A stretch of 64,000 bases of DNA from Cryobacterium sp. SO1 (GTDB lineage Bacteria > Actinomycetota > Actinomycetes > Actinomycetales > Microbacteriaceae): assembly GCF_004210215.2 (NCBI RefSeq), contig NZ_CP067394.1, positions 124,001 to 188,000 of the forward strand, in the 5' to 3' direction. Under the pieces are notes generated by a model. It was not told the DNA's origin, made no database searches, and saw only the letters and a program-made list of their open reading frames with translations. Shown here one piece after another: positions 1-64,000 of this stretch. Position 1 is the stretch's first letter; every line of letters starts with the position of its first letter. Position numbers and translations under genes: made by a program.

Positions 1-129
1 GAACAGGGCGGACAGGCCGCCCGCGATCAGGGCGATGTAGCCGAACAGGACGAGAGCGAGGATCCACCACATCCGCGTGGTCAGGATCTTGCTGAATTCG
101 GCGGCCACGGGGCGCAGGATCAGGTTCAC
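1..129 (-). CDS. ABC transporter permease, N-terminal part (runs off window edge)
   Basis: Only the first 43 codons lie in the window. The GTG start overlaps the stop of the upstream ATPase gene by 4 bases (GTGA), so the two are translationally coupled. The visible protein begins MNLILRPVAAEFSKILTTRM and then has a hydrophobic helix with glycines. That is the usual opening of ABC-2 type permeases (short cytoplasmic amphipathic segment, then TM1). It would form the membrane part of an exporter with the adjacent ATPase. The substrate cannot be told from this fragment. Confidence 0.75.
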   Translation of the reverse strand, partial: MNLILRPVAAEFSKILTTRMWWILALVLFGYIALIAGGLSALF

Positions 130-1028
130 AGCGAGTCGCCTCCTTCGACGAGGGCGAGGAAGGACTCTTCCAGGCCCGCCTTCTGCCGGTGCAACACGTT
201 CAGTTCGACTCCGGCGGCGAAGGCGATATGTCCCACCTGGCCGGGGTCGGGCACGGCGACGATCAGGCCGGTGCGGCCGGAGGTGAAGGCCAGTCCTGCC
301 TCGGTGAGGGCGGTCACGAGGGCGTCCCGGTCGGGGGAGTCCACGATGACCTGCGGGGCGATGTTGGTATCGAGGCTGGACAGCGGGCCGGAGTGCACCA
401 GCTCGCCCTTGGCGATGATGATGACGTCGTCGACGCTCTGCTGCACCTCGCTGAGCAGGTGGGAGCTGACCAGCACGGTGCGTCCCTCGGCAGCCATGCT
501 GCTGAGGAAGCCGCGGATCCACTTGATGCCTTCCGGATCGAGGCCGTTGATCGGTTCGTCCAGGACCAGCACGCCGGGATCGCCCAGCAGCGAGTAGGCC
601 AGGCCCAGGCGCTGGCGCATGCCAAGCGAGTAGCCGCCGACCCGCTGGGTGGCGTGTTCGGCCAGTCCCACGGTGTGCAGCACCTCGGCGACCCTGGTGC
701 GAGGAATGCCGGCGGCTGTCGTGTACACGCCGAGGTGATGGGCGGCGGTGCGGCCGGGGTGGAAACTGGCGGCCTCGAGGGCCGCGCCGACGGTGTTCAG
801 CGGTCTGGGCAGATCGCGGTAGCGCAGCCCGCCGAAGGTGGCGGTGCCCGACGTCGGGGCGACGAGGCCCAGCAGCATCCGCAGTGTGGTGGTCTTGCCG
901 GCGCCGTTCGGGCCGAGGAAGCCGGTGACCCGGCCGGGCTCGACGGTGAAGGACAGGTCGTCCACCGCCGTGATCTGGCCGAACCTCTTGGTGATGTTGG
1001 TGAATTCGATGACAGCGCCGATCGGCAT
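126..1028 (-). CDS. ABC transporter ATP-binding protein (ABC-2 / bacitracin-export type)
   Basis: 300 residues, the usual length for single-domain exporter ATPases. Motifs are complete: Walker A GPNGAGKTT near residue 40, signature YSLGMRQRLGLA, Walker B VLVLDEP followed by INGLDPEG, and the switch histidine in SSHLLSE. After the nucleotide-binding domain comes a ~75-residue C-terminal part ending in ESFLALVEGG, typical of the DrrA/BcrA-like group. The ATG at 1028 has a good ribosome site (AAAGGGG, 6 bases upstream). It energises the coupled permease whose start overlaps its stop. Substrate unknown: lipids, peptides and drugs are all possible in this family. Confidence 0.9.
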   Translation of the reverse strand: MPIGAVIEFTNITKRFGQITAVDDLSFTVEPGRVTGFLGPNGAGKTTTLRMLLGLVAPTSGTATFGGLRYRDLPRPLNTVGAALEAASFHPGRTAAHHLGVYTTAAGIPRTRVAEVLHTVGLAEHATQRVGGYSLGMRQRLGLAYSLLGDPGVLVLDEPINGLDPEGIKWIRGFLSSMAAEGRTVLVSSHLLSEVQQSVDDVIIIAKGELVHSGPLSSLDTNIAPQVIVDSPDRDALVTALTEAGLAFTSGRTGLIVAVPDPGQVGHIAFAAGVELNVLHRQKAGLEESFLALVEGGDSL

Positions 1029-1127
1029 CCGTGTCCCCTTTGTTGCTTGGTGCCCAGCTTATGGGGAGAACGGGCCGGTCCGCCGGGGTTTTTTCGGCCA
1101 GGCCGACAGAATCAGGGCCGAAGGCGG

Positions 1128-2354
1128 TCAGCGGGGCGCGAACTCGGTGACGGCCGCGAGGAGCGCGTCGATCTCGCCGTCGGTGCTGTACGGGGCCAGG
1201 CCGATGCGCAGCGCCCCGGTCTCGCCCAGGCCCAGGTGCCGGGAGGCCTCAAGCGCGTAGAACGAGCCGGAGGGGGCGAGGATCCCGCGCTCGAACAGGA
1301 ACTCGGTGGCGTCGGCGGCGGGCCGGTGTGCGAATCCCACCAGCACCGTCGGGGTGCGCTCGGCGGAGCGGGAATACACCGTCACCCCGGGCAGGGCGGC
1401 CAGTCCGGTCTCCAGCCGGCCGCGGAGGGCATCCTCATGCGCCTCGGCCAGTCGCAGTGAGGTGCGGAGGCGTTCCCGGCGGCTGACGCTGGGGCGCGGT
1501 GCCACCCCGGTGGCCAGCTCGCCGAGGCCGGCGAGGAAGTCGACCGCGGCGATGACCCCGGCCAGGGTCTCGTAGGGCAGGGTGCCGAGTTCGAAACGCT
1601 CAGGCACCGCATCTGTCGAGGGCAGCAGTTTGTCGGGGTGGATGCCGGCCAGACGCGCCGGGTCGGCCGCGAGCACCCCGCAGTGCGGGCCGAAGAACTT
1701 GTACGGCGAGCAGACGAAGAAGTCGGCGCCGAGCGCGGCGAGGTCAACGTATGCGTGCGGCACGTAATGCACGCCATCGACGAAGAGCAGTGCCCCGGCC
1801 CGGTGCACCACGGCGGCGATCTCGGCGATCGGCGGCCGGGTGCCGATCAGGTTGGAGGCGGCGGTCACCGCGACGAGGCGGGTGCGGTCGGTGAGTACCG
1901 CGGCCACTGCGGCCGCGGGCAGTTCCCCGGTGGCGGGGTCGAAGTCCGCCCAGACCACTGTTGCACCCGCGTGACCGGCGGCCTGCAGCCACGGGCGGAT
2001 GTTGGCGTCGTGGTCGAGCCGCGACACCACGATCTCGTCGCCGGGGCCCCAGTCCCGGGCGAGGTGGCGGGAGAAGTCGTAGGTGAGTTGGGTGGCGCTG
2101 CGCCCGTAGACGATGCCGAGCGGGTCGGCGCCGAGAAGGTCGGCCATCGCCGAACGAAACCCGGTGACGGCGTCGTCGGCGTTTCGCTCGGAGAGGCTGC
2201 GGCGACCGCGGATGGACAGCGGGCCGGTGAGGGTGTCGAGAATCGCCTGCCCCACGCTCCGCGGGGTCTGCGTGCCGCCCGGACTGTCGAAGTGCACGGT
2301 TCCGGCGGACAGTGCGGGAAAGTGGGCGCGGATCGATTCGACGTCGTAGGTCAC
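1128..2354 (-). CDS. Cysteine desulfurase-like protein (class V aminotransferase fold)
   Basis: About 408 residues from the GTG at 2354 (VTYDVESIRAHFPALS). A frame extends 14 codons further upstream, but those residues do not look like protein. Fold-type I PLP enzyme: YGRSATQLTYDFSRHLA binds the phosphate, VVSRLDHDANIRPWL and LLFVDGVHYVPHAYVD are class V landmarks, and the Schiff-base lysine is in SPYKFFGPHCG. It resembles the VC1184-like desulfurase-like subfamily rather than IscS/SufS; I see no short Cys-containing loop characteristic of a dedicated desulfurase. The real substrate is unknown. No sulfur-cluster genes lie nearby. Confidence 0.8.
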   Translation of the reverse strand: MTYDVESIRAHFPALSAGTVHFDSPGGTQTPRSVGQAILDTLTGPLSIRGRRSLSERNADDAVTGFRSAMADLLGADPLGIVYGRSATQLTYDFSRHLARDWGPGDEIVVSRLDHDANIRPWLQAAGHAGATVVWADFDPATGELPAAAVAAVLTDRTRLVAVTAASNLIGTRPPIAEIAAVVHRAGALLFVDGVHYVPHAYVDLAALGADFFVCSPYKFFGPHCGVLAADPARLAGIHPDKLLPSTDAVPERFELGTLPYETLAGVIAAVDFLAGLGELATGVAPRPSVSRRERLRTSLRLAEAHEDALRGRLETGLAALPGVTVYSRSAERTPTVLVGFAHRPAADATEFLFERGILAPSGSFYALEASRHLGLGETGALRIGLAPYSTDGEIDALLAAVTEFAPR

Positions 2355-2409
2355 CCCGCCATCCAAGCATTGATCCGCCGGACACCCACCCCGCACGCCG
2401 GCACCGAAC

Positions 2410-2421
2410 TACGATGGCGCC
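2410..2421 (+). promoter_or_regulatory. Leaderless promoter -10 box
   Basis: TACGAT at 2410-2415 is followed by six bases and then the ATG at 2422. In actinobacteria transcription starts 6-7 bases after a TANNNT box, so the mRNA would begin at the start codon. No ribosome site precedes the ATG. Confidence 0.55.
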
Positions 2422-3336
2422 ATGCCAGAGATCGCGGCGGGGCCATCCGGTCGTCGGCGCGTCTCGCCCGGGGCCGTTGTCGACTCGTTCTTCTTCGTGC
2501 TGGCCGGATTCGCGTCGGTGTGGCTGGCGGTGCTGCTGGCCACCGAGAGCCTGGCCCTGGGCTGGGGGCTGCTCTGGTTCGCGGTACTTTTCTGGGCGCT
2601 GCTGGCCTACCTGGTCTTGCCGAGGCTGCACCGCATCCTCACCAGGCTCTACGTGCCCGATTACTTCATCGGCCGCACCCGCACGAGCGACGGCCTGCTC
2701 GGCGACCCGGTCAACCTCGCGGTCACCGGTAGCGCCGAGCAGCTGCACGCGGCGCTCGCCGCGGCGGGCTGGATCCGAGCGGACGACGTGACGCTGGCCT
2801 CGAGCTGGCGCATCGTGACGGCAACGGTGCGCCGGCGCAGTTACCTGCAGGCGCCGGTGAGTCCGCTGCTGCTCTTTGAGAGGGTGCAGGACTTCGCCTA
2901 CCAGCAGGAGGTGGCGGACAATCCGGCCAAACGCCACCACGTGCGCTTCTGGCGCTGTCCAGACGGGTGGATGCTGCCCGGCGGGCACCGGGTGGATTGG
3001 CTGGCGGCCGGCACGTTCGACCGGTCGGTGGGGTTGAGTCTGTTCACGCTGCAGGTCACCCACAAGATCGACGAGCACACCGACATCGACCGCGACCACA
3101 TCGTGGCCAGCATCCGCCAGGCGGCGCCGGAGACCCGCATCGTGCTGCTGCGGGACTTCGCCACCGGCTATCACTCCCGCAACGGCGGCGGCGACAGCAT
3201 CCAGACGGATGGAGATCTGCCGGTGATCGACCTACGCGGAATGCCGCCGGCCGGAGACCGGACCGGCGAACCTGAGCCCGGAACGCCGGCGCGCGGCGAG
3301 CCCGGCGCCGTCATCGAGCTCACCGGGCTGTCGTGA
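2422..3336 (+). CDS. Membrane-anchored protein with LssY C-terminal-like domain
   Basis: 304 residues. Two membrane segments lie near residues 20-70. A soluble part follows that resembles the LssY C-terminal domain: SWRIVTATVRRRSYLQAPVS, a conserved AKRHHVRFWRC region, and DWLAAGTFDRSVGL. The domain occurs fused to PAP2 phosphatases in some bacteria and alone here; its biochemical role is unknown. The C-terminus (PAGDRTGEPEPGTPARGEPG) is disordered. The start follows a TACGAT box by six bases, so it is probably leaderless. The next gene overlaps its stop by 4 bases. Confidence 0.65.
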   Translation: MPEIAAGPSGRRRVSPGAVVDSFFFVLAGFASVWLAVLLATESLALGWGLLWFAVLFWALLAYLVLPRLHRILTRLYVPDYFIGRTRTSDGLLGDPVNLAVTGSAEQLHAALAAAGWIRADDVTLASSWRIVTATVRRRSYLQAPVSPLLLFERVQDFAYQQEVADNPAKRHHVRFWRCPDGWMLPGGHRVDWLAAGTFDRSVGLSLFTLQVTHKIDEHTDIDRDHIVASIRQAAPETRIVLLRDFATGYHSRNGGGDSIQTDGDLPVIDLRGMPPAGDRTGEPEPGTPARGEPGAVIELTGLS

Positions 3337-3794
3337 CGACCTCCGGAGCCCCCGCCGGGATCAGGCGCCCCGCCTCGGTGGTCGGCGGGGTGCTCCTGAT
3401 GTGCGCCCGGGTCGTGTCCGGCGGGTTCGTCATCTTCACGGTCGTTGTTTCCTGGGACACCTTCGCCGCCACGATCGTGCTGGATGGCCAGAAGCCCGGG
3501 TCGCAGACCGCGGGTGTGGTGCTGGGCTCGATTCTGGCGGTGTACGGGGTGTACCTGTTGCTCTACCTGGGCCTGGCCGGGCTGGTGTTCACCGGCCGCA
3601 ACTGGGCCCGGGTGGTGGCAATGTCGTTCGCCTCGGTGAGCATCCTGATCTCGTTCGCGGACTATTCCCTGAACGGCGCCCAGATCACCCTGCGCACCTC
3701 GTTGGTGAGCGTCACGATCGACATCCTGATCCTGCTGGCGCTCTCGAGCACGAAGGCGCGCCACTACGCCAGGGCCGCCAGGGCGGAGCGATGA
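3333..3794 (+). CDS. Small four-helix membrane protein, unknown function
   Basis: 153 residues starting at a GTG that overlaps the previous stop (GTGA), implying co-translation with the LssY-like protein. Hydrophobic segments at roughly residues 15-38, 52-80, 85-103 and 113-130 suggest four membrane spans with short loops; the tail (STKARHYARAARAER) is basic and probably cytoplasmic. No catalytic motif or family was recognised. The pair probably acts at the membrane together. Confidence 0.7.
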   Translation: MTTSGAPAGIRRPASVVGGVLLMCARVVSGGFVIFTVVVSWDTFAATIVLDGQKPGSQTAGVVLGSILAVYGVYLLLYLGLAGLVFTGRNWARVVAMSFASVSILISFADYSLNGAQITLRTSLVSVTIDILILLALSSTKARHYARAARAER

Positions 3795-3868
3795 ACCGGG
3801 ACAGCCGGCGAACTCGACCGGGTCGGGCCGATCCGCAAGCCGGTGTTCGGGCCGTCGATTCGGGGAGG

Positions 3869-5084
3869 TCAGGAACCGGTGCTGACGAGCGGGGCGGCGG
3901 TCGTCGCGGCGCTCGCCGCGGCGCTCGCCGGAGTGAGCACGCTGCGGCGGGTGGCGGCGACGATCATCACGATCGCCGCGGCCGCGGTGATCGCGGCTCC
4001 TGCCCAGAGCGGTGACGTGTAGCCCAGGCCCACGCTGATGGTGATGCCGCCGATCCAGGCGCCGAGGGCGTTGCCCACGTTGAACGCGGCGATGTTGGCG
4101 CTCGAGGCCAGGGTCGGCGCGGTGTCGGCGTAGAGCATGATGCGGGTCTGCAGGCCGGGAACGGTGCCGAAGCCGAACCCGCCCATCAGCACCAGCGCGA
4201 TCACGGTCGCGACGGGGTTCGCGGCGGTGAGGGCGAACAGGACCATCACCACGGTGAGTCCGATCAGCAGCACCACCAGGGTGAGGTCGAGCCGCCGGTC
4301 CGCGGCCTTGCCGCCGAGGATGTTGCCCACGAACAGGCCGGCGCCGAAGACCACGAGCAGCCACGGCACGGCCGCGCTGGAGAATCCGCTCACCTCGGTG
4401 AGCGTGTAGGCGATGTACGTGAAGGCACCGAACATGCCGCCGAAGCCGAGCACGGTGACCACCAGCGAGAGCCAGACCTGGCCCGACCTGAACGCACGCA
4501 GCTCGCCGCGCAGGTTGCTCACGTGCGCGGTGTCATCGGTCGCGCGGGGCACCAGCGCCACGATGCCGGCCAGGGCGATGACGCCGATCGCGGTGATGGC
4601 CCAGAAGGTGGCCCGCCAGCCGAAGCTCTGGCCGATGAAGGTGCCGAACGGCACCCCGAGCACGTTGGCGAGGGTGAGGCCGGTGAACATGATGGCGATG
4701 GCGCCGGACTTTTTGCTCGCCGGCACCAGGCTGGCCGCGACGACAGCGCCGATGCCGAAGAAGGCGCCGTGGCAGAGGGCCGCGATGATGCGGCCGAGCA
4801 GCATGATCGAGTAACTGGGGGCGAGGGCCGAGACCAGGTTGCCGAGGATGAAGAGCACCATCAGGCCCACGAGCACGTTTTTGCGGGGCAACCGGGTCAC
4901 GGCGGCGGTGAGCAGGATGGCGCCGACGGCCACGCTCAGGGCGTACCCGGAGATGAGCCAGCCGGCGGCGGCCTCGGTGACGGCGAAGTCGGCGGCCACC
5001 TCCGGCAGCAGGCCGGCGATGAAGAAATTCGGTCAGGCCGATCCCGAAACCGCCGAGGGCGAGTGCGATCAATCCAATGGGCAT
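3869..5084 (-). pseudogene. MFS transporter (DHA1 drug-efflux type) broken by a 1-base frameshift
   Basis: Two overlapping frames together encode a 12-helix major facilitator. The first begins at the ATG at 5084 (MPIGLIALALGGFGIGLTEF; ribosome site AGGA). The second carries the rest (from AADFAVTEAAAGWLISGYAL, stop at 3869). They join at the TTTCTTC tract near 5025-5032 (coding strand): removing one T restores GLTEFFIAGLLPEVAADF, the expected TM1 end. Family motifs are otherwise intact, including RLPRKNVL in loop 2-3 and GAAITAAAAIVM at the end. Either a genuine recent inactivation or a one-base sequencing error in a homopolymer. Related proteins export chloramphenicol, arabinose or other small molecules; the substrate here is unknown. 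Confidence 0.8.
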
Positions 5085-5141
5085 CAAAAATCCTTCAGGT
5101 TTCTGGGCGGGTTCTTGCACGTCCGCATGGTGTGCGCAGAT

Positions 5142-5195
5142 AGTTGCAGGCGCGCTATAAATGATTGCATACGCTAGATAAGGGCGCAAGCAACT
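5142..5195. promoter_or_regulatory. Imperfect inverted repeat upstream of the MFS gene
   Basis: AGTTGCAGGCGC at 5142-5153 is mirrored by GCGCAAGCAACT at 5184-5195 (10 of 12 positions pair). The AT-richer middle contains ATAAAT and GCTAGATAAG, out of character for this genome, and sits 60-110 bases before the transporter start. It looks like a control region; no protein can be assigned. Confidence 0.35.
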
Positions 5196-5235
5196 ACATT
5201 GCGGGATGGCTGTCGGCTCGGTCCCGCGGGTCGGC

Positions 5236-6135
5236 TCAGGCGGCGTGCGCCGCACAGGCCGGGGCGGCCAGGGCCACGCAGTCCAGGCACATCACGAGTT
5301 GCTCCCGGCAGGACAGGTCCCGGCAATTGAGCATGTTCTTGGTGCCTGCGCCGCAGACCTGGCAGTGCCCGAACACCGCGGCGTGATCGCTGAAGTCCAC
5401 CGAAATCCGCTGGTCGAACACATACAGGGAGCCGTCCCACAGGCCGTCGTCGCCGTACGCCTCGCCGTAACGCACGATGCCGCCCTCGAGTTGATAGACC
5501 TCGCCGAAGCCGCGGTCCTTCATCAGCGACGAGAGCACCTCGCAGCGGATGCCTCCGGTGCAGTAGGTCACCACCGGCTGGCCCTTGAGATGGTCGTACT
5601 TGCCGCTGTCGAGCTCGGCCGCGAACTCGCGGGTGTTAGCCACATCCGGCACTACGGCGCCCCGGAACCGGCCGATCTCGGCCTCGAACGCGTTGCGGCC
5701 GTCAAAAAACACCACGTCGTCACCGCGTTCGGCGACCAGGGCATGCAGCTCGGCCGGAGCCAGGCGGGTGCCCCCGCCGACGACGCCGCCGGCGTCCACG
5801 CTCAGGGACTCCGGTGAGCCGAAGCTCACGATCTCGTCGCGCACCTTGACAACCAGGCGCGGAAAGTCCAGGGTCGCCCCGGCCACATCCAGGCCGGTGC
5901 CCTCGCTCCACTTGAAGTCGATCTCGGCGAACGGGGCGTATTGGCGGGTCTTGCGCACGTAGCGCTTGAGCGCGGGCAGGTCGCCGCCCACGGTGCCGTT
6001 GAGGCCGTCCTTCGAGATCAGGATACGGCCGCGCAGGCCGAGCGACTCGCAGAGGTCACGCTGCCACAGGCGAATGGCCTCGGGGTCGGCGAGCGGGGTG
6101 AAGACGTAGTAGAGCAGGATCTTCGGGATGGCCAT
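5236..6135 (-). CDS. trhO: tRNA uridine(34) hydroxylase TrhO (rhodanese-domain protein, UPF0176)
   Basis: 299 residues from the ATG at 6135. The N-terminal domain (residues 1-95, [15 protein letters not shown]) matches the acylphosphatase-like part of the YceA/TrhO family. A rhodanese domain follows (about 115-215) with catalytic loop YCTGGIRCE: Cys192 is the active cysteine and Cys198 the second conserved one. The C-terminal tail is cysteine-rich ([21 protein letters not shown]), suggesting a metal site seen in longer family members. Characterised homologues use prephenate-dependent or oxygen-dependent chemistry to make 5-hydroxyuridine at the tRNA wobble position. The start lies six bases after a TAAAAT box, supporting a leaderless mRNA and this ATG over the GTG two codons upstream. 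Confidence 0.85.
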
Positions 6136-6147
6136 CCCCACATTTTA
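6136..6147 (-). promoter_or_regulatory. Leaderless promoter -10 box of trhO
   Basis: On the minus strand TAAAAT (6147-6142) is followed by GTGGGG and then ATG. The six-base spacing is the same as at ten other genes here. Confidence 0.6.
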
Positions 6148-6239
6148 TGGCCGGTGCACGCGCGACAGGAGCGGTGCGCCGGGATGCTGCTCCACGTAGG
6201 CTGAGTCCACCAGATCGCCACCAGTGCAATGGAGTGTGT

Positions 6240-6785
6240 ATGCCCACGACCGATCCCTTCGCCCGTTTCGGCGAGGTGCCCCTGTTCAGCCTGACCAGTT
6301 TGGTGATGACCGACGGCGGCCCGCTGGCTGCCGCCCAGTACGGCGGCGGCGCCGGCGGTGCGGATGTCTCGCCCGACCTGCACTGGAGTGGCTTTCCCGC
6401 CGAGACCCGGAGCTTCGCGCTCACGGTGTTCGATCCGGACGCCCCGACCGGGTCCGGATTCTGGCACTGGGCGGTGTTCAACATTCCCGCCGACGTCAAC
6501 AGCCTGCCCACCGGCGCCGGAGTCCAGAACTCGCCCCTGTTGCCCGCGGGCGCCGTCGTGATGCCGAACGAGGAGCGCCAGCCCACCTTCATCGGTGCCG
6601 CCCCGCCGCCCGGAACGGGCACACACCGCTACCAGTTCGTGCTCCACGCCCTGGATGTCGTGGACCTCGGCGTCGACCCCGCCGCGACACCGGCCGTGCT
6701 CGGATTCAACGTGCACTTCCACACCCTGGCCCGAGCGGTGCTCGAGGCCACCGGTGTGGCCGGAGGAGCCGCCGCGGCTGCCTAG
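6240..6785 (+). CDS. YbhB/YbcL-family PEBP protein (Raf kinase inhibitor-like)
   Basis: 181 residues. The sequence carries the phosphatidylethanolamine-binding-protein core: SPDLHWSGFPAETRSFALTV, FDPDAPTGSGFWHWAVFNIP (ligand-site D-P-D-A-P and G-x-x-HW) and GTHRYQFVLHALD near residue 125. Cytosolic and normally monomeric or dimeric; bacterial members have no firmly established role. The ATG at 6240 has GGAG six bases upstream. It is divergent from trhO and no operon partner is evident. Confidence 0.85.
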   Translation: MPTTDPFARFGEVPLFSLTSLVMTDGGPLAAAQYGGGAGGADVSPDLHWSGFPAETRSFALTVFDPDAPTGSGFWHWAVFNIPADVNSLPTGAGVQNSPLLPAGAVVMPNEERQPTFIGAAPPPGTGTHRYQFVLHALDVVDLGVDPAATPAVLGFNVHFHTLARAVLEATGVAGGAAAAA

Positions 6786-6864
6786 CCGGCCGGGCTCGCT
6801 CCCTCGCCGGCGCCTGCCTGCCTGCCGCAATCTGATGCCGCCGGGTGCCGCGCGCCGCGCACCC

Positions 6865-6954
6865 CCGGTCGTTCCAGGGGCCGGATGCCGCCGGGCGGGG
6901 CAAGGCGCGCGCACCCGGTCGTTCCAGGGGCCGGATGCCGCTGGGCGGGGTAGG
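6865..6954. repeat. Two direct repeats with a 50-base period
   Basis: The core CCGGTCGTTCCAGGGGCCGG begins at 6865 and again at 6915. Each copy continues through GATGCCGC(C/T)GGGCGGGG. Together with the adjacent palindrome they fill the non-coding gap 6786-7217, in which I see no gene. Confidence 0.7.
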
Positions 6955-6994
6955 CGCCGTTAGGCGGGTGGCGCGCCACCCGCGCAGCGGCGCC
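6953..6994. repeat. 42-base near-perfect palindrome, copy 1
   Basis: Two 21-base arms (outer GGCGCCGTT, inner GCGGGTGGCG, mirrored by CGCCACCCGC and AGCGGCGCC) pair with only a few mismatches and no loop. An almost identical element lies at 31868-31909. It resembles a REP-type intergenic element. Confidence 0.75.
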
Positions 6995-7217
6995 TTACCC
7001 GCCTAGCGCTGGAGAGCCGGCCCAGAGCGCTCGGTGCGAGCCCACACCGGTTGCAGGCGACCCCGGTCGAGCCCACACCGGCACTGAGGGATTCTCAGGT
7101 GATCTCAGGGTGTGACGCCTAACGTCGTCTCGCGGCACAAAACGATGCAAGCGCTACCAACGCCAGATCGGCAGTTCGACGCCGCATCCGGTAGCGCCTC
7201 CTCGGCAGTAAGGCACC

Positions 7218-8333
7218 ATGTTCCACACCTCCCCCCAGTCCAGCAACAGCTTCGACCCCGCCGCCGGCCCTGCCGCGAACTCGCACCTCACGCACCGGGA
7301 GACCGGTTTGTCCAGGGTGCCGGTCTGGCTCTGGAAAGCCCTCATGACGCGAATCGCGCCGGGGGAACTGCACAAGTTCAACGCCGACCCGATCGACGAC
7401 GTCGACTACAACTTCGACCTCGACTACGTGGGCGACGGCATCCGCGACCACCGCCTCGACGTCCTCGTGCCGCACGAGCGCCACGACAGCGACAGCCACG
7501 ACGCTCAGCACGGGCCCGTCGCGGGCTCGAGCAGAGACCCGCTCCCCGTCTACATCTACTTCCACGGCGGCGGCTGGACCTCCGGCGACAAGGCACCGCT
7601 CACCAAGTACGCCGCCAGCCAGGCCGTCGAGGGCATGGTGGTCGTCAACGCCAACTACCGCATGGCCACCCGCTTCAAGATCGGCCACATGCTGAGCGAC
7701 GCCAACGCCGTGCTCACCTGGGTCAAGCGCAACATCCTCGACTACGGCGGTGACGCCACCCGCATCGTCATCGGCGGCGACTCCGCCGGCGGGCACATCG
7801 CGGCCCTGCTCACCGCCGCGGCCCACGACGAGGACCTCGCCGCGCACTACAACCTCGACCTGCAGGTCGAGCCAGAGCACCTGCGCGGACTCGTGCAGCA
7901 CTGCAGCATCGCCGATTTCTCGGTGATGTTCGAGCGCGGATTCGTGCTCAGCCTGAATTTCCTGCGGATGCTGCTGCCCGAGCGCAGCCGCGGCATGTCC
8001 CTGCGCGACGCCGCCCGATTCCTCTCGCCCATCGAGTGGCTCGACAAGGGCTTCCCGCCGGTCTTCATCACCACCTCGGAGCGCGACTACTTCTACCGGG
8101 CCAATCTCAACTTCATCAAGGCGCTGCGGCGCCGGTCCATCCTGGCCGACACCGTGATCTACGGGCGGCACCGCACCAACACTCGGCACACCTGGCAGCA
8201 GGATGCCCGGCACCCCGAATCGCAGGAGGTCTACCGCCGACTGGGTTCATTCGTGCGCACTGTTGCGGCGCTGCCCGCCCAGGCCGCGCACGCGCTGACC
8301 GCGACTGCTCCGGGCGAACCCGTCCCGGCCTAG
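7218..8333 (+). CDS. Alpha/beta hydrolase, hormone-sensitive-lipase-like esterase
   Basis: 371 residues. The oxyanion-hole motif FHGGGW (about residue 116) and the nucleophile motif GGDSAGG (about residue 191) place it in the HSL/BD-FAE family. The remaining triad residues are plausibly the Asp in TTSERDYFYRANL and the His in NTRHTWQQD. It should hydrolyse short-chain esters. No signal peptide is visible; the first 20 residues are polar and low-complexity. ATG at 7218 with AAGG five bases upstream. The next gene, a nucleoside phosphorylase, begins 105 bases later, so co-transcription is possible but not shown. Confidence 0.85.
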   Translation: MFHTSPQSSNSFDPAAGPAANSHLTHRETGLSRVPVWLWKALMTRIAPGELHKFNADPIDDVDYNFDLDYVGDGIRDHRLDVLVPHERHDSDSHDAQHGPVAGSSRDPLPVYIYFHGGGWTSGDKAPLTKYAASQAVEGMVVVNANYRMATRFKIGHMLSDANAVLTWVKRNILDYGGDATRIVIGGDSAGGHIAALLTAAAHDEDLAAHYNLDLQVEPEHLRGLVQHCSIADFSVMFERGFVLSLNFLRMLLPERSRGMSLRDAARFLSPIEWLDKGFPPVFITTSERDYFYRANLNFIKALRRRSILADTVIYGRHRTNTRHTWQQDARHPESQEVYRRLGSFVRTVAALPAQAAHALTATAPGEPVPA

Positions 8334-8438
8334 TTCCGGCCGGCTCCCCGGCGGCGCGGCCGGCCTGCGCGCGTGGGCATGGTAGACAAGTTCGGTACCT
8401 GCCAGGCCATCCGGGCCGCGCCACCCAAAGGAGCACAG

Positions 8439-9185
8439 ATGAGCCAGGCCGACACGTTCCCGGTGACCGGACTTCCCAAGACCGGGCTGCCCACCCGCGC
8501 ACTCGTGGTCGGTGACCCGTTCCGGGCCGAGCAGATCTCCCACCAGCTCGACAACGTGCGTGAGGTCGCTCACCAACGCGAGTACCGCTCATTCGTCGGT
8601 GACTGGAACGGCACCCCCGTCATCGTCTCCTCGCATGGCGTCGGCGCGCCGGGGGCGATCTGCCTGTTCCAGGAGCTGATGGATGCCGGCGTGGACACCA
8701 TCATCCGGCTCGGCACCGCCGGCGCCCTGCTTCGCGGTATCGGCGACGGCGACCTGATCATCGCTGAGTCCTGCGTGCGCGACGACGGCGTCACCCACCA
8801 GCTTGTGCCGGAGAGCTATCCCGCCGCCGCCAGCGCAGAGGTCGTGATCGCGCTGGCCGACGCGGCCCGGCGGCACGACGCCCCGCACCACCGCGGCGTC
8901 GTCTGGACCCGGGCGGCCTTCTACCCGGGCATCATCGACCTCAACCAGGCCGGCTACGTCAAACTCGGCGTGCTCGCCATCGAGATGGAGCTATCCGCCC
9001 TGCTGGTGCTCGCCTCCACCCGCGGGGTACGCGCCGGCGGTGGCCTCGTGATCGACGGCGCCACCGCTGACGACCTCGTCGACACCACCGGGTACGACCC
9101 GCACCGCACGGTGGTGGCGGATGGCGTCGGCCGCGGCATCGCCGTCACGCTCGACGCCCTCGTGGCCCTGCCGGAGCTCGTCTGA
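8439..9185 (+). CDS. Nucleoside phosphorylase (PNP/UDP family)
   Basis: 248 residues from an ATG with a strong ribosome site (AAAGGAG, 5 bases away). The family core is clear: VVGDPFRAEQI at the phosphate site, VSSHGVGAPGA, RLGTAGAL near residue 95, and VLAIEMELSALLVLA, where the acidic and Met-Glu residues contact ribose. It should cleave nucleosides with phosphate to a base plus ribose-1-phosphate. The VAIEME-type signature suits uridine or purine phosphorylases; base preference cannot be decided. Its stop shares a base with the start of the amidohydrolase (TGATG), so both belong to one nucleoside- or base-salvage operon. Confidence 0.85.
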   Translation: MSQADTFPVTGLPKTGLPTRALVVGDPFRAEQISHQLDNVREVAHQREYRSFVGDWNGTPVIVSSHGVGAPGAICLFQELMDAGVDTIIRLGTAGALLRGIGDGDLIIAESCVRDDGVTHQLVPESYPAAASAEVVIALADAARRHDAPHHRGVVWTRAAFYPGIIDLNQAGYVKLGVLAIEMELSALLVLASTRGVRAGGGLVIDGATADDLVDTTGYDPHRTVVADGVGRGIAVTLDALVALPELV

Positions 9186-10492
9186 TGGCCGCCGAGCCGG
9201 TCGACCTGATCCTCACCGCGGATGCCGTGCTCACCGTCGACGCCGCGGGCACCGTCGTCGAGGCCGGCGCCGTCGCCATCCGGGCCGGGGTGATCGTGGG
9301 CGTCGGGCCGGCCGTCGACCTGCTTGCCCGCTTCGTGGCAGGGGAGGTGCTCGAGAGCCCTGGCTGCGTGATCGCCCCCGGCTGGGTGAACACCCACACC
9401 CACCTGGCCATGAACCTGTTCAGGGGCGCGGCCGACGATGTCACCCTCGAAGTCTTCCTCGAACGCATGATCGGTGCCGAGATGCGCACCCTGAGCGCCG
9501 AGACCGTGTCGATCGGCGCCCGCGCCGGCATCGCCGAATGTCTGGCGGGCGGCACCACCACGGCCCTGGACATGTACTGGTTTCCCCGGGCCAGCCGCGC
9601 CGTCGCCGCCAAGGCGGGCTTCCGGCTGCTGAACGGCCCGATCTTCATGGGCAATCAAGACCCGGAAGGCCGCGATTTCGCCGGCATGCTCGCCGAGGCA
9701 CGCGCCATCCTCGCCGACAACCGGGCCGAGACCCCCGACGAGGACCTCTGGGTGATGCCGCACTCCGCGTACCTGCTCGATCGCGGGCAGCTCGAGAGCA
9801 TCCGCGCGTTGGCCGACGACGTCGGGGCCCGCGTGCACACCCACGCCTCCGAAAGCCACGGCGAGGTGGCGATGGCGACGCAGGTCAACGGTGACCGGCC
9901 GGTGGCCGTGCTCGATCAAGCCGGGCTGCTCACCGCCCAGACGGTTCTGGCTCACGCCGTGCACCTCACCGACGGCGAGATCCACCGCATCGCGGCCAGC
10001 GGCGCCGCCGTGGCGCACTGCCCGATCTCCAACCTCAAGCTGGGCTGCGGCATCGCCCGGGTGCCCGAACTCCTCGCCGCCGACGCCGCCGTGGCCCTGG
10101 GCACCGACGGGGCCGCATCCGCCGGCGCCCTCGACATGTTCGCGGCCGTGCGGATGGCCGCCCTGCTGCACAAGGGCACCACGAACGACCCCACCATGAT
10201 CAGTGCCGAACGAGCCGTGCGACTCGGCACCGTCGACGGCGCTCGCGCGGTGGGGCTGGCGGATGTGGGTACCATCGAGGCCGGCATGCAGGCCGACCTG
10301 CAGGTGGTGCGGGTCGCGACCCTGAACGCGCAGCCCACTCGCGACCCCTGGTCCGCACTGGTTTACGCCGCCACGGCCACCGACGTGCGGCACACCGTTG
10401 CGCGGGGCCGGATCGTGCTGCGCGACCGGGTGCTGCAGACCATCGACGAGGACACGGCCCTGCGCGAGCTTTCGGAGGCCGCCGCCCGCTAG
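9185..10492 (+). CDS. Amidohydrolase, ATZ/TRZ (nucleobase/nucleoside deaminase) family
   Basis: 435 residues. Metal and substrate motifs: NTHTHLAMNLFRG (HxH), HTHASESHGE, AHAVHLTDGEI and GTDGAASAGALDM with the catalytic Asp. This is the set of mononuclear-metal deaminases related to guanine, 8-oxoguanine and S-adenosylhomocysteine/MTA deaminases and triazine hydrolases. Coupling with a nucleoside phosphorylase (1-base overlap) argues for purine base or nucleoside deamination. The stop TAG is the inner part of a CTAG tetranucleotide at which the neighbouring IS is inserted, so the last codons and stop appear untouched. Confidence 0.85.
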   Translation: MAAEPVDLILTADAVLTVDAAGTVVEAGAVAIRAGVIVGVGPAVDLLARFVAGEVLESPGCVIAPGWVNTHTHLAMNLFRGAADDVTLEVFLERMIGAEMRTLSAETVSIGARAGIAECLAGGTTTALDMYWFPRASRAVAAKAGFRLLNGPIFMGNQDPEGRDFAGMLAEARAILADNRAETPDEDLWVMPHSAYLLDRGQLESIRALADDVGARVHTHASESHGEVAMATQVNGDRPVAVLDQAGLLTAQTVLAHAVHLTDGEIHRIAASGAAVAHCPISNLKLGCGIARVPELLAADAAVALGTDGAASAGALDMFAAVRMAALLHKGTTNDPTMISAERAVRLGTVDGARAVGLADVGTIEAGMQADLQVVRVATLNAQPTRDPWSALVYAATATDVRHTVARGRIVLRDRVLQTIDEDTALRELSEAAAR

Positions 10493-10504
10493 GAGGCCGC
10501 TGAA
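10493..10504. repeat. IS left terminal inverted repeat
   Basis: GAGGCCGCTGAA, preceded by CTAG at 10489-10492. It pairs with 12324-12335 with one mismatch. Confidence 0.75.
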
Positions 10505-10579
10505 CAACTTTGGGTGCGGGTGTCGCTTATTTAAGGCGCGCCTGCGGCGGGTCGGCTCTTGGTCGTTAAGACTGGGGTG

Positions 10580-12136
10580 ATGCAGGGTTGTGATGATGGT
10601 CAGCGTGAGATTTACGATGTCGATGCCGTAGCGGGGCACTTGCTTCCGCCTGGATCGGTGTTCGCTTTCCTTGCAGCGCACCGTCGGGAGCTGTTTCCCG
10701 ACGATGCGTTTGCGGACTTGTTTTCCTCGCAGAACGGCCGCCCGTCAATACCGGCGGACGTGATCGCGTCGGTGATGGTGTTGCAAACACTGCACAACCT
10801 TTCCGACAGGGAAGCGGCCGAGGCGTTGACGTATGACCTGCGGTGGAAAGCCGCCTGCGGGTTCGCGCTGACTGAAACCTCTTTCCACCCGACCGTGCTG
10901 GTCTATTGGCGCAAACGCTTGGCTGCCAGTGACCGGCCGCACCGCATTTTTGAGGCCGTGACCGCGGTCATTGCCCAGTCCGGAGCATTGTCGGGGCGCA
11001 AACGCCGGGCGTTGGACTCAACAATTTTGGAGGATGCGGTTGCCCGGCAGGACACCGTCACGCAGCTGGTCGGACAGATCCGCCGTGTTGGCCGGGAGAT
11101 CCCCGGCGCGGACGTGAGCGTCGCCGGCTTGACCGGCCATGATTACTCCCAGCCGGGCAAGCCCGACATTGCGTGGGACGACCGCGACGCCCGCGACGAG
11201 CTCGTCTCCCGCCTGGTCACCGATGCTCTCGCTCTGCTGGGCAGCATCAACGTCCATATCCTCAACAAGAAGCAGCAGGAAACCGTCGCGCTGCTTGCCT
11301 TGGTCGCCGGCCAAGACGTGGAACCCGCCGACGGGTCCGACGGGACCGACGGGCGGTGGCGGATCGCCCGCCGGGTCGCTCCCGACCGGGTGATTTCCAC
11401 CGTCGATCCTGATGCCCGCCATGCGCACAAGAGCCGCCAGAAAAAGATCGACGGCTATAAAGCCCACGTCAACGCGGAGCCCGACACCGGGTTGGTGACG
11501 GCGGCAATGCTCACGAAAGCCTCTGGTTCGCAAAACAGCGACGCGGCTCGCGGCGGCGAGCTGCTCGCGGCCGACGTCAGCATCGGTGAGCAAAACATTG
11601 ACGTGCTGGGTGATTCGGCCTATGGCAGCGGCGGGCTCCTGACCGAGATTCATGCCGCTGGGCACCGGCCGATCATCAAGCCGATGCCGCTGGGCCGAGC
11701 CGTTCCGGGCGGATTCACCATCGATGACTTCACCGTGGATGAAACCCTGCAGACCGTGACCTGCCCGGCCGGGAACGTCCGGTCGCTCAGCCCGAAACGA
11801 CGGGCCAGTTTTGGTAGTTCGTGCCAGGCCTGCCCGCTGATGGCGCAGTGCACCACCGCGAAGTCCGGCAAGAAGATGCAGATTCATCCGCTGGATCAGG
11901 TTCGCCGGGAGCACCGCGTCACCGCTCAGGACCCGGACTTTCAAGCCCTTTATCGCCAGCACCGTCCAATGATTGAACGGACGCTGGCGTGGATGACGCG
12001 CGGGGCCCGGCGGGTCCGCTACCGCGGCGTTGCCAAGAACAATGCGGGGTGGGTGATCCGTGCTGCCGCGATCAATCTCAAACGGCTCCTCAACCTCGGT
12101 TTGACCAGCCAGAACGGGGTTTGGGCCCTTGGATAA
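10580..12136 (+). CDS. Transposase, IS1182 family (DUF772 plus DDE domain)
   Basis: 518 residues, full length for the family. N-terminal DUF772-type region (LFPDDAFADLFSSQNGRPSI, then VLQTLHNLSDREAAEAL). Probable catalytic acidic residues: Asp in RRALDSTILEDAV, Asp in DVLGDSAYGSGG, Glu in RPMIERTLAWMTRG. Between the second and third lies a cysteine cluster (CPAGNV, CQACPLMAQC) usual in this group. No frameshift, so it is probably active. ATG at 10580; a few codons further upstream are open but lack support. Confidence 0.9.
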   Translation: MQGCDDGQREIYDVDAVAGHLLPPGSVFAFLAAHRRELFPDDAFADLFSSQNGRPSIPADVIASVMVLQTLHNLSDREAAEALTYDLRWKAACGFALTETSFHPTVLVYWRKRLAASDRPHRIFEAVTAVIAQSGALSGRKRRALDSTILEDAVARQDTVTQLVGQIRRVGREIPGADVSVAGLTGHDYSQPGKPDIAWDDRDARDELVSRLVTDALALLGSINVHILNKKQQETVALLALVAGQDVEPADGSDGTDGRWRIARRVAPDRVISTVDPDARHAHKSRQKKIDGYKAHVNAEPDTGLVTAAMLTKASGSQNSDAARGGELLAADVSIGEQNIDVLGDSAYGSGGLLTEIHAAGHRPIIKPMPLGRAVPGGFTIDDFTVDETLQTVTCPAGNVRSLSPKRRASFGSSCQACPLMAQCTTAKSGKKMQIHPLDQVRREHRVTAQDPDFQALYRQHRPMIERTLAWMTRGARRVRYRGVAKNNAGWVIRAAAINLKRLLNLGLTSQNGVWALG

Positions 12137-12323
12137 CACCCCGACGCACGAGGACCACCTCGGCGCACGGTCCCAGGCGGCAGAGCCGCCCACTACGGCC
12201 CCATCGATCAGCCCCGACGCGAGATCCCACCATCGTGGCCGATCGCTCAGTCGACCGCACAACGCCCCACAGCGGAGCAAAAAAACACTCTAAGAACTCG
12301 CCGAGGCAACTGGACCCCTAATA

Positions 12324-12335
12324 TTCAGCGCCCTC
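12324..12335. repeat. IS right terminal inverted repeat
   Basis: TTCAGCGCCCTC, followed by CTAG at 12336-12339. Confidence 0.75.
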
Positions 12336-12336
12336 C

Positions 12337-12348
12337 TAGCATCATCGG
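12337..12348 (+). promoter_or_regulatory. Leaderless promoter -10 box spanning the IS junction
   Basis: TAGCAT (12337-12342) uses the TAG of the CTAG flank plus CAT of host DNA. Six bases follow, then GTG at 12349. The box would be identical with or without the insertion if CTAG is the target site, but sequence upstream of it now belongs to the IS. Confidence 0.45.
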
Positions 12349-12927
12349 GTGCACATGTTCTTCCGAACCCTGCTTCACACTCTGCTGTCACGCTTCGGTC
12401 CGCGCCTCGGGCACTACGACGTCGCCCGCACGCGGTTCATCACGCTGCCCACCGACCAGGACACCCTGCGGCACATGAACAACGGCGTTTACCTGTCGAT
12501 CATGGACATCGCCAGATTCGACATGCTGCACCGCACCGGCATCTGGGCGATCTTCCAGGCCAAGGGCTGGTATCCGGTCGTGGTGGCCGAGACCATCAGC
12601 TTCCGCAAGTCGCTCACCCTCGGCCAGCGGTTCACCGTGGAGTCTCGCATCCTGGGCTTCGACGACAAGGCCGTCTACGTCGAGCAGCGCTTTGTGCGAC
12701 CCGTCGAAGGCCCGGATGCAACGCCCGGCGAGGTCGAGGTCTACGCCCGCGGCTTCATCCGGGGCCGGTTTCTCAAGCGCACGGGCGGCGTGGTCACCAT
12801 CGACGAACTCACGGATGCCGTCGGTGCCGTGCCCGACGAAGTGACCGTTCCGAATTGGCTGCTCGAATGGAGCGCCGACGTGGCAATGCCGGCCACCCGG
12901 GCTCCGGCCCCCAGTGTCTGGGAGTAG
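12349..12927 (+). CDS. Acyl-CoA thioesterase-like protein (hotdog fold, THEM6/4HBT type)
   Basis: 192 residues. The hotdog-fold thioesterase core is visible: HMNNGVYLSIMDIARFDM with the conserved asparagine region, then VVAETISFRKSLTLGQRFTV and ARGFIRGRF. This subgroup has few characterised members; acyl-CoA or aromatic acyl-CoA hydrolysis is the family expectation. The start is GTG at 12349, six bases after TAGCAT; an in-frame ATG two codons later is the alternative. Before the IS arrived it lay directly behind the amidohydrolase. Confidence 0.75.
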   Translation: MHMFFRTLLHTLLSRFGPRLGHYDVARTRFITLPTDQDTLRHMNNGVYLSIMDIARFDMLHRTGIWAIFQAKGWYPVVVAETISFRKSLTLGQRFTVESRILGFDDKAVYVEQRFVRPVEGPDATPGEVEVYARGFIRGRFLKRTGGVVTIDELTDAVGAVPDEVTVPNWLLEWSADVAMPATRAPAPSVWE

Positions 12928-12930
12928 CGG

Positions 12931-13491
12931 CTAGGCCAGATCCTCGCCCGCCGGAGCCGGAGCCGGCTTGGGCACGAGGAGCTCCTGATAGTGGCTCTTC
13001 AGCGCGGGGTAGTACTTGCTGAAAGACGGCAGCGAGTGGTGGGTCCGCGATGCGACCAAACGATCGAGGTAGTAGTCCCAGACCGGTCCGAACGTGGCGG
13101 CCTCTGCCGGGGAGTGCAATCGCAGCCCGAAGGTCAGCACGGTCTTGCCCGATCCCTCGGTCAGATGCGCCATCACCCGCCAGGCGTCCTCACCCTCGCC
13201 GATGTCCAAGGCCAGCTTCTTGAATTCCACACATTCCAGGATGCTCACGTACTCCCACTGGGAATCGTGCTTCGATTCCATCCGGAACCGCACGGCACCG
13301 GTGCGTGGGGACCCCGTGTAGGTGCCGATCCAGCCGTGCAGGGCCTCAGGCTTGGTCACGGCCTCCCACACCGACTCCGCGGGCGCAGGGAAGATGCGGT
13401 CGAAGAGCAAGTAGAGCCCGTCGGCGCGGTGGGCGAGTCTTCCGGTGGCATGGGCGACATCCGGCGGGCCGGGTAGGGGCGAAGTGGGCAT
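12931..13491 (-). CDS. SRPBCC (START-like) family protein
   Basis: 186 residues. YLLFDRIFPAPAESVWEAVTKPEALHGWIGTY is the typical first strand and helix of SRPBCC/AHSA1-type proteins, and VLTFGLRLHS plus VWDYYLDRLV end the domain. The fold forms a hydrophobic ligand cavity; the ligand is unknown. ATG at 13491 with GGAGGT six bases upstream. It converges with the thioesterase gene, leaving three bases between the stops. Confidence 0.75.
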   Translation of the reverse strand: MPTSPLPGPPDVAHATGRLAHRADGLYLLFDRIFPAPAESVWEAVTKPEALHGWIGTYTGSPRTGAVRFRMESKHDSQWEYVSILECVEFKKLALDIGEGEDAWRVMAHLTEGSGKTVLTFGLRLHSPAEAATFGPVWDYYLDRLVASRTHHSLPSFSKYYPALKSHYQELLVPKPAPAPAGEDLA

Positions 13492-13566
13492 GGTGACCTC
13501 CACGTTGAGTGAAACACGAGCCTTCCCTCTGAGGCTATGCCTAGTTCGGGGCAGCCGCCAGAGTCC

Positions 13567-15126
13567 TCAGTCGCCCTCGAGGACGGCCATGGCGGCGTTG
13601 TGCCCGCCGATACCGCTGACCCCGCCGCCGCGCTGGGCGCCGGCTCCGCAGAGCAGGATCCTCGGATGACCGGTGGCCACACCCCAGCGCTGGGCCGCCG
13701 TGTCCCTGGGGGCGTCGTCTTCCAGGAACGGCCAGGACAGGAGCCCGTGGAAGATGTCGCCGCCGGGCAGGTTCAGCGCCTGCTCGAGGTCAGCGGTGGT
13801 CTTGATCTCGATGCAGGGCCGGCCGTCGGCATCCCTGAGCAGCAGGTCTTCGACAGGTTCGGCCAACACGGAGTTGAGCGAGGCCAGAACTGCCGCCTGC
13901 AGCTGTGCCCGCGCTGCGGTGTTGTCCGAGCGGGTGAGCCGGTCGGGGGTGTGCAGGCCGAACACCGTGAGGGTCTGGGCGCCGGCCGCCACCAACTCGG
14001 GCGAGAGGATGCTCGGATCGCTCAGTGAGTGGCAGTAGATCTCACAGGACACCAGCTCGGGAATCCGGCCCGTGCTGGCCTGTCGAAAGGCGGCCTCGAG
14101 CTGGCTGAGGGTCTCGTTGATGTGAAAGGTGCCGCCGAACGCGGCCTCGGGGGGCACCGTCGCATCCAGCAGCCGGGGGAGCCGGCGAAGCAGCAGGTTC
14201 ACCTTGACCTGGGCGCCCTCCGGCTTGACGGTGCCGGGCGGGCGTTCCCCCAACAGGCCGTCCAGCACCCACGGCGCCACGTTCGCCAGCACATGGCCGC
14301 CCACAACGCTCTCCTCGCGGGTGTCGTTCCGGTAGCGCACCGTGCCGTCGAGATCGATGCCGGTGACCTCGGCACCGGTGAGGATGCGCGCCCCGGCCTG
14401 TCGGGCCACCCGCTCCAGCTCTGCGGTCACCGCGCCCATGCCGCCGATGGGCACGTCCCAGTCGCCGGTACCGTTGCCGATCGAGTGGTACAGGTAGCAA
14501 CGGTTCGCGTCCAGCGTGGTGTCGTGCACCGAGGTGAACGTGCCGATCAGGCCGTCCGTGGCCACCACCCCGCGCACCAGGTCGTTCGAGAAACGCCGGT
14601 TCAGCATCTCGCCCAGCGGATGCTCGATGAACTCGTCCCACAGGGCGTCGTCACCGACCAGCCGGCGAGCCTCGGTGCGGGTGGGCAACGGTTCGCACAC
14701 CGTGGGAAACAGCGCACGGCCGAGGTGCCCGAGGTCCACGCCCAGTTGCTGCCATGCCGCGATGTCCGCCGCGGCGCCGATCCGCTCGAAGGACGCCCGG
14801 GTCGCCTCGGCGTCACCCGCATCCACCAACAGTCCCGTGGCCGGGTCGGCGGGATCAGGGGTGTACGACGAGTACCGGCGCCTGGCCAGTTCGATCGACA
14901 GGCCGAGTTCGTCGATGATGCGGGCGGGGAGCAGGCTCACCAGGTAGGAGTACCTGGACAGTCGGGCATCCACCCCCGCGAACGCTGCCGCGGACACCGC
15001 GGCCCCGCCCACGTGGTCGTCGCGCTCGAGCACCAGTACGCTCCGCCCGGCAGCGGCCAGATAGGCGGCGGCGGTGAGGCCGTTATGGCCACCTCCGACG
15101 ATCACGATGTCGTGCGTGGTGTCCAT
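13567..15126 (-). CDS. FAD-dependent oxidoreductase, phytoene-desaturase-like
   Basis: 519 residues. The N-terminal dinucleotide-binding fold is VIVGGGHNGLTAAAYLAAAG, continuing to LVLERDDHVGGAAVS. The C-terminal FAD motif is LLCGAGAQRGGGVSGIGGHN. This matches the NAD(P)/FAD-dependent oxidoreductases related to CrtI/PYROXD2 that act on lipophilic substrates. No carotenoid genes are adjacent, so the substrate is unknown. Start chosen at the ATG at 15126 (AAGGG eight bases upstream); an open frame continues about 140 codons further but runs into the rrn leader and has no protein-like content. Confidence 0.8.
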   Translation of the reverse strand: MDTTHDIVIVGGGHNGLTAAAYLAAAGRSVLVLERDDHVGGAAVSAAAFAGVDARLSRYSYLVSLLPARIIDELGLSIELARRRYSSYTPDPADPATGLLVDAGDAEATRASFERIGAAADIAAWQQLGVDLGHLGRALFPTVCEPLPTRTEARRLVGDDALWDEFIEHPLGEMLNRRFSNDLVRGVVATDGLIGTFTSVHDTTLDANRCYLYHSIGNGTGDWDVPIGGMGAVTAELERVARQAGARILTGAEVTGIDLDGTVRYRNDTREESVVGGHVLANVAPWVLDGLLGERPPGTVKPEGAQVKVNLLLRRLPRLLDATVPPEAAFGGTFHINETLSQLEAAFRQASTGRIPELVSCEIYCHSLSDPSILSPELVAAGAQTLTVFGLHTPDRLTRSDNTAARAQLQAAVLASLNSVLAEPVEDLLLRDADGRPCIEIKTTADLEQALNLPGGDIFHGLLSWPFLEDDAPRDTAAQRWGVATGHPRILLCGAGAQRGGGVSGIGGHNAAMAVLEGD

Positions 15127-15207
15127 GGGAGAGCCCTTCTCAAGCGACGATGCTGACCTGTCGACCCTATCCTCGCCCGTGCGACACGCCCGGGATGCGG
15201 AAGGGAT

Positions 15208-15236
15208 TTGCGACCCCCTCAGAATCCCCGTAATGT
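15208..15236 (+). promoter_or_regulatory. Candidate rrn promoter
   Basis: TTGCGA (15208-15213), a 17-base spacer and TAATGT (15231-15236), about 430 bases before the 16S gene and pointing toward it. This is the best match I found in the leader; rrn operons often have more than one promoter. Confidence 0.4.
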
Positions 15237-15674
15237 CATCTCTCGTCACCCCACAGGTTCGGAAAGCCGCAGAGCTTCCGGCCTCAAGCGGGACCAAATC
15301 CAAGCAGAAAATAAAGCGATTCTTCGCCTTGTAGAGCTTGATGAAGTTTGCTTCGAATTCCATTACTGGAAGCCCGGCAGACAACAAGAACAACATCGAA
15401 GTGCCCCGGAGCGACAGCCTTTCAGGCTTGAAGTCGGGTGCGTCCGATCCTTGAGAACTCAACAGCGTGCACAATGTCAAATGCCAAAAACCTCGTGGTT
15501 TGGATCCGTTTCTAGCGGTGAAGGGCCAAGAGATTCCTTTGGAAAACATTTAAACAACAAAGCAAGTCAGTAATGATTTGTTCTGTCAGTTTCAAACTTG
15601 TGTCTTGTTCGCCTATTCCGGCGGCTAGACACACTAGATGTGCCCACTGAGCTTGCTCGGTGAGGCTATTAAAC
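15237..15674 (+). other. rrn leader region
   Basis: No coding gene is seen. The segment is noticeably less GC-rich than its surroundings. TTGAGAACTCAACAGCGTGC lies near 15451; the same TTGAGAACT-ACAG motif recurs in the 16S-23S spacer at 17513 and is a common actinobacterial rrn leader element linked to antitermination and processing. Confidence 0.5.
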
Positions 15675-20785
<5,111 letters not shown>

Positions 20786-20813
20786 ATAACACACAGTTTG
20801 AATAAGCTGTTCT

Positions 20814-20833
20814 GCGTCCACTATGTGGTTCTC
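20814..20833 (+). other. Right arm of pre-23S processing stem
   Basis: Complement of 17515-17534 (18 of 20 pairs), in the 23S-5S spacer. Confidence 0.7.
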
Positions 20834-20912
20834 GATGTACGGTCGAGAACAAACGCCCTCCACGGAGGGCTCTATAACTAAAGAATATAGAATCGATTCA
20901 CCATCACCAGGT

Positions 20913-21030
20913 GTTTCGGCGGCTATAGCAAGAGGGAAACGCCCGGTCACATTCCGAACCCGGAAGCTAAGACTCTTTGCGCCGATGGTACTGCAGGGGG
21001 GACCCTGTGGGAGAGTAGGACACCGCCGGA
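20913..21030 (+). rRNA. rrf: 5S ribosomal RNA
   Basis: About 118 bases with the universal segments GAGGGAAACGCCCGGTCACA, TTCCGAACCCGGAAGCTAAG and GGGAGAGTAGGACACCGCCG. It sits about 130 bases after the 23S gene, in the standard operon order. Confidence 0.95.
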
Positions 21031-21044
21031 CTTAACTTAGAAAA

Positions 21045-21077
21045 CAGGAAAGCCACCCCACCGGGGTGGCTTTCCTG
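21045..21077 (+). terminator. Terminator of the rrn operon
   Basis: A perfect 15-base-pair stem (CAGGAAAGCCACCCC / GGGGTGGCTTTCCTG) with the 3-base loop ACC, followed by CGTTT. It lies 14 bases past the 5S gene. Confidence 0.9.
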
Positions 21078-21106
21078 CGTTTAACCCCCACCCGCACCCA
21101 CCCCCG

Positions 21107-21227
21107 CTGGTCGAGCTCGTCGAGCGCTGGTCGAGCTCGTCCAGACCCCGCGACACGACCCACGGACGCACCGGTGTCGGCGTGGCCCCGCGAGCCGCGG
21201 CACCAGGTCTCGACACGCTCGACCACC
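21107..21227. repeat. Dispersed GGTCGAG-type repeats
   Basis: CTGGTCGAGCTCGTCGAG and CTGGTCGAGCTCGTCCAGACC occur in tandem and GGTCTCGACACGCTCGACCACC in inverted orientation. The same family occurs at 28900-29075 and 51765-51880. With the rrn terminator it occupies most of the gap before the adenine deaminase gene (21078-21395). Confidence 0.6.
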
Positions 21228-21395
21228 GACGCATCCGCGACCCGTACCCCTCCGCGAACTGTGAGAAAAGCACCTCAAGACGCGCGTTTATGGTGCTTAA
21301 GTCACAGTTCGAGGGAGGGAGGGCGGGGCGGGGGCACTGGGGCTAGGCGGGACTCCGGTACCGTGGGGACTCACCTAGACACACGGGAGAGAGAC

Positions 21396-22415
21396 ATGAC
21401 CGTTGCCAAGTGGCCCGTCGCGGAACTGCATGTGCACATCGAAGGCACGCTCGAAACCGAGCTGCTCGTGGCGCTGGCCCGTCGCAACGACGTGGCTCTG
21501 CCGAGCTACGACCCCGACGTCCTGCGTGAGCTGTACAGATTCACCGACCTGCAGTCGTTTCTTGACATCTACTACGCCAATCTGGCGGTGCTGCGCACCG
21601 AGGCCGATTTCTACGATCTCGGGATGGCGTACCTCACCCGTGCCTCCGCAGCGGGAGTTCGCCGGGCCGAGATCTTCTTCGACCCGCAGACGCACCTGGC
21701 CAACGGCATCCAGCTCGACGTCGTTTTCGGCGGACTCACCCGCTCCCTCGTTGACGCCCGTGAGACCTTCGGCATCTCCGCGGACCTCATCCTGTGCTTC
21801 CTCCGCCACCTCGGCGGCCAGGCCGCGCTGGAGACTCTGGAGGCCGCCATCCCGTTCCTCGACCAGTTCATCGGCGTGGGCCTGGACTCCGCCGAGGTCG
21901 GTTTTCCGCCGTCGCTCTTCACCGAGGCCTTCGCCAAGGCCGAGGCACTCGGACTCCGCAGGGTGGCGCACGCCGGCGAAGAGGGCGGCCCCGACTATGT
22001 GCACGAGGCCCTGGACCTGCTGGGTGTCGAACGGGTCGACCACGGCATCCGCGCCGTCGAAGACCCCCGCCTTGTGGAGATCCTGCGCGAGCGGCAGATC
22101 CCGCTCACGGTGTGCCCGCTCTCGAATGTGTGCCTGCGTGCGACCCCGACGCTTGGCGCGCATCCGCTGCCCGCCATGCTCGCCGCCGGCCTGCTGGTCA
22201 CCATCAGCAGCGACGACCCGGCCTACTTCGGTGGCTACGTCGACGACAACCTCGATGCCCTCCAGAACGAGTTCGGCCTGGACCATGCGCAGATGGCAAC
22301 GCTGGCGCGCAACTCGTTCCGGGCAGCGTTCCTGCCCGAAGCTGAGAAACGCCGACACATCGAGGCCGTGGAGGAGCACCTTGAGGGGTTGCTGCGACTA
22401 ACCTCGGGAGCATGA
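21396..22415 (+). CDS. Adenine deaminase (adenosine-deaminase superfamily)
   Basis: 339 residues. Metal-binding ELHVHIEGTLE (His12, His14), the HAGEEGG motif with the third His and catalytic Glu, DHGIRAVED, and SSDDPAYFGGYVDDN with the catalytic Asp. The DDPAYFGGY form is typical of adenine deaminases of the Aah1 type; adenosine deaminases usually read TDDP with different flanks. Predicted to convert adenine to hypoxanthine plus ammonia in purine salvage. ATG at 21396 follows GGGAGAGAG. Its stop overlaps the putA start (ATGA). Confidence 0.8.
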   Translation: MTVAKWPVAELHVHIEGTLETELLVALARRNDVALPSYDPDVLRELYRFTDLQSFLDIYYANLAVLRTEADFYDLGMAYLTRASAAGVRRAEIFFDPQTHLANGIQLDVVFGGLTRSLVDARETFGISADLILCFLRHLGGQAALETLEAAIPFLDQFIGVGLDSAEVGFPPSLFTEAFAKAEALGLRRVAHAGEEGGPDYVHEALDLLGVERVDHGIRAVEDPRLVEILRERQIPLTVCPLSNVCLRATPTLGAHPLPAMLAAGLLVTISSDDPAYFGGYVDDNLDALQNEFGLDHAQMATLARNSFRAAFLPEAEKRRHIEAVEEHLEGLLRLTSGA

Positions 22416-25400
22416 GCAAACCCCTTCCGAACGTGCAGCAGGACCTCGGTGCGGAGGTCGTGACCCTGGTCACCAAATGGCTGGCTGACAGTGCGACCAT
22501 CCCCGCCGACGTGTCCGCCGAGCGGCTCGCGGGGGTGCTCAAAGACCCCAACGGGCTCGACTTCACCGTGGGTTTCGTCGACGGCGTGATGCGGCCGGAA
22601 GACGTGATGGTCGCCGGCTACAACCTGCAGCGGGTGGCCAAGCTCGCCCCGGCCTTCCTGCCGCCGGTGCTCCGCGGCGCCATCGGCGTCGGCGGCGTGA
22701 TGGGCCCTGTGCTGCCCTGGGTCGTGATCCCGGCAGCCCGCAAGGTGCTGCGCCAGATGGTCGGCCACCTTGTGGTGGATGCGACGGCCGAGAAGCTCGG
22801 CCCCACCATCGAGGCGCTGAAAGAATCGGGCAACCGGCTCAACATCAACCTGCTCGGCGAAGCCGTGCTCGGCGAGAAGGAGGCGCTGAGCCGCCTCGCC
22901 GGCACCCGTGAACTGCTGGCACGGGACGACGTGGACTACGTCTCGATCAAGGTCTCCTCGATCGCCAGCCAGCTGTCGATGTGGGCCTTCGACGAGGCCG
23001 TCGACCGGGTCGTCGAACGCCTGACCCCGCTCTACGAGCTCGCTGCGGCCTCACCGACGCCGAAGTTCATCAATCTCGACATGGAGGAGTACCGCGACCT
23101 CGACCTGACCATCGCGGTCTTCGAGCGCATCCTCGACCAGCCCCGCCTGCAGAACCTCGAGGCCGGCATCGTGCTGCAGGCCTACCTGCCGGACGCCCTC
23201 GGCGCGCTGCAGGGCCTCACCCAGTGGGCGCACGCCCGTCGGGCCGGCGGAGGCGCAGCCATCAAGGTGCGGCTGGTCAAGGGCGCCAACCTCGCCATGG
23301 AGCACGTCGATGCGACAGTGCACGATTGGCCGCTGGCGACCTATGCCAGCAAGCAGGACACCGACACCAACTACAAGCGCGTGCTCAACTGGGCGCTCAC
23401 CCCGCAGAACACTGACGCGGTCCGCATCGGCGTGGCCGGGCACAACCTCTTCGACGTGGCCTACGCCCACCTGCTGGCCCAGCAGCGCGGCGTTGACGAC
23501 CGTATCGAGTTCGAGATGCTGCTGGGCATGGCCACCAGCCAGGCCGAGGCCGTGAAGAAGGATGTCGGCCGGCTGCTGCTCTACACCCCGGTGGTGAATC
23601 CGGCAGAGTTCGACGTGGCGATCAGCTACCTCATCCGCCGCCTCGAGGAGAACGCCAGCGAGGAGAACTTCATGTCAGCGGTGTTCGAACTCTCGGACAC
23701 CCCGGCCCTCTTCGAACGGGAAAAACAGCGCTTCCTCGACTCCCTCGCCGCACTCCAGATCGCGCCGGGAGCCCCGGGCGGGACCGTCCTCGTACCGTCG
23801 CCGAACCGCGACCAGGATCGTTCGCTGGTCGCGCCGCTCGAGCCCCTGCCCGACGCCGACACCCCGCCGCTGACAACGCCGCCGGCCGATGCCGACGACC
23901 CCAATCTCACCGCGATGGTGCTCGGGCTCACCCGCGGTTCGGTGTCCCGGAGCCGGTCGGTCCTCGGCGGCTTCCACAACGAACCAGACACCGACCCGTC
24001 CCTCCCGGAGAACCGAGCCTGGGGACGCGCCATCCTGGCCAGGGTCGAGACGTCGATGCTGGGCAAGGAGAGCATCAAGAACGCCCGCATCGACGACGCC
24101 GACAGGCTCGACGAGGTCATCGCCACTGTCACCGCGGCCGGCGAAGCCTGGGCGCAGAAGCCCGGCATCGAGCGGGCCCAGGTGCTGCACCGCGCCGGCC
24201 TCGCCCTGGCCGCCAACCGCGACCGCCTGATCGAGGTGATGGCCTCCGAAACCGGCAAGACCATCGCCGAGGGTGACCCCGAGGTCAGCGAAGCCATCGA
24301 CTTCGCGCACTACTACGCCGCACAAGCCCGCGAGCTCGACGCCGTCCAGGGCGCCATCTTCGTGCCGTCCAAGCTCACCGTCATCACGCCGCCCTGGAAC
24401 TTCCCGGTGGCCATCCCGGCCGGTGGTGTGCTCGCCGCCCTCGCCGCGGGCTCCGGCGTGATCATCAAGCCGGCCACCCTCGCCCAGCGCACCGGTGCCG
24501 TGATGGTCGAGGCGCTCTGGGAGGCTGGAGTGCCCAGGGATCTCCTCGCCCTCGTCGACCTGCCCGACCGGGCGCTCGGCAGCCGGCTGCTTGCCCATCC
24601 CGCTGTGGACAGGGTGATCCTCACCGGCGCCTACGAGACCGCCGAACTGTTCCGCGGCCTGCGGGAGGACCTCCCGCTGCTGGCCGAGACCAGCGGCAAG
24701 AACGCCATCATCGTCACCCCGTCCGCCGACCTCGACCTGGCCGCCGCCGACGTGATCAAGAGCGCCTTCGGCCATGCCGGCCAGAAGTGCTCGGCCGCCA
24801 GCCTGGTGATCGTGGTCGGCTCCGTCGCCAGGTCCACCCGGTTCCTGGGGCAACTGGTGGATGCCGCCACGTCGCTCCGCGTGGGGCGGCCCGCCGACCC
24901 GGACAGCCAGATGGGCCCGATCATCGAGCCTGCCGACGGCAAGCTGCTGCACGCGCTCACCGAACTCGGCGCCGGCGAGAGCTGGTTGGTCGAGCCGAAA
25001 CTGCTCGACGACGACCTCGAAACCGGGGTCGGGCAACTGTGGTCGCCCGGCATCCGCAGTGGCGTCACGCCCGGCTCGTACTTCCACCTGACCGAGTTCT
25101 TCGGCCCGGTCCTCGGCGTCATGCACGCTCGCAACCTCGGGGAAGCCATCCGCTACCAGAACGCGGTGGACTACGGACTCACATCCGGGCTGCACTCGCT
25201 CGACGCCGACGAGATCGCCCAGTGGGTCGACACGGTTCAGGCCGGCAACCTCTATGTGAACCGCGGCATCACCGGAGCCATCGTGCAGCGGCAGCCGTTC
25301 GGCGGCTGGAAGCGCTCGGCGGTCGGTCCCGGGTGCAAGGCCGGCGGTCCCAACTACCTGTTCGGGCTGGGCGGCTGGGTCACCGATCCCGGACGCAACA

Positions 25401-26038
25401 GCTCGACCCTGCACCTGCGCGGCCTCGAGCAGCGCATCACCGATCTCATCGAGGCCTCCCAGCCGTCGCTGCCCTACGAGGACTTCGATGTGCTGCGCCG
25501 GTCGGCGCTCAGCGATGCCCTCGCCTGGCGCGAAGAGTTCGACGTGGTCGCCGACGTTTCCGCGCTCGGTCTGGAACGCAACCTGTTCCGGTACCGCGCG
25601 CTGCCCGTCACCGTGCGGTTGGGCGAGGACGGCAGTCTGGCCCTGCTGCTGCGTGTGATCGCGGCGGGCCTGGTGTCCAAGTCCAGGTTCATCGTCTCCA
25701 GCGCGTTGCCGGTTCCCCCGAAGGTGCGTGCGGTGCTCGCACCACGCGACATCCCGGTGATCATCGAGAGCGACGAGGAATGGCTGATCAGGGCCGCGGA
25801 CGGCGGCATCAGCACGAGCCGTGTGCGGCTGATCGGCGGCGACCCGCAAACCGGTGCAGCCGCCGCGGCCACCGCTTTCGCCCACGCCCTTCGCGGCAGC
25901 CCGGACATCGCCGTGTACGCCCATCCGGTCACCCAGTCCGGACGGGTGGAGCTGCTTCCGTTCCTGCGGGAACAGGCCATCTCGATCACCGCGCACAGGT
26001 TCGGCAACCCGAGCACCCTCACGGACGAGGTGATCTAG
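22412..26038 (+). CDS. putA: Bifunctional proline dehydrogenase / glutamate-semialdehyde dehydrogenase (PutA type)
   Basis: 1208 residues. Residues about 1-460 form the FAD-dependent proline dehydrogenase barrel (VDYVSIKVSSIASQLS, KVRLVKGANLAMEH, EFEMLLGMATSQAE). After a Pro/Asp-rich linker comes the aldehyde dehydrogenase domain (about 540-1000) with TPPWNFPVAIPAGG and the nucleophile Cys793 in GQKCSA. Residues about 1000-1208 are a C-terminal extension of unknown role. The N-terminal DNA-binding domain of enterobacterial PutA is absent, so it should be purely enzymatic, taking proline through P5C to glutamate. It can also take P5C made by RocD encoded at 35567. Coupled to adenine deaminase by a 4-base overlap. 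Confidence 0.92.
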   Translation: MSKPLPNVQQDLGAEVVTLVTKWLADSATIPADVSAERLAGVLKDPNGLDFTVGFVDGVMRPEDVMVAGYNLQRVAKLAPAFLPPVLRGAIGVGGVMGPVLPWVVIPAARKVLRQMVGHLVVDATAEKLGPTIEALKESGNRLNINLLGEAVLGEKEALSRLAGTRELLARDDVDYVSIKVSSIASQLSMWAFDEAVDRVVERLTPLYELAAASPTPKFINLDMEEYRDLDLTIAVFERILDQPRLQNLEAGIVLQAYLPDALGALQGLTQWAHARRAGGGAAIKVRLVKGANLAMEHVDATVHDWPLATYASKQDTDTNYKRVLNWALTPQNTDAVRIGVAGHNLFDVAYAHLLAQQRGVDDRIEFEMLLGMATSQAEAVKKDVGRLLLYTPVVNPAEFDVAISYLIRRLEENASEENFMSAVFELSDTPALFEREKQRFLDSLAALQIAPGAPGGTVLVPSPNRDQDRSLVAPLEPLPDADTPPLTTPPADADDPNLTAMVLGLTRGSVSRSRSVLGGFHNEPDTDPSLPENRAWGRAILARVETSMLGKESIKNARIDDADRLDEVIATVTAAGEAWAQKPGIERAQVLHRAGLALAANRDRLIEVMASETGKTIAEGDPEVSEAIDFAHYYAAQARELDAVQGAIFVPSKLTVITPPWNFPVAIPAGGVLAALAAGSGVIIKPATLAQRTGAVMVEALWEAGVPRDLLALVDLPDRALGSRLLAHPAVDRVILTGAYETAELFRGLREDLPLLAETSGKNAIIVTPSADLDLAAADVIKSAFGHAGQKCSAASLVIVVGSVARSTRFLGQLVDAATSLRVGRPADPDSQMGPIIEPADGKLLHALTELGAGESWLVEPKLLDDDLETGVGQLWSPGIRSGVTPGSYFHLTEFFGPVLGVMHARNLGEAIRYQNAVDYGLTSGLHSLDADEIAQWVDTVQAGNLYVNRGITGAIVQRQPFGGWKRSAVGPGCKAGGPNYLFGLGGWVTDPGRNSSTLHLRGLEQRITDLIEASQPSLPYEDFDVLRRSALSDALAWREEFDVVADVSALGLERNLFRYRALPVTVRLGEDGSLALLLRVIAAGLVSKSRFIVSSALPVPPKVRAVLAPRDIPVIIESDEEWLIRAADGGISTSRVRLIGGDPQTGAAAAATAFAHALRGSPDIAVYAHPVTQSGRVELLPFLREQAISITAHRFGNPSTLTDEVI

Positions 26039-26074
26039 CGTCATACTGGCTCTGGTCGGAGGCGAGGTGGTCCC

Positions 26075-26701
26075 ATGGCGACACCGAAGTTCCTCCGGCT
26101 GCGCGGGGAGGCCTGGGGATTCATCGTCGGGTCGGCCCTCTTCATCCTGGGGGCCGTTCCGGCCTATCTGGCTGCCGTCGGCGCCGTGGTCGACAACCTC
26201 ACCTTCTTCATCGGATCGCTGTTCTTCACCCTCGCCGCCTTCATCCAACTCAACCTCAGCGGCCGGCGACCACCGCGCAGCACCACCAACCGGCCAGACA
26301 GGTTCGACTGGTGGGCCGCGGCCATCCAGTTCGCCGGCACCCTGTTCTTCAACCTGAGCACCGCCACAGCGCTCTCCGCCAGCCTCGGCGGCGCCAAGCG
26401 CACCGGGTGGCGCCCGGATGCCTACGGCTCGGTCTGCTTCCTGCTCTCCAGCCTGCTCGCCGTCGTGGCTACCACCGGGCGCGATGCGCTCTGGGACCCG
26501 AAGGCCCGAACCTGGTGGGGTGCCTGGCTCAACCTCCTGGGCTCCGTGGCATTCGGCGTCGCAGCGGTCGGAGCATACCCAGTCGCGGGGTCCGGGCAGC
26601 AACTACTGGCGAGCTGGGCTACTGTCGGCACCATAGCGGGTGGTGTCTGTTTCCTGGTAGCCGCAACGCTGACCAGACCCGGTGCCGCGCGCCTCACCTG
26701 A
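26075..26701 (+). CDS. YrhK-like-domain membrane protein
   Basis: 208 residues with five or six hydrophobic segments. The first third (EAWGFIVGSALFILGAVPAY to FFIGSLFFTLAAFIQL) matches the two-helix YrhK-like domain; later helices repeat a similar pattern (WWAAAIQFAGTLFFNLSTAT, WWGAWLNLLGSVAFGVAAVG). Function unknown. A GGAGGCGAGGTGG stretch upstream gives a ribosome site for the ATG at 26075. It stands alone between putA and the ole operon. Confidence 0.7.
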   Translation: MATPKFLRLRGEAWGFIVGSALFILGAVPAYLAAVGAVVDNLTFFIGSLFFTLAAFIQLNLSGRRPPRSTTNRPDRFDWWAAAIQFAGTLFFNLSTATALSASLGGAKRTGWRPDAYGSVCFLLSSLLAVVATTGRDALWDPKARTWWGAWLNLLGSVAFGVAAVGAYPVAGSGQQLLASWATVGTIAGGVCFLVAATLTRPGAARLT

Positions 26702-26889
26702 GGCGCCCGAACCTGGGCGAGTGACGGCGGGACCGTCGGGAAGGCTGATAATGGAAGGTAGCCGTTTCGGCCTCCGCCCGAATTCACAGGCTGCGACGGC
26801 ATCAGCTGACGCACGGTGGACACCCAGACTCCTGGGAGAAAATCGAAGGACTGGATTTGTCGCTACTCACAACTCGACAGGGGACCCCG

Positions 26890-27912
26890 TTGGACGGAAA
26901 CGCAACAACGATGCACCGCAATGTCGCGTTGTTGTCGGTCGCCACGACCATCGCACCCCGAATCACGACCTCTGACGAGATCGACGTTCGCCTGCAGCCG
27001 GCGCTGAAGCGCCTGCGCCTGCCCAAGGGGCTGCTGCAGCGTGTCGCCGGAGTGCACGAACGGCGCAACTGGGCCGAAGGCCAGGCTTTCGACGACGCAG
27101 CCGTGTCCGCGGGCAAGCGCGCCCTCGCCCAGGCCGGGATCGACCCCAGCGAGGTGGGGCTGATGATCAACACCTCGGTCACCCGCAAGCACCTCGAGCC
27201 GTCCGTCGCCGTACGCATCCACCACGGTCTCGGCCTGCCGTCGTCGGCCACGAACTTCGACATCGCCAACGCCTGTCTGGGCTTCGTGAACGGGATGACC
27301 TTGGCGGCCCAGCTGATCGACTCCGGCCAGATCAAATATGCGGTGATCATCGACGGTGAGGACGCCGACGAGATCCAGACCAACACCATCGAGCGCCTCA
27401 GCCGTCCCGACATCGGACGCAAGGATTTCATGAGCGAGTTCGCCAGCCTCACCCTGGGCTCCGGTGCCGCCGCAGCCGTGCTCGGCCGGGCCGACGCGCA
27501 CCCGGAGGGGCACCGGATCCTCGGCGGCGTGACGCGGGCGGCCACCCAGTTCAACGACCTCTGCGTCGGCAGTGTCGACGGCATGTTCACCGACGCCAAG
27601 GCGCTGCTCAAGGGCGGCATGGAACTTGTCGTGTCGGCCTGGACCGAAGCCAAGCGCGACTGGAGCTGGTCGAACATGGACCGCTACATCCTGCACCAAG
27701 TGTCGGATGTGCACACCAACGCCATCGTCAAGGCCACCGGCCTCGACCGGACTCGGGTGCCGCTGACCTACCCCGGTTACGGCAATGTCGGGCCCGCATC
27801 GATCCCGATCACGCTCTCCGAGGAAGCCGACCGGCTTGTGCCCGGCGACCGGGTCCTGCTGATGGGCGTCGGCTCCGGCCTCAACACCGCCATGATGGAG
27901 ATCCAGTGGTGA
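26890..27912 (+). CDS. oleA: OleA, acyl-CoA head-to-head condensing enzyme (thiolase fold)
   Basis: 340 residues from the TTG at 26890 (LDGNATTMHRNVALLSV), which aligns with the usual OleA N-terminus and has AGGGGA five bases upstream; a TTG 11 codons earlier is the alternative. Catalytic residues are all present: Cys129 in NACLGF, His269 in YILHQVSD, Asn299 in GYGNVGPAS, and Glu103 in the position of the OleA glutamate that enters the partner's site. Two long-chain acyl-CoAs are condensed to a beta-keto acid, the first step of long-chain olefin synthesis. First gene of the ole operon; its stop overlaps oleBC (GTGA). TGATAAT near 26744 could be its -10 box. Confidence 0.9.
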   Translation: MDGNATTMHRNVALLSVATTIAPRITTSDEIDVRLQPALKRLRLPKGLLQRVAGVHERRNWAEGQAFDDAAVSAGKRALAQAGIDPSEVGLMINTSVTRKHLEPSVAVRIHHGLGLPSSATNFDIANACLGFVNGMTLAAQLIDSGQIKYAVIIDGEDADEIQTNTIERLSRPDIGRKDFMSEFASLTLGSGAAAAVLGRADAHPEGHRILGGVTRAATQFNDLCVGSVDGMFTDAKALLKGGMELVVSAWTEAKRDWSWSNMDRYILHQVSDVHTNAIVKATGLDRTRVPLTYPGYGNVGPASIPITLSEEADRLVPGDRVLLMGVGSGLNTAMMEIQW

Positions 27913-30734
27913 GTTACCGGCTGCCGCGTCCCGCGACGGCCCTGGCTCCGGCGAGCGTTCCGCCGAGCGGCCTGCCGGGTCTCGACCCGGACTGGTCCCG
28001 GATCGTCGACGTGGTGGAGAGCGCTCTGGACGACGGCGCGGCGGCGGGCGTCAGCCACGCCTGGCACCTGCTCGACAACGGCGACGAGTTGGCCGCGCTC
28101 GGCGCCGAACCGGTGGGCACGATTCTCTGCGTGCACGGCAATCCCACCTGGTCCTACCTCTGGAGGGACCTCGTGGCCCAGGCCAGTGCCGCCGCGGCGG
28201 CCGACCGCCCCGCCTGGCGTGTCATCGCGGTCGACCAGCTCGACATGGGTTTCTCTGAGCGCACCGGCGTCGCCCGCCCTCTGGCCCGCCGGGTGCAGGA
28301 TCTCGACGACCTCACCCGCGCGCTCGGCCTGTCCGGCCCCGTGGTCACCTTCGGCCATGACTGGGGCGGCGTCGTCTCCCTGGGCTGGGCCGTCGACCAC
28401 CCCGAGCTTCTGGCCGGTGTGCTGCTGCTCAACACGGCCATCCACCAAAGCGAGAACGAACCCATCCCGGCACCGTTGCGCCTCGCGCTGGCCCGCGGTG
28501 TGCTCACCGCAGGCACCGTGACCACCACGGCGTTCCTGGAGACCACCCTCGCGCTCGGCCACCCGGCGCTGACGGCCGAGATCAAGAACGCCTACCGGGC
28601 GCCGTATCGCACGCCCGCCCGCCGCGGCGGTATCGGCGGCTTCGTCGCCGACATCCCCGTGGATGCGGGCCACGGAAGCCACGCGGAGCTCGACCACATC
28701 GCCGAATCCCTTCCCGCGCTCACTGTTCCCGCCCTGATGCTCTGGGGCCCGCGAGATCCGATCTTCAGCGACCGCTACCTCGACGACCTCAGCGAGCGGA
28801 TGCCGCACGCCGCCGTGCACCGCTTCGAGGGTGCCGGACATCTCATCGCCGAGGACGTGGACTACGCCGGGGCCGCGCTCGGCTGGCTCTCTGCAAGCCT
28901 GGTCGAGCCGGCCCCGTTGGTCGAGCCGGCCCCGCCGGTCGAGCCTGTCGAGACCCCGCCGGTCGAGCCTGTCGAGACCCCGCCGGTCGAGCCTGTCCCG
29001 TTGGTCGAGCCTGTCGAGACCCCGCCGGTCGAGCCGGCCCCGTTGGTCGAGCCTGTCGAGACCCCGCCGGTCGAGAGCACGAGCCAACCCCTCTGGCACT
29101 ACCTCGACGAACTGCGGGACAACGACGAGACCGCCCTCATCGATATGGCTCCCCGCGCCGGCGCCGGCCCCCGTGTCGTCAGCTGGCGGCTGCTCTCCCG
29201 GCGGGTCCGCGAGATCGCGGCCGGCCTGCACCAGATCGGCGTCCGCCACGGCGACCGGGTCTCCCTGCTCGTGCCGCCCAGCGCGGACCTCACCGCCGTG
29301 CTCTACGCCTGCGTCCGCCTCGGCGCGATCGTCGTGGTGGCCGACGCCGGCCTCGGACTCGCCGGCCTCACTCGTGCGGTCCGCGGTGCCCGCCCTGACC
29401 ATGTCATCGGCGCGCTGCCCGGCCTGATGGCCGCCCGCGCACTCGGCTGGCCCGGTCAGAAGATCTCCGTCAACCGGCTTCCCGCCGCCAGCCGCCGGGC
29501 CCTCGGAGTCTCCTATGCCCTCGCCGACCTGATCTCGCTGGGCCGCGACGAGGAGCTTCCCCTGCCGCCCGAGCCCGGCGACGTCGCCGCAGTACTCTTC
29601 ACCTCCGGCTCCACCGGACCCGCCAAGGGTGTCGTCTACACGCACGGCCAGCTGTCTGCCGTCAGCCTGGCGCTGCACGCGCAGTACGGTGTCGGCCGCG
29701 GCACCGGCCTGGTCGCCGGCTTCGCCCCGTTCGCGCTGCTCGGCCCGGCCCTCGGCGCCCGGTCGGTGACCCCGGACATGGACGTCACCGCGCCCAAGAC
29801 GCTGACCGCCGCAGCGGTCGCTGCCGCCGTGGCCGCGATCGATGCCACCGTCGTGTTCCTCTCCCCGGCCGCACTGGCCAACGTCGTCGCCACTCAGAGC
29901 GAACTATCCCCGGCCGACCGCGCCGCCCTGGCCAGGGTGACCAGCTTCCTCTCGGCCGGCGCCCCCGTCTCTGAACCGCTGCTCGCCTCGGCCGCCGCCC
30001 TGATGCCCGGCGCCAGCGCTCACACGCCTTACGGAATGACCGAGGGCCTGCTGATGACCGATATCACTCTGGACGGCATCCGCGAAGCCGCCAGAGACGA
30101 CGTGGCCCGCGGCCCCGGCGGCGTGTGCGTGGGCCGCCCCACCGCGACCACCCGGGTGCGGATCAGCGCCCTCGACGAGACCGGTGCCGCCGTCGGTGAG
30201 CTCTCCGAGGAGCCGCAGGTCACCGGCGAGATCGTGGTCTCCGCTCCGCACGTCAAGGACCACTACGACAGGCTCTGGCTCACCGACCAGGCCGCCACCC
30301 GCGCGGTCACCGCGGGTGAGCGCTGGCACCGCACCGGCGACGTCGGTCACGTCGATGCCGCCGGCCGGCTCTGGGTGGAGGGGCGCCTGCCGCACGTGAT
30401 CACCACGGCAGACGGCGTGGTCACCCCGGTCGGCGCTGAGCTGGCCGTGTCCGACCTGGCCGGCGTCGACCGTGCCGCGGCGGTGGGTGTCGGGCCCGCC
30501 GGCAGCCAGCAGGTCGTCATCGTCGTCGAGACGGTTCCGCCGGCCAGCCGCGTCGGCCTGGCCGACCCCGCCCTGGCCGCTCAGGTGCGGGCCGTCGCCG
30601 GCCATCCGGTCGCGGCCGTGCTCGTGGTGCCGCACCTGCCCACCGACATCCGGCACAACTCCAAGATCGACCGCACCCGCCTGGCCCGCTGGGCCAACGG
30701 CATCCTCACCGGGTCGAGGCTCACCCAGCCATGA
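27909..30734 (+). CDS. oleBC: OleBC fusion: beta-lactone decarboxylase plus beta-lactone synthetase
   Basis: 941 residues. Residues about 30-325 are an alpha/beta hydrolase of haloalkane-dehalogenase type: CVHGNPTWSYLWRDL, nucleophile Asp151 in GHDWGGVV, and His in FEGAGHLIAED. This is OleB, which decarboxylates cis-beta-lactones to alkenes. Residues about 331-389 are a linker of repeated PVEPVETP units. From about 395 on is OleC, an ANL adenylating enzyme (LFTSGSTGPAKGVVYTHG, then YGMTEG, WHRTGDVGH and the lysine in NSKIDRTRLARW), which makes the beta-lactone from the beta-hydroxy acid. The fusion is known from other actinobacteria such as Micrococcus luteus. GTG start overlaps oleA; the stop overlaps oleD (ATGA). 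Confidence 0.92.
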   Translation: MSYRLPRPATALAPASVPPSGLPGLDPDWSRIVDVVESALDDGAAAGVSHAWHLLDNGDELAALGAEPVGTILCVHGNPTWSYLWRDLVAQASAAAAADRPAWRVIAVDQLDMGFSERTGVARPLARRVQDLDDLTRALGLSGPVVTFGHDWGGVVSLGWAVDHPELLAGVLLLNTAIHQSENEPIPAPLRLALARGVLTAGTVTTTAFLETTLALGHPALTAEIKNAYRAPYRTPARRGGIGGFVADIPVDAGHGSHAELDHIAESLPALTVPALMLWGPRDPIFSDRYLDDLSERMPHAAVHRFEGAGHLIAEDVDYAGAALGWLSASLVEPAPLVEPAPPVEPVETPPVEPVETPPVEPVPLVEPVETPPVEPAPLVEPVETPPVESTSQPLWHYLDELRDNDETALIDMAPRAGAGPRVVSWRLLSRRVREIAAGLHQIGVRHGDRVSLLVPPSADLTAVLYACVRLGAIVVVADAGLGLAGLTRAVRGARPDHVIGALPGLMAARALGWPGQKISVNRLPAASRRALGVSYALADLISLGRDEELPLPPEPGDVAAVLFTSGSTGPAKGVVYTHGQLSAVSLALHAQYGVGRGTGLVAGFAPFALLGPALGARSVTPDMDVTAPKTLTAAAVAAAVAAIDATVVFLSPAALANVVATQSELSPADRAALARVTSFLSAGAPVSEPLLASAAALMPGASAHTPYGMTEGLLMTDITLDGIREAARDDVARGPGGVCVGRPTATTRVRISALDETGAAVGELSEEPQVTGEIVVSAPHVKDHYDRLWLTDQAATRAVTAGERWHRTGDVGHVDAAGRLWVEGRLPHVITTADGVVTPVGAELAVSDLAGVDRAAAVGVGPAGSQQVVIVVETVPPASRVGLADPALAAQVRAVAGHPVAAVLVVPHLPTDIRHNSKIDRTRLARWANGILTGSRLTQP
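28900..29075 (+). repeat. In-frame tandem repeat encoding the OleB-OleC linker
   Basis: The unit CCGCCGGTCGAGCCTGTCGAGACC (24 bases written as CCGCCGGTCGAG plus CCTGTCGAGACC) and a shorter variant CCGTTGGTCGAGCCGGCC alternate about seven times. The DNA is the same family as the intergenic repeats at 21107 and 51765, but the unit length is a multiple of three and the frame stays open. Confidence 0.8.
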
Positions 30735-31702
30735 GGGTGCTCGTCACCGGCGCCAGCGGCTTCCTCGGCCGTGCCGTGGCGGCCGCGATCGTCGCCGCCG
30801 GCCATGAGGTGCGCTGCTTCCAACGCCGGCCCAGCGGTGTGACCGGCGCCACGGATGCCCTGGGTTCGATCACCGACCCGGCCGACGTGGCCGCCGCGGT
30901 TGCCGGGGTCGACGCCATCGTGCACCTCGCCGCCAAGGTCTCCTTGGCCGGGCCGTCCGCCGAGTTCGACACCGTGAACGTGGGCGGCACCCACAGCCTG
31001 ATTGCCGCGGCGCGCGCGGCGGGGGTGCAGCGGCTGGTCTTCGTGTCGTCTCCGTCGGTGGCGCACTCCGGCGCATCCATCACGGGCGACGATGCGCTGC
31101 CCGCCGATCCCACACAGGCCCGCGGCGACTATGCCCGCACCAAGGCGGCCGCCGAACTTCTGGCGCTCGCCGCCGACTCCCCGGAGCTTCGGGTCGTCGC
31201 GGTGCGGCCGCACCTGGTCTGGGGCCCCGGCGACACCCAGCTCATCGCTCGCATCGTCGAGCGGGCCAGGTCCGGTCGGCTGCCGTTGCTCGGCCACGGC
31301 GCCGCCCTCATCGACTCCACCTACATCGACAACGCCGCCAGTGCCATCGCGGCCGCACTCGAACGGGTGGATGCCGTGCACGGCAACGTCTACGTCATCA
31401 CCAACGGCGAACCTCGGCCGGTCGCCGATCTGCTCGGCGGGATCTGCCGAGCGGCCGGTGTTCCCGCTCCCGCCTGGAGCGTACCCGCCGCGGTCGCCCG
31501 CGCCGCCGGCTCCGTCATCGAGGCGGCCTGGCGGATGTTCCCGGGTGAGGACGAACCGCCGATGACCCGGTTCCTGGCCGAGCAACTCTCCACCGCGCAC
31601 TGGTTCGACCAGCGCCGCACCCGCGCCGACCTGCACTGGACCCCGGCGGTCTCCCTCGACGAGGGCTTTGCCCGCCTCGCGGAGCACTACCGCAGCGCGT
31701 AA
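30731..31702 (+). CDS. oleD: OleD, NAD(P)H-dependent 2-alkyl-3-ketoalkanoate reductase
   Basis: 323 residues, extended short-chain dehydrogenase. Cofactor motif VLVTGASGFLGRAVAAAI, then FVSSPSVAHSG and the catalytic YARTKAAAE (Tyr and Lys). It reduces the OleA product to the beta-hydroxy acid used by OleC. The basic residues after the first beta-alpha unit (CFQRRPSG) suggest NADPH. ATGA overlap with oleBC completes a three-gene, four-activity operon. Confidence 0.9.
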   Translation: MRVLVTGASGFLGRAVAAAIVAAGHEVRCFQRRPSGVTGATDALGSITDPADVAAAVAGVDAIVHLAAKVSLAGPSAEFDTVNVGGTHSLIAAARAAGVQRLVFVSSPSVAHSGASITGDDALPADPTQARGDYARTKAAAELLALAADSPELRVVAVRPHLVWGPGDTQLIARIVERARSGRLPLLGHGAALIDSTYIDNAASAIAAALERVDAVHGNVYVITNGEPRPVADLLGGICRAAGVPAPAWSVPAAVARAAGSVIEAAWRMFPGEDEPPMTRFLAEQLSTAHWFDQRRTRADLHWTPAVSLDEGFARLAEHYRSA

Positions 31703-31784
31703 GGCTTCATACCTCTGAGCTGGGCGGGCATCGTGCCACCGGCTTCTTCGCTGGCCCCGTCGTCGCGCCACCGGCACCTGCCCC

Positions 31785-32026
31785 GCGCATCGCCCCCGAG
31801 CCCCGGGTGGCCCTGGCGCCTGACCCGCGCAACGGCGTGTAGCCCGCGTAGCCCGGCGGGCGGGGTGGGCGCCGCTAGGCGGGTGGCGCGCCACCCGCGC
31901 AGCGGCGCCTGACCCGCGCATCGCCCCCGAGCCCCGGGTGGCCCTGGCGCCTGACCCGCGCAACGGCGCCTGACCCGCGCATCGCCGCCGAGCCCCGGGT
32001 GGCCCTGGCGCTTGACCCGCGCAACT
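31785..32026. repeat. Three direct repeats of about 50 bases
   Basis: Units begin at 31785, 31916 and 31977. Each reads GCGCATCGCC, GAGCCCCGGGTGGCCCTGGC, then TGACCCGCGCAAC, with one or two differences. The gap 31703-32159 holds these repeats and one palindrome; I see no gene there. Confidence 0.75.
31868..31909. repeat. 42-base near-perfect palindrome, copy 2
   Basis: 21-base arms differing at two adjacent positions, no loop. It matches the element at 6953-6994 except for one base (GCCGCTAGG here, GCCGTTAGG there). Confidence 0.8.
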
Positions 32027-32147
32027 CGCGCGAGCGGGCAGGTCGTGAGTCGCGCCAATGTGCCCAGTCGGGTGTGCTGAGGCCGGACTACGCCGCGACT
32101 CGCGGTCGATGTGCGGAGCGCGCTTGCCGGCATCCGACCGACGACGG

Positions 32148-32159
32148 CATACTCGCCTC
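32148..32159 (+). promoter_or_regulatory. Leaderless promoter -10 box
   Basis: CATACT (32148-32153), then six bases, then ATG at 32160; a one-base variant of TATACT at the same distance as the other leaderless starts. Confidence 0.45.
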
Positions 32160-32600
32160 ATGGACTTTCGCACCGTGATCGAGCAATCCGGCGCCACGGC
32201 CACCGGGATCCCGGTGCCTGACGAGGTGGTCGCCGGCCTGGGCCCCGGCAAGCGGCACGCCATCACCGTCACCCTCAACGGGCACAGCTACCGCAGCTCG
32301 GTCGCTCCCTATCGCGGAAAGTACATGATCGCCCTGAGCGCCGAGAACCGTACGAAGGCCGGCGTGGCCGGAGGCGACGAGGTGGATGTGACGATCGAGC
32401 TGGACGATCAGCCGCGCACCGTCGACGAGCCGGAGGCTCTCCGTGTCGCGCTCGCCGCCGATCCGGCAGCGCGCACCGCTTTCGACGCGCTCTCGTACAG
32501 CAACCAACGCCGGCACGTGCTCGCCATCGAGGGTGCGAAGAGCGACGCCACCCGCCAGCGCCGGCTCGACGTCGTGTTGGCGGAGCTGCAAAGAGCCTGA
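32160..32600 (+). CDS. YdeI/OmpD-associated-family protein with DUF1905
   Basis: 146 residues. The first ~85 residues form the DUF1905 barrel (GPGKRHAITVTLNGHSYRSS, MIALSAENRTKAGVAGGDEV). The end (AFDALSYSNQRRHVLAIEGA, then RQRRLDVVLAEL) is the YdeI-type helical motif, whose SYSNQRR pattern is highly conserved. YdeI relatives have been linked to peptide and bacteriocin tolerance; a role here is unproven. Single gene, probably leaderless. Confidence 0.75.
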   Translation: MDFRTVIEQSGATATGIPVPDEVVAGLGPGKRHAITVTLNGHSYRSSVAPYRGKYMIALSAENRTKAGVAGGDEVDVTIELDDQPRTVDEPEALRVALAADPAARTAFDALSYSNQRRHVLAIEGAKSDATRQRRLDVVLAELQRA

Positions 32601-32653
32601 GCTCAACCCGCGCCACCCACGCCACACAGGCAACCCGGGCTACCCGGCGCGGC

Positions 32654-33016
32654 TCAGCCCGGCAGTCCGAGCGCGGCGCGCACGATCGTCAGTGCCTCGT
32701 CCGGGCTCACGCCGAGCGATTTGGCCCGATCGGCGTACGCCACCGCGGCCAGCTGCGCCTGCCGGTGCGTCGCATTCCCGGTGGCGGCGACGAACGAACC
32801 GAGCCGCCCACGGGTCTCGATCACCTCGTCCTGCTCGAGGGCGCGATAGCTGCGCGCCACAGTGTTCGGCGCCAGACCCAGGTCTTCGGCGAGCCGGCGC
32901 ACCGTGGGCAGTTTGTCGCCGGGCGCGAGGGTACCCGTGCGCACGGCCTCGATCACCTGCATCCGGATCTGTTCGAACGGGGCCGTGGTCGAGTGCGGGT
33001 CGACGACCAGTCTCAT
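32654..33016 (-). CDS. GntR-family regulator, YtrA subfamily
   Basis: 120 residues, the short YtrA type: winged helix-turn-helix (PFEQIRMQVIEAVRTGTLAP, LPTVRRLAEDLGLAPNTVAR) plus a short C-terminal helix pair (QAQLAAVAYADRAKSLGV) for dimerisation, with no large effector domain. Its ATG overlaps the stop of the membrane-protein gene (ATGA). YtrA regulators usually repress the operon that contains them; a matching palindrome lies at 33998-34013. Confidence 0.85.
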   Translation of the reverse strand: MRLVVDPHSTTAPFEQIRMQVIEAVRTGTLAPGDKLPTVRRLAEDLGLAPNTVARSYRALEQDEVIETRGRLGSFVAATGNATHRQAQLAAVAYADRAKSLGVSPDEALTIVRAALGLPG

Positions 33017-33987
33017 GGGCGGCCGCTCTCGACCGGAGCGGCTCCTCCGTGTGCGCCGCGGCGCAGCTCTGCGGCCACGTCCGGCCAGAGTCGGGTGAGG
33101 GAGTGCGGCGGACGGCGTGACCCCACCGAGAGTAGAGCCACACCCACCGAGCCCATGACCAGTGGCACAACGGAAAGGGCCACAGATATGGCGGTTCCGG
33201 TTCCCGACGAGGGTGTCACCGCCGAGCTGACGGAGGTCAGCACCACGACCACACTGCAGAGCGCCCCCAGCGCGGGAGTCTGCACCAGTGCACGCAGCGT
33301 CCAACTGCGGAGAGCATCGGACCACGCCAACTCCATGTCGTTGCCGGCGGGCTGGCCCCGCCCGATCAAGCGAGTCGACAGGATGCGGCCGACTCCGGCC
33401 GATGCGAGCGAGATTATCCACAGCACAAAGCCGGGCCACCACAGAGAAGGGATGCTCGCGTCACTGAGCGCGTCGTCGGGATCAACCAGGATCAGCGCGG
33501 CCACGGCGGCCAGTGCCACTCCGCTGACACCCATGGCAACGGGACCGCACCAGAGGTCGACGGTGGAGAGATAGTCCGAACGGCTCGGCGTGGGCGCCCG
33601 CGCCACGCGAGGACGATCGCCAAGCGAGACGAGCGCCGACCTGAATTCCGCCACACACAGTCCGACGGCACCGCCCAGACCGGTCAGAACGATGAGCATC
33701 AGCCCGGACCATATGCCGCCGTCCGGTGATTCCGGTAGCGCGATAAGAGAAGCTGTCGCAACGAGCAGAGCGATCAGGGTGCCGACCAACACGCCGCGGG
33801 TGCGCGAGCGGATGCGCGCGATCAGGACAGGCTCGACCTCCGGTGTGATCGCCAGGCCAGCGCGTCGGGCGGTATCTCGCAGCGCGTCCGGGCGAATGGC
33901 GGCACCTGGCCGAAGCTGCCACGCGAAGACGACCGTCAGCAGTCCAGCCACGACCAGCAGGGTGATCTCGTACAGGTCCACGGGCAT
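33013..33987 (-). CDS. Polytopic membrane protein, unknown function
   Basis: 324 residues with about seven or eight hydrophobic helices (for example EITLLVVAGLLTVVFAWQL, then VLVGTLIALLVATASLIAL and ALAAVAALILVD). No family signature recognised. Its position upstream of and overlapping a YtrA regulator recalls modules in which YtrA controls membrane or ABC proteins in antibiotic-stress responses. GAGG directly before the ATG is an unusually close ribosome site. A near-consensus promoter and an operator precede it. Confidence 0.75.
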   Translation of the reverse strand: MPVDLYEITLLVVAGLLTVVFAWQLRPGAAIRPDALRDTARRAGLAITPEVEPVLIARIRSRTRGVLVGTLIALLVATASLIALPESPDGGIWSGLMLIVLTGLGGAVGLCVAEFRSALVSLGDRPRVARAPTPSRSDYLSTVDLWCGPVAMGVSGVALAAVAALILVDPDDALSDASIPSLWWPGFVLWIISLASAGVGRILSTRLIGRGQPAGNDMELAWSDALRSWTLRALVQTPALGALCSVVVVLTSVSSAVTPSSGTGTAISVALSVVPLVMGSVGVALLSVGSRRPPHSLTRLWPDVAAELRRGAHGGAAPVESGRP

Positions 33988-33997
33988 CCTCGTTTGT

Positions 33998-34013
33998 TTG
34001 GTATTTGTACCAA
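33998..34013 (-). promoter_or_regulatory. Palindromic operator for the YtrA-type regulator
   Basis: TTGGTA and TACCAA arms separated by four bases, 10 bases before the membrane-protein start and touching the -10 box of its promoter. Position fits repression by the operon's own GntR protein. Confidence 0.6.
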
Positions 34014-34040
34014 GCTAACAAGCCGGGGCGGGCCCGTCAA
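34012..34040 (-). promoter_or_regulatory. Promoter of membrane protein-gntR operon
   Basis: On the minus strand TTGACG (34040-34035), a 17-base spacer and TAGCTT (34017-34012). The operator lies immediately downstream, over the expected start of transcription. Confidence 0.6.
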
Positions 34041-34052
34041 GGGCTGATGAGG

Positions 34053-34490
34053 CTACTCCGCGCTGCGGTGGATCAGCCGGGTGAGCACGATCGCGCTGCG
34101 GGTGTGGTCGACGTTCGGGGCCAGCCGCACCTTCTCCAGCGCCGCCTCGAGTCCCGGGATGTCGCGGGCCCGGATGTGCACGATGGCGTCGGCGCTGCCG
34201 GTCACGGTGCCGGCGTCGACGACCTCCGGCACGCCGGAGAGGATGCGCAACAGTTCGTCGGGCGCCACGGTGCCCCGGCAGAACAGCTCCACGTAGGCCT
34301 CGGTGCTCATCCCGTCGATCGACGGGTCGACCTGGATGGTGAAACCGCGGATGACCTTGTCGGCGACAAGCCGGTCAACGCGTCGTTTTACTGCCGAGGC
34401 TGACAGTCCGACGACGGAACCGATGTCGCCGTAGCCCGCCCGGGCATTCTGGCGGAGGAGGTCGAGGATGCCGCGATCGAGGTTGTCCAT
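34053..34490 (-). CDS. Lrp/AsnC-family transcriptional regulator
   Basis: 145 residues. Helix-turn-helix in residues 1-55 (MDNLDRGILDLLRQNARAGY, LSASAVKRRVDRLVADKVIR) and the RAM ligand domain after it (TEAYVELFC, VTGSADAIVHIRARD). Divergent from the ddaH-like and rocD genes, so it probably senses arginine or ornithine and controls them. ATG at 34490 is six bases after TACACT; an open frame extends further upstream without support. Confidence 0.85.
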   Translation of the reverse strand: MDNLDRGILDLLRQNARAGYGDIGSVVGLSASAVKRRVDRLVADKVIRGFTIQVDPSIDGMSTEAYVELFCRGTVAPDELLRILSGVPEVVDAGTVTGSADAIVHIRARDIPGLEAALEKVRLAPNVDHTRSAIVLTRLIHRSAE

Positions 34491-34502
34491 TCGATCAGTG
34501 TA
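34491..34502 (-). promoter_or_regulatory. Leaderless promoter -10 box of the Lrp gene
   Basis: TACACT (34502-34497) and six bases precede the ATG on the minus strand. Confidence 0.55.
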
Positions 34503-34709
34503 CGCGGAGAAGTTGCGTGATTGCCGTTCGAAACGCGCATTACATGCGCGAATTCGCAGGAAACGTTGATTCATGCTGTGTGACACTAGAAGTGGCGTCC
34601 CTGTGTGATCAGCTTCATTGATCGTACCGGGCTCACGAGAGCGACCTGGTCCGCCACCATCCGCGTTCCGCCAATGCCTCGGACGGCGAACGCCAACAGA
34701 GGAGCTCCA

Positions 34710-35570
34710 GTGTCACTAGATGTCGCATCCGCCACCCCGAACAAGTCGGTGGCGCCCGCCGCGCTGACTCGCACGCCGGTCAAGCGCACCGTCCTGATGT
34801 GCAAACCCGACTACTTCACCGTGGTCTACCGGATCAACCCGTGGATGGACCCGGCCCTGCCGACCGACACGAGCCTGGCCGTCGCCCAGTGGCAGTCGCT
34901 GTACGACACCTACGTCGGCCTCGGCTTCGACGTGCACCTGATCGATCCCATCGACGGCCTGCCCGACATGGTGTACGCCGCCAACGGGGGCTTTGTCATC
35001 GACGGCATCGCCTACGGTGCCAAGTTCACCTACCCGCAGCGCCAGCCCGAGGGCCCCGCGTATATGGACTGGTTCGCCGCCAACGGGCTGGACGTGCGCG
35101 AGCCGGTCGAGATCAACGAGGGCGAGGGCGACTTCCTACTCGTCGGCGATGTGATCCTGGCCGGAACCGGGTTCCGCAGTGCGTCGAACAGCCACGAAGA
35201 GGTCTCGTCCATCTACGGTCGCCCGGTGATCACCCTCACCCTGGTCAACCCGAGTTTCTACCACCTCGACACTGCCGTGGCCGTGCTCGATGACACCAAC
35301 ATCGCCTACCTGCCCAGCGCCTTCGACGCACCGAGCCTGGCGATCCTGCGCGAACGCTACCCCGACGCCATCATCGTGACCGAGGAGGACGCGGCGATCC
35401 TCGGCCTCAACTCCTACTCCGACGGCTACAACGTCGTGATCGCCGCCAAGGCCAAGGACTTCGACCGGCAGCTGCGCGAACGCGGCTACAACCCGATCGG
35501 CGTCGACCTGTCCGAGCTGCTGCTCGGCGGCGGCGGAGTGAAGTGCTGCACCCTGGAGCTGCGCCGATGA
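34710..35570 (+). CDS. ddaH: Guanidino-group hydrolase, dimethylargininase-like (amidinotransferase superfamily)
   Basis: 286 residues from the GTG at 34710 (AGAGGAG six bases upstream); upstream in-frame codons are not protein-like. Fold landmarks: LPDMVYAANGGFV, the acidic EGEGDFLLVGD, catalytic His in PSFYHLDTAVAVL and nucleophile Cys in GGGVKCCTLELRR close to the C-terminus. Family members hydrolyse methylarginine or arginine to citrulline, or arginine to ornithine. The 4-base overlap with rocD, which needs ornithine, makes an arginine-to-ornithine role attractive, but this is inference. The symbol follows the usual annotation. Confidence 0.75.
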   Translation: MSLDVASATPNKSVAPAALTRTPVKRTVLMCKPDYFTVVYRINPWMDPALPTDTSLAVAQWQSLYDTYVGLGFDVHLIDPIDGLPDMVYAANGGFVIDGIAYGAKFTYPQRQPEGPAYMDWFAANGLDVREPVEINEGEGDFLLVGDVILAGTGFRSASNSHEEVSSIYGRPVITLTLVNPSFYHLDTAVAVLDDTNIAYLPSAFDAPSLAILRERYPDAIIVTEEDAAILGLNSYSDGYNVVIAAKAKDFDRQLRERGYNPIGVDLSELLLGGGGVKCCTLELRR

Positions 35571-36844
35571 GCGCCCGTATCGACCAGGCCGAGCTGGCCG
35601 ACCGGACCGGCCTCACCGCGCAGGTGGGCCTGACCGACCAGACCGCGGCCATCGCGCTCGAGAACGAGCACGCCGCCCACAACTACCACCCGCTGGCCGT
35701 CGTTGTCGCCTCCGGCGACGGCGCCTGGGTCACCGACATCAACGGCAAGCGCTACCTGGACTGCCTGGCCGCGTACTCCGCGGTCAACTTCGGCCATTCC
35801 AACCCGGTGCTGTTGGATGCCGCGCGCGCCCAGCTGGGCCGGATCACGCTCACCAGCCGAGCCTTCCACAACGACCAGCTCGGCCCGTTCGTCACCGCGC
35901 TGGCCAGGCTGGCCGGCAAGGACATGGTGCTGCCGATGAACACCGGCGCCGAGGCCGTGGAATCCGGCATCAAGGTGGCCCGCGCCTGGGGCTACCGGGT
36001 CAAGGGTGTCGCGGCGGGGATGGCGAACATCATCGTCGCCGGCGGCAACTTCCACGGTCGCACCACCACGATCATCAGTTTCTCCGACGACGACTCGGCC
36101 CGCGCCGACTTCGGCCCGTTCACACCGGGCTTCCGCACGGTGCCCTACGGGGATGCCGCCGCGCTCGAGGCAGCCATCGACGAGAACACCGTGGCCGTGC
36201 TCATCGAGCCCATCCAGGGCGAGGCCGGTATCGTCGTGCCGCCGGCGGACTACCTGCCCGCGGTGCGGGAGATCACCAGCAGGCACAACGTGCTGTTCAT
36301 CGCCGACGAGATCCAGTCCGGCCTCGGCCGCACCGGGGCCACCTTCGCGGTGGAACTCGCCGGCGTGGTGCCCGACCTGTACCTGCTCGGCAAGGCCCTC
36401 GGCGGCGGCATCGTGCCGGTCTCTGCCGTCGTCGGCAACGCCGACATCCTCGGTGTGCTGCGTCCGGGCGAACACGGGTCCACCTTCGGCGGCAACCCGT
36501 TGGCCGCGGCCGTCGGCCTGGCCGTGGTGAACATGCTCGCCACCGGCGAATACCAGCAGCGCGCCCAGGATCTCGGCGCCCACCTGCACGAGCGCCTGCT
36601 CGGCCTGGTCGGCCACGGGGTGCTCGAGGTGCGCGGCGCCGGGCTCTGGGCCGGCATCGACATCGACCCGGCCCTGGCCAGCGGCCGCGCGGTGTGCGAG
36701 GCACTGATGGAGCGCGGTGTGCTCGCGAAGGACACGCACGGTTCCACCATCCGCCTGGCCCCGCCGCTGGTGGTGGCGGCCGAAGATCTCGACTGGGCCG
36801 TCGACCAGCTTGCCGCAGTGCTCGAGGAGTTCGGCGCCGCGTAG
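35567..36844 (+). CDS. rocD: Ornithine--oxo-acid transaminase
   Basis: 425 residues, class III aminotransferase. LPMNTGAEAVESGIKVAR is the PLP-phosphate region, FIADEIQSGLGRTG carries the cofactor Asp and YLLGKALGGGIVPVSA the Schiff-base Lys. EHAAHNYHPLAVVVASGDG near the start is the typical RocD opening. It moves the delta-amino group of ornithine to 2-oxoglutarate, giving glutamate semialdehyde/P5C, which the PutA protein at 22412 can oxidise. ATG overlaps the ddaH stop (ATGA). Confidence 0.92.
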   Translation: MSARIDQAELADRTGLTAQVGLTDQTAAIALENEHAAHNYHPLAVVVASGDGAWVTDINGKRYLDCLAAYSAVNFGHSNPVLLDAARAQLGRITLTSRAFHNDQLGPFVTALARLAGKDMVLPMNTGAEAVESGIKVARAWGYRVKGVAAGMANIIVAGGNFHGRTTTIISFSDDDSARADFGPFTPGFRTVPYGDAAALEAAIDENTVAVLIEPIQGEAGIVVPPADYLPAVREITSRHNVLFIADEIQSGLGRTGATFAVELAGVVPDLYLLGKALGGGIVPVSAVVGNADILGVLRPGEHGSTFGGNPLAAAVGLAVVNMLATGEYQQRAQDLGAHLHERLLGLVGHGVLEVRGAGLWAGIDIDPALASGRAVCEALMERGVLAKDTHGSTIRLAPPLVVAAEDLDWAVDQLAAVLEEFGAA

Positions 36845-36884
36845 CCCGCGGTACACCCGGCCATCGGGCTGCTCCGGGGCGCAC

Positions 36885-36968
36885 AACTCCTGCAATCTCC
36901 CGCGGATGCGTGGTGCCGCCCCGAAATCACGGGGCGAACACGTGCCCGCGGCAAATTCAGCAGGAGTT
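36885..36968. repeat. Nested inverted repeats between convergent rocD and lldD
   Basis: AACTCCTGC (36885-36893) pairs with GCAGGAGTT (36960-36968), and an inner hairpin GCCCCG/CGGGGC lies near 36918-36935. A possible shared transcription end, though no T-run follows. Confidence 0.45.
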
Positions 36969-36982
36969 ATGCATCCTGGGGC

Positions 36983-37027
36983 GGGGGCGGCGGGGGCGGC
37001 GGGGGCGGCGGGGGCGGCGGGGGCGGC
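36983..37027 (+). repeat. Five exact tandem copies of GGGGGCGGC
   Basis: A 9-base unit repeated five times without error, just before the lldD end. Runs of five G with short spacers could fold into G-quadruplex on the plus strand. Exact copies suggest a length-variable locus. Confidence 0.85.
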
Positions 37028-37065
37028 GCCCGGGCCAGCGAGCCGTGCTGGGTGTCGCGGCGGGG

Positions 37066-38340
37066 TCAGAGGCGGCCGGGCAGCCCCTCCATGGCTTGCG
37101 CCGCCAGCGGGTCGATGCGGCCCAGTCGGGTGAGCTGGGTGACGTGGGCAGGCTTGAGCTCCTCGAGCGAGTTCACGCCCAGCAGTCGCATGGTGCGGGC
37201 CACCTGGTCGGAGAGGATCTGGATGGCCCGGTCGACGCCGGCCTCGCCGCCGGCCATCAGGCCGTACAGGTAGGCGCGGCCGATCATGGTGAACCGGGCG
37301 CCGAGCGCCACGGAGGCCACAATGTCGGCGCCGCTCATGATGCCGGTGTCCAGGTGCACCTCGAGGTCGTTGCCCACCTCGCGGGCCACGCTAGGCAGCA
37401 GGTGGAACGGGATCGGCGCCCGGTCCAGCTGCCGGCCGCCGTGGTTGGACAGGGTGATGCCGTCCACACCGAGGTCGGCCAGTTTCTTCGCGTCGGCCAG
37501 ATTCTGCACCCCCTTCACCACGAGCTTGCCCGGCCACTGGTCCTTGATCCAGGCGAGGTCCTCGAAGGTCACGGTGGGGTCGAACATGGTGTCGAGCAGC
37601 TCGCCCACCGTGCCGCTCCAACGGTCCAGGCTGGCGAAGGCCAGCGGCTCGGTGGTGAGGAAGTTGATCCACCATTCCGGACGCGGCAGCGCGTTCACCA
37701 CGGTGCCCAGGGTGAGCTGGGGCGGGATGGAGAAACCGTTGCGCTTGTCGCGCAAGCGTGCGCCCGCCACGGGCACGTCCACGGTCACGAGCAGGGTGTC
37801 GAAGCCTGCGGCGGCGGCTCGCTCCACCAGCGCCATGGACCGGTCGCGGTCCTTCCACATGTAGAGCTGGAACCAGTTGCGGCCGTGCGGGTTGGCGGCC
37901 TTGACGTCTTCGATGGCCGTGGTGCCCATGGTCGACAGCGAGAACGGGATGCCGGCCTTAGCGGCCGCGTGGGCGCCGGCGATCTCGCCCTCGGTCTGCA
38001 TCATCCGGGTGAAGCCGGTGGGGGCGATGCCGAACGGTTGCGCGACGGGAGAACCGAGCACGTCCCAGCCGGTGGACACCGTCGACACGTCGCGCAGGAT
38101 GGACGGCTGGAACTCGATGTCCTCGAAGGCCTGGCGGGCGCGCTGCAGCGAGATCTCTCCCTCCGCGGCGCCCTCGGTGTAGTCGAACGCGGCCTTGGGG
38201 GTGCGCTTCTTGGCGATGGCGCGCAGGTCATGGATGGTCAGCGCCGCGTCGAGGCGGCGCTTCTTGGCGTTGAGCTCGGGCGCTTTGAACTGCAGGAGCG
38301 GAGCGAGGTCTGTGATCTTGGGAAGGCGGCGGTCAACCAT
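37066..38340 (-). CDS. lldD: L-lactate dehydrogenase (FMN-dependent, quinone-linked)
   Basis: 424 residues, alpha-hydroxy-acid dehydrogenase barrel. [81 protein letters not shown] and [13 protein letters not shown] (catalytic His and Arg) are all present, then [18 protein letters not shown]. It oxidises L-lactate to pyruvate at the membrane. ATG at 38340 with AGGAC upstream. It lies 38 bases after a FadR-type regulator in the same direction. Confidence 0.88.
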
Positions 38341-38378
38341 GGACTGTCCTGTTCTGGGCGGGGGCGGGTCGGTGGGAG

Positions 38379-39140
38379 TCAGCGGGAGGCCGGTGTGAGC
38401 CGGGTCTCGGCGTAATAGCCGGAAATGTGCGCGTGCACGAGACCGTGGGCGCCGGTCGGGTCTGCGGCCTCGATGGCCGCCAGGATGCCCCGATGCTCGG
38501 CACGCAGACGCGCGGAGGTGTCCGGCCAGGAGGCGAGTCTCTCGACCCCGGCGCGCACATACCCCTCGATGGCGCTGCGCAGCCCGGCCATCGTGGCGAT
38601 CACCACCTGATTGCCGCAGGCCTCGGCCAGCGACAGGTGGAAGGCCGCGTCGAGGGTGAGGAATTCGTCTTCGGACAGGCCCGGGGCATCCATCGCGTCG
38701 AGCAGTTGAGCGCACCGGCCCAGGTCGGGGTCGCGGCGGTCGGGATGCAGCAGCGCCGCCGACAACACGGCCTCGGCAAGCTCGGCGGCCACGGCGGTTT
38801 CGAGCACCAGCCGGGTCTTCACGATGTCGGCCACCGGGAAGCCCTGGGCCGCGACCTGGAGGCGCATCAGAGCACTCATGCCGCCGCCGGGCAGTGCCAC
38901 GATGATCGCGCCGGCGGTGGGTCCGGAGCCCACGTTGGTGCGCACGAGCCCGAGCACCTCGAGCACCCGGATGGCTTCGCGCACGCTCGAGCGGCCCACG
39001 CCCAGCTCCGTGGCCAGGGCGCGCTCGCCGGGGAGCCGGTCGCCGGGCTTCAGTCGACCGCCGAGCAGGGCGTGTTCGATGTGGGTGAGCACGATCTCCC
39101 AGGCACGGCGTTCGTCGACGGTCACGGTGTCCTCCTCCAT
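38379..39140 (-). CDS. FadR/LldR-type GntR regulator
   Basis: 253 residues. Winged helix near residues 15-75 ([37 protein letters not shown]), then an FCD domain ([44 protein letters not shown]) with the His and Asp residues that bind metal and carboxylate ligands. Upstream of lldD, so lactate is the likely signal. A perfect palindrome of FadR-family type lies 75 bases before its start. GGAGGA lies inside its first codons, so a GTG a few codons later (TVDERRAW) is an alternative start. Confidence 0.88.
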
Positions 39141-39214
39141 TGGCGGGCTGTGGGTCTGGCGTGCTGTCGGTCTGACGCGCGGTGTTCAGATGCGCGGCGC
39201 TGTGCACGCTGATC

Positions 39215-39231
39215 ATGTGGTCTGACCACAT
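39215..39231. promoter_or_regulatory. FadR-family operator before the regulator-lldD operon
   Basis: ATGTGGTC-T-GACCACAT, a perfect 17-base palindrome containing TGGTCTGACCA, which fits the FadR-family pattern TNGTNNNACNA. Confidence 0.75.
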
Positions 39232-39357
39232 AGCCTAGCCAGCCGACGCGCAATAATCCAGCCCGGCCCTTGGCCGGTTCTGCCGGGAGCTGACGGGAGG
39301 AGCGGTCGGGCCGGTGAGGTCCCCACGGCCCAAGAAGGACTCCGGCGGGGCGTGCGC

Positions 39358-39729
39358 TCAGCGGGACTGGCGTCGCTTGCCCGGCGCGGACTGGCCCTTG
39401 ACGGCGGGCGCGCGCCCGCGACCCTTTGAGGCCTTGGCCTTGCCGCCGCCGGATCCGCTGCTGTTGCCCGAGCCCTGGGAGGGGCCGCCGGCCGGGGGCA
39501 TGTGGGCCAGCAGCCCCTTGGACTCCGCGAGTAGGGCGATCCCGGCCTCGGTGAGGTAGGGGTTGTCGGCGGCAGGCTCGAAGAGCGCAACGCCGAGCTC
39601 GGTTTCCAGCGCGGCGACCGACTTCATCAGCGTCGTGCGCGACACGTTGAGGTTCTTCGCGGCACGAGCGATGTCCAGTTCCTCGGCGACGGCGACAAAA
39701 CGCCGGAGCAATGTGGTGTCCACGGGCAT
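39358..39729 (-). CDS. HTH-only LysR-type protein with basic low-complexity tail
   Basis: 123 residues. Residues 1-62 are a LysR-type winged helix (LLRRFVAVAEELDIARAAKN, VSRTTLMKSVAALETELGVA, LFEPAADNPYLTEAG). There is no effector domain. Instead, a Gly/Ser-rich stretch leads into a Lys/Arg-rich end (GGGKAKASKGRGRAPAVKG, then GKRRQSR), resembling actinobacterial nucleoid-protein tails. It could be a DNA-binding architectural protein or an autonomous regulator rather than a truncated LysR. ATG at 39729, AGAGAGG directly before it. DJ-1 family gene ends 42 bases upstream in the same direction. Confidence 0.7.
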   Translation of the reverse strand: MPVDTTLLRRFVAVAEELDIARAAKNLNVSRTTLMKSVAALETELGVALFEPAADNPYLTEAGIALLAESKGLLAHMPPAGGPSQGSGNSSGSGGGKAKASKGRGRAPAVKGQSAPGKRRQSR

Positions 39730-39770
39730 CCTCTCTGCCGCACGCGCCAGTCGCGTACCTGCAGTACAGG

Positions 39771-40361
39771 TTACGCGGTGGCAGCGGCCTCCACGGGCCT
39801 GGCCTGCACCCTGGCGTCGTCGAGGAGCTTCATGAACTCGCGCATCCACTCGGGGTGGTCGGGCCAGGCCCGACCGGAGACCAGGTTGCCGTCCACGACG
39901 GCCGCGCCGTTCTCGAAGGTGCCGCCGCCCAGTTCCACGTCGAGTTTGAGCGCCGGATACGCCGACGAGGTGCGACCGTGCAGCACGCCAGCGGCGGCGA
40001 GCAACAGGGGTCCGTGACAGAGGGCGGCGACCGGTGCGTTGGTCTCGAAGAAATACCGCACGATGCGCTGGGCGTCTTCGTCATTGCGGATGTATTCCGG
40101 CGCGCGGCCGCCGGGAACCACTACGGCCAGGTAGTCGGCCGGATTCACATCCCGGAACGCGATGTCGGCGGCCAGAGTATGGCCGAGCTTCTCGGTGTAC
40201 GTGTCGAAGCCGTCCACGAAGTCGTGCACGACGAACTGCAGGGTCTTCTTCTCCGGGGCGGCGATGTGCACATCGTAGCCGGCCTCGCGCAGCCGCTGGT
40301 AGGGGTAGAACACCTCGAGGGTCTCGGCGGCGTCTCCGGTGAGGATGATGATCTTCTCCAT
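39771..40361 (-). CDS. DJ-1/PfpI family protein
   Basis: 196 residues. DJ-1/PfpI fold with the nucleophile elbow VAALCHGPLLLAAAG (Cys-His) and the conserved Glu in the first strand region (GDAAETLEVFYP); DYLAVVVPGGRAPEYIRNDE is the family G-G-R-A-P-E motif. Members include proteases, glyoxalases and deglycases; FVVHDFVDGFDTYTEKLGHT and PDHPEWM suit the protease-like or chaperone group. GAGAGG before the ATG. Possibly co-transcribed with the HTH protein downstream. Confidence 0.85.
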   Translation of the reverse strand: MEKIIILTGDAAETLEVFYPYQRLREAGYDVHIAAPEKKTLQFVVHDFVDGFDTYTEKLGHTLAADIAFRDVNPADYLAVVVPGGRAPEYIRNDEDAQRIVRYFFETNAPVAALCHGPLLLAAAGVLHGRTSSAYPALKLDVELGGGTFENGAAVVDGNLVSGRAWPDHPEWMREFMKLLDDARVQARPVEAAATA

Positions 40362-40458
40362 GGCATACCTCTCTGTATGAGCCTATTTGTGCCCTCCGTG
40401 GGGCAGGGTATGCCCGCCAGCATCCGTCGGTCGCCGGCCGGCCGCAACCCCTGGCCGA

Positions 40459-40866
40459 TCAGACGAAGAGCAGCACGATCCCCAGGATCGCCGAGCCGAC
40501 ACCCAGGCCGATGAGGATCAGTCCGGTCAGACGCAGCGCCTTGCCGTCGTGGTCCGGGGAGTGGGTGCGGCAGCGCTCGGGCGCCCTGGCGTTGAACCAC
40601 AGGGTGACATCGTCACCGGGTTCGAGATGCGCGGTCTCGTGGCTGTCGGCGCGGGCCTCGTGCACCTCACCGGTGGTGTCGAACCAGCGGATCACCGAGC
40701 CGCTCTTCGTGGCCGCCACGACACCATCCGCCTGCACCCAGCGGCGCCCGAAGCCGCGAACCGACAGGCCGACGATGTACAGCGGGAGACCCACCAGAAG
40801 ACCGACGATGGTGAAGATCTCGCTGAGCATCGAGACGATGTCGTGAAGGTCCACCCGTTCCGCCAT
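40459..40866 (-). CDS. DUF3592-like membrane protein
   Basis: 135 residues. An N-terminal membrane helix (IFTIVGLLVGLPLYIVGLSV), an extracytoplasmic beta-rich part (WVQADGVVAATKSGSVIRWF to EPGDDVTLWFNARAPERCRT) and a second helix at the end (LTGLILIGLGVGSAILGIVL). The GSVIRWFDTTGEVHEA pattern resembles DUF3592. Function unknown. Ends 97 bases before the DJ-1 start in the same direction. Confidence 0.65.
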   Translation of the reverse strand: MAERVDLHDIVSMLSEIFTIVGLLVGLPLYIVGLSVRGFGRRWVQADGVVAATKSGSVIRWFDTTGEVHEARADSHETAHLEPGDDVTLWFNARAPERCRTHSPDHDGKALRLTGLILIGLGVGSAILGIVLLFV

Positions 40867-41021
40867 TCCCGTTGCTCTGCCTAGGGTGAAATGTTAGCGT
40901 GCGCGGCGCGGGAGCGTGGTGTCGGGCTGTAGTTGCGCGCAGGGTGGGCCTGGTGCAGCAGGGTGCGCTGGTGGTGCGGGCCTCAACCGGGGGATGACCC
41001 GGCCGGTTCCGCGCCCAGGTT

Positions 41022-42407
41022 CTAGCGCGGGCTGGTCGCCTCGACGACGACGATCTCGCGGGTGGCGGTGTCGCGGTCCCTGACCTGCCTGGCAAGGTCG
41101 GCTTTCGCGGTGACGATGCGGATGGCCGTGGTGGCCGGCTGGCCGTCGCCGCGGTGCCGAACCCGCAACCTGGGCACGCCGCGGGGCTCGGTGCGCGGCC
41201 GGATTCGCACACGCAGGCGCTGATAGCGCACCATCCAGAACATCACGGCGGCAGCGGCGATCAGGCCGCTGGCGGCGGCGACTCCGATGGCCCAACGCGG
41301 GCCGTACTGGTCGGCGACCCAGCCCACCAGCGGGGCGCCGAGCGGGGTGCCGCCGGCGAAAATGGCCATGTACAGGGCCATCACCCGGCCGCGCATGGCC
41401 GGTTCGGTGGTGGTCTGCACGTAGGCGTTCGCCGTTGTCATCAGGGTCAGCGAGGTGAGCCCGACGAACGCGAGTGAGATCGCGAAGGTGAGGTAGCTGG
41501 GCATCACGGCGGCGATCGCGCAGGTCAGGCCGAAGAAGAAGGCTCCGCCGACCACGAGTCGCATCCGGGGCCGGCTGCGCCTGGCCGAGAGTAGAGCGCC
41601 GGCCACGCTGCCGACGGCCATGATCGAGCTGAGGATGCCGAACTCGGTGGCCCCCATGCCGAACTCCACTGTGGCCATGGTCGAGGTGAAAATGGCGAAG
41701 TTGAAGCCGAAGGTGCCCACCAGGAACACCGTGATCAGCACCGCGACGATGTCCGGCCGATGCCAAACATAACGGAAGCCGGCCATGAGCTGGCCGCGTT
41801 CGCGCGGCGCCCGCGGCTGCTTGCGCAACTGCTTGGTGCGCAGCAGGGTCATGGCGAACACGGTGAAGGCGAAGGTGGCGGCGTTGATCATGAACACCCA
41901 GCCGGCGCCGACGGCGACGGTGAGCAGGCCGGCCGCGGCGGGACCGATCAGCCGCGCACCGTTGAACGAGGCCGAGTTGAGCGCCACGGCGTTGGAGAGG
42001 CTATCGTCTGGAACGAGCTCGGAGACGAAGGTCTGCCGGGCGGGGGCGTCGATGGCGGCGACGATGCCCAGGCCGAGGGCGAAGAGGTAGACATGCCAGA
42101 GCTCGACGACACCGGTGACGGTGATCAGGCCGAGGCCCAGGGCGAGGCCTCCCATCAGGGACTGGGTGAGCATGAGCAGCGTGCGCCGGTCGAACCTGTC
42201 GGCGATAAGGCCGGACCAGGGCATCAGCACGAGCTGCGGCCCGAACTGCAGGGCCATTACGATGCCCACCGCGGTGGCGTTGTAGTCGGTGAGCTGGGTC
42301 AGCACGATCCAGTCCTGGGCCGTGCGCTGCATCCAGGTGCCCACATTGGACACCAGGGCGCCGGCGAACCAGATCCGGTAGTTGACCACGCTCATAGAGC
42401 GGAACAT
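41022..42407 (-). CDS. MFS transporter (DHA3/enterobactin-exporter type), MarR-controlled
   Basis: 461 residues with 12 predicted helices. FAGALVSNVGTWMQRTAQDW, MPWSGLIADRFDRRTLLML (loop 2-3 motif) and IDAPARQTFVSELVPDDSLS are hallmarks of the MFS_3/EntS-like group, which exports siderophores, macrolides and other compounds. About 60 residues after the last helix are charged and probably cytoplasmic. Start taken at the ATG at 42407, five bases after the marR stop; a TTG three codons upstream would overlap that stop. Efflux pump of a MarR-regulated pair. Confidence 0.85.
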   Translation of the reverse strand: MFRSMSVVNYRIWFAGALVSNVGTWMQRTAQDWIVLTQLTDYNATAVGIVMALQFGPQLVLMPWSGLIADRFDRRTLLMLTQSLMGGLALGLGLITVTGVVELWHVYLFALGLGIVAAIDAPARQTFVSELVPDDSLSNAVALNSASFNGARLIGPAAAGLLTVAVGAGWVFMINAATFAFTVFAMTLLRTKQLRKQPRAPRERGQLMAGFRYVWHRPDIVAVLITVFLVGTFGFNFAIFTSTMATVEFGMGATEFGILSSIMAVGSVAGALLSARRSRPRMRLVVGGAFFFGLTCAIAAVMPSYLTFAISLAFVGLTSLTLMTTANAYVQTTTEPAMRGRVMALYMAIFAGGTPLGAPLVGWVADQYGPRWAIGVAAASGLIAAAAVMFWMVRYQRLRVRIRPRTEPRGVPRLRVRHRGDGQPATTAIRIVTAKADLARQVRDRDTATREIVVVEATSPR

Positions 42408-42412
42408 TGCAC

Positions 42413-42904
42413 TCAACTGTTGGCGAGCTCCTTCATGATTTCGGTGGCGGCGGCCAGTGTCTGGCGCTGCTCAGGGGTGAGTGTGAGGATGCGTGTGGCG
42501 ATCCAGTCGTCCCGGCGCCTGCGGGTCTCGCGCACCAGGGTCATCCCGTTGTCTGTGACCGTGAGCACGACCTTGCGGCCGTCCTCGGCCGAGCCGGCTC
42601 TGTTGACCAGGCCGGCTTCGACCAGCGCGTTGACGGTGCGATTCATCGAGGGCGGCGTCACGCGCTCCTCCTCGCTGAGCGCGCTCAGGGTCATCGGGCC
42701 GAGCCTGAAGACCGCGCCGAGGGCCGAGAACTGGCCGCTGGTGAGTTCGTTGTCCGCTTGCTCCTGGCGTACACGGCGGGCGAGCCGACCGTTCGCGAGC
42801 CTGAAATCATGGCTCAACTCCGCGACCGAGCGCCGCTTGGTGTGCGGGGCGGCGGCCGCGGGTGCGGATGCGGGGGAGATGGGCGCAGTGGGACTCTCAG
42901 ACAT
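42413..42904 (-). CDS. MarR-family transcriptional regulator
   Basis: 163 residues. Winged helix (LTSGQFSALGAVFRLGPMTL, PPSMNRTVNALVEAGLVNRA, then GRKVVLTVTDNG) between dimerisation helices. It should repress itself and the downstream MFS pump; palindromic sites lie immediately before its start. The first 18 residues are Ala/Pro-rich and probably disordered. Confidence 0.88.
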   Translation of the reverse strand: MSESPTAPISPASAPAAAAPHTKRRSVAELSHDFRLANGRLARRVRQEQADNELTSGQFSALGAVFRLGPMTLSALSEEERVTPPSMNRTVNALVEAGLVNRAGSAEDGRKVVLTVTDNGMTLVRETRRRRDDWIATRILTLTPEQRQTLAAATEIMKELANS

Positions 42905-42910
42905 GATTAC

Positions 42911-42937
42911 TTAGCCTAACAAATTAGCCATGCTAAT
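42911..42937. promoter_or_regulatory. MarR operator region
   Basis: A perfect palindrome ATTAGC-CAT-GCTAAT (42923-42937) and a related TTAGCCTAA (42911-42919). The second overlaps the marR -10 box (TAGGCT on the minus strand). Arrangement fits autorepression. Confidence 0.65.
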
Positions 42938-42987
42938 GATTCCCGGGTTCCCCGCGTTCCCCACTGCGCCCACTTGCGCCAACTGTT

Positions 42988-43039
42988 CCCGTTGCGGACA
43001 AGTGCACCCGGTGTGCCGGGTGCACTTGTCCGCAACGGG
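42988..43039. repeat. Perfect 24-base-pair inverted repeat with 4-base loop
   Basis: Arms begin CCCGTTGCGGACAAGTGCAC and end CCGG on the left, with an exact complement on the right; loop TGTG. It sits between divergent genes, so it is not a simple terminator. Confidence 0.9.
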
Positions 43040-43100
43040 GCGAGTTGCGAGGGAGCAGCGGCGGGGAAACGGGAGCGGGACAGGTGCGGTGGTTGTGCGG

Positions 43101-43112
43101 CAGAATGAGTCC
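43101..43112 (+). promoter_or_regulatory. Leaderless promoter -10 box
   Basis: CAGAAT (43101-43106), six bases, then GTG at 43113. Confidence 0.45.
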
Positions 43113-44102
43113 GTGCCCACCTTCATTGACGAATATGGCGTCCCGATCGTCTACTATGCCTGGCCTGTCGACAACCCGAGAGCCATCGTGCAGCTTGTGC
43201 ACGGGGTGGGCGAGCACGCCCTGCGCTATCGCGAGGTGGCCCGCGCGCTCAACGCGGCCGGCTACTCGGTCTACGCCGACGACCACCGCGGGCACGGCCA
43301 GACCGGGATGCTGCAGCACCGCGGCGACGCGGCCCAGCTGGGCCGGCTCGGCGTTGGCGGCCTGCGCGCGGCGGTCGCCGCTGTGCACGCCTTCACCGGC
43401 GTGATCCGCCAGGCGGCGCTGCAGCAGGCGGCGGTGCACGGCGCGCAGCCCGCCCAGCCCGCCCAGCCCGCCCAGCCCGCGCAGGCCGCGCCTGCTGCGC
43501 AGCCCGCGAGGTCGGTGCCGTCCGAGTCGCCGGCGCAACCCGCGGTGCCGCTGGTGTTGATCGGCCACAGCTGGGGCTCGTTCATGGCGCAGATGATCCT
43601 CAACGAGTATCCCCAGGACTACCAGGCTGCCGTACTCACCGGCACCGCCTACCGCTGGCCCGGCTACCTCGATAGCGGCGACCTCAACCGCAAACACAAG
43701 CACCTCGGCACAACGGGCGCCGAGTGGCTCAGCCGGGACCCGGCGGTCGCTGCGGCGTTCGTGGCCGATCCGCTCACCACGAGCGTGCCCCTGGCCACGC
43801 TCTTCGGACTGCGCGACGCCGCCCGCATCCTCGGCCGCCCGGCCCGGCGCCTCCCGGCAACCCTGCCCGTGCTCATCCAGGTGGGCGGCGACGACCCCGT
43901 GGGCGGGGAGCGCAGCGCCAGGAAGCTCGCCGCCGCCTACACCCGCCGGTCCGGGCTGCGGGATGTGAGCCTGATCGTCTACCCCGGCGCGCGGCACGAG
44001 GTCTTCAACGAGACCAACCGCGACGAGGTGCTGGGTGACCTGATGGCCTGGCTGGGGGCCCGCTTGCCGGCTCCCGCCCAGGAGTCCGCCGCCGACGATT
44101 AG
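43113..44102 (+). CDS. Alpha/beta hydrolase, monoacylglycerol-lipase/lysophospholipase type
   Basis: 329 residues from the GTG at 43113. IVQLVHGVGEHALRYREVAR is the family opening with the oxyanion His-Gly, DDHRGHGQTG follows, the nucleophile is Ser in LIGHSWGSFMAQ, and the acid and His are plausibly in QVGGDDPVGG and YPGARHEVFNETNRD. An Ala/Gln/Pro-rich insert of about 35 residues (QPAQPAQPAQPAQAAPA) separates the first strands from the nucleophile elbow and is not part of the family core. Cytosolic; likely acts on lysolipids or monoglycerides. Confidence 0.85.
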   Translation: MPTFIDEYGVPIVYYAWPVDNPRAIVQLVHGVGEHALRYREVARALNAAGYSVYADDHRGHGQTGMLQHRGDAAQLGRLGVGGLRAAVAAVHAFTGVIRQAALQQAAVHGAQPAQPAQPAQPAQAAPAAQPARSVPSESPAQPAVPLVLIGHSWGSFMAQMILNEYPQDYQAAVLTGTAYRWPGYLDSGDLNRKHKHLGTTGAEWLSRDPAVAAAFVADPLTTSVPLATLFGLRDAARILGRPARRLPATLPVLIQVGGDDPVGGERSARKLAAAYTRRSGLRDVSLIVYPGARHEVFNETNRDEVLGDLMAWLGARLPAPAQESAADD

Positions 44103-44111
44103 GCTGGGCTC
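44100..44111 (+). promoter_or_regulatory. Leaderless promoter -10 box
   Basis: TAGGCT (44100-44105), six bases, then ATG at 44112. The TAG is the stop codon of the previous gene. Confidence 0.6.
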
Positions 44112-45161
44112 ATGCATGGTGAATACAAGGTCCCCGGCGGCAAACTCGTCGTGGTCGATCTGAATGTCGTCGACAACGTCATCACCGATTTTCGCCTGGC
44201 CGGTGATTTCTTTCTCGAGCCGGATGACGCGCTCGAGGACATCAACGCCGCGGTGAACGGCCTCGCCGCCGACAGCGACGCCGCCACCATCGCGGCGGCC
44301 GTCCGGGCCGCGTTACCGCCTGCGGCCACCCTGCTCGGCTTCTCGCCGGAGTCGGTCGCCGTGGCCATCCGTCGCTCGCTCGCCCACGCCAGCGGCTGGC
44401 GCGACTACGAGTGGCAGCTCATCCACACCAAGGCCGTGCCGCCGGTGATGCAGATGGCGCTCGACGAAGTGCTCGCGGTCGAGGTCGGCGAGGGCCGCCG
44501 CAGCCCCACCCTGCGCATCTGGGAGTGGAACGAACCGGCCGTCGTCATCGGCAGCTTCCAGTCGCTGAAGAACGAGGTCGACCCGGTCAACGCCGAGAAG
44601 CACGGTTTCACCGTGGTGCGCCGGGTCTCCGGCGGTGGAGCCATGTTCATGGAGGCCGGCTCGGTGATCACCTACTCGATCTACGCGCCCACCGAGCTTG
44701 TGCAGGGCATGAGCTTCGCCGATTCCTACGCATTCCTCGACGAGTGGGTCATCACGGCCCTCAAGACCCTCGGGATCGACGCGCACTACCAGCCGCTCAA
44801 CGACATCACGAGCCCCACCGGCAAGATCGGCGGCGCGGCCCAGAAGCGGCTCGGCAGCGGTGCCGTGCTGCACCACGTCACCATGAGCTACGACATGGAC
44901 GGCGAGAAGATGGTGCAGGTGCTGCGCATCGGCCGGGAGAAGCTCAGCGACAAGGGCATCACCAGCGCCGCCAAGCGGGTGGACCCGCTCCGCAGCCAGA
45001 CCGGGCTCAGCCGCGCCGAGATCATCGACCGTATGAAGCAGACCTTCACGAGCCTCTACGGTGCCAAGCCGGGCGAGATCACCGACGAGGAGTATGCCAA
45101 GGCGGCCGACCTCGTCGAGAGTAAATTCAGCACCGACGCGTGGATCGGCCGTGTCCCCTGA
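44112..45161 (+). CDS. Lipoate--protein ligase family protein, accessory domain first
   Basis: 349 residues. Residues 1-85 (MHGEYKVPGGKLVVVDLNVV, FRLAGDFFLEPDDALEDINA) resemble the small accessory domain normally found after the catalytic domain in LplA. Residues about 95-349 are the catalytic LplA/BPL domain: WEWNEPAVVIGSFQSLKNEV, VVRRVSGGGAMFMEAGSVI (R-R-x-S-G-G-G) and the lysine in SPTGKIGGAAQKR. It should attach lipoate, via lipoyl-AMP, to 2-oxoacid dehydrogenase or glycine cleavage subunits; octanoyl transfer is also possible. Leaderless start. Confidence 0.85.
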   Translation: MHGEYKVPGGKLVVVDLNVVDNVITDFRLAGDFFLEPDDALEDINAAVNGLAADSDAATIAAAVRAALPPAATLLGFSPESVAVAIRRSLAHASGWRDYEWQLIHTKAVPPVMQMALDEVLAVEVGEGRRSPTLRIWEWNEPAVVIGSFQSLKNEVDPVNAEKHGFTVVRRVSGGGAMFMEAGSVITYSIYAPTELVQGMSFADSYAFLDEWVITALKTLGIDAHYQPLNDITSPTGKIGGAAQKRLGSGAVLHHVTMSYDMDGEKMVQVLRIGREKLSDKGITSAAKRVDPLRSQTGLSRAEIIDRMKQTFTSLYGAKPGEITDEEYAKAADLVESKFSTDAWIGRVP

Positions 45162-45204
45162 CCAGAAGTATGACCTGACCGGCAGCTCTACCTGACCAGC
45201 AGTG

Positions 45205-45525
45205 CTACCGGCCGCGACTGAGCAGGTCCTGGTATTCGACGTGCCGGTCGATCCAGTCCGCGACGAACGGGCAGGCCGCCACCACGGTGAGGTCGGTGCG
45301 GGTGCGCACGTCATCCAGCGCCTCCTCGATGAGGATGCCGGCCAGCCCGTTGGCGCGCTTGGCCGGGTCGACCTCGGTGTGGATGAAGGTGAGATCCTGG
45401 CCCACCTGCCGGTAGTCCGCCAGGCCCACGAGTCCGTCGTCCTGCCAGAGGGTATACCGCGAAAGATCGGGTTCATGCCGCACCTCGGCGATGGCGTCCT
45501 CACGGGTCAACTTGTCGATCGTCAT
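45205..45525 (-). CDS. Small GNAT-like N-acetyltransferase (YidJ/NATD1 type)
   Basis: 106 residues, matching the minimal GNAT group. YTLWQDDGLVGLADYRQVGQ, FIHTEVDPAKRANGLAGILI (the acetyl-CoA loop, R-A-N-G-L-A) and TVVAACPFVADWIDRHVEYQ are the three conserved blocks. Substrate unknown. ATG at 45525 lies six bases after TACGCT; a few in-frame codons further upstream overlap the divergent promoter and are not supported. Confidence 0.8.
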   Translation of the reverse strand: MTIDKLTREDAIAEVRHEPDLSRYTLWQDDGLVGLADYRQVGQDLTFIHTEVDPAKRANGLAGILIEEALDDVRTRTDLTVVAACPFVADWIDRHVEYQDLLSRGR

Positions 45526-45559
45526 CGGATCAGCGTAGGCCGACTGACACAATGAGGGA
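45526..45559. promoter_or_regulatory. Back-to-back leaderless promoters
   Basis: Minus strand: TACGCT (45537-45532) plus six bases to the GNAT ATG. Plus strand: CACAAT (45548-45553) plus six bases to the methyltransferase ATG at 45560. The two genes are separated by only 34 bases, so both promoters must fit in that space. Confidence 0.5.
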
Positions 45560-46465
45560 ATGCCAAACGCGTGGACTCAGTCCTCTCCCAGCAGAGTCAT
45601 CGAGGCAGACAACCTGGCGGTGCTGCCCACGCTGCCCGACGGTGTCTTCACCCTGATCTACCTCGACCCGCCGTTCAACACCGGCCGCAGCCAGAAACGC
45701 CAGGCCACCACGTCGGTACGGAGCACCCTGGCCAGCGGCTTGCACGCCACCGGAACGATCACAGGCTTCAAGGGTCAGCGCTACGAGCGCATCAAGGGTG
45801 ACTTGCTCGGCTACGACGACCAGTTCGAGGACTACTGGGCGTTCCTGGAGCCCCGTCTGATCGAGGCCTGGCGGCTGCTGGCCGACGACGGCACCCTCTA
45901 CCTGCACCTGGATTACCGCGAAGCGCACTACGCCAAGGTGCTGCTCGATGCCCTCTTCGGCCGGGACTGCTTTCTCAACGAACTGATCTGGGCCTACGAC
46001 TACGGAGCGAAATCGAAGAACCGGTGGCCCACCAAGCACGACACGATCCTGGTCTACGTGAAGAACCCCCGGAGCTACTACTTCGACTCCAGCACAGTCG
46101 ACCGGGAGCCGTACATGGCGCCGGGCCTGGTCACACCTGAGAAGGTGGCCAAGGGCAAGCTGCCGACGGATGTCTGGTGGCACACGATCGTCTCGCCCAC
46201 CGGCAAGGAGAAAACCGGCTACCCCACCCAGAAGCCCGTCGGCATCCTGCGCCGCATGATCCAGGCGTCCAGCCGCGAGGGCGACTGGGTTTTGGACTTC
46301 TTCGCCGGCAGCGGTACGACGGGAGCCGTCGCGGCGGCCCTGAACCGCAAATTCGTGCTCATCGACCAGAACCCGGAGTCACTCACCGTGATGCACGAGA
46401 GGCTCGGCGCCCTGCCCGACGTGGATTTCGTCGACGCCGAGCAGGAGACAAGACTGGGAGCATGA
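45560..46465 (+). CDS. Orphan site-specific DNA methyltransferase (N4/N6, beta-type order)
   Basis: 301 residues. Catalytic motif IV DPPFNTGRS near residue 36 precedes the SAM-binding motif I DFFAGSGTTGAVAAAL near residue 255, the order of beta-class enzymes. LYLHLDYREAHYAKVLLD, ELIWAYDYGAKSKNRWPTKH and YPTQKPVGILRRMI are typical of this class. DPPF is compatible with N6-adenine or N4-cytosine methylation. No restriction endonuclease is adjacent, so it is a solitary, possibly epigenetic, methylase. Coupled by ATGA overlap to the LLM oxidoreductase. Confidence 0.88.
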   Translation: MPNAWTQSSPSRVIEADNLAVLPTLPDGVFTLIYLDPPFNTGRSQKRQATTSVRSTLASGLHATGTITGFKGQRYERIKGDLLGYDDQFEDYWAFLEPRLIEAWRLLADDGTLYLHLDYREAHYAKVLLDALFGRDCFLNELIWAYDYGAKSKNRWPTKHDTILVYVKNPRSYYFDSSTVDREPYMAPGLVTPEKVAKGKLPTDVWWHTIVSPTGKEKTGYPTQKPVGILRRMIQASSREGDWVLDFFAGSGTTGAVAAALNRKFVLIDQNPESLTVMHERLGALPDVDFVDAEQETRLGA

Positions 46466-47388
46466 GACTCCGCATCTTCACCGAGCCCCAGCAGGGCGCC
46501 AACTACGACGACCTCCTCGCCGTCGCGCAGGCCACCGAGACGCTGGGCTTTGACGCCTTCTTCCGCAGTGACCACTACCTCGCCATGGGCGAGAACGTCT
46601 CCGGGCTGCCCGGGCCGACGGATGCCTGGACCACCCTGGCCGGACTGGCGCGCGAAACCAAGCGGATCCGCCTGGGCACCCTGGTGTCATCGGTCACCTA
46701 CCGGCCGCCGGGCGTGCTGGCGATCCAGGTCGCCCAGGTCGACCAGATGTCCGGCGGACGCGTGGAACTGGGCCTGGGCACGGGCTGGTTCGAACAGGAG
46801 CACCTGGCCTATGGTATTCCGTTCCCGGCCAAGCGGTTCGGCATGCTCGAAGAGCAACTCGAAGTGATCACCGGCCTGTGGGGCACCCCCGTCGGCGACA
46901 CCTACAGCTTCACCGGCGAGCACTACAGACTCGTCGATTCGCCGGCGCTGCCCAAGCCCACACAGGCCCGGGTGCCGGTGATCGTCGGCGGTGGCGGCGC
47001 CAAGCGCACCCCGGCGATGGCCGCCAGGTTCGCCACCGAGTTCAACCTGCCGTTCCCCGACTTCGCCGACATACCGGCAAAGTTCGCCGGGGTGCGGACG
47101 GCCTGTGAGGCCGTGGGCCGCGATCCCGGGGAGCTGGTCTACTCGACCGCGCTGATCGCGGTGGCGGGAGCCGACGAGGCCGCCTTCACCCGCCGCGCCG
47201 CCGCTGTGGGTCGGGAGAGAGCCGAACTGCGCGAACACGGCATCGCCGGCACCACCGGTGAGGTCGTCGACAGGCTCGGTGCCCTCGCCGCCGACGGCGT
47301 GGAGTGCGTCTACTTGCAGATCATGGACCTCGCCGACCTCGATCACCTGGACTTCATCGCCCGCGAGGTCGTGCCGCAGCTGGCCTGA
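46462..47388 (+). CDS. LLM-class F420-dependent oxidoreductase
   Basis: 308 residues, luciferase-like barrel. ETLGFDAFFRSDHYLAMG, LGTLVSSVTYRPPGVLAIQV, LGLGTGWFEQEHLAYGIPFP and VPVIVGGGGAKRTPAMAARF are the family blocks, closest to the F420-dependent type common in actinobacteria. Substrate unknown. Start overlaps the methyltransferase stop, a functionally unexplained pairing. Confidence 0.88.
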   Translation: MRLRIFTEPQQGANYDDLLAVAQATETLGFDAFFRSDHYLAMGENVSGLPGPTDAWTTLAGLARETKRIRLGTLVSSVTYRPPGVLAIQVAQVDQMSGGRVELGLGTGWFEQEHLAYGIPFPAKRFGMLEEQLEVITGLWGTPVGDTYSFTGEHYRLVDSPALPKPTQARVPVIVGGGGAKRTPAMAARFATEFNLPFPDFADIPAKFAGVRTACEAVGRDPGELVYSTALIAVAGADEAAFTRRAAAVGRERAELREHGIAGTTGEVVDRLGALAADGVECVYLQIMDLADLDHLDFIAREVVPQLA

Positions 47389-47412
47389 CCTGCCGTGGCC
47401 GGCCTGCCGTGG

Positions 47413-48441
47413 CTACGCGGACTCGCGCAGCACCAGTCGGGTGGGCATGAGGGCGCGGTGCGGCATACTCTCGTCACCGGCGAGCCGGCGCAGCAGGATG
47501 TCCGCCATCGCGTGGCCCATCTCTTCGGAGGGCTGGCTCACGGTGGTCAGCGGCACCGGACCGCTCAGCGCAGCCGGGCTGTCATCGAAACCGACGACGG
47601 CGACATCCCCGGGTACGGAACGGCCGGACTCGCGCAGTACGGCAGCGGCGCCGGTGGCCATCAGGTCACTCGCCACGAAGAGGCCGTCGATGTCGGGGCA
47701 CCGCTCCAGCAGCCGGCGGGTGGCTGCCGCGCCGCCCGCGGCGGTGAAGTCGGCGAGTTCGACGGCATCCGTGGGCAGCCCGGCCCGCTCGAGCGCGCGC
47801 CGGAAACCGGTGAGCCGGTCGATGCCGGCCGGCATGTCCCCGGCCCCCGCGATGGAGCCGATGCGGAGGCGCCCCATGTCGATCAGGTGCTGGGTCCCGG
47901 TTTCCGCGCCGGCGGCGTTATCGACGTCGACGAACCAGGCCCCGACATTGTCTGCGTTCGACGGCCGGCCACCGAAGACCACCGGCATGGTCGTTTCGAG
48001 TTCGGCCACGAAGTCGTCGCCGGTGTGGTGCGACACGACCAGTGCACCGTCGACGTTGCCCGAGCGCAGGTAGCGTAGGGTCTTGTGCCGCGGGTCACTC
48101 GAGGCGACCAGCAGGTTGAGCGTGTAGTCGCTCTGGTCGAGGCGGCGGGTGATGCCCTGCACAACCGCGGCGAAGTACGGGTCACCGAAGAACCGGGCCA
48201 TGTCTTCCGGCACGACCAAGGCGACCGCCTGGGTCTGCCGACTCGCCAACGAGCGGGCCGCCCGGTTCGGCACGTAGTTGAGCTTGTCGATCGCCTCGGT
48301 CACCGAGGCGACAATCTCCGGGCTGACTTTGGTGGACCCGTTCACGACCCGGCTCACGGTCGCCCGGGACACCCCGGCCACCTCGGCCACCATTTCCAAG
48401 GTGGGCTGCGAGGGACGGGCCTGGCGCACATCGGTTGTCAT
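47413..48441 (-). CDS. LacI-family regulator of the beta-glucoside regulon (CebR/BglR-like)
   Basis: 342 residues. Helix-turn-helix TLEMVAEVAGVSRATVSRVV with hinge KLNYVPNRAARSLASRQTQ, then the periplasmic-binding-protein-like sensor domain (ALVVSHHTGDDFVAELE, FVDVDNAAGAETGTQHLI, VAVVGFDDSPAALSG). It follows the GH1 gene by 4 bases but has its own TAGACT box. Three copies of TGAGAGCGCTCTCA before the transport operon and the phosphorylase-like gene are its likely targets; CebR of Streptomyces binds the similar TGGGAGCGCTCCCA with cellobiose as inducer. Confidence 0.88.
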   Translation of the reverse strand: MTTDVRQARPSQPTLEMVAEVAGVSRATVSRVVNGSTKVSPEIVASVTEAIDKLNYVPNRAARSLASRQTQAVALVVPEDMARFFGDPYFAAVVQGITRRLDQSDYTLNLLVASSDPRHKTLRYLRSGNVDGALVVSHHTGDDFVAELETTMPVVFGGRPSNADNVGAWFVDVDNAAGAETGTQHLIDMGRLRIGSIAGAGDMPAGIDRLTGFRRALERAGLPTDAVELADFTAAGGAAATRRLLERCPDIDGLFVASDLMATGAAAVLRESGRSVPGDVAVVGFDDSPAALSGPVPLTTVSQPSEEMGHAMADILLRRLAGDESMPHRALMPTRLVLRESA

Positions 48442-48445
48442 GAAG

Positions 48446-49926
<1,481 letters not shown>

Positions 49927-49930
<4 letters not shown>

Positions 49931-50769
49931 CCCTTGACCGCGCCCTGCATGATCCCGGCCACCAGCTGCTTGCCCAGGAATATGAAGACCAGGATCAGCG
50001 GGATGATCGAGAGGACGACGCCCGCCAGCACGAGCGAGTAGTCCACGTAGAAGGCGGCCTGCAGCTGCTGCAGCGCCACGGGAAGGGTCGGGTTGCCCGG
50101 GCCGAGCACGATGAACGGCCAGAAGAAGTTGGTCCAGGTTCCGATGAATGTGAACAAGGCGAGCATCGCTGCCGCCGGGCGGGCGGCCGGGAGGCCGATG
50201 TGCCAGAAGCTGCGGATCATCGACGCTCCGTCCATCCGCACCGCCTCGATCAGCTCGTCGGGCAGCGCGTCGCGCAGGTACTGGGTCATCCAGAACACGC
50301 CGAACGCGGTCACCATGCCGGGCGCGATGACGGCCCAGAGGCTACCGGTCCAGCCCAGCCGCGACATGACGATGAACAGCGGCACGATGCCGAGTTGGGT
50401 CGGGACCGCCATGGTGGCGATCACGAAGATGAGCAGGCCCTCGCGGCCGCGGAACTTCAGCTTCGCGAAGGCGTAACCGGCGAGCGTGGAGAACATGACG
50501 ACGCTGAGCGACACCACGCTCGACACGATGATGCTGTTGCCCAGCGCCGTCCAGAACGGGATGCTGTCGATCACGGTGGCTGCGTTGGCGAGGAAGTTGC
50601 CGCCCGGAATCCACATCATGCCGTTCTGGTTCAGCGCGGAGGCATCCTGGCTGCCGATCAGGAACGACCACCAAATCGGGAAGGCCGAACCGGTGAGCAC
50701 CGCGATCAGGATCCCGTAGACCCACAGGGAGGGCCGACGGTCGTGGCCGCCGATGATTGTCTTGCTCAT
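49927..50769 (-). CDS. Carbohydrate ABC transporter permease (MalG type)
   Basis: 280 residues, six helices. The EAA loop, which contacts the ATPase, is IEAVRMDGASMIRSFWHIGLP. ATG at 50769 overlaps the stop of the MalF-type gene (AAATGA) and is preceded by AAAGGAA. A frame extends further upstream but only as a shadow of the neighbour. As in many actinobacterial sugar transporters, no ATPase is encoded here; a shared MsiK-like subunit elsewhere is expected. Confidence 0.9.
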
Positions 50770-51752
50770 TTCATTCCTTTCGCGCGGACGCGCAGCTTGC
50801 GGTCGGCGGTGCCGGAGATTCGCCGGGTGATCAAGAAGTTGATTACCGCGATGAGGATGATGATCAGGAAGAGCAGCCAGGCCACGGCGGAGGCCCGGCC
50901 GAAGTTGCGCTGGTTCCAGCCGAGTTCGTAGATATACAGGGTGAGCGTCTGCCACTGCCGGCTCGCCCCGCCCTGGCCGACATTGTCGAACATGCGCGCC
51001 TCGTCGAAGATCTGCAGCCCGCCGATCGTCGAGGTGAGGATGACGAAGATGATGATCGGGCGCAGCAGCGGCAGGGTGATCGACCGGAAGGTGCGCCAGC
51101 GGTTGGCGCCGTCGATGATGGCGGCCTCGTAGAAGTCGCGGGGGACAGCCTGCATGGCGGCCAGGAAGATGAGGGCGTTGTAGCCGGTCCAGCGGAAGTT
51201 CACCATCGTGGCGATGGCGATGTGGCTGGGGAGCACGTCGACGTGCCAGCGGATGGGTTCGAGTCCCAGGCTCATGATGGCGCTGTTGATGAGGCCGAAC
51301 TTGTCACCGAAGAGATCGTTGAAGATCAGCGCGACCGCGACCGGGGCCACGACGTAGGGCAGCAGAACGCCCATGCGCCAGAAAGTCTTGCCACGCAGGT
51401 TGAAGTCGAGCACGGCGGCGATGCCGAGCGCGACGAGAACCTGGGGGATGCTGGAAAGCAGGAAGATGCTGAAGGTGTTGCGCAGGGAGTTCCAGAAGTA
51501 GCCCTGGGTCAGCACCGTGACGAAGTTTTCCAGGCCGACGAAGTCGCCCTGGCCGCCGATGAGGTTCCAGTCGTGCACCGACACCCACGCCGTGTACAGC
51601 AGCGGGAAGAGGCCCATGACGGCGAAGACGAGAAAGAAAGGGGAGATGTAGAGATAGGGCGAGAAGCGCACATCCCAGCGGCTCAGTTTGTGGCTGAGGG
51701 CGATGCGACGGACGCTGCGGGCATCCACCTCGACAGCGGCGGCGGTAGTCAT
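50766..51752 (-). CDS. Carbohydrate ABC transporter permease (MalF type)
   Basis: 328 residues. A cytoplasmic N-terminus, helix one (YISPFFLVFAVMGLFPLLYT), and an EAA loop YEAAIIDGANRWRTFRSITLP. ATG at 51752 with AAGGA upstream. Forms the channel with the MalG-type protein and receives substrate from the lipoprotein at 51909. Confidence 0.9.
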   Translation of the reverse strand: MTTAAAVEVDARSVRRIALSHKLSRWDVRFSPYLYISPFFLVFAVMGLFPLLYTAWVSVHDWNLIGGQGDFVGLENFVTVLTQGYFWNSLRNTFSIFLLSSIPQVLVALGIAAVLDFNLRGKTFWRMGVLLPYVVAPVAVALIFNDLFGDKFGLINSAIMSLGLEPIRWHVDVLPSHIAIATMVNFRWTGYNALIFLAAMQAVPRDFYEAAIIDGANRWRTFRSITLPLLRPIIIFVILTSTIGGLQIFDEARMFDNVGQGGASRQWQTLTLYIYELGWNQRNFGRASAVAWLLFLIIILIAVINFLITRRISGTADRKLRVRAKGMK

Positions 51753-51764
51753 GAACAGTCCTTC

Positions 51765-51880
51765 GGTGGTTGAGCTTGTCGAAACCCGGTGGTCGAGCAT
51801 GTCGAGACCCGGTGGTCGAGCCGGTCGAGCCGGCCCAGCCGGTCGAGCCGGGAGCCGGGCCGGTTGAGACCAGGTGGTCC
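51765..51880. repeat. Dispersed GGTTGAGC-TGTCGAAACC repeats, intergenic copy
   Basis: GGTGGTTGAGCTTGTCGAAA, GGTGGTCGAGCATGTCGAGA and GGTGGTCGAGCCGGTCGAGC follow each other between the binding-protein and permease genes. Same family as 21107 and the OleBC linker. Confidence 0.75.
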
Positions 51881-51908
51881 CGACCGGCCGGCCCACGGAT
51901 GGTGCTGG

Positions 51909-53186
51909 TTAGCCGAGCGACGCGACGTCGGTCTCGAACTGCGCCCACGACTCGTCGGGCGTCATCGTGCCGTCCTCGACGCGGGTCAGCGCCTGCTGCA
52001 TGGCATCGTTGATGGGGAAGTAGAACTCACCCTTGAACGGGGTCACATCGACAGCGGCGGCGCGGTTGGCGAGGATCTCACCGGTCGCCGCGTTGTTGAA
52101 GAACTCGTTCGTGGCGCCGAGGAGCTCCTCACTCTCGAGTGCCTCCAACTGGCTCGGGAAGGTGCCCTTGGAAGCGAACGCCTTGAGCTGCTGCTCCGGC
52201 GCGGTCAGCCAGGCGGCGAGCTTCTGTGCCTCGGCCTGGTTCTTGGACTGCTCGGGGACGGTCAGGTACGAGCCGCCCCAGTTGCCGCCGCCGCCGGGGA
52301 AGGTGTCGGCGATGTCCCAGCCGGTGACGCCCTCAGCGTTGCCGGAGATCACGCCGAGCATCCAACCCGGGCAGAGCATCGTGGCGAAGCCGTCGTTCTG
52401 GAAGCTGGCGGTCCAGTCGTCGCTCCACTGTCCCAGGTGCGCGGACAGCGTGCTGCTGGCCTCGAGCACGCTCGTGTAGGCCTCCTTCACCTCCGGGTTC
52501 TCGGTGGCGATGATGGTGCCGTCTTCTTCTTCATAGGCGTTGGGGATCTGGTTGACAACGCCCTGCCAGGTGGCTCCGGCGGAGTCGAACCACGGCACGT
52601 TCGTGCCGGCGGCGGCGAACGTCTCACCGGCCGCGTAGTAGCTCTCCCAGCTGTCGCCCAGCATGGTGGCGACCTCGGCCCGGTCGGTCGGCAGGCCGGC
52701 GGCGGCGAACAGGTCGGAGCGGTAGCAGACTGCTTCCGGGCCGATGTCGGTGCCGTAGGCGATCAAGCGGCCGTCGGCGTCCGTGGCGGCTTCGGACTTC
52801 CAGTCCAGCCAGCGGTCCTTGACGTCGTCGCTGGTCAGGTCGATGAACTGGTCGGAGTACTGCAGCAGTTCGGGCAGCCAGTCGACCTCGATGGCCTCCA
52901 CGTCACTCAGGCCGCTGCCGGCAGCGAGGCGGGTCGTGAGGTTGTCGCGGGCCTCGTTGGAGGTGGCGGCCTTCTTGTGCGTGATGGTGACGTTCGGGTT
53001 CGCCTTCTCGTACTCGGCGAACAGGTCGTCGTAGCCGAATTCGTTGAACGTCGCGACGGTCAGTTTGACGTTCTTGTCGGTGGACTGCTCGCTGCCGGCG
53101 TCGGCCGAACAACCGGACAAAACCAGTGCGAAGGATGCTGCTCCGGCGACTGTTACTGCAAGTGTGGTGCGCGGGATACGCTTCAC
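51909..53186 (-). CDS. Extracellular carbohydrate-binding lipoprotein (ABC transporter)
   Basis: About 425 residues. Lipoprotein signal peptide: KRIPRTTLAVTVAGAASFAL, lipobox LSGC, then mature SADAGSEQ. Family 1 solute-binding protein (KLTVATFNEFGYDDLFAEYE, LTTRLAAGSGLSDVEAIEVD, GNWGGSYLTVPEQSKNQAEA). GTG at 53186 is preferred because AAGGGAG is five bases away; the GTG two codons earlier is too close to it. First gene of the operon, behind a near-consensus promoter flanked by two LacI-type operators. Substrate is probably beta-linked gluco-oligosaccharides, by context. Confidence 0.9.
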   Translation of the reverse strand: MKRIPRTTLAVTVAGAASFALVLSGCSADAGSEQSTDKNVKLTVATFNEFGYDDLFAEYEKANPNVTITHKKAATSNEARDNLTTRLAAGSGLSDVEAIEVDWLPELLQYSDQFIDLTSDDVKDRWLDWKSEAATDADGRLIAYGTDIGPEAVCYRSDLFAAAGLPTDRAEVATMLGDSWESYYAAGETFAAAGTNVPWFDSAGATWQGVVNQIPNAYEEEDGTIIATENPEVKEAYTSVLEASSTLSAHLGQWSDDWTASFQNDGFATMLCPGWMLGVISGNAEGVTGWDIADTFPGGGGNWGGSYLTVPEQSKNQAEAQKLAAWLTAPEQQLKAFASKGTFPSQLEALESEELLGATNEFFNNAATGEILANRAAAVDVTPFKGEFYFPINDAMQQALTRVEDGTMTPDESWAQFETDVASLG

Positions 53187-53243
53187 GGTCACTCCCTTGT
53201 GTGCGTGCTGATGGGTGGATGTGAGGCCGCTCCCGGTCAGGCT

Positions 53244-53259
53244 GTGAGAGCGCTCTCAC
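53244..53259. promoter_or_regulatory. LacI-type operator O2 (downstream of promoter)
   Basis: GTGAGAGCGCTCTCAC, a perfect 16-base palindrome located after the -10 box of the binding-protein promoter. Confidence 0.85.
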
Positions 53260-53271
53260 GTGGTGATGCTC

Positions 53272-53300
53272 ACGCTAGCGGCCCCATCGGTGGTTGTCAA
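53272..53300 (-). promoter_or_regulatory. Promoter of the sugar transport operon
   Basis: On the minus strand TTGACA (53300-53295), a 17-base spacer and TAGCGT (53277-53272). Operators flank it on both sides. Confidence 0.8.
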
Positions 53301-53312
53301 GAGAGCGCTCTC
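53301..53312. promoter_or_regulatory. LacI-type operator O1 (abutting the -35 box)
   Basis: GAGAGCGCTCTC, directly next to TTGACA. Together with O2 it could form a repression loop or double block. Confidence 0.8.
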
Positions 53313-53364
53313 ATTTGCGCCGATGCGGCGAGCGGGGGCGGCGGCCGTGCCGCCGCCCCAACGG

Positions 53365-56300
53365 TCAGGACGCGGCGTGCTCCGGAACCGTCACCGTGAG
53401 GCGGCGCACTCGGCCGTCGCGGCGGAAGACGCTGGCACTCACGTCGGCGTCCAGCGCGCCGTCCCTCCCGGGCACCTCGGTGCCGTCGGCGAGGAGCGCG
53501 ACGACCTCGAGCGGGCCGCCGCGGTGGAACACGACCGGGACCTGGCAGAACGTGAACGCGAGCGCGCCCTCGGGTAGGTCGATGCTCTGCGGCTCCCCAG
53601 AGGTGTTCCGGTACGAGAAGGTGCCCGGCGCCGTGGTCCATTCGCCGGCCCGCAACAGGGTGGGCCGCATCCGGATGCGACCGCCCTCGACCCGCAGGCC
53701 GAGCTCGCCCAGGCGGGTGAGCACCTCCTCCTTCACCTGCCCGGTCATCCCCGGCTGCCGGGCGCCGTGGCCCGCGGGGGTGTGCGAGTAGGGGTCGGTC
53801 GGGAACGCGCCGTAGGTCAGCGGGTCCTTGCAGTAGCCGATGCCGGCCCGCACATCCTCGTACGCCGCCATCAGCCCCCGGATCGAGGCCTCATCGGCCT
53901 GCTCGGCGACGGCCCGTTCGAGCGTCTCCTGCACCGCGAGCAGCAGCTTGGACACCATGTGCCAGTAGATGCTGCCGAGGCCCTCGTAGGCGAAGAACGA
54001 ACCGGAGCGACCGGTGAACTCCGCATGCCGGAAGACCTCCTCGAAGATGGCGAGCAGCTCGGCCCGGTCCTGTTCCACGGCGCAGCCGAGCTCCGGGTCG
54101 GCGCTGAGCCGGTCCAGCGCCTCCGACACGCCCCGGGCGTTCCGGATGTGGGCGGCGAAATGCAGGTCGCCCTGGAGGTCCCGCACGACGACGCTGCGGT
54201 CGCCGGCCTCGGCAAGCATCAGGGCCAGGGGGCAGTCGGCGGCCCGGGCAGCACTGAAGGTGTTCCGGGCGAGGAAGGGTGGCAGGTCCTTGTCGGGATA
54301 GAGGATGTAGCTGTGCTGGTCGGCGCGGTACAGCCGGCTCGTGCGGAGGGCACCGAGCAGGTCCAGCGACTCCTCCGGGCCGAGCAGGCCGGAGGAGAGG
54401 ATGGCGACCTGACCTTCGAGCATCTCCGCGAGCCGCCGCACGTCGGCGGTCTCGGTGCTGAGGTCCAGAATGTTGTAGGAGTGCGTGAGCCCGTCGCCGC
54501 GCCGGTTGGCGCGCAAGCCCGACTCGACGAAGCGCTGGGCGAGGTCGAGCAGCTCGGCGACGTCTGCCGCCGCGACCGTCGACCGGCCGCCGCCGAAGCC
54601 GGCGTAGACCCGCGCACGATACGCGGTCCCGGCCTCGCCCAGACCGTCCATGACGGTCCGGCGGCGCGTGGAATCGAACCCGTCGGCGAGGGCATCCGCA
54701 TGCTCTAAAAGCACGTCGCGCACCGCGCCGAGCAGTCCGGCCAGCTCGCTCGTGAGTTCGACGTCGACTGTCAGGAGGTCCTGCACGAAGACGAGGTAAC
54801 GACGCAGGTAGGCGAGCGTGACCACCGACAGGCCGCGGCCGACGAGCGCGTTGTTGGCGTCGTTCCATTCCGGGCGCTGGGTCGTCATCCAGATGCCGCC
54901 GTCCGGCACCAGGTTGACGAGTTTGGCCAGCAGGAGCAGCAGCACCTTCTCGGCCAGCGTCACCCGCACGAGGTCGCCGTCGGCGCCGTGCACGAGCCGT
55001 CCGTCCGAGCCCTCCGCGGCAACCCGGCCAGCGATCGTGCGTTGCCGCTCGTCGTCGAAGGTGATGGTGTTGTACGGGTCCGAGAGGATGTCCCGATAGG
55101 CGGCGATCCGGTACGGCACGTCGGCGTGGGTGAAGGCCGCCCGGTTGAGGAGGGCGTCGAGGCGCCCTGGGTGGAAGCGGTGGGAGGTTTCGAGCAGCTT
55201 GAGCAGGTAGATGATCTGGTGGTCGCTCCAGTACCCGATGTTGGCCCACGGGTCCTCGGGCTCGGGCACCTCCCAGTCGATGCCCTCACGGGAGATCCGG
55301 TACGGGTTGTAGCCGTCGGAGGTCGTGGCGTCGAGGAAGATCGTGATCATCGACTCCACGTATTCGGGGAACGACCAGGCCAGCGCCTCCCAGTTCTGGA
55401 AGATGTCCCGCCAGTTGCCCTGGTATTCCAGGCGACGATTGCCGCTGTCGTCGGTCAGCACGATCCGGAACTGGTTCCACGGCCGGCTGGGGTCGCCGTG
55501 CCGGCGGCTGAATGTGAGTGGCAGGTATTCCGTGGCCAGGCGCCACAGGTCGATGTCGTCGTGCTCCTCGGCGATGGCGATGAGTTCGTCGGCCCGCAGC
55601 CGCTCGGGCAGCGCCGCCAGCACGCTGGCGCAGCGGCGGGCGGTGGCCTGGCTCCGCTGGGTGATGAACGTCCGCACGTCGCTCGACTCCACGGTGTAGC
55701 CTTCGGCGGGGACGCCGCCGCGCATCGTGTTGAAGAGCACGTTGGCGGTGTGGTGGATGGTCGCCAGTTCGTCGCCGGTGTGCTGGGCGGCGTCGGTGGC
55801 TCCGAGGATGGTCTCCAGGTCGGACCGGGTGGCGGCGATGTCGGTCGCGAGCTCATCGGCGAGTGCGAGCGGGTCCCGGAGCTTCTGGCGCAGGCCGACG
55901 ACGTCCGCCGCGTCCTGGTTGACGTCGGCGACGACCTGCCAGCGCCGGGTGCTGTCGGGGTCCAGGGTGATTCGCGCGCGCACGAGGTAGGCGCCGCGCC
56001 GGCCGCGGACATCCGTCTCGGCGGTGATGCCCCGGCCCCGGGCGAAGGCGGCCACCTGGTCGATTGAGAGCAGGTGCTCGGCGTTGCCCAGCCCGACCTG
56101 CCAGGCCACGTTGGCCTGCAGCGACTCGCTGGGCTCGGCGAGGTCGGAGAGCGTCGCGCTCAGGGTCAGCAGCCCGAGGCCTGTCGGCGGGTCGAGTTCG
56201 GCCCGCTTGTAGGCGTCGAGCAGCACGCTCAACTCGTTCTGGGTCTTCTTTCCGGCCCCGGCGGGAAGGATGTTCACCAGGCCGTCGAGGAGCTCGACGT

Positions 56301-56853
56301 CGAGCGTGTGCTCGGCGAGCGAGGTCAGGGCGCAGCTGCGCACGACGCCGAAGCGGGCGCTCGTCTGCCAGGTCACCCGCAGGCGCAGGCCGAGATCGGG
56401 GCGGGTCTCCTCGAAGACCAGTGTGGTGCCGAGGGCGTCCTTGTAGAGCGTGCGCTGAACGTCCTGATCGTTCGGGTGCAGCTCGGCGAACGGCTGCCAG
56501 TGGGTGCTGGTCCCGTCGGGGCGCCGGACGAGCAGCACGCTGAGGCCGCCGGTGCGTCCGGCGCTCTCGGTGACCTTGTCGTCGGTGTAATACGGGAAGA
56601 GGGCACGGTCGGCGTCGACCCGGCCGGCCGTCAGGCCGCCCGTGCTCGAGATGAACAGCCAGACGTCGCTCGCGCCGACGAGGGTCATGAAGAACGGCGG
56701 CATCTGGTCGTAGGCCTCGATCCGGTAGAACCGGCGCCCGTCCAGGTCGACCGGTCCGCCCCGGACGGCACCCGCCCCGGGATTCGTGTCCTCTGTGACG
56801 ACGACGGGAGAGTCGCCCCGGTCGGCGGGCTGGGCGATGGTCTCGAGGGGCAT
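53365..56853 (-). CDS. Giant cellobiose-phosphorylase-like (GH94-related) enzyme, specificity unknown
   Basis: 1162 residues from the ATG at 56853 (GGAGG five bases upstream; an upstream GTG adds 7 codons). The first ~350 residues look like a beta-sandwich (FYRIEAYDQMPPFFMTLVGA, WLFISSTGGLTAGRVDADRA). Residues about 350-1000 look like an (alpha/alpha) barrel with YQGNWRDIFQNWEALAWSFP, ISREGIDWEVPEPEDPWANI, YWSDHQIIYLLKLLE and, near 660, RPEWNDANNALVG, reminiscent of the GDWNDG motif in GH94. A beta domain ends the protein. No signal peptide. It is longer than typical cellobiose phosphorylases (~820) and near the size of 1,2-beta-oligoglucan phosphorylases (~1100). A TGAGAGCGCTCTCA operator 59 bases upstream places it in the same regulon as the transporter and GH1 enzyme. 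GH94 assignment is by motif memory, not by search. Confidence 0.6.
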   Translation of the reverse strand: MPLETIAQPADRGDSPVVVTEDTNPGAGAVRGGPVDLDGRRFYRIEAYDQMPPFFMTLVGASDVWLFISSTGGLTAGRVDADRALFPYYTDDKVTESAGRTGGLSVLLVRRPDGTSTHWQPFAELHPNDQDVQRTLYKDALGTTLVFEETRPDLGLRLRVTWQTSARFGVVRSCALTSLAEHTLDVELLDGLVNILPAGAGKKTQNELSVLLDAYKRAELDPPTGLGLLTLSATLSDLAEPSESLQANVAWQVGLGNAEHLLSIDQVAAFARGRGITAETDVRGRRGAYLVRARITLDPDSTRRWQVVADVNQDAADVVGLRQKLRDPLALADELATDIAATRSDLETILGATDAAQHTGDELATIHHTANVLFNTMRGGVPAEGYTVESSDVRTFITQRSQATARRCASVLAALPERLRADELIAIAEEHDDIDLWRLATEYLPLTFSRRHGDPSRPWNQFRIVLTDDSGNRRLEYQGNWRDIFQNWEALAWSFPEYVESMITIFLDATTSDGYNPYRISREGIDWEVPEPEDPWANIGYWSDHQIIYLLKLLETSHRFHPGRLDALLNRAAFTHADVPYRIAAYRDILSDPYNTITFDDERQRTIAGRVAAEGSDGRLVHGADGDLVRVTLAEKVLLLLLAKLVNLVPDGGIWMTTQRPEWNDANNALVGRGLSVVTLAYLRRYLVFVQDLLTVDVELTSELAGLLGAVRDVLLEHADALADGFDSTRRRTVMDGLGEAGTAYRARVYAGFGGGRSTVAAADVAELLDLAQRFVESGLRANRRGDGLTHSYNILDLSTETADVRRLAEMLEGQVAILSSGLLGPEESLDLLGALRTSRLYRADQHSYILYPDKDLPPFLARNTFSAARAADCPLALMLAEAGDRSVVVRDLQGDLHFAAHIRNARGVSEALDRLSADPELGCAVEQDRAELLAIFEEVFRHAEFTGRSGSFFAYEGLGSIYWHMVSKLLLAVQETLERAVAEQADEASIRGLMAAYEDVRAGIGYCKDPLTYGAFPTDPYSHTPAGHGARQPGMTGQVKEEVLTRLGELGLRVEGGRIRMRPTLLRAGEWTTAPGTFSYRNTSGEPQSIDLPEGALAFTFCQVPVVFHRGGPLEVVALLADGTEVPGRDGALDADVSASVFRRDGRVRRLTVTVPEHAAS

Positions 56854-56911
56854 GCGATCCTCCATTGGATTCACCCCGGCGGGTGTTCCGGCCGGCGACG
56901 GCTCCCACCAA

Positions 56912-56925
56912 TGAGAGCGCTCTCA
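56912..56925. promoter_or_regulatory. LacI-type operator O3 before the phosphorylase-like gene
   Basis: TGAGAGCGCTCTCA, identical to the core of O2, 59 bases before the start codon. Confidence 0.85.
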
Positions 56926-57005
56926 CAGCCTGTCAGACTTCGCGCGCTCATTCAAGCGCCGGCCCCCGCGGCATTCGCCGAAGGGGCCGGGGAAGGGACC
57001 GAGCG

Positions 57006-57701
57006 CTAGGCGAAAACCGCCACGGCTTCGGACACCGGTACTGGCCCGGAAATGAGGTGCAGGATCGTAGCGTCACCCGCGCCGGTGCGAACCAGCTCGG
57101 CCAGGACCGCGGCCACGTCGGCGCGGGGGACGCTGCCCTCGCTCTCCGGCTGCACGGCTCCGTTCGCGTCGGGACCGGTGCGCTCCAGGCGCACCGTGCC
57201 GGTGGGCTGCTCGTCGGTGAGGGTGCCCGGTCGCACGATGGTCCAGGACAGATCGCGGCGCGCGAGGTCGTCTTCAGCGCCGAGCTTGGCCTGCAGGTAG
57301 CCCACGAAGTCCGCCGGCACTCCGGCGGGCGTGGCGTCGTTCCGCACCAGGTCGGCGCCGGTGGAGGAGATCTGCACAAAGCGGCGAACACCGGCGGCCT
57401 CAGCGGCATCGGCCAGCAACACTGAGGCGCCCAGGTCGACGGAGGTCTTGCGGGCATCGTTGCTGCCGGCCCCGGCACCGGCGGCGAAGATCGCCACGTC
57501 GGCACCGGCAAGGACGGCGCTCACAGCGTCGACCGAGCTGTTCTCCAGGTCGAGGACCACCGGCTGCGCGCCGTCCTGGATCAGGTCCGCGCTCTGGTCC
57601 GGATTGCGGATCAGGCCGATCACGGTGTGTCCGTCGCGAGACAGCTCCCGGCTCAGGGATCGGGCAATTTTTCCATGGGCACCAGCTATAACGATTTGCA
57701 T
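57006..57701 (-). CDS. NAD(P)H-binding SDR-family oxidoreductase (atypical, NmrA/YwnB-like)
   Basis: 231 residues. IVIAGAHGKIARSLSRELSR is the dinucleotide motif; VAIFAAGAGAGSNDARKTSV, FVQISSTGADL and WTIVRPGTLTDEQPTG are landmarks of atypical SDRs. The usual Tyr-x-x-x-Lys is replaced by YLQAKLGAEDDL, where Tyr and Lys are still four apart. Possible flavin reductase or stress sensor; substrate unknown. Start taken at the ATG at 57701; a GTG two codons upstream is possible. Confidence 0.75.
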   Translation of the reverse strand: MQIVIAGAHGKIARSLSRELSRDGHTVIGLIRNPDQSADLIQDGAQPVVLDLENSSVDAVSAVLAGADVAIFAAGAGAGSNDARKTSVDLGASVLLADAAEAAGVRRFVQISSTGADLVRNDATPAGVPADFVGYLQAKLGAEDDLARRDLSWTIVRPGTLTDEQPTGTVRLERTGPDANGAVQPESEGSVPRADVAAVLAELVRTGAGDATILHLISGPVPVSEAVAVFA

Positions 57702-57799
57702 AGCCACTACAACAGTGGAGCGGACGGCGAAATTCCCCGGTCCCGGATCGCGGTGCGCCCGTCGGCGGCCCCGGGCACGAGCCGCCCGTCGGTGCAGGC

Positions 57800-57812
57800 T
57801 ATGCTCGGCATC
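57800..57812 (+). promoter_or_regulatory. Leaderless promoter -10 box
   Basis: TATGCT (57800-57805), seven bases, then GTG at 57813. Confidence 0.45.
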
Positions 57813-58667
57813 GTGTTAGAACAACCGCGCCGGGGGGCGTCGCCGCGCGTGCGCCGTCGACGCGGACTCGTCGCGGTCGCCGCGGGACTGCTCGTGATCG
57901 CCGGCGGGGGAGCGGTCATCCTGGGCACTCTCACCGCCACCGGGAACGCCCCGCCGACCACGGCCGCCTCACCGTCGGCCGCGCCACCGGCCGCCCTGCC
58001 GGCCGAACCTCCGCGCCCGTCCCCCTCGGTCTCGCCCGATCCGGCGCCGGCGCCCACGTTCGACCGCGCCGCCCGTTCGATCGACGACCCGAACAGCATC
58101 TGGGTGGTCGTCGACAAGCTCCGCCCGCTCAACCCCACCGACTACACTCCCGACGACCTCGTCGACGTGCCGATCCCGTTCGCGAACGCACCGCAGTTGC
58201 GGCGGGAAGCCTCGGACGCCGTCGTGGCCCTGTTCGCCGCGTTCACGGCCGAAACCGGACTGGCTTTGCAATCGCAGAGCGCGTACCGCGGCTTCGACGC
58301 CCAGACCCGGATCTACAAAAACGATGTCGCCAACCTCGGTCAGGTGGGCGCGGACCTGAGCACCGCGCGCCCCGGCACCAGCGAACATCAGACCGGTCTC
58401 ACCATCGACATCAGTGCCCAACCCGGCGAATGCTCCCTCAGCGCCTGCTTCGCCGACACCCGGCACGGCCAGTGGCTGGCTGTCAATGCCTGGCGGTTCG
58501 GGTTCCTGCTGCGCTACCCGGCCGACAAGACCCCGGTGACCGGCTACGAATTCGAGCCCTGGCACTTCCGGTACATCGGGATCGACCTGGCCACCGAAAT
58601 GCACAACACCGGGTTCTCCACCCTAGAGGAGTTCTTCGGCCTTCCGGCAGCCCCCTCCTACGGCTGA
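57813..58667 (+). CDS. M15 D-alanyl-D-alanine carboxypeptidase (VanY type), membrane-anchored
   Basis: 284 residues. Basic N-terminus (RRGASPRVRRRRG), a membrane or signal segment (LVAVAAGLLVIAGGGAVILG), an Ala/Pro/Ser-rich wall-spanning linker, then the catalytic domain: SQSAYRGFDAQTRIY, the zinc motif SEHQTGLTIDIS (His and Asp) and EPWHFRYIG (second zinc His). It trims the terminal D-Ala of peptidoglycan stems outside the membrane. Start fixed by the TATGCT box; an in-frame ATG four codons earlier is an alternative. The amidase downstream is another likely exported enzyme. Confidence 0.85.
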   Translation: MLEQPRRGASPRVRRRRGLVAVAAGLLVIAGGGAVILGTLTATGNAPPTTAASPSAAPPAALPAEPPRPSPSVSPDPAPAPTFDRAARSIDDPNSIWVVVDKLRPLNPTDYTPDDLVDVPIPFANAPQLRREASDAVVALFAAFTAETGLALQSQSAYRGFDAQTRIYKNDVANLGQVGADLSTARPGTSEHQTGLTIDISAQPGECSLSACFADTRHGQWLAVNAWRFGFLLRYPADKTPVTGYEFEPWHFRYIGIDLATEMHNTGFSTLEEFFGLPAAPSYG

Positions 58668-58691
58668 ATCATGCGCCGACGGCCGAATCGC

Positions 58692-58751
58692 TCATCGCCG
58701 GCCAGTTCATCGCCGGCCAGTTCAGCGCCGGCCAGCTCAGCGCCGGCCAGG
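58692..58751 (+). repeat. Four tandem copies of a 15-base unit
   Basis: TCATCGCCGGCCAGT twice, then TCAGCGCCGGCCAG(C/G) twice, at the head of the decayed amidase copy. Confidence 0.8.
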
Positions 58752-58762
58752 TCGGCGCCGCC

Positions 58763-58919
58763 TGGGTCAGCTCGACGGCCTTCGCCGCGTATCTCACAGC
58801 CCACCCCGAGCGGGCGACACCGCTCACGGCCGACAGCGTTCGCAGGTCAAGGTGGGCGTTTCGGGCAGTTCGACTGGGACGACTCCGGCGACAAAGACCA
58901 CACCGGCATCGTGACCCGG
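58763..58919 (+). pseudogene. Decayed partial duplicate of the amidase gene that follows
   Basis: One frame reads WVSSTAFAAYLTAHPERATP, matching WVSSTAFMNYLADSGRATAL of the intact gene. After a frameshift near 58845 another frame reads FGQFDWDDSGDKDHTGIVTR, matching QFDWDNSGDRDHTAIVTR. The N-terminal half is missing. This explains the otherwise gene-free 58668-59020. Confidence 0.8.
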
Positions 58920-59020
58920 GGCAGCATCCGAATTCATCGGCGGCTCATGGCGCAGTCCCAGGCTCTTCACCAAATCCTATGGTTGTCTTGAAACCTCCTT
59001 CCCGTCGAATAGAGGTAGTT

Positions 59021-59713
59021 GTGGCTTTAGCTCGACCAGCACGGATCGGCGTCATCGCCCTGGTCCTGGGCGGACTCGTCATCGGAACCGTGGCCTTGGC
59101 AACGTCCGGCACGGATCGAACAGGCTCGGCCCAGGACGGCACCACCGCGGCCGATGCCTCCGCCGCCAGCTCGACAGACTCGGAGGCCGAGCCGCGCGAG
59201 ACGCCGGCGAGAACGGCCGAGCCCGTGGACCTGGACCCCGCGGTGCAGGCGCAGCTGAGCTACGCGCTGGCGCACTGGAGCGACTACAACACCGACGAGT
59301 ACGGCGTGGTCACCGGCAACGACTGCGTGAACTTCACCAGCCAGTCCCTGGTGGCCAGGGGTTGGGCGATGGACGAGGACTGGTGGACCAGCGGAACCGG
59401 CTCCGACTTCGACTTCTCCTCGCCCTGGGTGAGCTCGACGGCGTTCATGAACTACCTGGCCGACTCCGGCCGGGCGACCGCACTGACCGACGATCAGCGT
59501 GACCAGGTGAAGCTCGGCGACGTTGTGCAGTTCGACTGGGACAACTCCGGCGACCGCGACCACACCGCCATCGTTACCCGCATCGAGGGGACCGGCGATA
59601 ACATCGTCGTCTCCTACGCCGGGCACACCGACGACACCGACTATCTGTCGGTGGACTTCGCGATCACCGAGAAGCACCCGGGTGGGACCGCCTACTACTG
59701 GAGCATCCCCTAG
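59021..59713 (+). CDS. Exported amidase-domain protein (cysteine peptidase-like)
   Basis: 230 residues from the GTG at 59021 (AGAGG five bases upstream; an ATG 14 codons earlier is also open). Signal/membrane segment IGVIALVLGGLVIGTVALAT, a disordered Ala/Ser/Thr/Glu stretch, then the amidase_6-type domain: ALAHWSDYNTDEYGVVTGND, nucleophile region DCVNFTSQSLVARGW and the His in DRDHTAIVTRIEG, finishing with AYYWSIP. Probably a secreted peptidoglycan or peptide amidase. A broken copy of its catalytic half lies directly upstream. Confidence 0.8.
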   Translation: MALARPARIGVIALVLGGLVIGTVALATSGTDRTGSAQDGTTAADASAASSTDSEAEPRETPARTAEPVDLDPAVQAQLSYALAHWSDYNTDEYGVVTGNDCVNFTSQSLVARGWAMDEDWWTSGTGSDFDFSSPWVSSTAFMNYLADSGRATALTDDQRDQVKLGDVVQFDWDNSGDRDHTAIVTRIEGTGDNIVVSYAGHTDDTDYLSVDFAITEKHPGGTAYYWSIP

Positions 59714-59731
59714 CCCCCTCCCACCGCCAAT

Positions 59732-59787
59732 GACTCGCCCACTTCTGCTGGTGGGGCGGGTTCCGCACCAGCAGAAGTGGGCGAGTC
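59732..59787. terminator. Bidirectional terminator between amidase and pgm
   Basis: Perfect 22-base-pair arms (GACTCGCCCACTTCTGCTGG then TG; exact complement on the right) with a 12-base loop. It lies between two convergent genes, 18 and 11 bases from their stops. No T-run, as is common in high-GC genomes. Confidence 0.75.
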
Positions 59788-59798
59788 TGGTGCCGGGG

Positions 59799-61415
59799 CT
59801 AGCTGATCGCGGCGTCGACGATGGCCTTGGCCTCGATCTGCACTTGCGCCAGGTGCTCCGGGCCCTTGAACGACTCGGCGTAGATCTTGTAGACGTCTTC
59901 GGTGCCGCTGGGCCTGGCGGCGAACCAGGCGTATTCGGTGAGGACCTTGACGCCGCCGATGGCCGCGCCGTTGCCGGGAGCGTGGCTGAGCGCGCCGATG
60001 ATCTTGTCCCCGGCGAGTTCGGTGGCCGTGATGGCCGCGCCGTCGAGCTTGGCCAGGGCGCTCTTCTGCGCCGGCGTGGCCACGGCGTCGATGCGCTCGT
60101 AGGCCGGGGCGCCGAAGTGCTCGGCCAGTTCGGCGTAGCGCACGCTGGGCGACTTGCCGGTCACGGCGACGATCTCCGACGCGAGCAGGGCCAGCAGGAT
60201 GCCGTCCTTGTCGGTGGTCCAGACCGTGCCGTCAAAGCGCACGAAGCTGGCGCCGGCGCTCTCTTCGCCGCCGAAGGCGACCGACCCGTCGATCAGGCCG
60301 GGCACGAACCACTTGAAGCCCACCGGCACCTCCCACAGTTCGCGGCCGAGGAACCCGGCGACGCGGTCGATCATGGTGGAGGACACCAGGGTCTTGCCGA
60401 TCGCGGCGTCCGTCCGCCAGCCGTCGCGGTGGCTGTACAGGTACTCGATGGCCACGGCCAGGAAGTGGTTCGGGTTCATCAGGCCGGCGTCCGGGGTAAC
60501 GATGCCGTGCCGGTCGGCGTCGGCGTCGTTGCCGGTGAGGATGTCGAAGTCGTCCTTGTGCGCCAGCACCGACGCCATCGCAGAGGGGCTGGACGGGTCC
60601 ATCCGGATCTTGCCGTCCCAGTCCAGGGTCATGAACGCCCAGGTGGGGTCGACGTGCGGGTTGACCACGGTGAGGTTGAGCTCGTACCGGTCCCGGATCG
60701 CGCCCCAGTAGCCCACGCTCGCGCCGCCCAGCGGGTCGGCGCCGATGCGGATGCCGCTGGCCTTGATCGCCTTCATGTCGATGATGTTCTCGAGGTCGTC
60801 GACGTAGGCGCCGCGGAAGTCGTAGGTCTCCACGGCGCTCGGCTCCGCCATCCGCACGGCGCGCATCTCGTCGGCGATGATCTCGTTGGCCCGGTTGGCG
60901 ATCCAGGAGGTGGCGTCGCTGTCGGCCGGTCCGCCGTGCGGCGGGTTGTACTTGAAGCCGCCGTCCATGGGCGGGTTGTGGCTGGGGGTGACGACGATGC
61001 CGTCGGCCTGGTCGTCGTGGCCGGCCCGGTTGTAGGCCAGGATTGCGTGGGAGAGCGCCGGGGTGGGCACGTAGTCGTCGAACTCGTCGACCAGGACCCG
61101 CACGTTGTTGCCGACGAGGACCTCGAGGGCCGTGGTGGTGGCCGGCTTGCTCAGCGCGTGGGTGTCGGCGCCGATGAACAGCGGGCCGGTGATGCCCTGG
61201 CCGGCGCGGTACTCCACGATGGCCTGGGTGGTGGCGAGAATGTGGTTCTCGTTGAAAGCCGTGTTGAGCGAACTGCCGCGGTGGCCAGAGGTGCCGAAGA
61301 CGACCCGCTGGGCTGTGACGGACACATCCGGCTTGAGGTCGTAATAGGCCCGGATGAGGGCTTCAACGTCGATCAGATCTGATTTCTGGGCCAGGGTGCC
61401 TGCGCGTTCGGTCAT
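59799..61415 (-). CDS. pgm: Phosphoglucomutase (alpha-D-glucose phosphate-specific)
   Basis: 538 residues. VVFGTSGHRGSSLNTAFNEN, phosphoserine loop IVVTPSHNPPMDGGFKYNPP, metal loop LTGNDADADRHGIVTPDAG, sugar loop AFGGEESAGASF and phosphate-binding AARPSGTEDVYKIYAES. Interconverts glucose-1-phosphate and glucose-6-phosphate; would process glucose-1-phosphate released by the phosphorylase-like enzyme if that activity is real. ATG at 61415 lies seven bases after AAGACT, a weak leaderless-type start. Divergent from pheA. Confidence 0.93.
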   Translation of the reverse strand: MTERAGTLAQKSDLIDVEALIRAYYDLKPDVSVTAQRVVFGTSGHRGSSLNTAFNENHILATTQAIVEYRAGQGITGPLFIGADTHALSKPATTTALEVLVGNNVRVLVDEFDDYVPTPALSHAILAYNRAGHDDQADGIVVTPSHNPPMDGGFKYNPPHGGPADSDATSWIANRANEIIADEMRAVRMAEPSAVETYDFRGAYVDDLENIIDMKAIKASGIRIGADPLGGASVGYWGAIRDRYELNLTVVNPHVDPTWAFMTLDWDGKIRMDPSSPSAMASVLAHKDDFDILTGNDADADRHGIVTPDAGLMNPNHFLAVAIEYLYSHRDGWRTDAAIGKTLVSSTMIDRVAGFLGRELWEVPVGFKWFVPGLIDGSVAFGGEESAGASFVRFDGTVWTTDKDGILLALLASEIVAVTGKSPSVRYAELAEHFGAPAYERIDAVATPAQKSALAKLDGAAITATELAGDKIIGALSHAPGNGAAIGGVKVLTEYAWFAARPSGTEDVYKIYAESFKGPEHLAQVQIEAKAIVDAAIS

Positions 61416-61438
61416 AGTGTCCAGTCTTGCACTCCAAC

Positions 61439-61451
61439 TAGGCTGTGAGCC
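61439..61451 (+). promoter_or_regulatory. Leaderless promoter -10 box of pheA
   Basis: TAGGCT (61439-61444), seven bases, then ATG at 61452. Confidence 0.5.
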
Positions 61452-62396
61452 ATGCCACAGACTCCCGATGTGCACTACAGCTTCCTGGGGCCGGCCGGGA
61501 CCTTCACCGAGGCCGCGCTCGCCCAGGTGCCCGAAGCCCAGGGCCTGCCCTGGCGGGCGGTCAACAACGTGGGGGAGGCCCTCGCCGACGTGGTGAGCGG
61601 CCGCAGCGTCGCCGCGATGATCGCCATCGAGAACTCCGTCGACGGCGGGGTGAGCGCCACCCAGGACGCCCTCGCCAGCGTGCCGAACCTGCGGATCATC
61701 GGCGAGTACCTGGTACCGGTCAACTTCGTGCTGGTCGCCAGGCCCGGCACCACCCTTAACGACGTCAAGATCGTCAACGCGCATCCGGTGGCGTACGCCC
61801 AGTGCCGCAGCTGGCTGGAGCGCACCCTGCCCAAGCACGGGCACATCCCGTCGTCGAGCAACGTGGCCGCCGCGGCTGCGCTGTTCGAACCGGGTCCGGC
61901 GGATGCCGCCGTGGCCCCGCCCGGCATCGAGAAGCACCACGACCTCACCGTGCTCGCCCGCAACATCGGCGACAACCCCAACGCCGTGACCCGGTTCGTG
62001 CTTGTGGGCCGCACCACGCTCATCCCGGCGCCGACCGGGGCCGACAAGACCAGCGTCATCGTAGAACTGCCCGAGGACCGGGCCGGCGCCCTGCTCGAGA
62101 TGCTCGAGCAGTTCGCCACCCGCGGCGTCAACCTCAGCCTGATCCAGTCCCGGCCGATCGGCGACTCCCTCGGCCGGTACCGGTTCGTCATCGACGCCGA
62201 CGGCCACATCCTCGACGAACGGGTCGCCGACGCGCTGCTGGGCCTGCGCCGGTTCAGCCCCAAGGTGATCTTCCTCGGCTCGTATCCGCGGGCCGACAAG
62301 GCGGCCAACGTGTTCACCGACCGGTACGACGACGGGGTGTTCATCGAAGCCAGGGACTGGCTGCGCGGGCTCATCTCGGGGGAGCCGACGGAATGA
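61452..62396 (+). CDS. pheA: Prephenate dehydratase
   Basis: 314 residues. HYSFLGPAGTFTEAALAQVP, AMIAIENSVDGGVSATQDAL, VNAHPVAYAQCRSWL and NPNAVTRFVLVG (T-R-F) define the dehydratase domain (1-185). An ACT domain follows (IVELPEDRAGALLEMLEQFA, then GVNLSLIQSRPIGDSLGRYR) for phenylalanine feedback. Converts prephenate to phenylpyruvate. No chorismate mutase domain is fused. Stop overlaps the next start (ATGA). Confidence 0.93.
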   Translation: MPQTPDVHYSFLGPAGTFTEAALAQVPEAQGLPWRAVNNVGEALADVVSGRSVAAMIAIENSVDGGVSATQDALASVPNLRIIGEYLVPVNFVLVARPGTTLNDVKIVNAHPVAYAQCRSWLERTLPKHGHIPSSSNVAAAAALFEPGPADAAVAPPGIEKHHDLTVLARNIGDNPNAVTRFVLVGRTTLIPAPTGADKTSVIVELPEDRAGALLEMLEQFATRGVNLSLIQSRPIGDSLGRYRFVIDADGHILDERVADALLGLRRFSPKVIFLGSYPRADKAANVFTDRYDDGVFIEARDWLRGLISGEPTE

Positions 62397-62893
62397 CCGG
62401 GTCAGGGGGAGGCGACCGGCCGGTCTTCGACCCGCGGCACGACGCCAGGTTCCAGCGTGGCTACCGGCCCGGCGACGCGCCCAACGTGCCCGAGCGGCCC
62501 GGACTGATCAGCCCGCCGCCTACGTCCCCGGTCGCCGCGACCGTGGGCACCGACGACTCGCTCGACTTCGACACCCTGGCCTTCGACGGCGACGTCTTCC
62601 AGGACGAGCTGGAGAGCTCGAGGTGGAACCCGTTCATCGCCGTGCTCTGGGTGCTGGCCCTCGTGCTCCCCGCCGGGGGCATGGCACTGCAGTGGCAGGC
62701 CGTGAGCGGCATGTACCGGAACAACTCCTTTTCAGGCAACGGGGAACCACCGGTCTCCTTCGTGCTCCAGCAGTTCAGCTATCTGGTCGCGCCGCCCCTG
62801 ATCTCGGCCGGGGTCGTGATCCTCGGCGGACTGCTGTTCTGGCACGCGGCGGCCTGGCGAGCACGCCGGCGCCGTGCTGTCGAGGGCCTCTGA
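62393..62893 (+). CDS. Two-helix membrane protein, unknown
   Basis: 166 residues coupled to pheA (ATGA). The first 80 residues are disordered and acidic (PVFDPRHDARFQRGYRPGDA, DDSLDFDTLAFDGDVFQDEL). Two hydrophobic segments follow (FIAVLWVLALVLPAGGMALQ and LVAPPLISAGVVILGGLLFW), with a short outside loop, and a basic tail (RARRRRAVEGL). I do not recognise a family; my recollection is that similar proteins sit at this spot in other Microbacteriaceae. Confidence 0.75.
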   Translation: MTGSGGGDRPVFDPRHDARFQRGYRPGDAPNVPERPGLISPPPTSPVAATVGTDDSLDFDTLAFDGDVFQDELESSRWNPFIAVLWVLALVLPAGGMALQWQAVSGMYRNNSFSGNGEPPVSFVLQQFSYLVAPPLISAGVVILGGLLFWHAAAWRARRRRAVEGL

Positions 62894-62904
62894 CACCGAA
62901 CCGG

Positions 62905-63268
62905 TCAGGAACCATCCGTTCGCTGTGCGCGGCCGGCCGGCACCCGCACCAGCAGGGCCCCGGCATCCGCCCGGAGGAACATGCTCGCCACCGGACCGAA
63001 TTCGTCGCCGTCCAGCTCGTACGGTGCCGTCGCCGCCCGCGGCGAGCACCATGGCCACACCCTGGCGGAGCGCCAGCCGGGTGACATTCTGGTCGGGGTC
63101 GGCCACGCTGGTCTCGAGCCAGAGCGGAGCGTCCCAGCCGGCCGCGGCGGCGGCGGCGTTCACGGCCAGGCGCAACCTGTCGACATCCGTTTTCACCGGG
63201 TTGTACACCACCGCCGCGCCCCGGGCGCTCGCGAGGATCTCGCTGGGTCCGGAACTCGAGGCTGGCAT
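62905..63268 (-). pseudogene. Diacylglycerol kinase gene reduced by an internal deletion
   Basis: From 63268 one frame reads MPASSSGPSEILAS, AAVVYNPVKTDVDRLRLAVN and VLAAGGDGTVR, the start and GGDGT motif of a DagK-type lipid kinase. At about 63020-63025 this frame is lost and the next reads YELDGDEFGPVASMFLRADA and ALLVRVPAGRAQRT, the normal end of the same family. Roughly 200 residues of the middle are gone, with a frame change at the join. The product cannot be functional. Confidence 0.75.
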
Positions 63269-63304
63269 CAGCACAGGCCAGCAAGGGGGAACGGCTGGCG
63301 CTTG

Positions 63305-63316
63305 TAGACTGACCGA
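63305..63316 (+). promoter_or_regulatory. Leaderless promoter -10 box of serS
   Basis: TAGACT (63305-63310), six bases, then GTG at 63317. Confidence 0.6.
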
Positions 63317-64000
63317 GTGATTGATCCGGTGCTGCTACGCGAAAATCCCGACCTCGTCAAGCGATCGCAGGAGGCGCGGGGCGACTCTGTCGAGGCGGTC
63401 GACGCTGCGCTCGCCGCGGATACCGAGCGGCGATCCTCCATCACCGCGTTCGAGGCGCTGCGCGCGTCGCAGAACGCCTTCGGCAAAACCGTGGCGCAGG
63501 CGCCGCCGGCCGAGAAGAAGGCACTGGTCACTCAGGCGCAGAGTCTGGCCGCCGAGGTCAAGGCCGCCGCCGCCGCCGCCGCCGAGGCCGAGGCCCGCTT
63601 CACCAGTGTGATGCGCACCATCGCCAACCCGATCATCGACGGCGTGCCCGCCGGCGGCGAAGACAATTTCGCCACCCTGCGCATCCACGGCGAGATCCCC
63701 ACTTTCGACTTCGAAGCTCGCGACCACCTCGAACTGGGCGAAATGCTCGGCGCCATCGACATGGGTCGCGGCGCGAAGGTTTCGGGCGCCCGGTTCTACT
63801 TCCTGCGCGGCATCGGCGCCAGGCTCGAGATCGCCCTGATGAACATGGCGCTGGACCACGCCCTGGCGGCCGACTTCATCCCGATGATCACGCCCACCCT
63901 GGTGCGGCCGGAGATCATGGACGGCACCGGGTTCCTCGGCGAGCACGCCGACGAGATCTATCACCTGCCCGCAGATGACCTCTACCTCACCGGCACCAGC
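63317..64000 (+). CDS. serS: Seryl-tRNA synthetase, N-terminal part (runs off window edge)
   Basis: 228 codons are visible. VIDPVLLRENPDLVKRSQEA begins the long coiled-coil arm (residues about 1-105, with an Ala/Glu-rich stretch AAAAAAAEAEARF) that holds the tRNA. The class II catalytic domain starts with FEARDHLELGEMLGAIDMGR and motif 2-side segments (GARFYFLRGIGARLEIALMN, PMITPTLVRPEIMDGTGFLG). Charges tRNA-Ser. The GTG start is confirmed by the TAGACT box at the leaderless distance. Confidence 0.93.
   Translation, partial: MIDPVLLRENPDLVKRSQEARGDSVEAVDAALAADTERRSSITAFEALRASQNAFGKTVAQAPPAEKKALVTQAQSLAAEVKAAAAAAAEAEARFTSVMRTIANPIIDGVPAGGEDNFATLRIHGEIPTFDFEARDHLELGEMLGAIDMGRGAKVSGARFYFLRGIGARLEIALMNMALDHALAADFIPMITPTLVRPEIMDGTGFLGEHADEIYHLPADDLYLTGTS

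Follow-up and report, generated by a model that had tools for sequence, protein, structure and literature searches.

Where does the peptide that joins two fused enzymes come from? The question is raised by the oleBC gene of the window examined here (the whole 64,000-nt stretch of DNA that was analysed). In this gene, a sequence-only reading had recognised a Pro-Val-Glu-rich hinge and had proposed that it arose when a mobile or REP-like repeat was captured and expanded in frame into a protein linker. We followed this proposal through the window, its home genome (G000), other genomes of Cryobacterium and OleBC loci outside the genus.

Results

The oleBC Gene and the Repeat in Its Linker

The oleBC gene occupies positions 27906–30734 of the forward strand and encodes a 942-aa protein in which, according to Pfam and NCBIfam matches, an OleB-like alpha/beta hydrolase, a linker and an OleC-like AMP-binding beta-lactone synthetase follow one another. 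A profile search placed PF00561 at residues 72–315 and PF00501 at residues 406–784, both above cut-off, and the NCBIfam models for olefin beta-lactone synthetase gave E-values of 3e-79 and 2e-69, both under their own cut-offs. Upstream on the same strand lies an oleA-like gene (26857–27912) whose product scored over the cut-off of NCBIfam NF006720 (3-oxoacyl-ACP synthase III) and which, from gene order, we would name OleA; downstream, an oleD-like gene (30731–31702, forward strand) matched the OleD model NF042422 with an E-value of 1.9e-95, below its cut-off. The assignment as an OleBC fusion rests on an alpha/beta hydrolase and an AMP-binding enzyme forming one chain that adjoins oleA- and oleD-like genes, with the OleC and OleD NCBIfam models sub-cut-off, and the product is a putative hydrocarbon-making fusion enzyme. 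Such a fusion, within the ole cluster, is already known in Micrococcales from PMC7064751, and the word "linker" does not occur in the main text of that paper on the fusion.

The interdomain linker covers residues 333–392 (60 codons, 28902–29081, forward strand) and consists of units and half-units of a repeat that we call R1, whose core is 19 bp long and whose half-unit is GGTCGAG. The half-unit occurs nine times, at 28901, 28919, 28937, 28961, 28985, 29003, 29027, 29045 and 29069; four of these belong to exact, complete 19-mers on the forward strand (28937–28955, 28961–28979, 29003–29021 and 29045–29063), which translate as VEPVET, and five are truncated. The repeat family reported in the linker is therefore present, but the earlier count of about seven tandem copies was loose when set against four complete cores and five half-units. 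TRF agreed with the suggestion that unit lengths keep the frame open: the linker periods it reported (9, 18, 24, 42 and 66) are each divisible by three. In a structure model of OleBC built with 40 sequences, which was poor (mean pLDDT 61.9, pTM 0.42), residues 333–392 had pLDDT below 50 and lacked secondary structure, as did stretches 177–252, 707–763 and 765–828 within the enzyme domains; the model is compatible with a disordered linker but is no proof of one.

Non-coding copies had been claimed at 21107–21227 and 51765–51880, and we found the R1 family at both places. Just past the 5S rRNA gene (20915–21031 by Rfam, which reported nothing besides rRNA over window positions 20000–53000) lie two degenerate extragenic copies on the forward strand (21109–21147), starting at 21109 with three mismatches and at 21129 with two, followed on the reverse strand by an exact extragenic copy at 21206–21224. 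The second place holds a forward-strand array of three copies (51768–51832) that begin at 51768 (two mismatches), 51791 (exact) and 51814 (three mismatches), spaced by 23 bp, with TRF periods of 23 (and 9). This array probably lies between two genes: it overlaps a gene start as placed by the codon-usage gene caller, yet it more likely belongs to the leader, because a start codon, read by eye, sits just below it. The window as a whole contains 11 matches to the 19-mer at three mismatches or fewer, against 0.12 expected from 100 shuffles, the largest count in any of which was 1.

R1 Is a Dispersed, Mainly Extragenic Repeat

Across the 4.07 Mb of the home genome we counted 173 R1 copies at two mismatches or fewer, against none for a reversed control, so that a 19-bp core present in this number is short and highly repeated in the manner of a REP. 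It is also usually extragenic, as judged from a sample of genome G005 and from stretches of G000, with genes called by our own codon-usage script. From G005 we sampled 400 kb at even spacing, oleBC not being included, and called 297 genes of 150 aa or more, which together occupied 322 kb. All 16 copies (≤1 mismatch) in this sample lay outside those genes; copies are clumped in that genome, since an even spread of its 571 copies predicts about 50 in the sample rather than 16. For G000, the stretches were chosen around repeats, and 123 of their 134 copies (≤2 mismatches) were outside genes of at least 150 aa. Of the remaining 11, OleBC held four, a gene of 809 aa held two and five further genes held one each; one of these five probably has an over-extended start. 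Apparent R1 matches were also seen inside other G000 genes, at L094, L100, L101 and L104. In these samples intragenic R1 is rare outside two linkers, those of OleBC and of the kinase-like protein encoded by the 809-aa gene.

The 19-mer is conserved at many non-coding places. Windows around non-coding copies had on average 4.97 of six frames open; the corresponding figure was 3.79 in other non-coding windows, rising to 4.66 when their GC content was at least 66%. The consensus of 114 non-coding R1 windows, read by eye, contained neither a GTAG nor a CGTC tag, and a single core treated as a DNA hairpin folded no better than its shuffles (z = -0.53 and -0.79). Neighbouring copies on opposite strands within 80 bp were arranged +- in 21 cases and -+ in four, and such pairs could, to judge from their arrangement, fold. 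A Y1/RAYT transposase (PF01797) was found in none of the 57 genus genomes, while five of 14 control genomes were positive, and we identified no insertion junction or target duplication of R1. The description of R1 as REP-like holds for copy number and location but gains nothing from the folding of the single core, and its description as mobile found no support in a transposase of the 57 genomes or in an insertion junction.

Repeat Families in OleBC Linkers Across Lineages

We looked for OleBC in the 57 genus genomes and took linkers from 54, G024 and G054 giving weak matches only and G039 a fragment. All 54 linkers were multiples of three, from 48 to 342 nt, with very different sequences; one conserved, non-repetitive linker in all relatives, which the sequence-only reading had named as evidence against itself, was not what the aligned linkers revealed. 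At one mismatch or fewer, and counting 45 nt of flank, R1 was present in 20 of the 54, in 36 copies. Linkers behaving like ordinary non-coding DNA (taken as 12% of each genome, with copies evenly spread) should have held 1.4 copies, distributed over 1.3 linkers. Each of the 57 genomes had at least one R1 match, the range being 1 to 571. Linker R1 was found in 14 of the 20 genomes with at least 40 copies elsewhere, compared with 6 of the 34 others (Fisher p = 1.8e-4). In a phylogenetically independent pairs test, the association between copy number and linker content was not significant: among 10 pairs, an average of 1.9–2.9 differed in the expected direction and 0.0–1.1 in the opposite one, the rest showing no difference.

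Two further families occupy the same hinge. R2 is a strong palindrome (z = -9.8) present in 15 of the 57 genomes and, unlike the single R1 core, has the stem-loop of a REP. It occurs in six linkers (G002, G010, G016, G030, G031 and G051), which correspond to six of the eight genomes with at least 10 copies elsewhere and none of the 46 others. R3 is found in the linkers of G026 and G033, whose genomes contain 65 and 97 copies; again these are two of the three genomes with at least 10 copies elsewhere and none of the 51 others, and the G033 linker combines R3 with one reverse R1. One or more of R1, R2 and R3 is present in 27 of the 54 linkers, and none of the three in the other 27. The R1-rich genomes that had no linker R1 at one mismatch were G010, G003, G031, G018, G021 and G046, among which G010 and G031 carry R2 in the linker and G003 and G021 carry R1 copies with two mismatches. 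Conversely, linker R1 was seen in six R1-poor genomes (G033, G035, G047, G020, G037 and G027), the last of which had no other copy at the threshold.

Outside the genus, among 80 named loci (the best 80 of 558), none of 62 linkers not titled Cryobacterium contained R1 at two mismatches or fewer, and 49 of the corresponding genomes had between 0 and 12 R1 matches each; one of these 49, that of L147, appears to be identical with G052 of the genus set. There, an Agreia repeat was found twice as an exact copy in linker L172 and once with one mismatch in L170, the respective genomes holding 125 and 34 exact copies and reversed controls none; at one mismatch or fewer it was in none of the other 78 named linkers of those best 80. 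Four families in one hinge imply more than one capture.

Frame and Unit Number

The spacing of same-strand R1 copies was a multiple of three in all 16 linker cases, compared with 17 of 56 non-coding cases. Any open gene demands this regularity, which is evidence of selection on the frame rather than on the peptide. Of 37 forward copies in OleBC (≤2 mismatches, many of them related), 36 shared one frame, and of seven reversed copies, which read LDKLDQR, six agreed in frame with one another.

Unit number changes between species. The linker of G000 differs from that of G018, its sister in the tree, by a single 132-nt block between GGTCGAG repeats. The placement of this block is ambiguous by the 7 bp of the bounding GGTCGAG; the leftmost placement contains all four complete cores. 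Short direct repeats that recombine or slip against each other would be expected to produce such a block. We recognised the linker in 101 of 120 database proteins, and in this set the number of units varied further, P0005 for example having five.

R1 in the Linker of a Second Protein

The 809-aa protein mentioned above gave sub-threshold matches only, all of the histidine-kinase ATPase type, and we refer to it as kinase-like. R1 at two mismatches or fewer was present in its interdomain linker at nine of 30 loci, in the VEPVET frame in G000, G018, G036, G056, G001, G032, G005 and G041 and in another frame in G048. The loci of G024 and G054 had broken frames.

Discussion

Origin of the Linker

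We consider it likely that unconstrained hinges repeatedly take up the dispersed repeats of their lineage and then expand them in frame. In the case of oleBC, one or more copies of the dispersed, mainly extragenic R1 would have entered the hinge, in a direction (from genome to gene) and by a route that we infer, and would then have been multiplied and trimmed in three-base steps, probably through recombination or slippage between GGTCGAG direct repeats. Hinges of this kind would be recurrent sinks that each lineage fills from its own abundant repeat, be it R1, R2, R3 or the Agreia repeat, and the resulting peptide may be a neutral or mildly useful disordered spacer. Identity at the DNA level, the association of each linker family with genomes that also carry it elsewhere, the keeping of the frame and the change of unit number between species were all observed directly. 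Capture with in-frame expansion, as originally proposed, gains support from codon evidence (below), genome copy number, unit spacing and the different repeat families in the linkers of other lineages.

A hinge of this composition might nevertheless resemble R1 by convergence, if selection for a Pro-Val-Glu-rich disordered segment in a GC-rich genome happened to mimic the repeat. Linkers that are PVE-rich and lack complete cores do exist, for example in G018, G021 and G003, and the codons GTC, GAG and CCG are used often here, the last for 612 of 1125 prolines. However, synonymous recoding of the G000 linker with the codon usage of the window's oleBC gene yielded a mean of 0.13 exact cores and a maximum of 3, with none of 20,000 recodings reaching the observed four; in the 14 linkers with an exact core, which together hold 28 cores, 2,000 trials of recoding with the same usage averaged 0.77 and never exceeded 5. 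Likeness to the intergenic copies extends beyond base composition; a likeness in composition only was the other outcome that the sequence-only reading had named as evidence against itself. The choice of proline codon points the same way. In 18 oleBC genes (12 of clade A, five of clade B and G025), CCT encoded the proline preceding GTC-GAG-ACC or GTC-GAG-GCC in 21 of 21 cases and all 11 prolines found in the shorter VE-P-V context, counts that are non-independent owing to tandem copies and relatedness. Elsewhere in these genes CCT accounted for 36 of 1125 prolines within the OleB and OleC parts and, in the linkers, for 25 of the 166 other prolines. In addition, R1 copies in reverse orientation encode a different peptide, as do R2, R3 and the Agreia repeat. 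With no recoding reaching four cores and CCT at every one of the 21 prolines, we rejected convergence, to which we would give almost no chance.

The other explanations accept that the linker is repeat DNA and differ in its history or use. A single ancient capture of R1 in a common ancestor, with the peptide under purifying selection and lost or eroded in some lineages, would fit the shared frame of the forward copies and the recurrence of eroded reverse copies (of the GDLGKLDQR type) within one clade, but it cannot explain how the hinge also came to hold R2, R3 and the Agreia repeat. Parsimony on a quick OleBC tree made with the linker left out also speaks against it, requiring at least 13 changes for R1, five for R2 and one for R3, though gain and loss are not told apart in these figures. 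We regard this history as rather unlikely overall; for R1 alone, comparison of linkers cannot separate repeated capture from an old capture followed by loss. Much less probable is that intragenic R1 is retained because it acts at the level of DNA or RNA, for instance as a protein-binding site, as an mRNA structure or by causing pausing between domains. The conservation of the 19-mer at non-coding places would suit such a role, and frame-keeping by itself is no proof of selection on the peptide; against it, unrelated repeats occupy the same hinge, half of the 54 linkers lack all three families and the single core forms no significant hairpin. That oleBC was instead the source, its coding repeat having seeded the extragenic copies, seems to us about as improbable as convergence: we found no evidence in its favour, even if sequence by itself cannot prove direction, and R1-like matches occur in every one of the 57 genomes but in only 20 of 54 linkers, with the R1-rich G010 and G031 having R2 there.

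Returning to repeated capture from the genome, we would extend it with some hesitation, at a little under even chances, to the proposal that the interdomain hinges of enzyme fusions, in Cryobacterium and in some further Microbacteriaceae, are general capture sites for the genome's own dispersed repeats. Linker length and sequence would be continually rebuilt from extragenic DNA, the repeats would be partly pre-adapted through their open frames, and the preference for the VEPVET frame would reflect selection for an acidic, proline-rich spacer. The locus offers a traceable case in which several unrelated, mainly non-coding repeats have become protein at one hinge while the source DNA is still in the same genomes. 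With it one can ask by what steps fusion enzymes acquire and extend the linkers between their domains, and whether selection favours the peptide so formed or simply tolerates it.

Comparison With Known Systems

A text search with the R1 core gave no match in the openly licensed literature, and among openly licensed papers we found none on repeat-built interdomain linkers. REPs in general seldom overlap coding regions, according to PMC12306157, whose RepRanger table includes Actinomycetota. A close parallel is offered by the GTAG/CGTC REPs, which PMC3733652 describes as dispersed and mostly intergenic, with some in frame within ORFs; their clusters encode 43–82 residues, and the recB genes of two Xanthomonas species contain different REPs in roughly the same position. 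As far as that description goes, R1 resembles them in being mostly extragenic, in lying in frame inside a gene and in sharing one gene site with other repeats. It differs in that its consensus lacks both the GTAG and the CGTC tag and that the search of the 57 genomes turned up no Y1 transposase; several families in Cryobacterium moreover share a single interdomain hinge genus-wide, with tandem expansion, a further difference from the REPs as portrayed there.

The Rickettsia RPEs, too, are reported in PMC2229807 to lie in intergenic DNA as well as in frame within protein-coding genes, as R1 does, and in the one tested case the gmk product stayed active. RPEs are 105–146 bp long and form long stem-loops in that account, so that R1, at 19 bp, weakly folding and arranged in a tandem array, is set apart from them by length and folding. 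PARCELs, as described in PMC2996958, are 25-residue amphipathic motifs in ORFs without assigned functions, encoded by tandem, dyad-symmetric DNA in variable number. On that description R1 is like them in forming tandem protein repeats that vary in number, and unlike them in its unit, DNA that lies mainly outside genes, and in its peptide, a spacer rich in Pro and Glu. In-frame repeats inside bacterial genes are thus established through RPEs, GTAG/CGTC REPs and PARCELs; what appears to be new here is the presence of several repeat families in the same interdomain hinge, expanded in tandem and in frame, within genomes that carry those same repeats.

Linker repeats and reading frames of OleBC

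The OleB-OleC linker of G025, another genome of the genus set, consists of three near-perfect copies of a 66-bp unit, each of which carries one copy of the dispersed 19-bp repeat R1, and the sequence identity of the three units suggests that they were amplified recently. Outside Cryobacterium, the Agreia repeat TTCGACAAGCTCAGGGA, found in the OleBC linkers of L170 and L172, shares by eye the stretch CGACAAGCTC with reversed R1 (CTT form), and on the strength of this common stretch the two families may be distantly related. The OleBC of G041 was recovered as two overlapping match pieces (query 2-762 and 759-942) lying in different open frames, and P0107, a database protein of 789 aa, comes from a contig equal in length; we take this to be a frameshift or an assembly error in the OleC part.

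Other repeated sequences in the window and genome

Two further tandem repeats were observed in the window: a longer one with a period of ~131 bp and an inner period of 61 (31764-32037), shortly after the oleD-like gene, and a perfect 9-bp repeat, GGCGGGGGC, in 5.4 copies (36980-37028).

The gene for the 809-aa kinase-like protein lies at L124:2571-4997 (C1:421570-423999 of G000, the genome of the window). Its final 50-60 residues recur with 95-98% identity at four further places in G000 (C1:2690281, 3734976, 1348877 and 343416), and similarity in most relatives stops at about residue 760. The end of a repeated element, perhaps an insertion sequence, may be joined to the 3′ end of this gene or may interrupt it there.

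Genome-wide in G000, opposite-strand R1 neighbours no more than 80 bp apart were arranged +- in 21 cases versus -+ in 4, a bias that we take to be BIME-like pairing.
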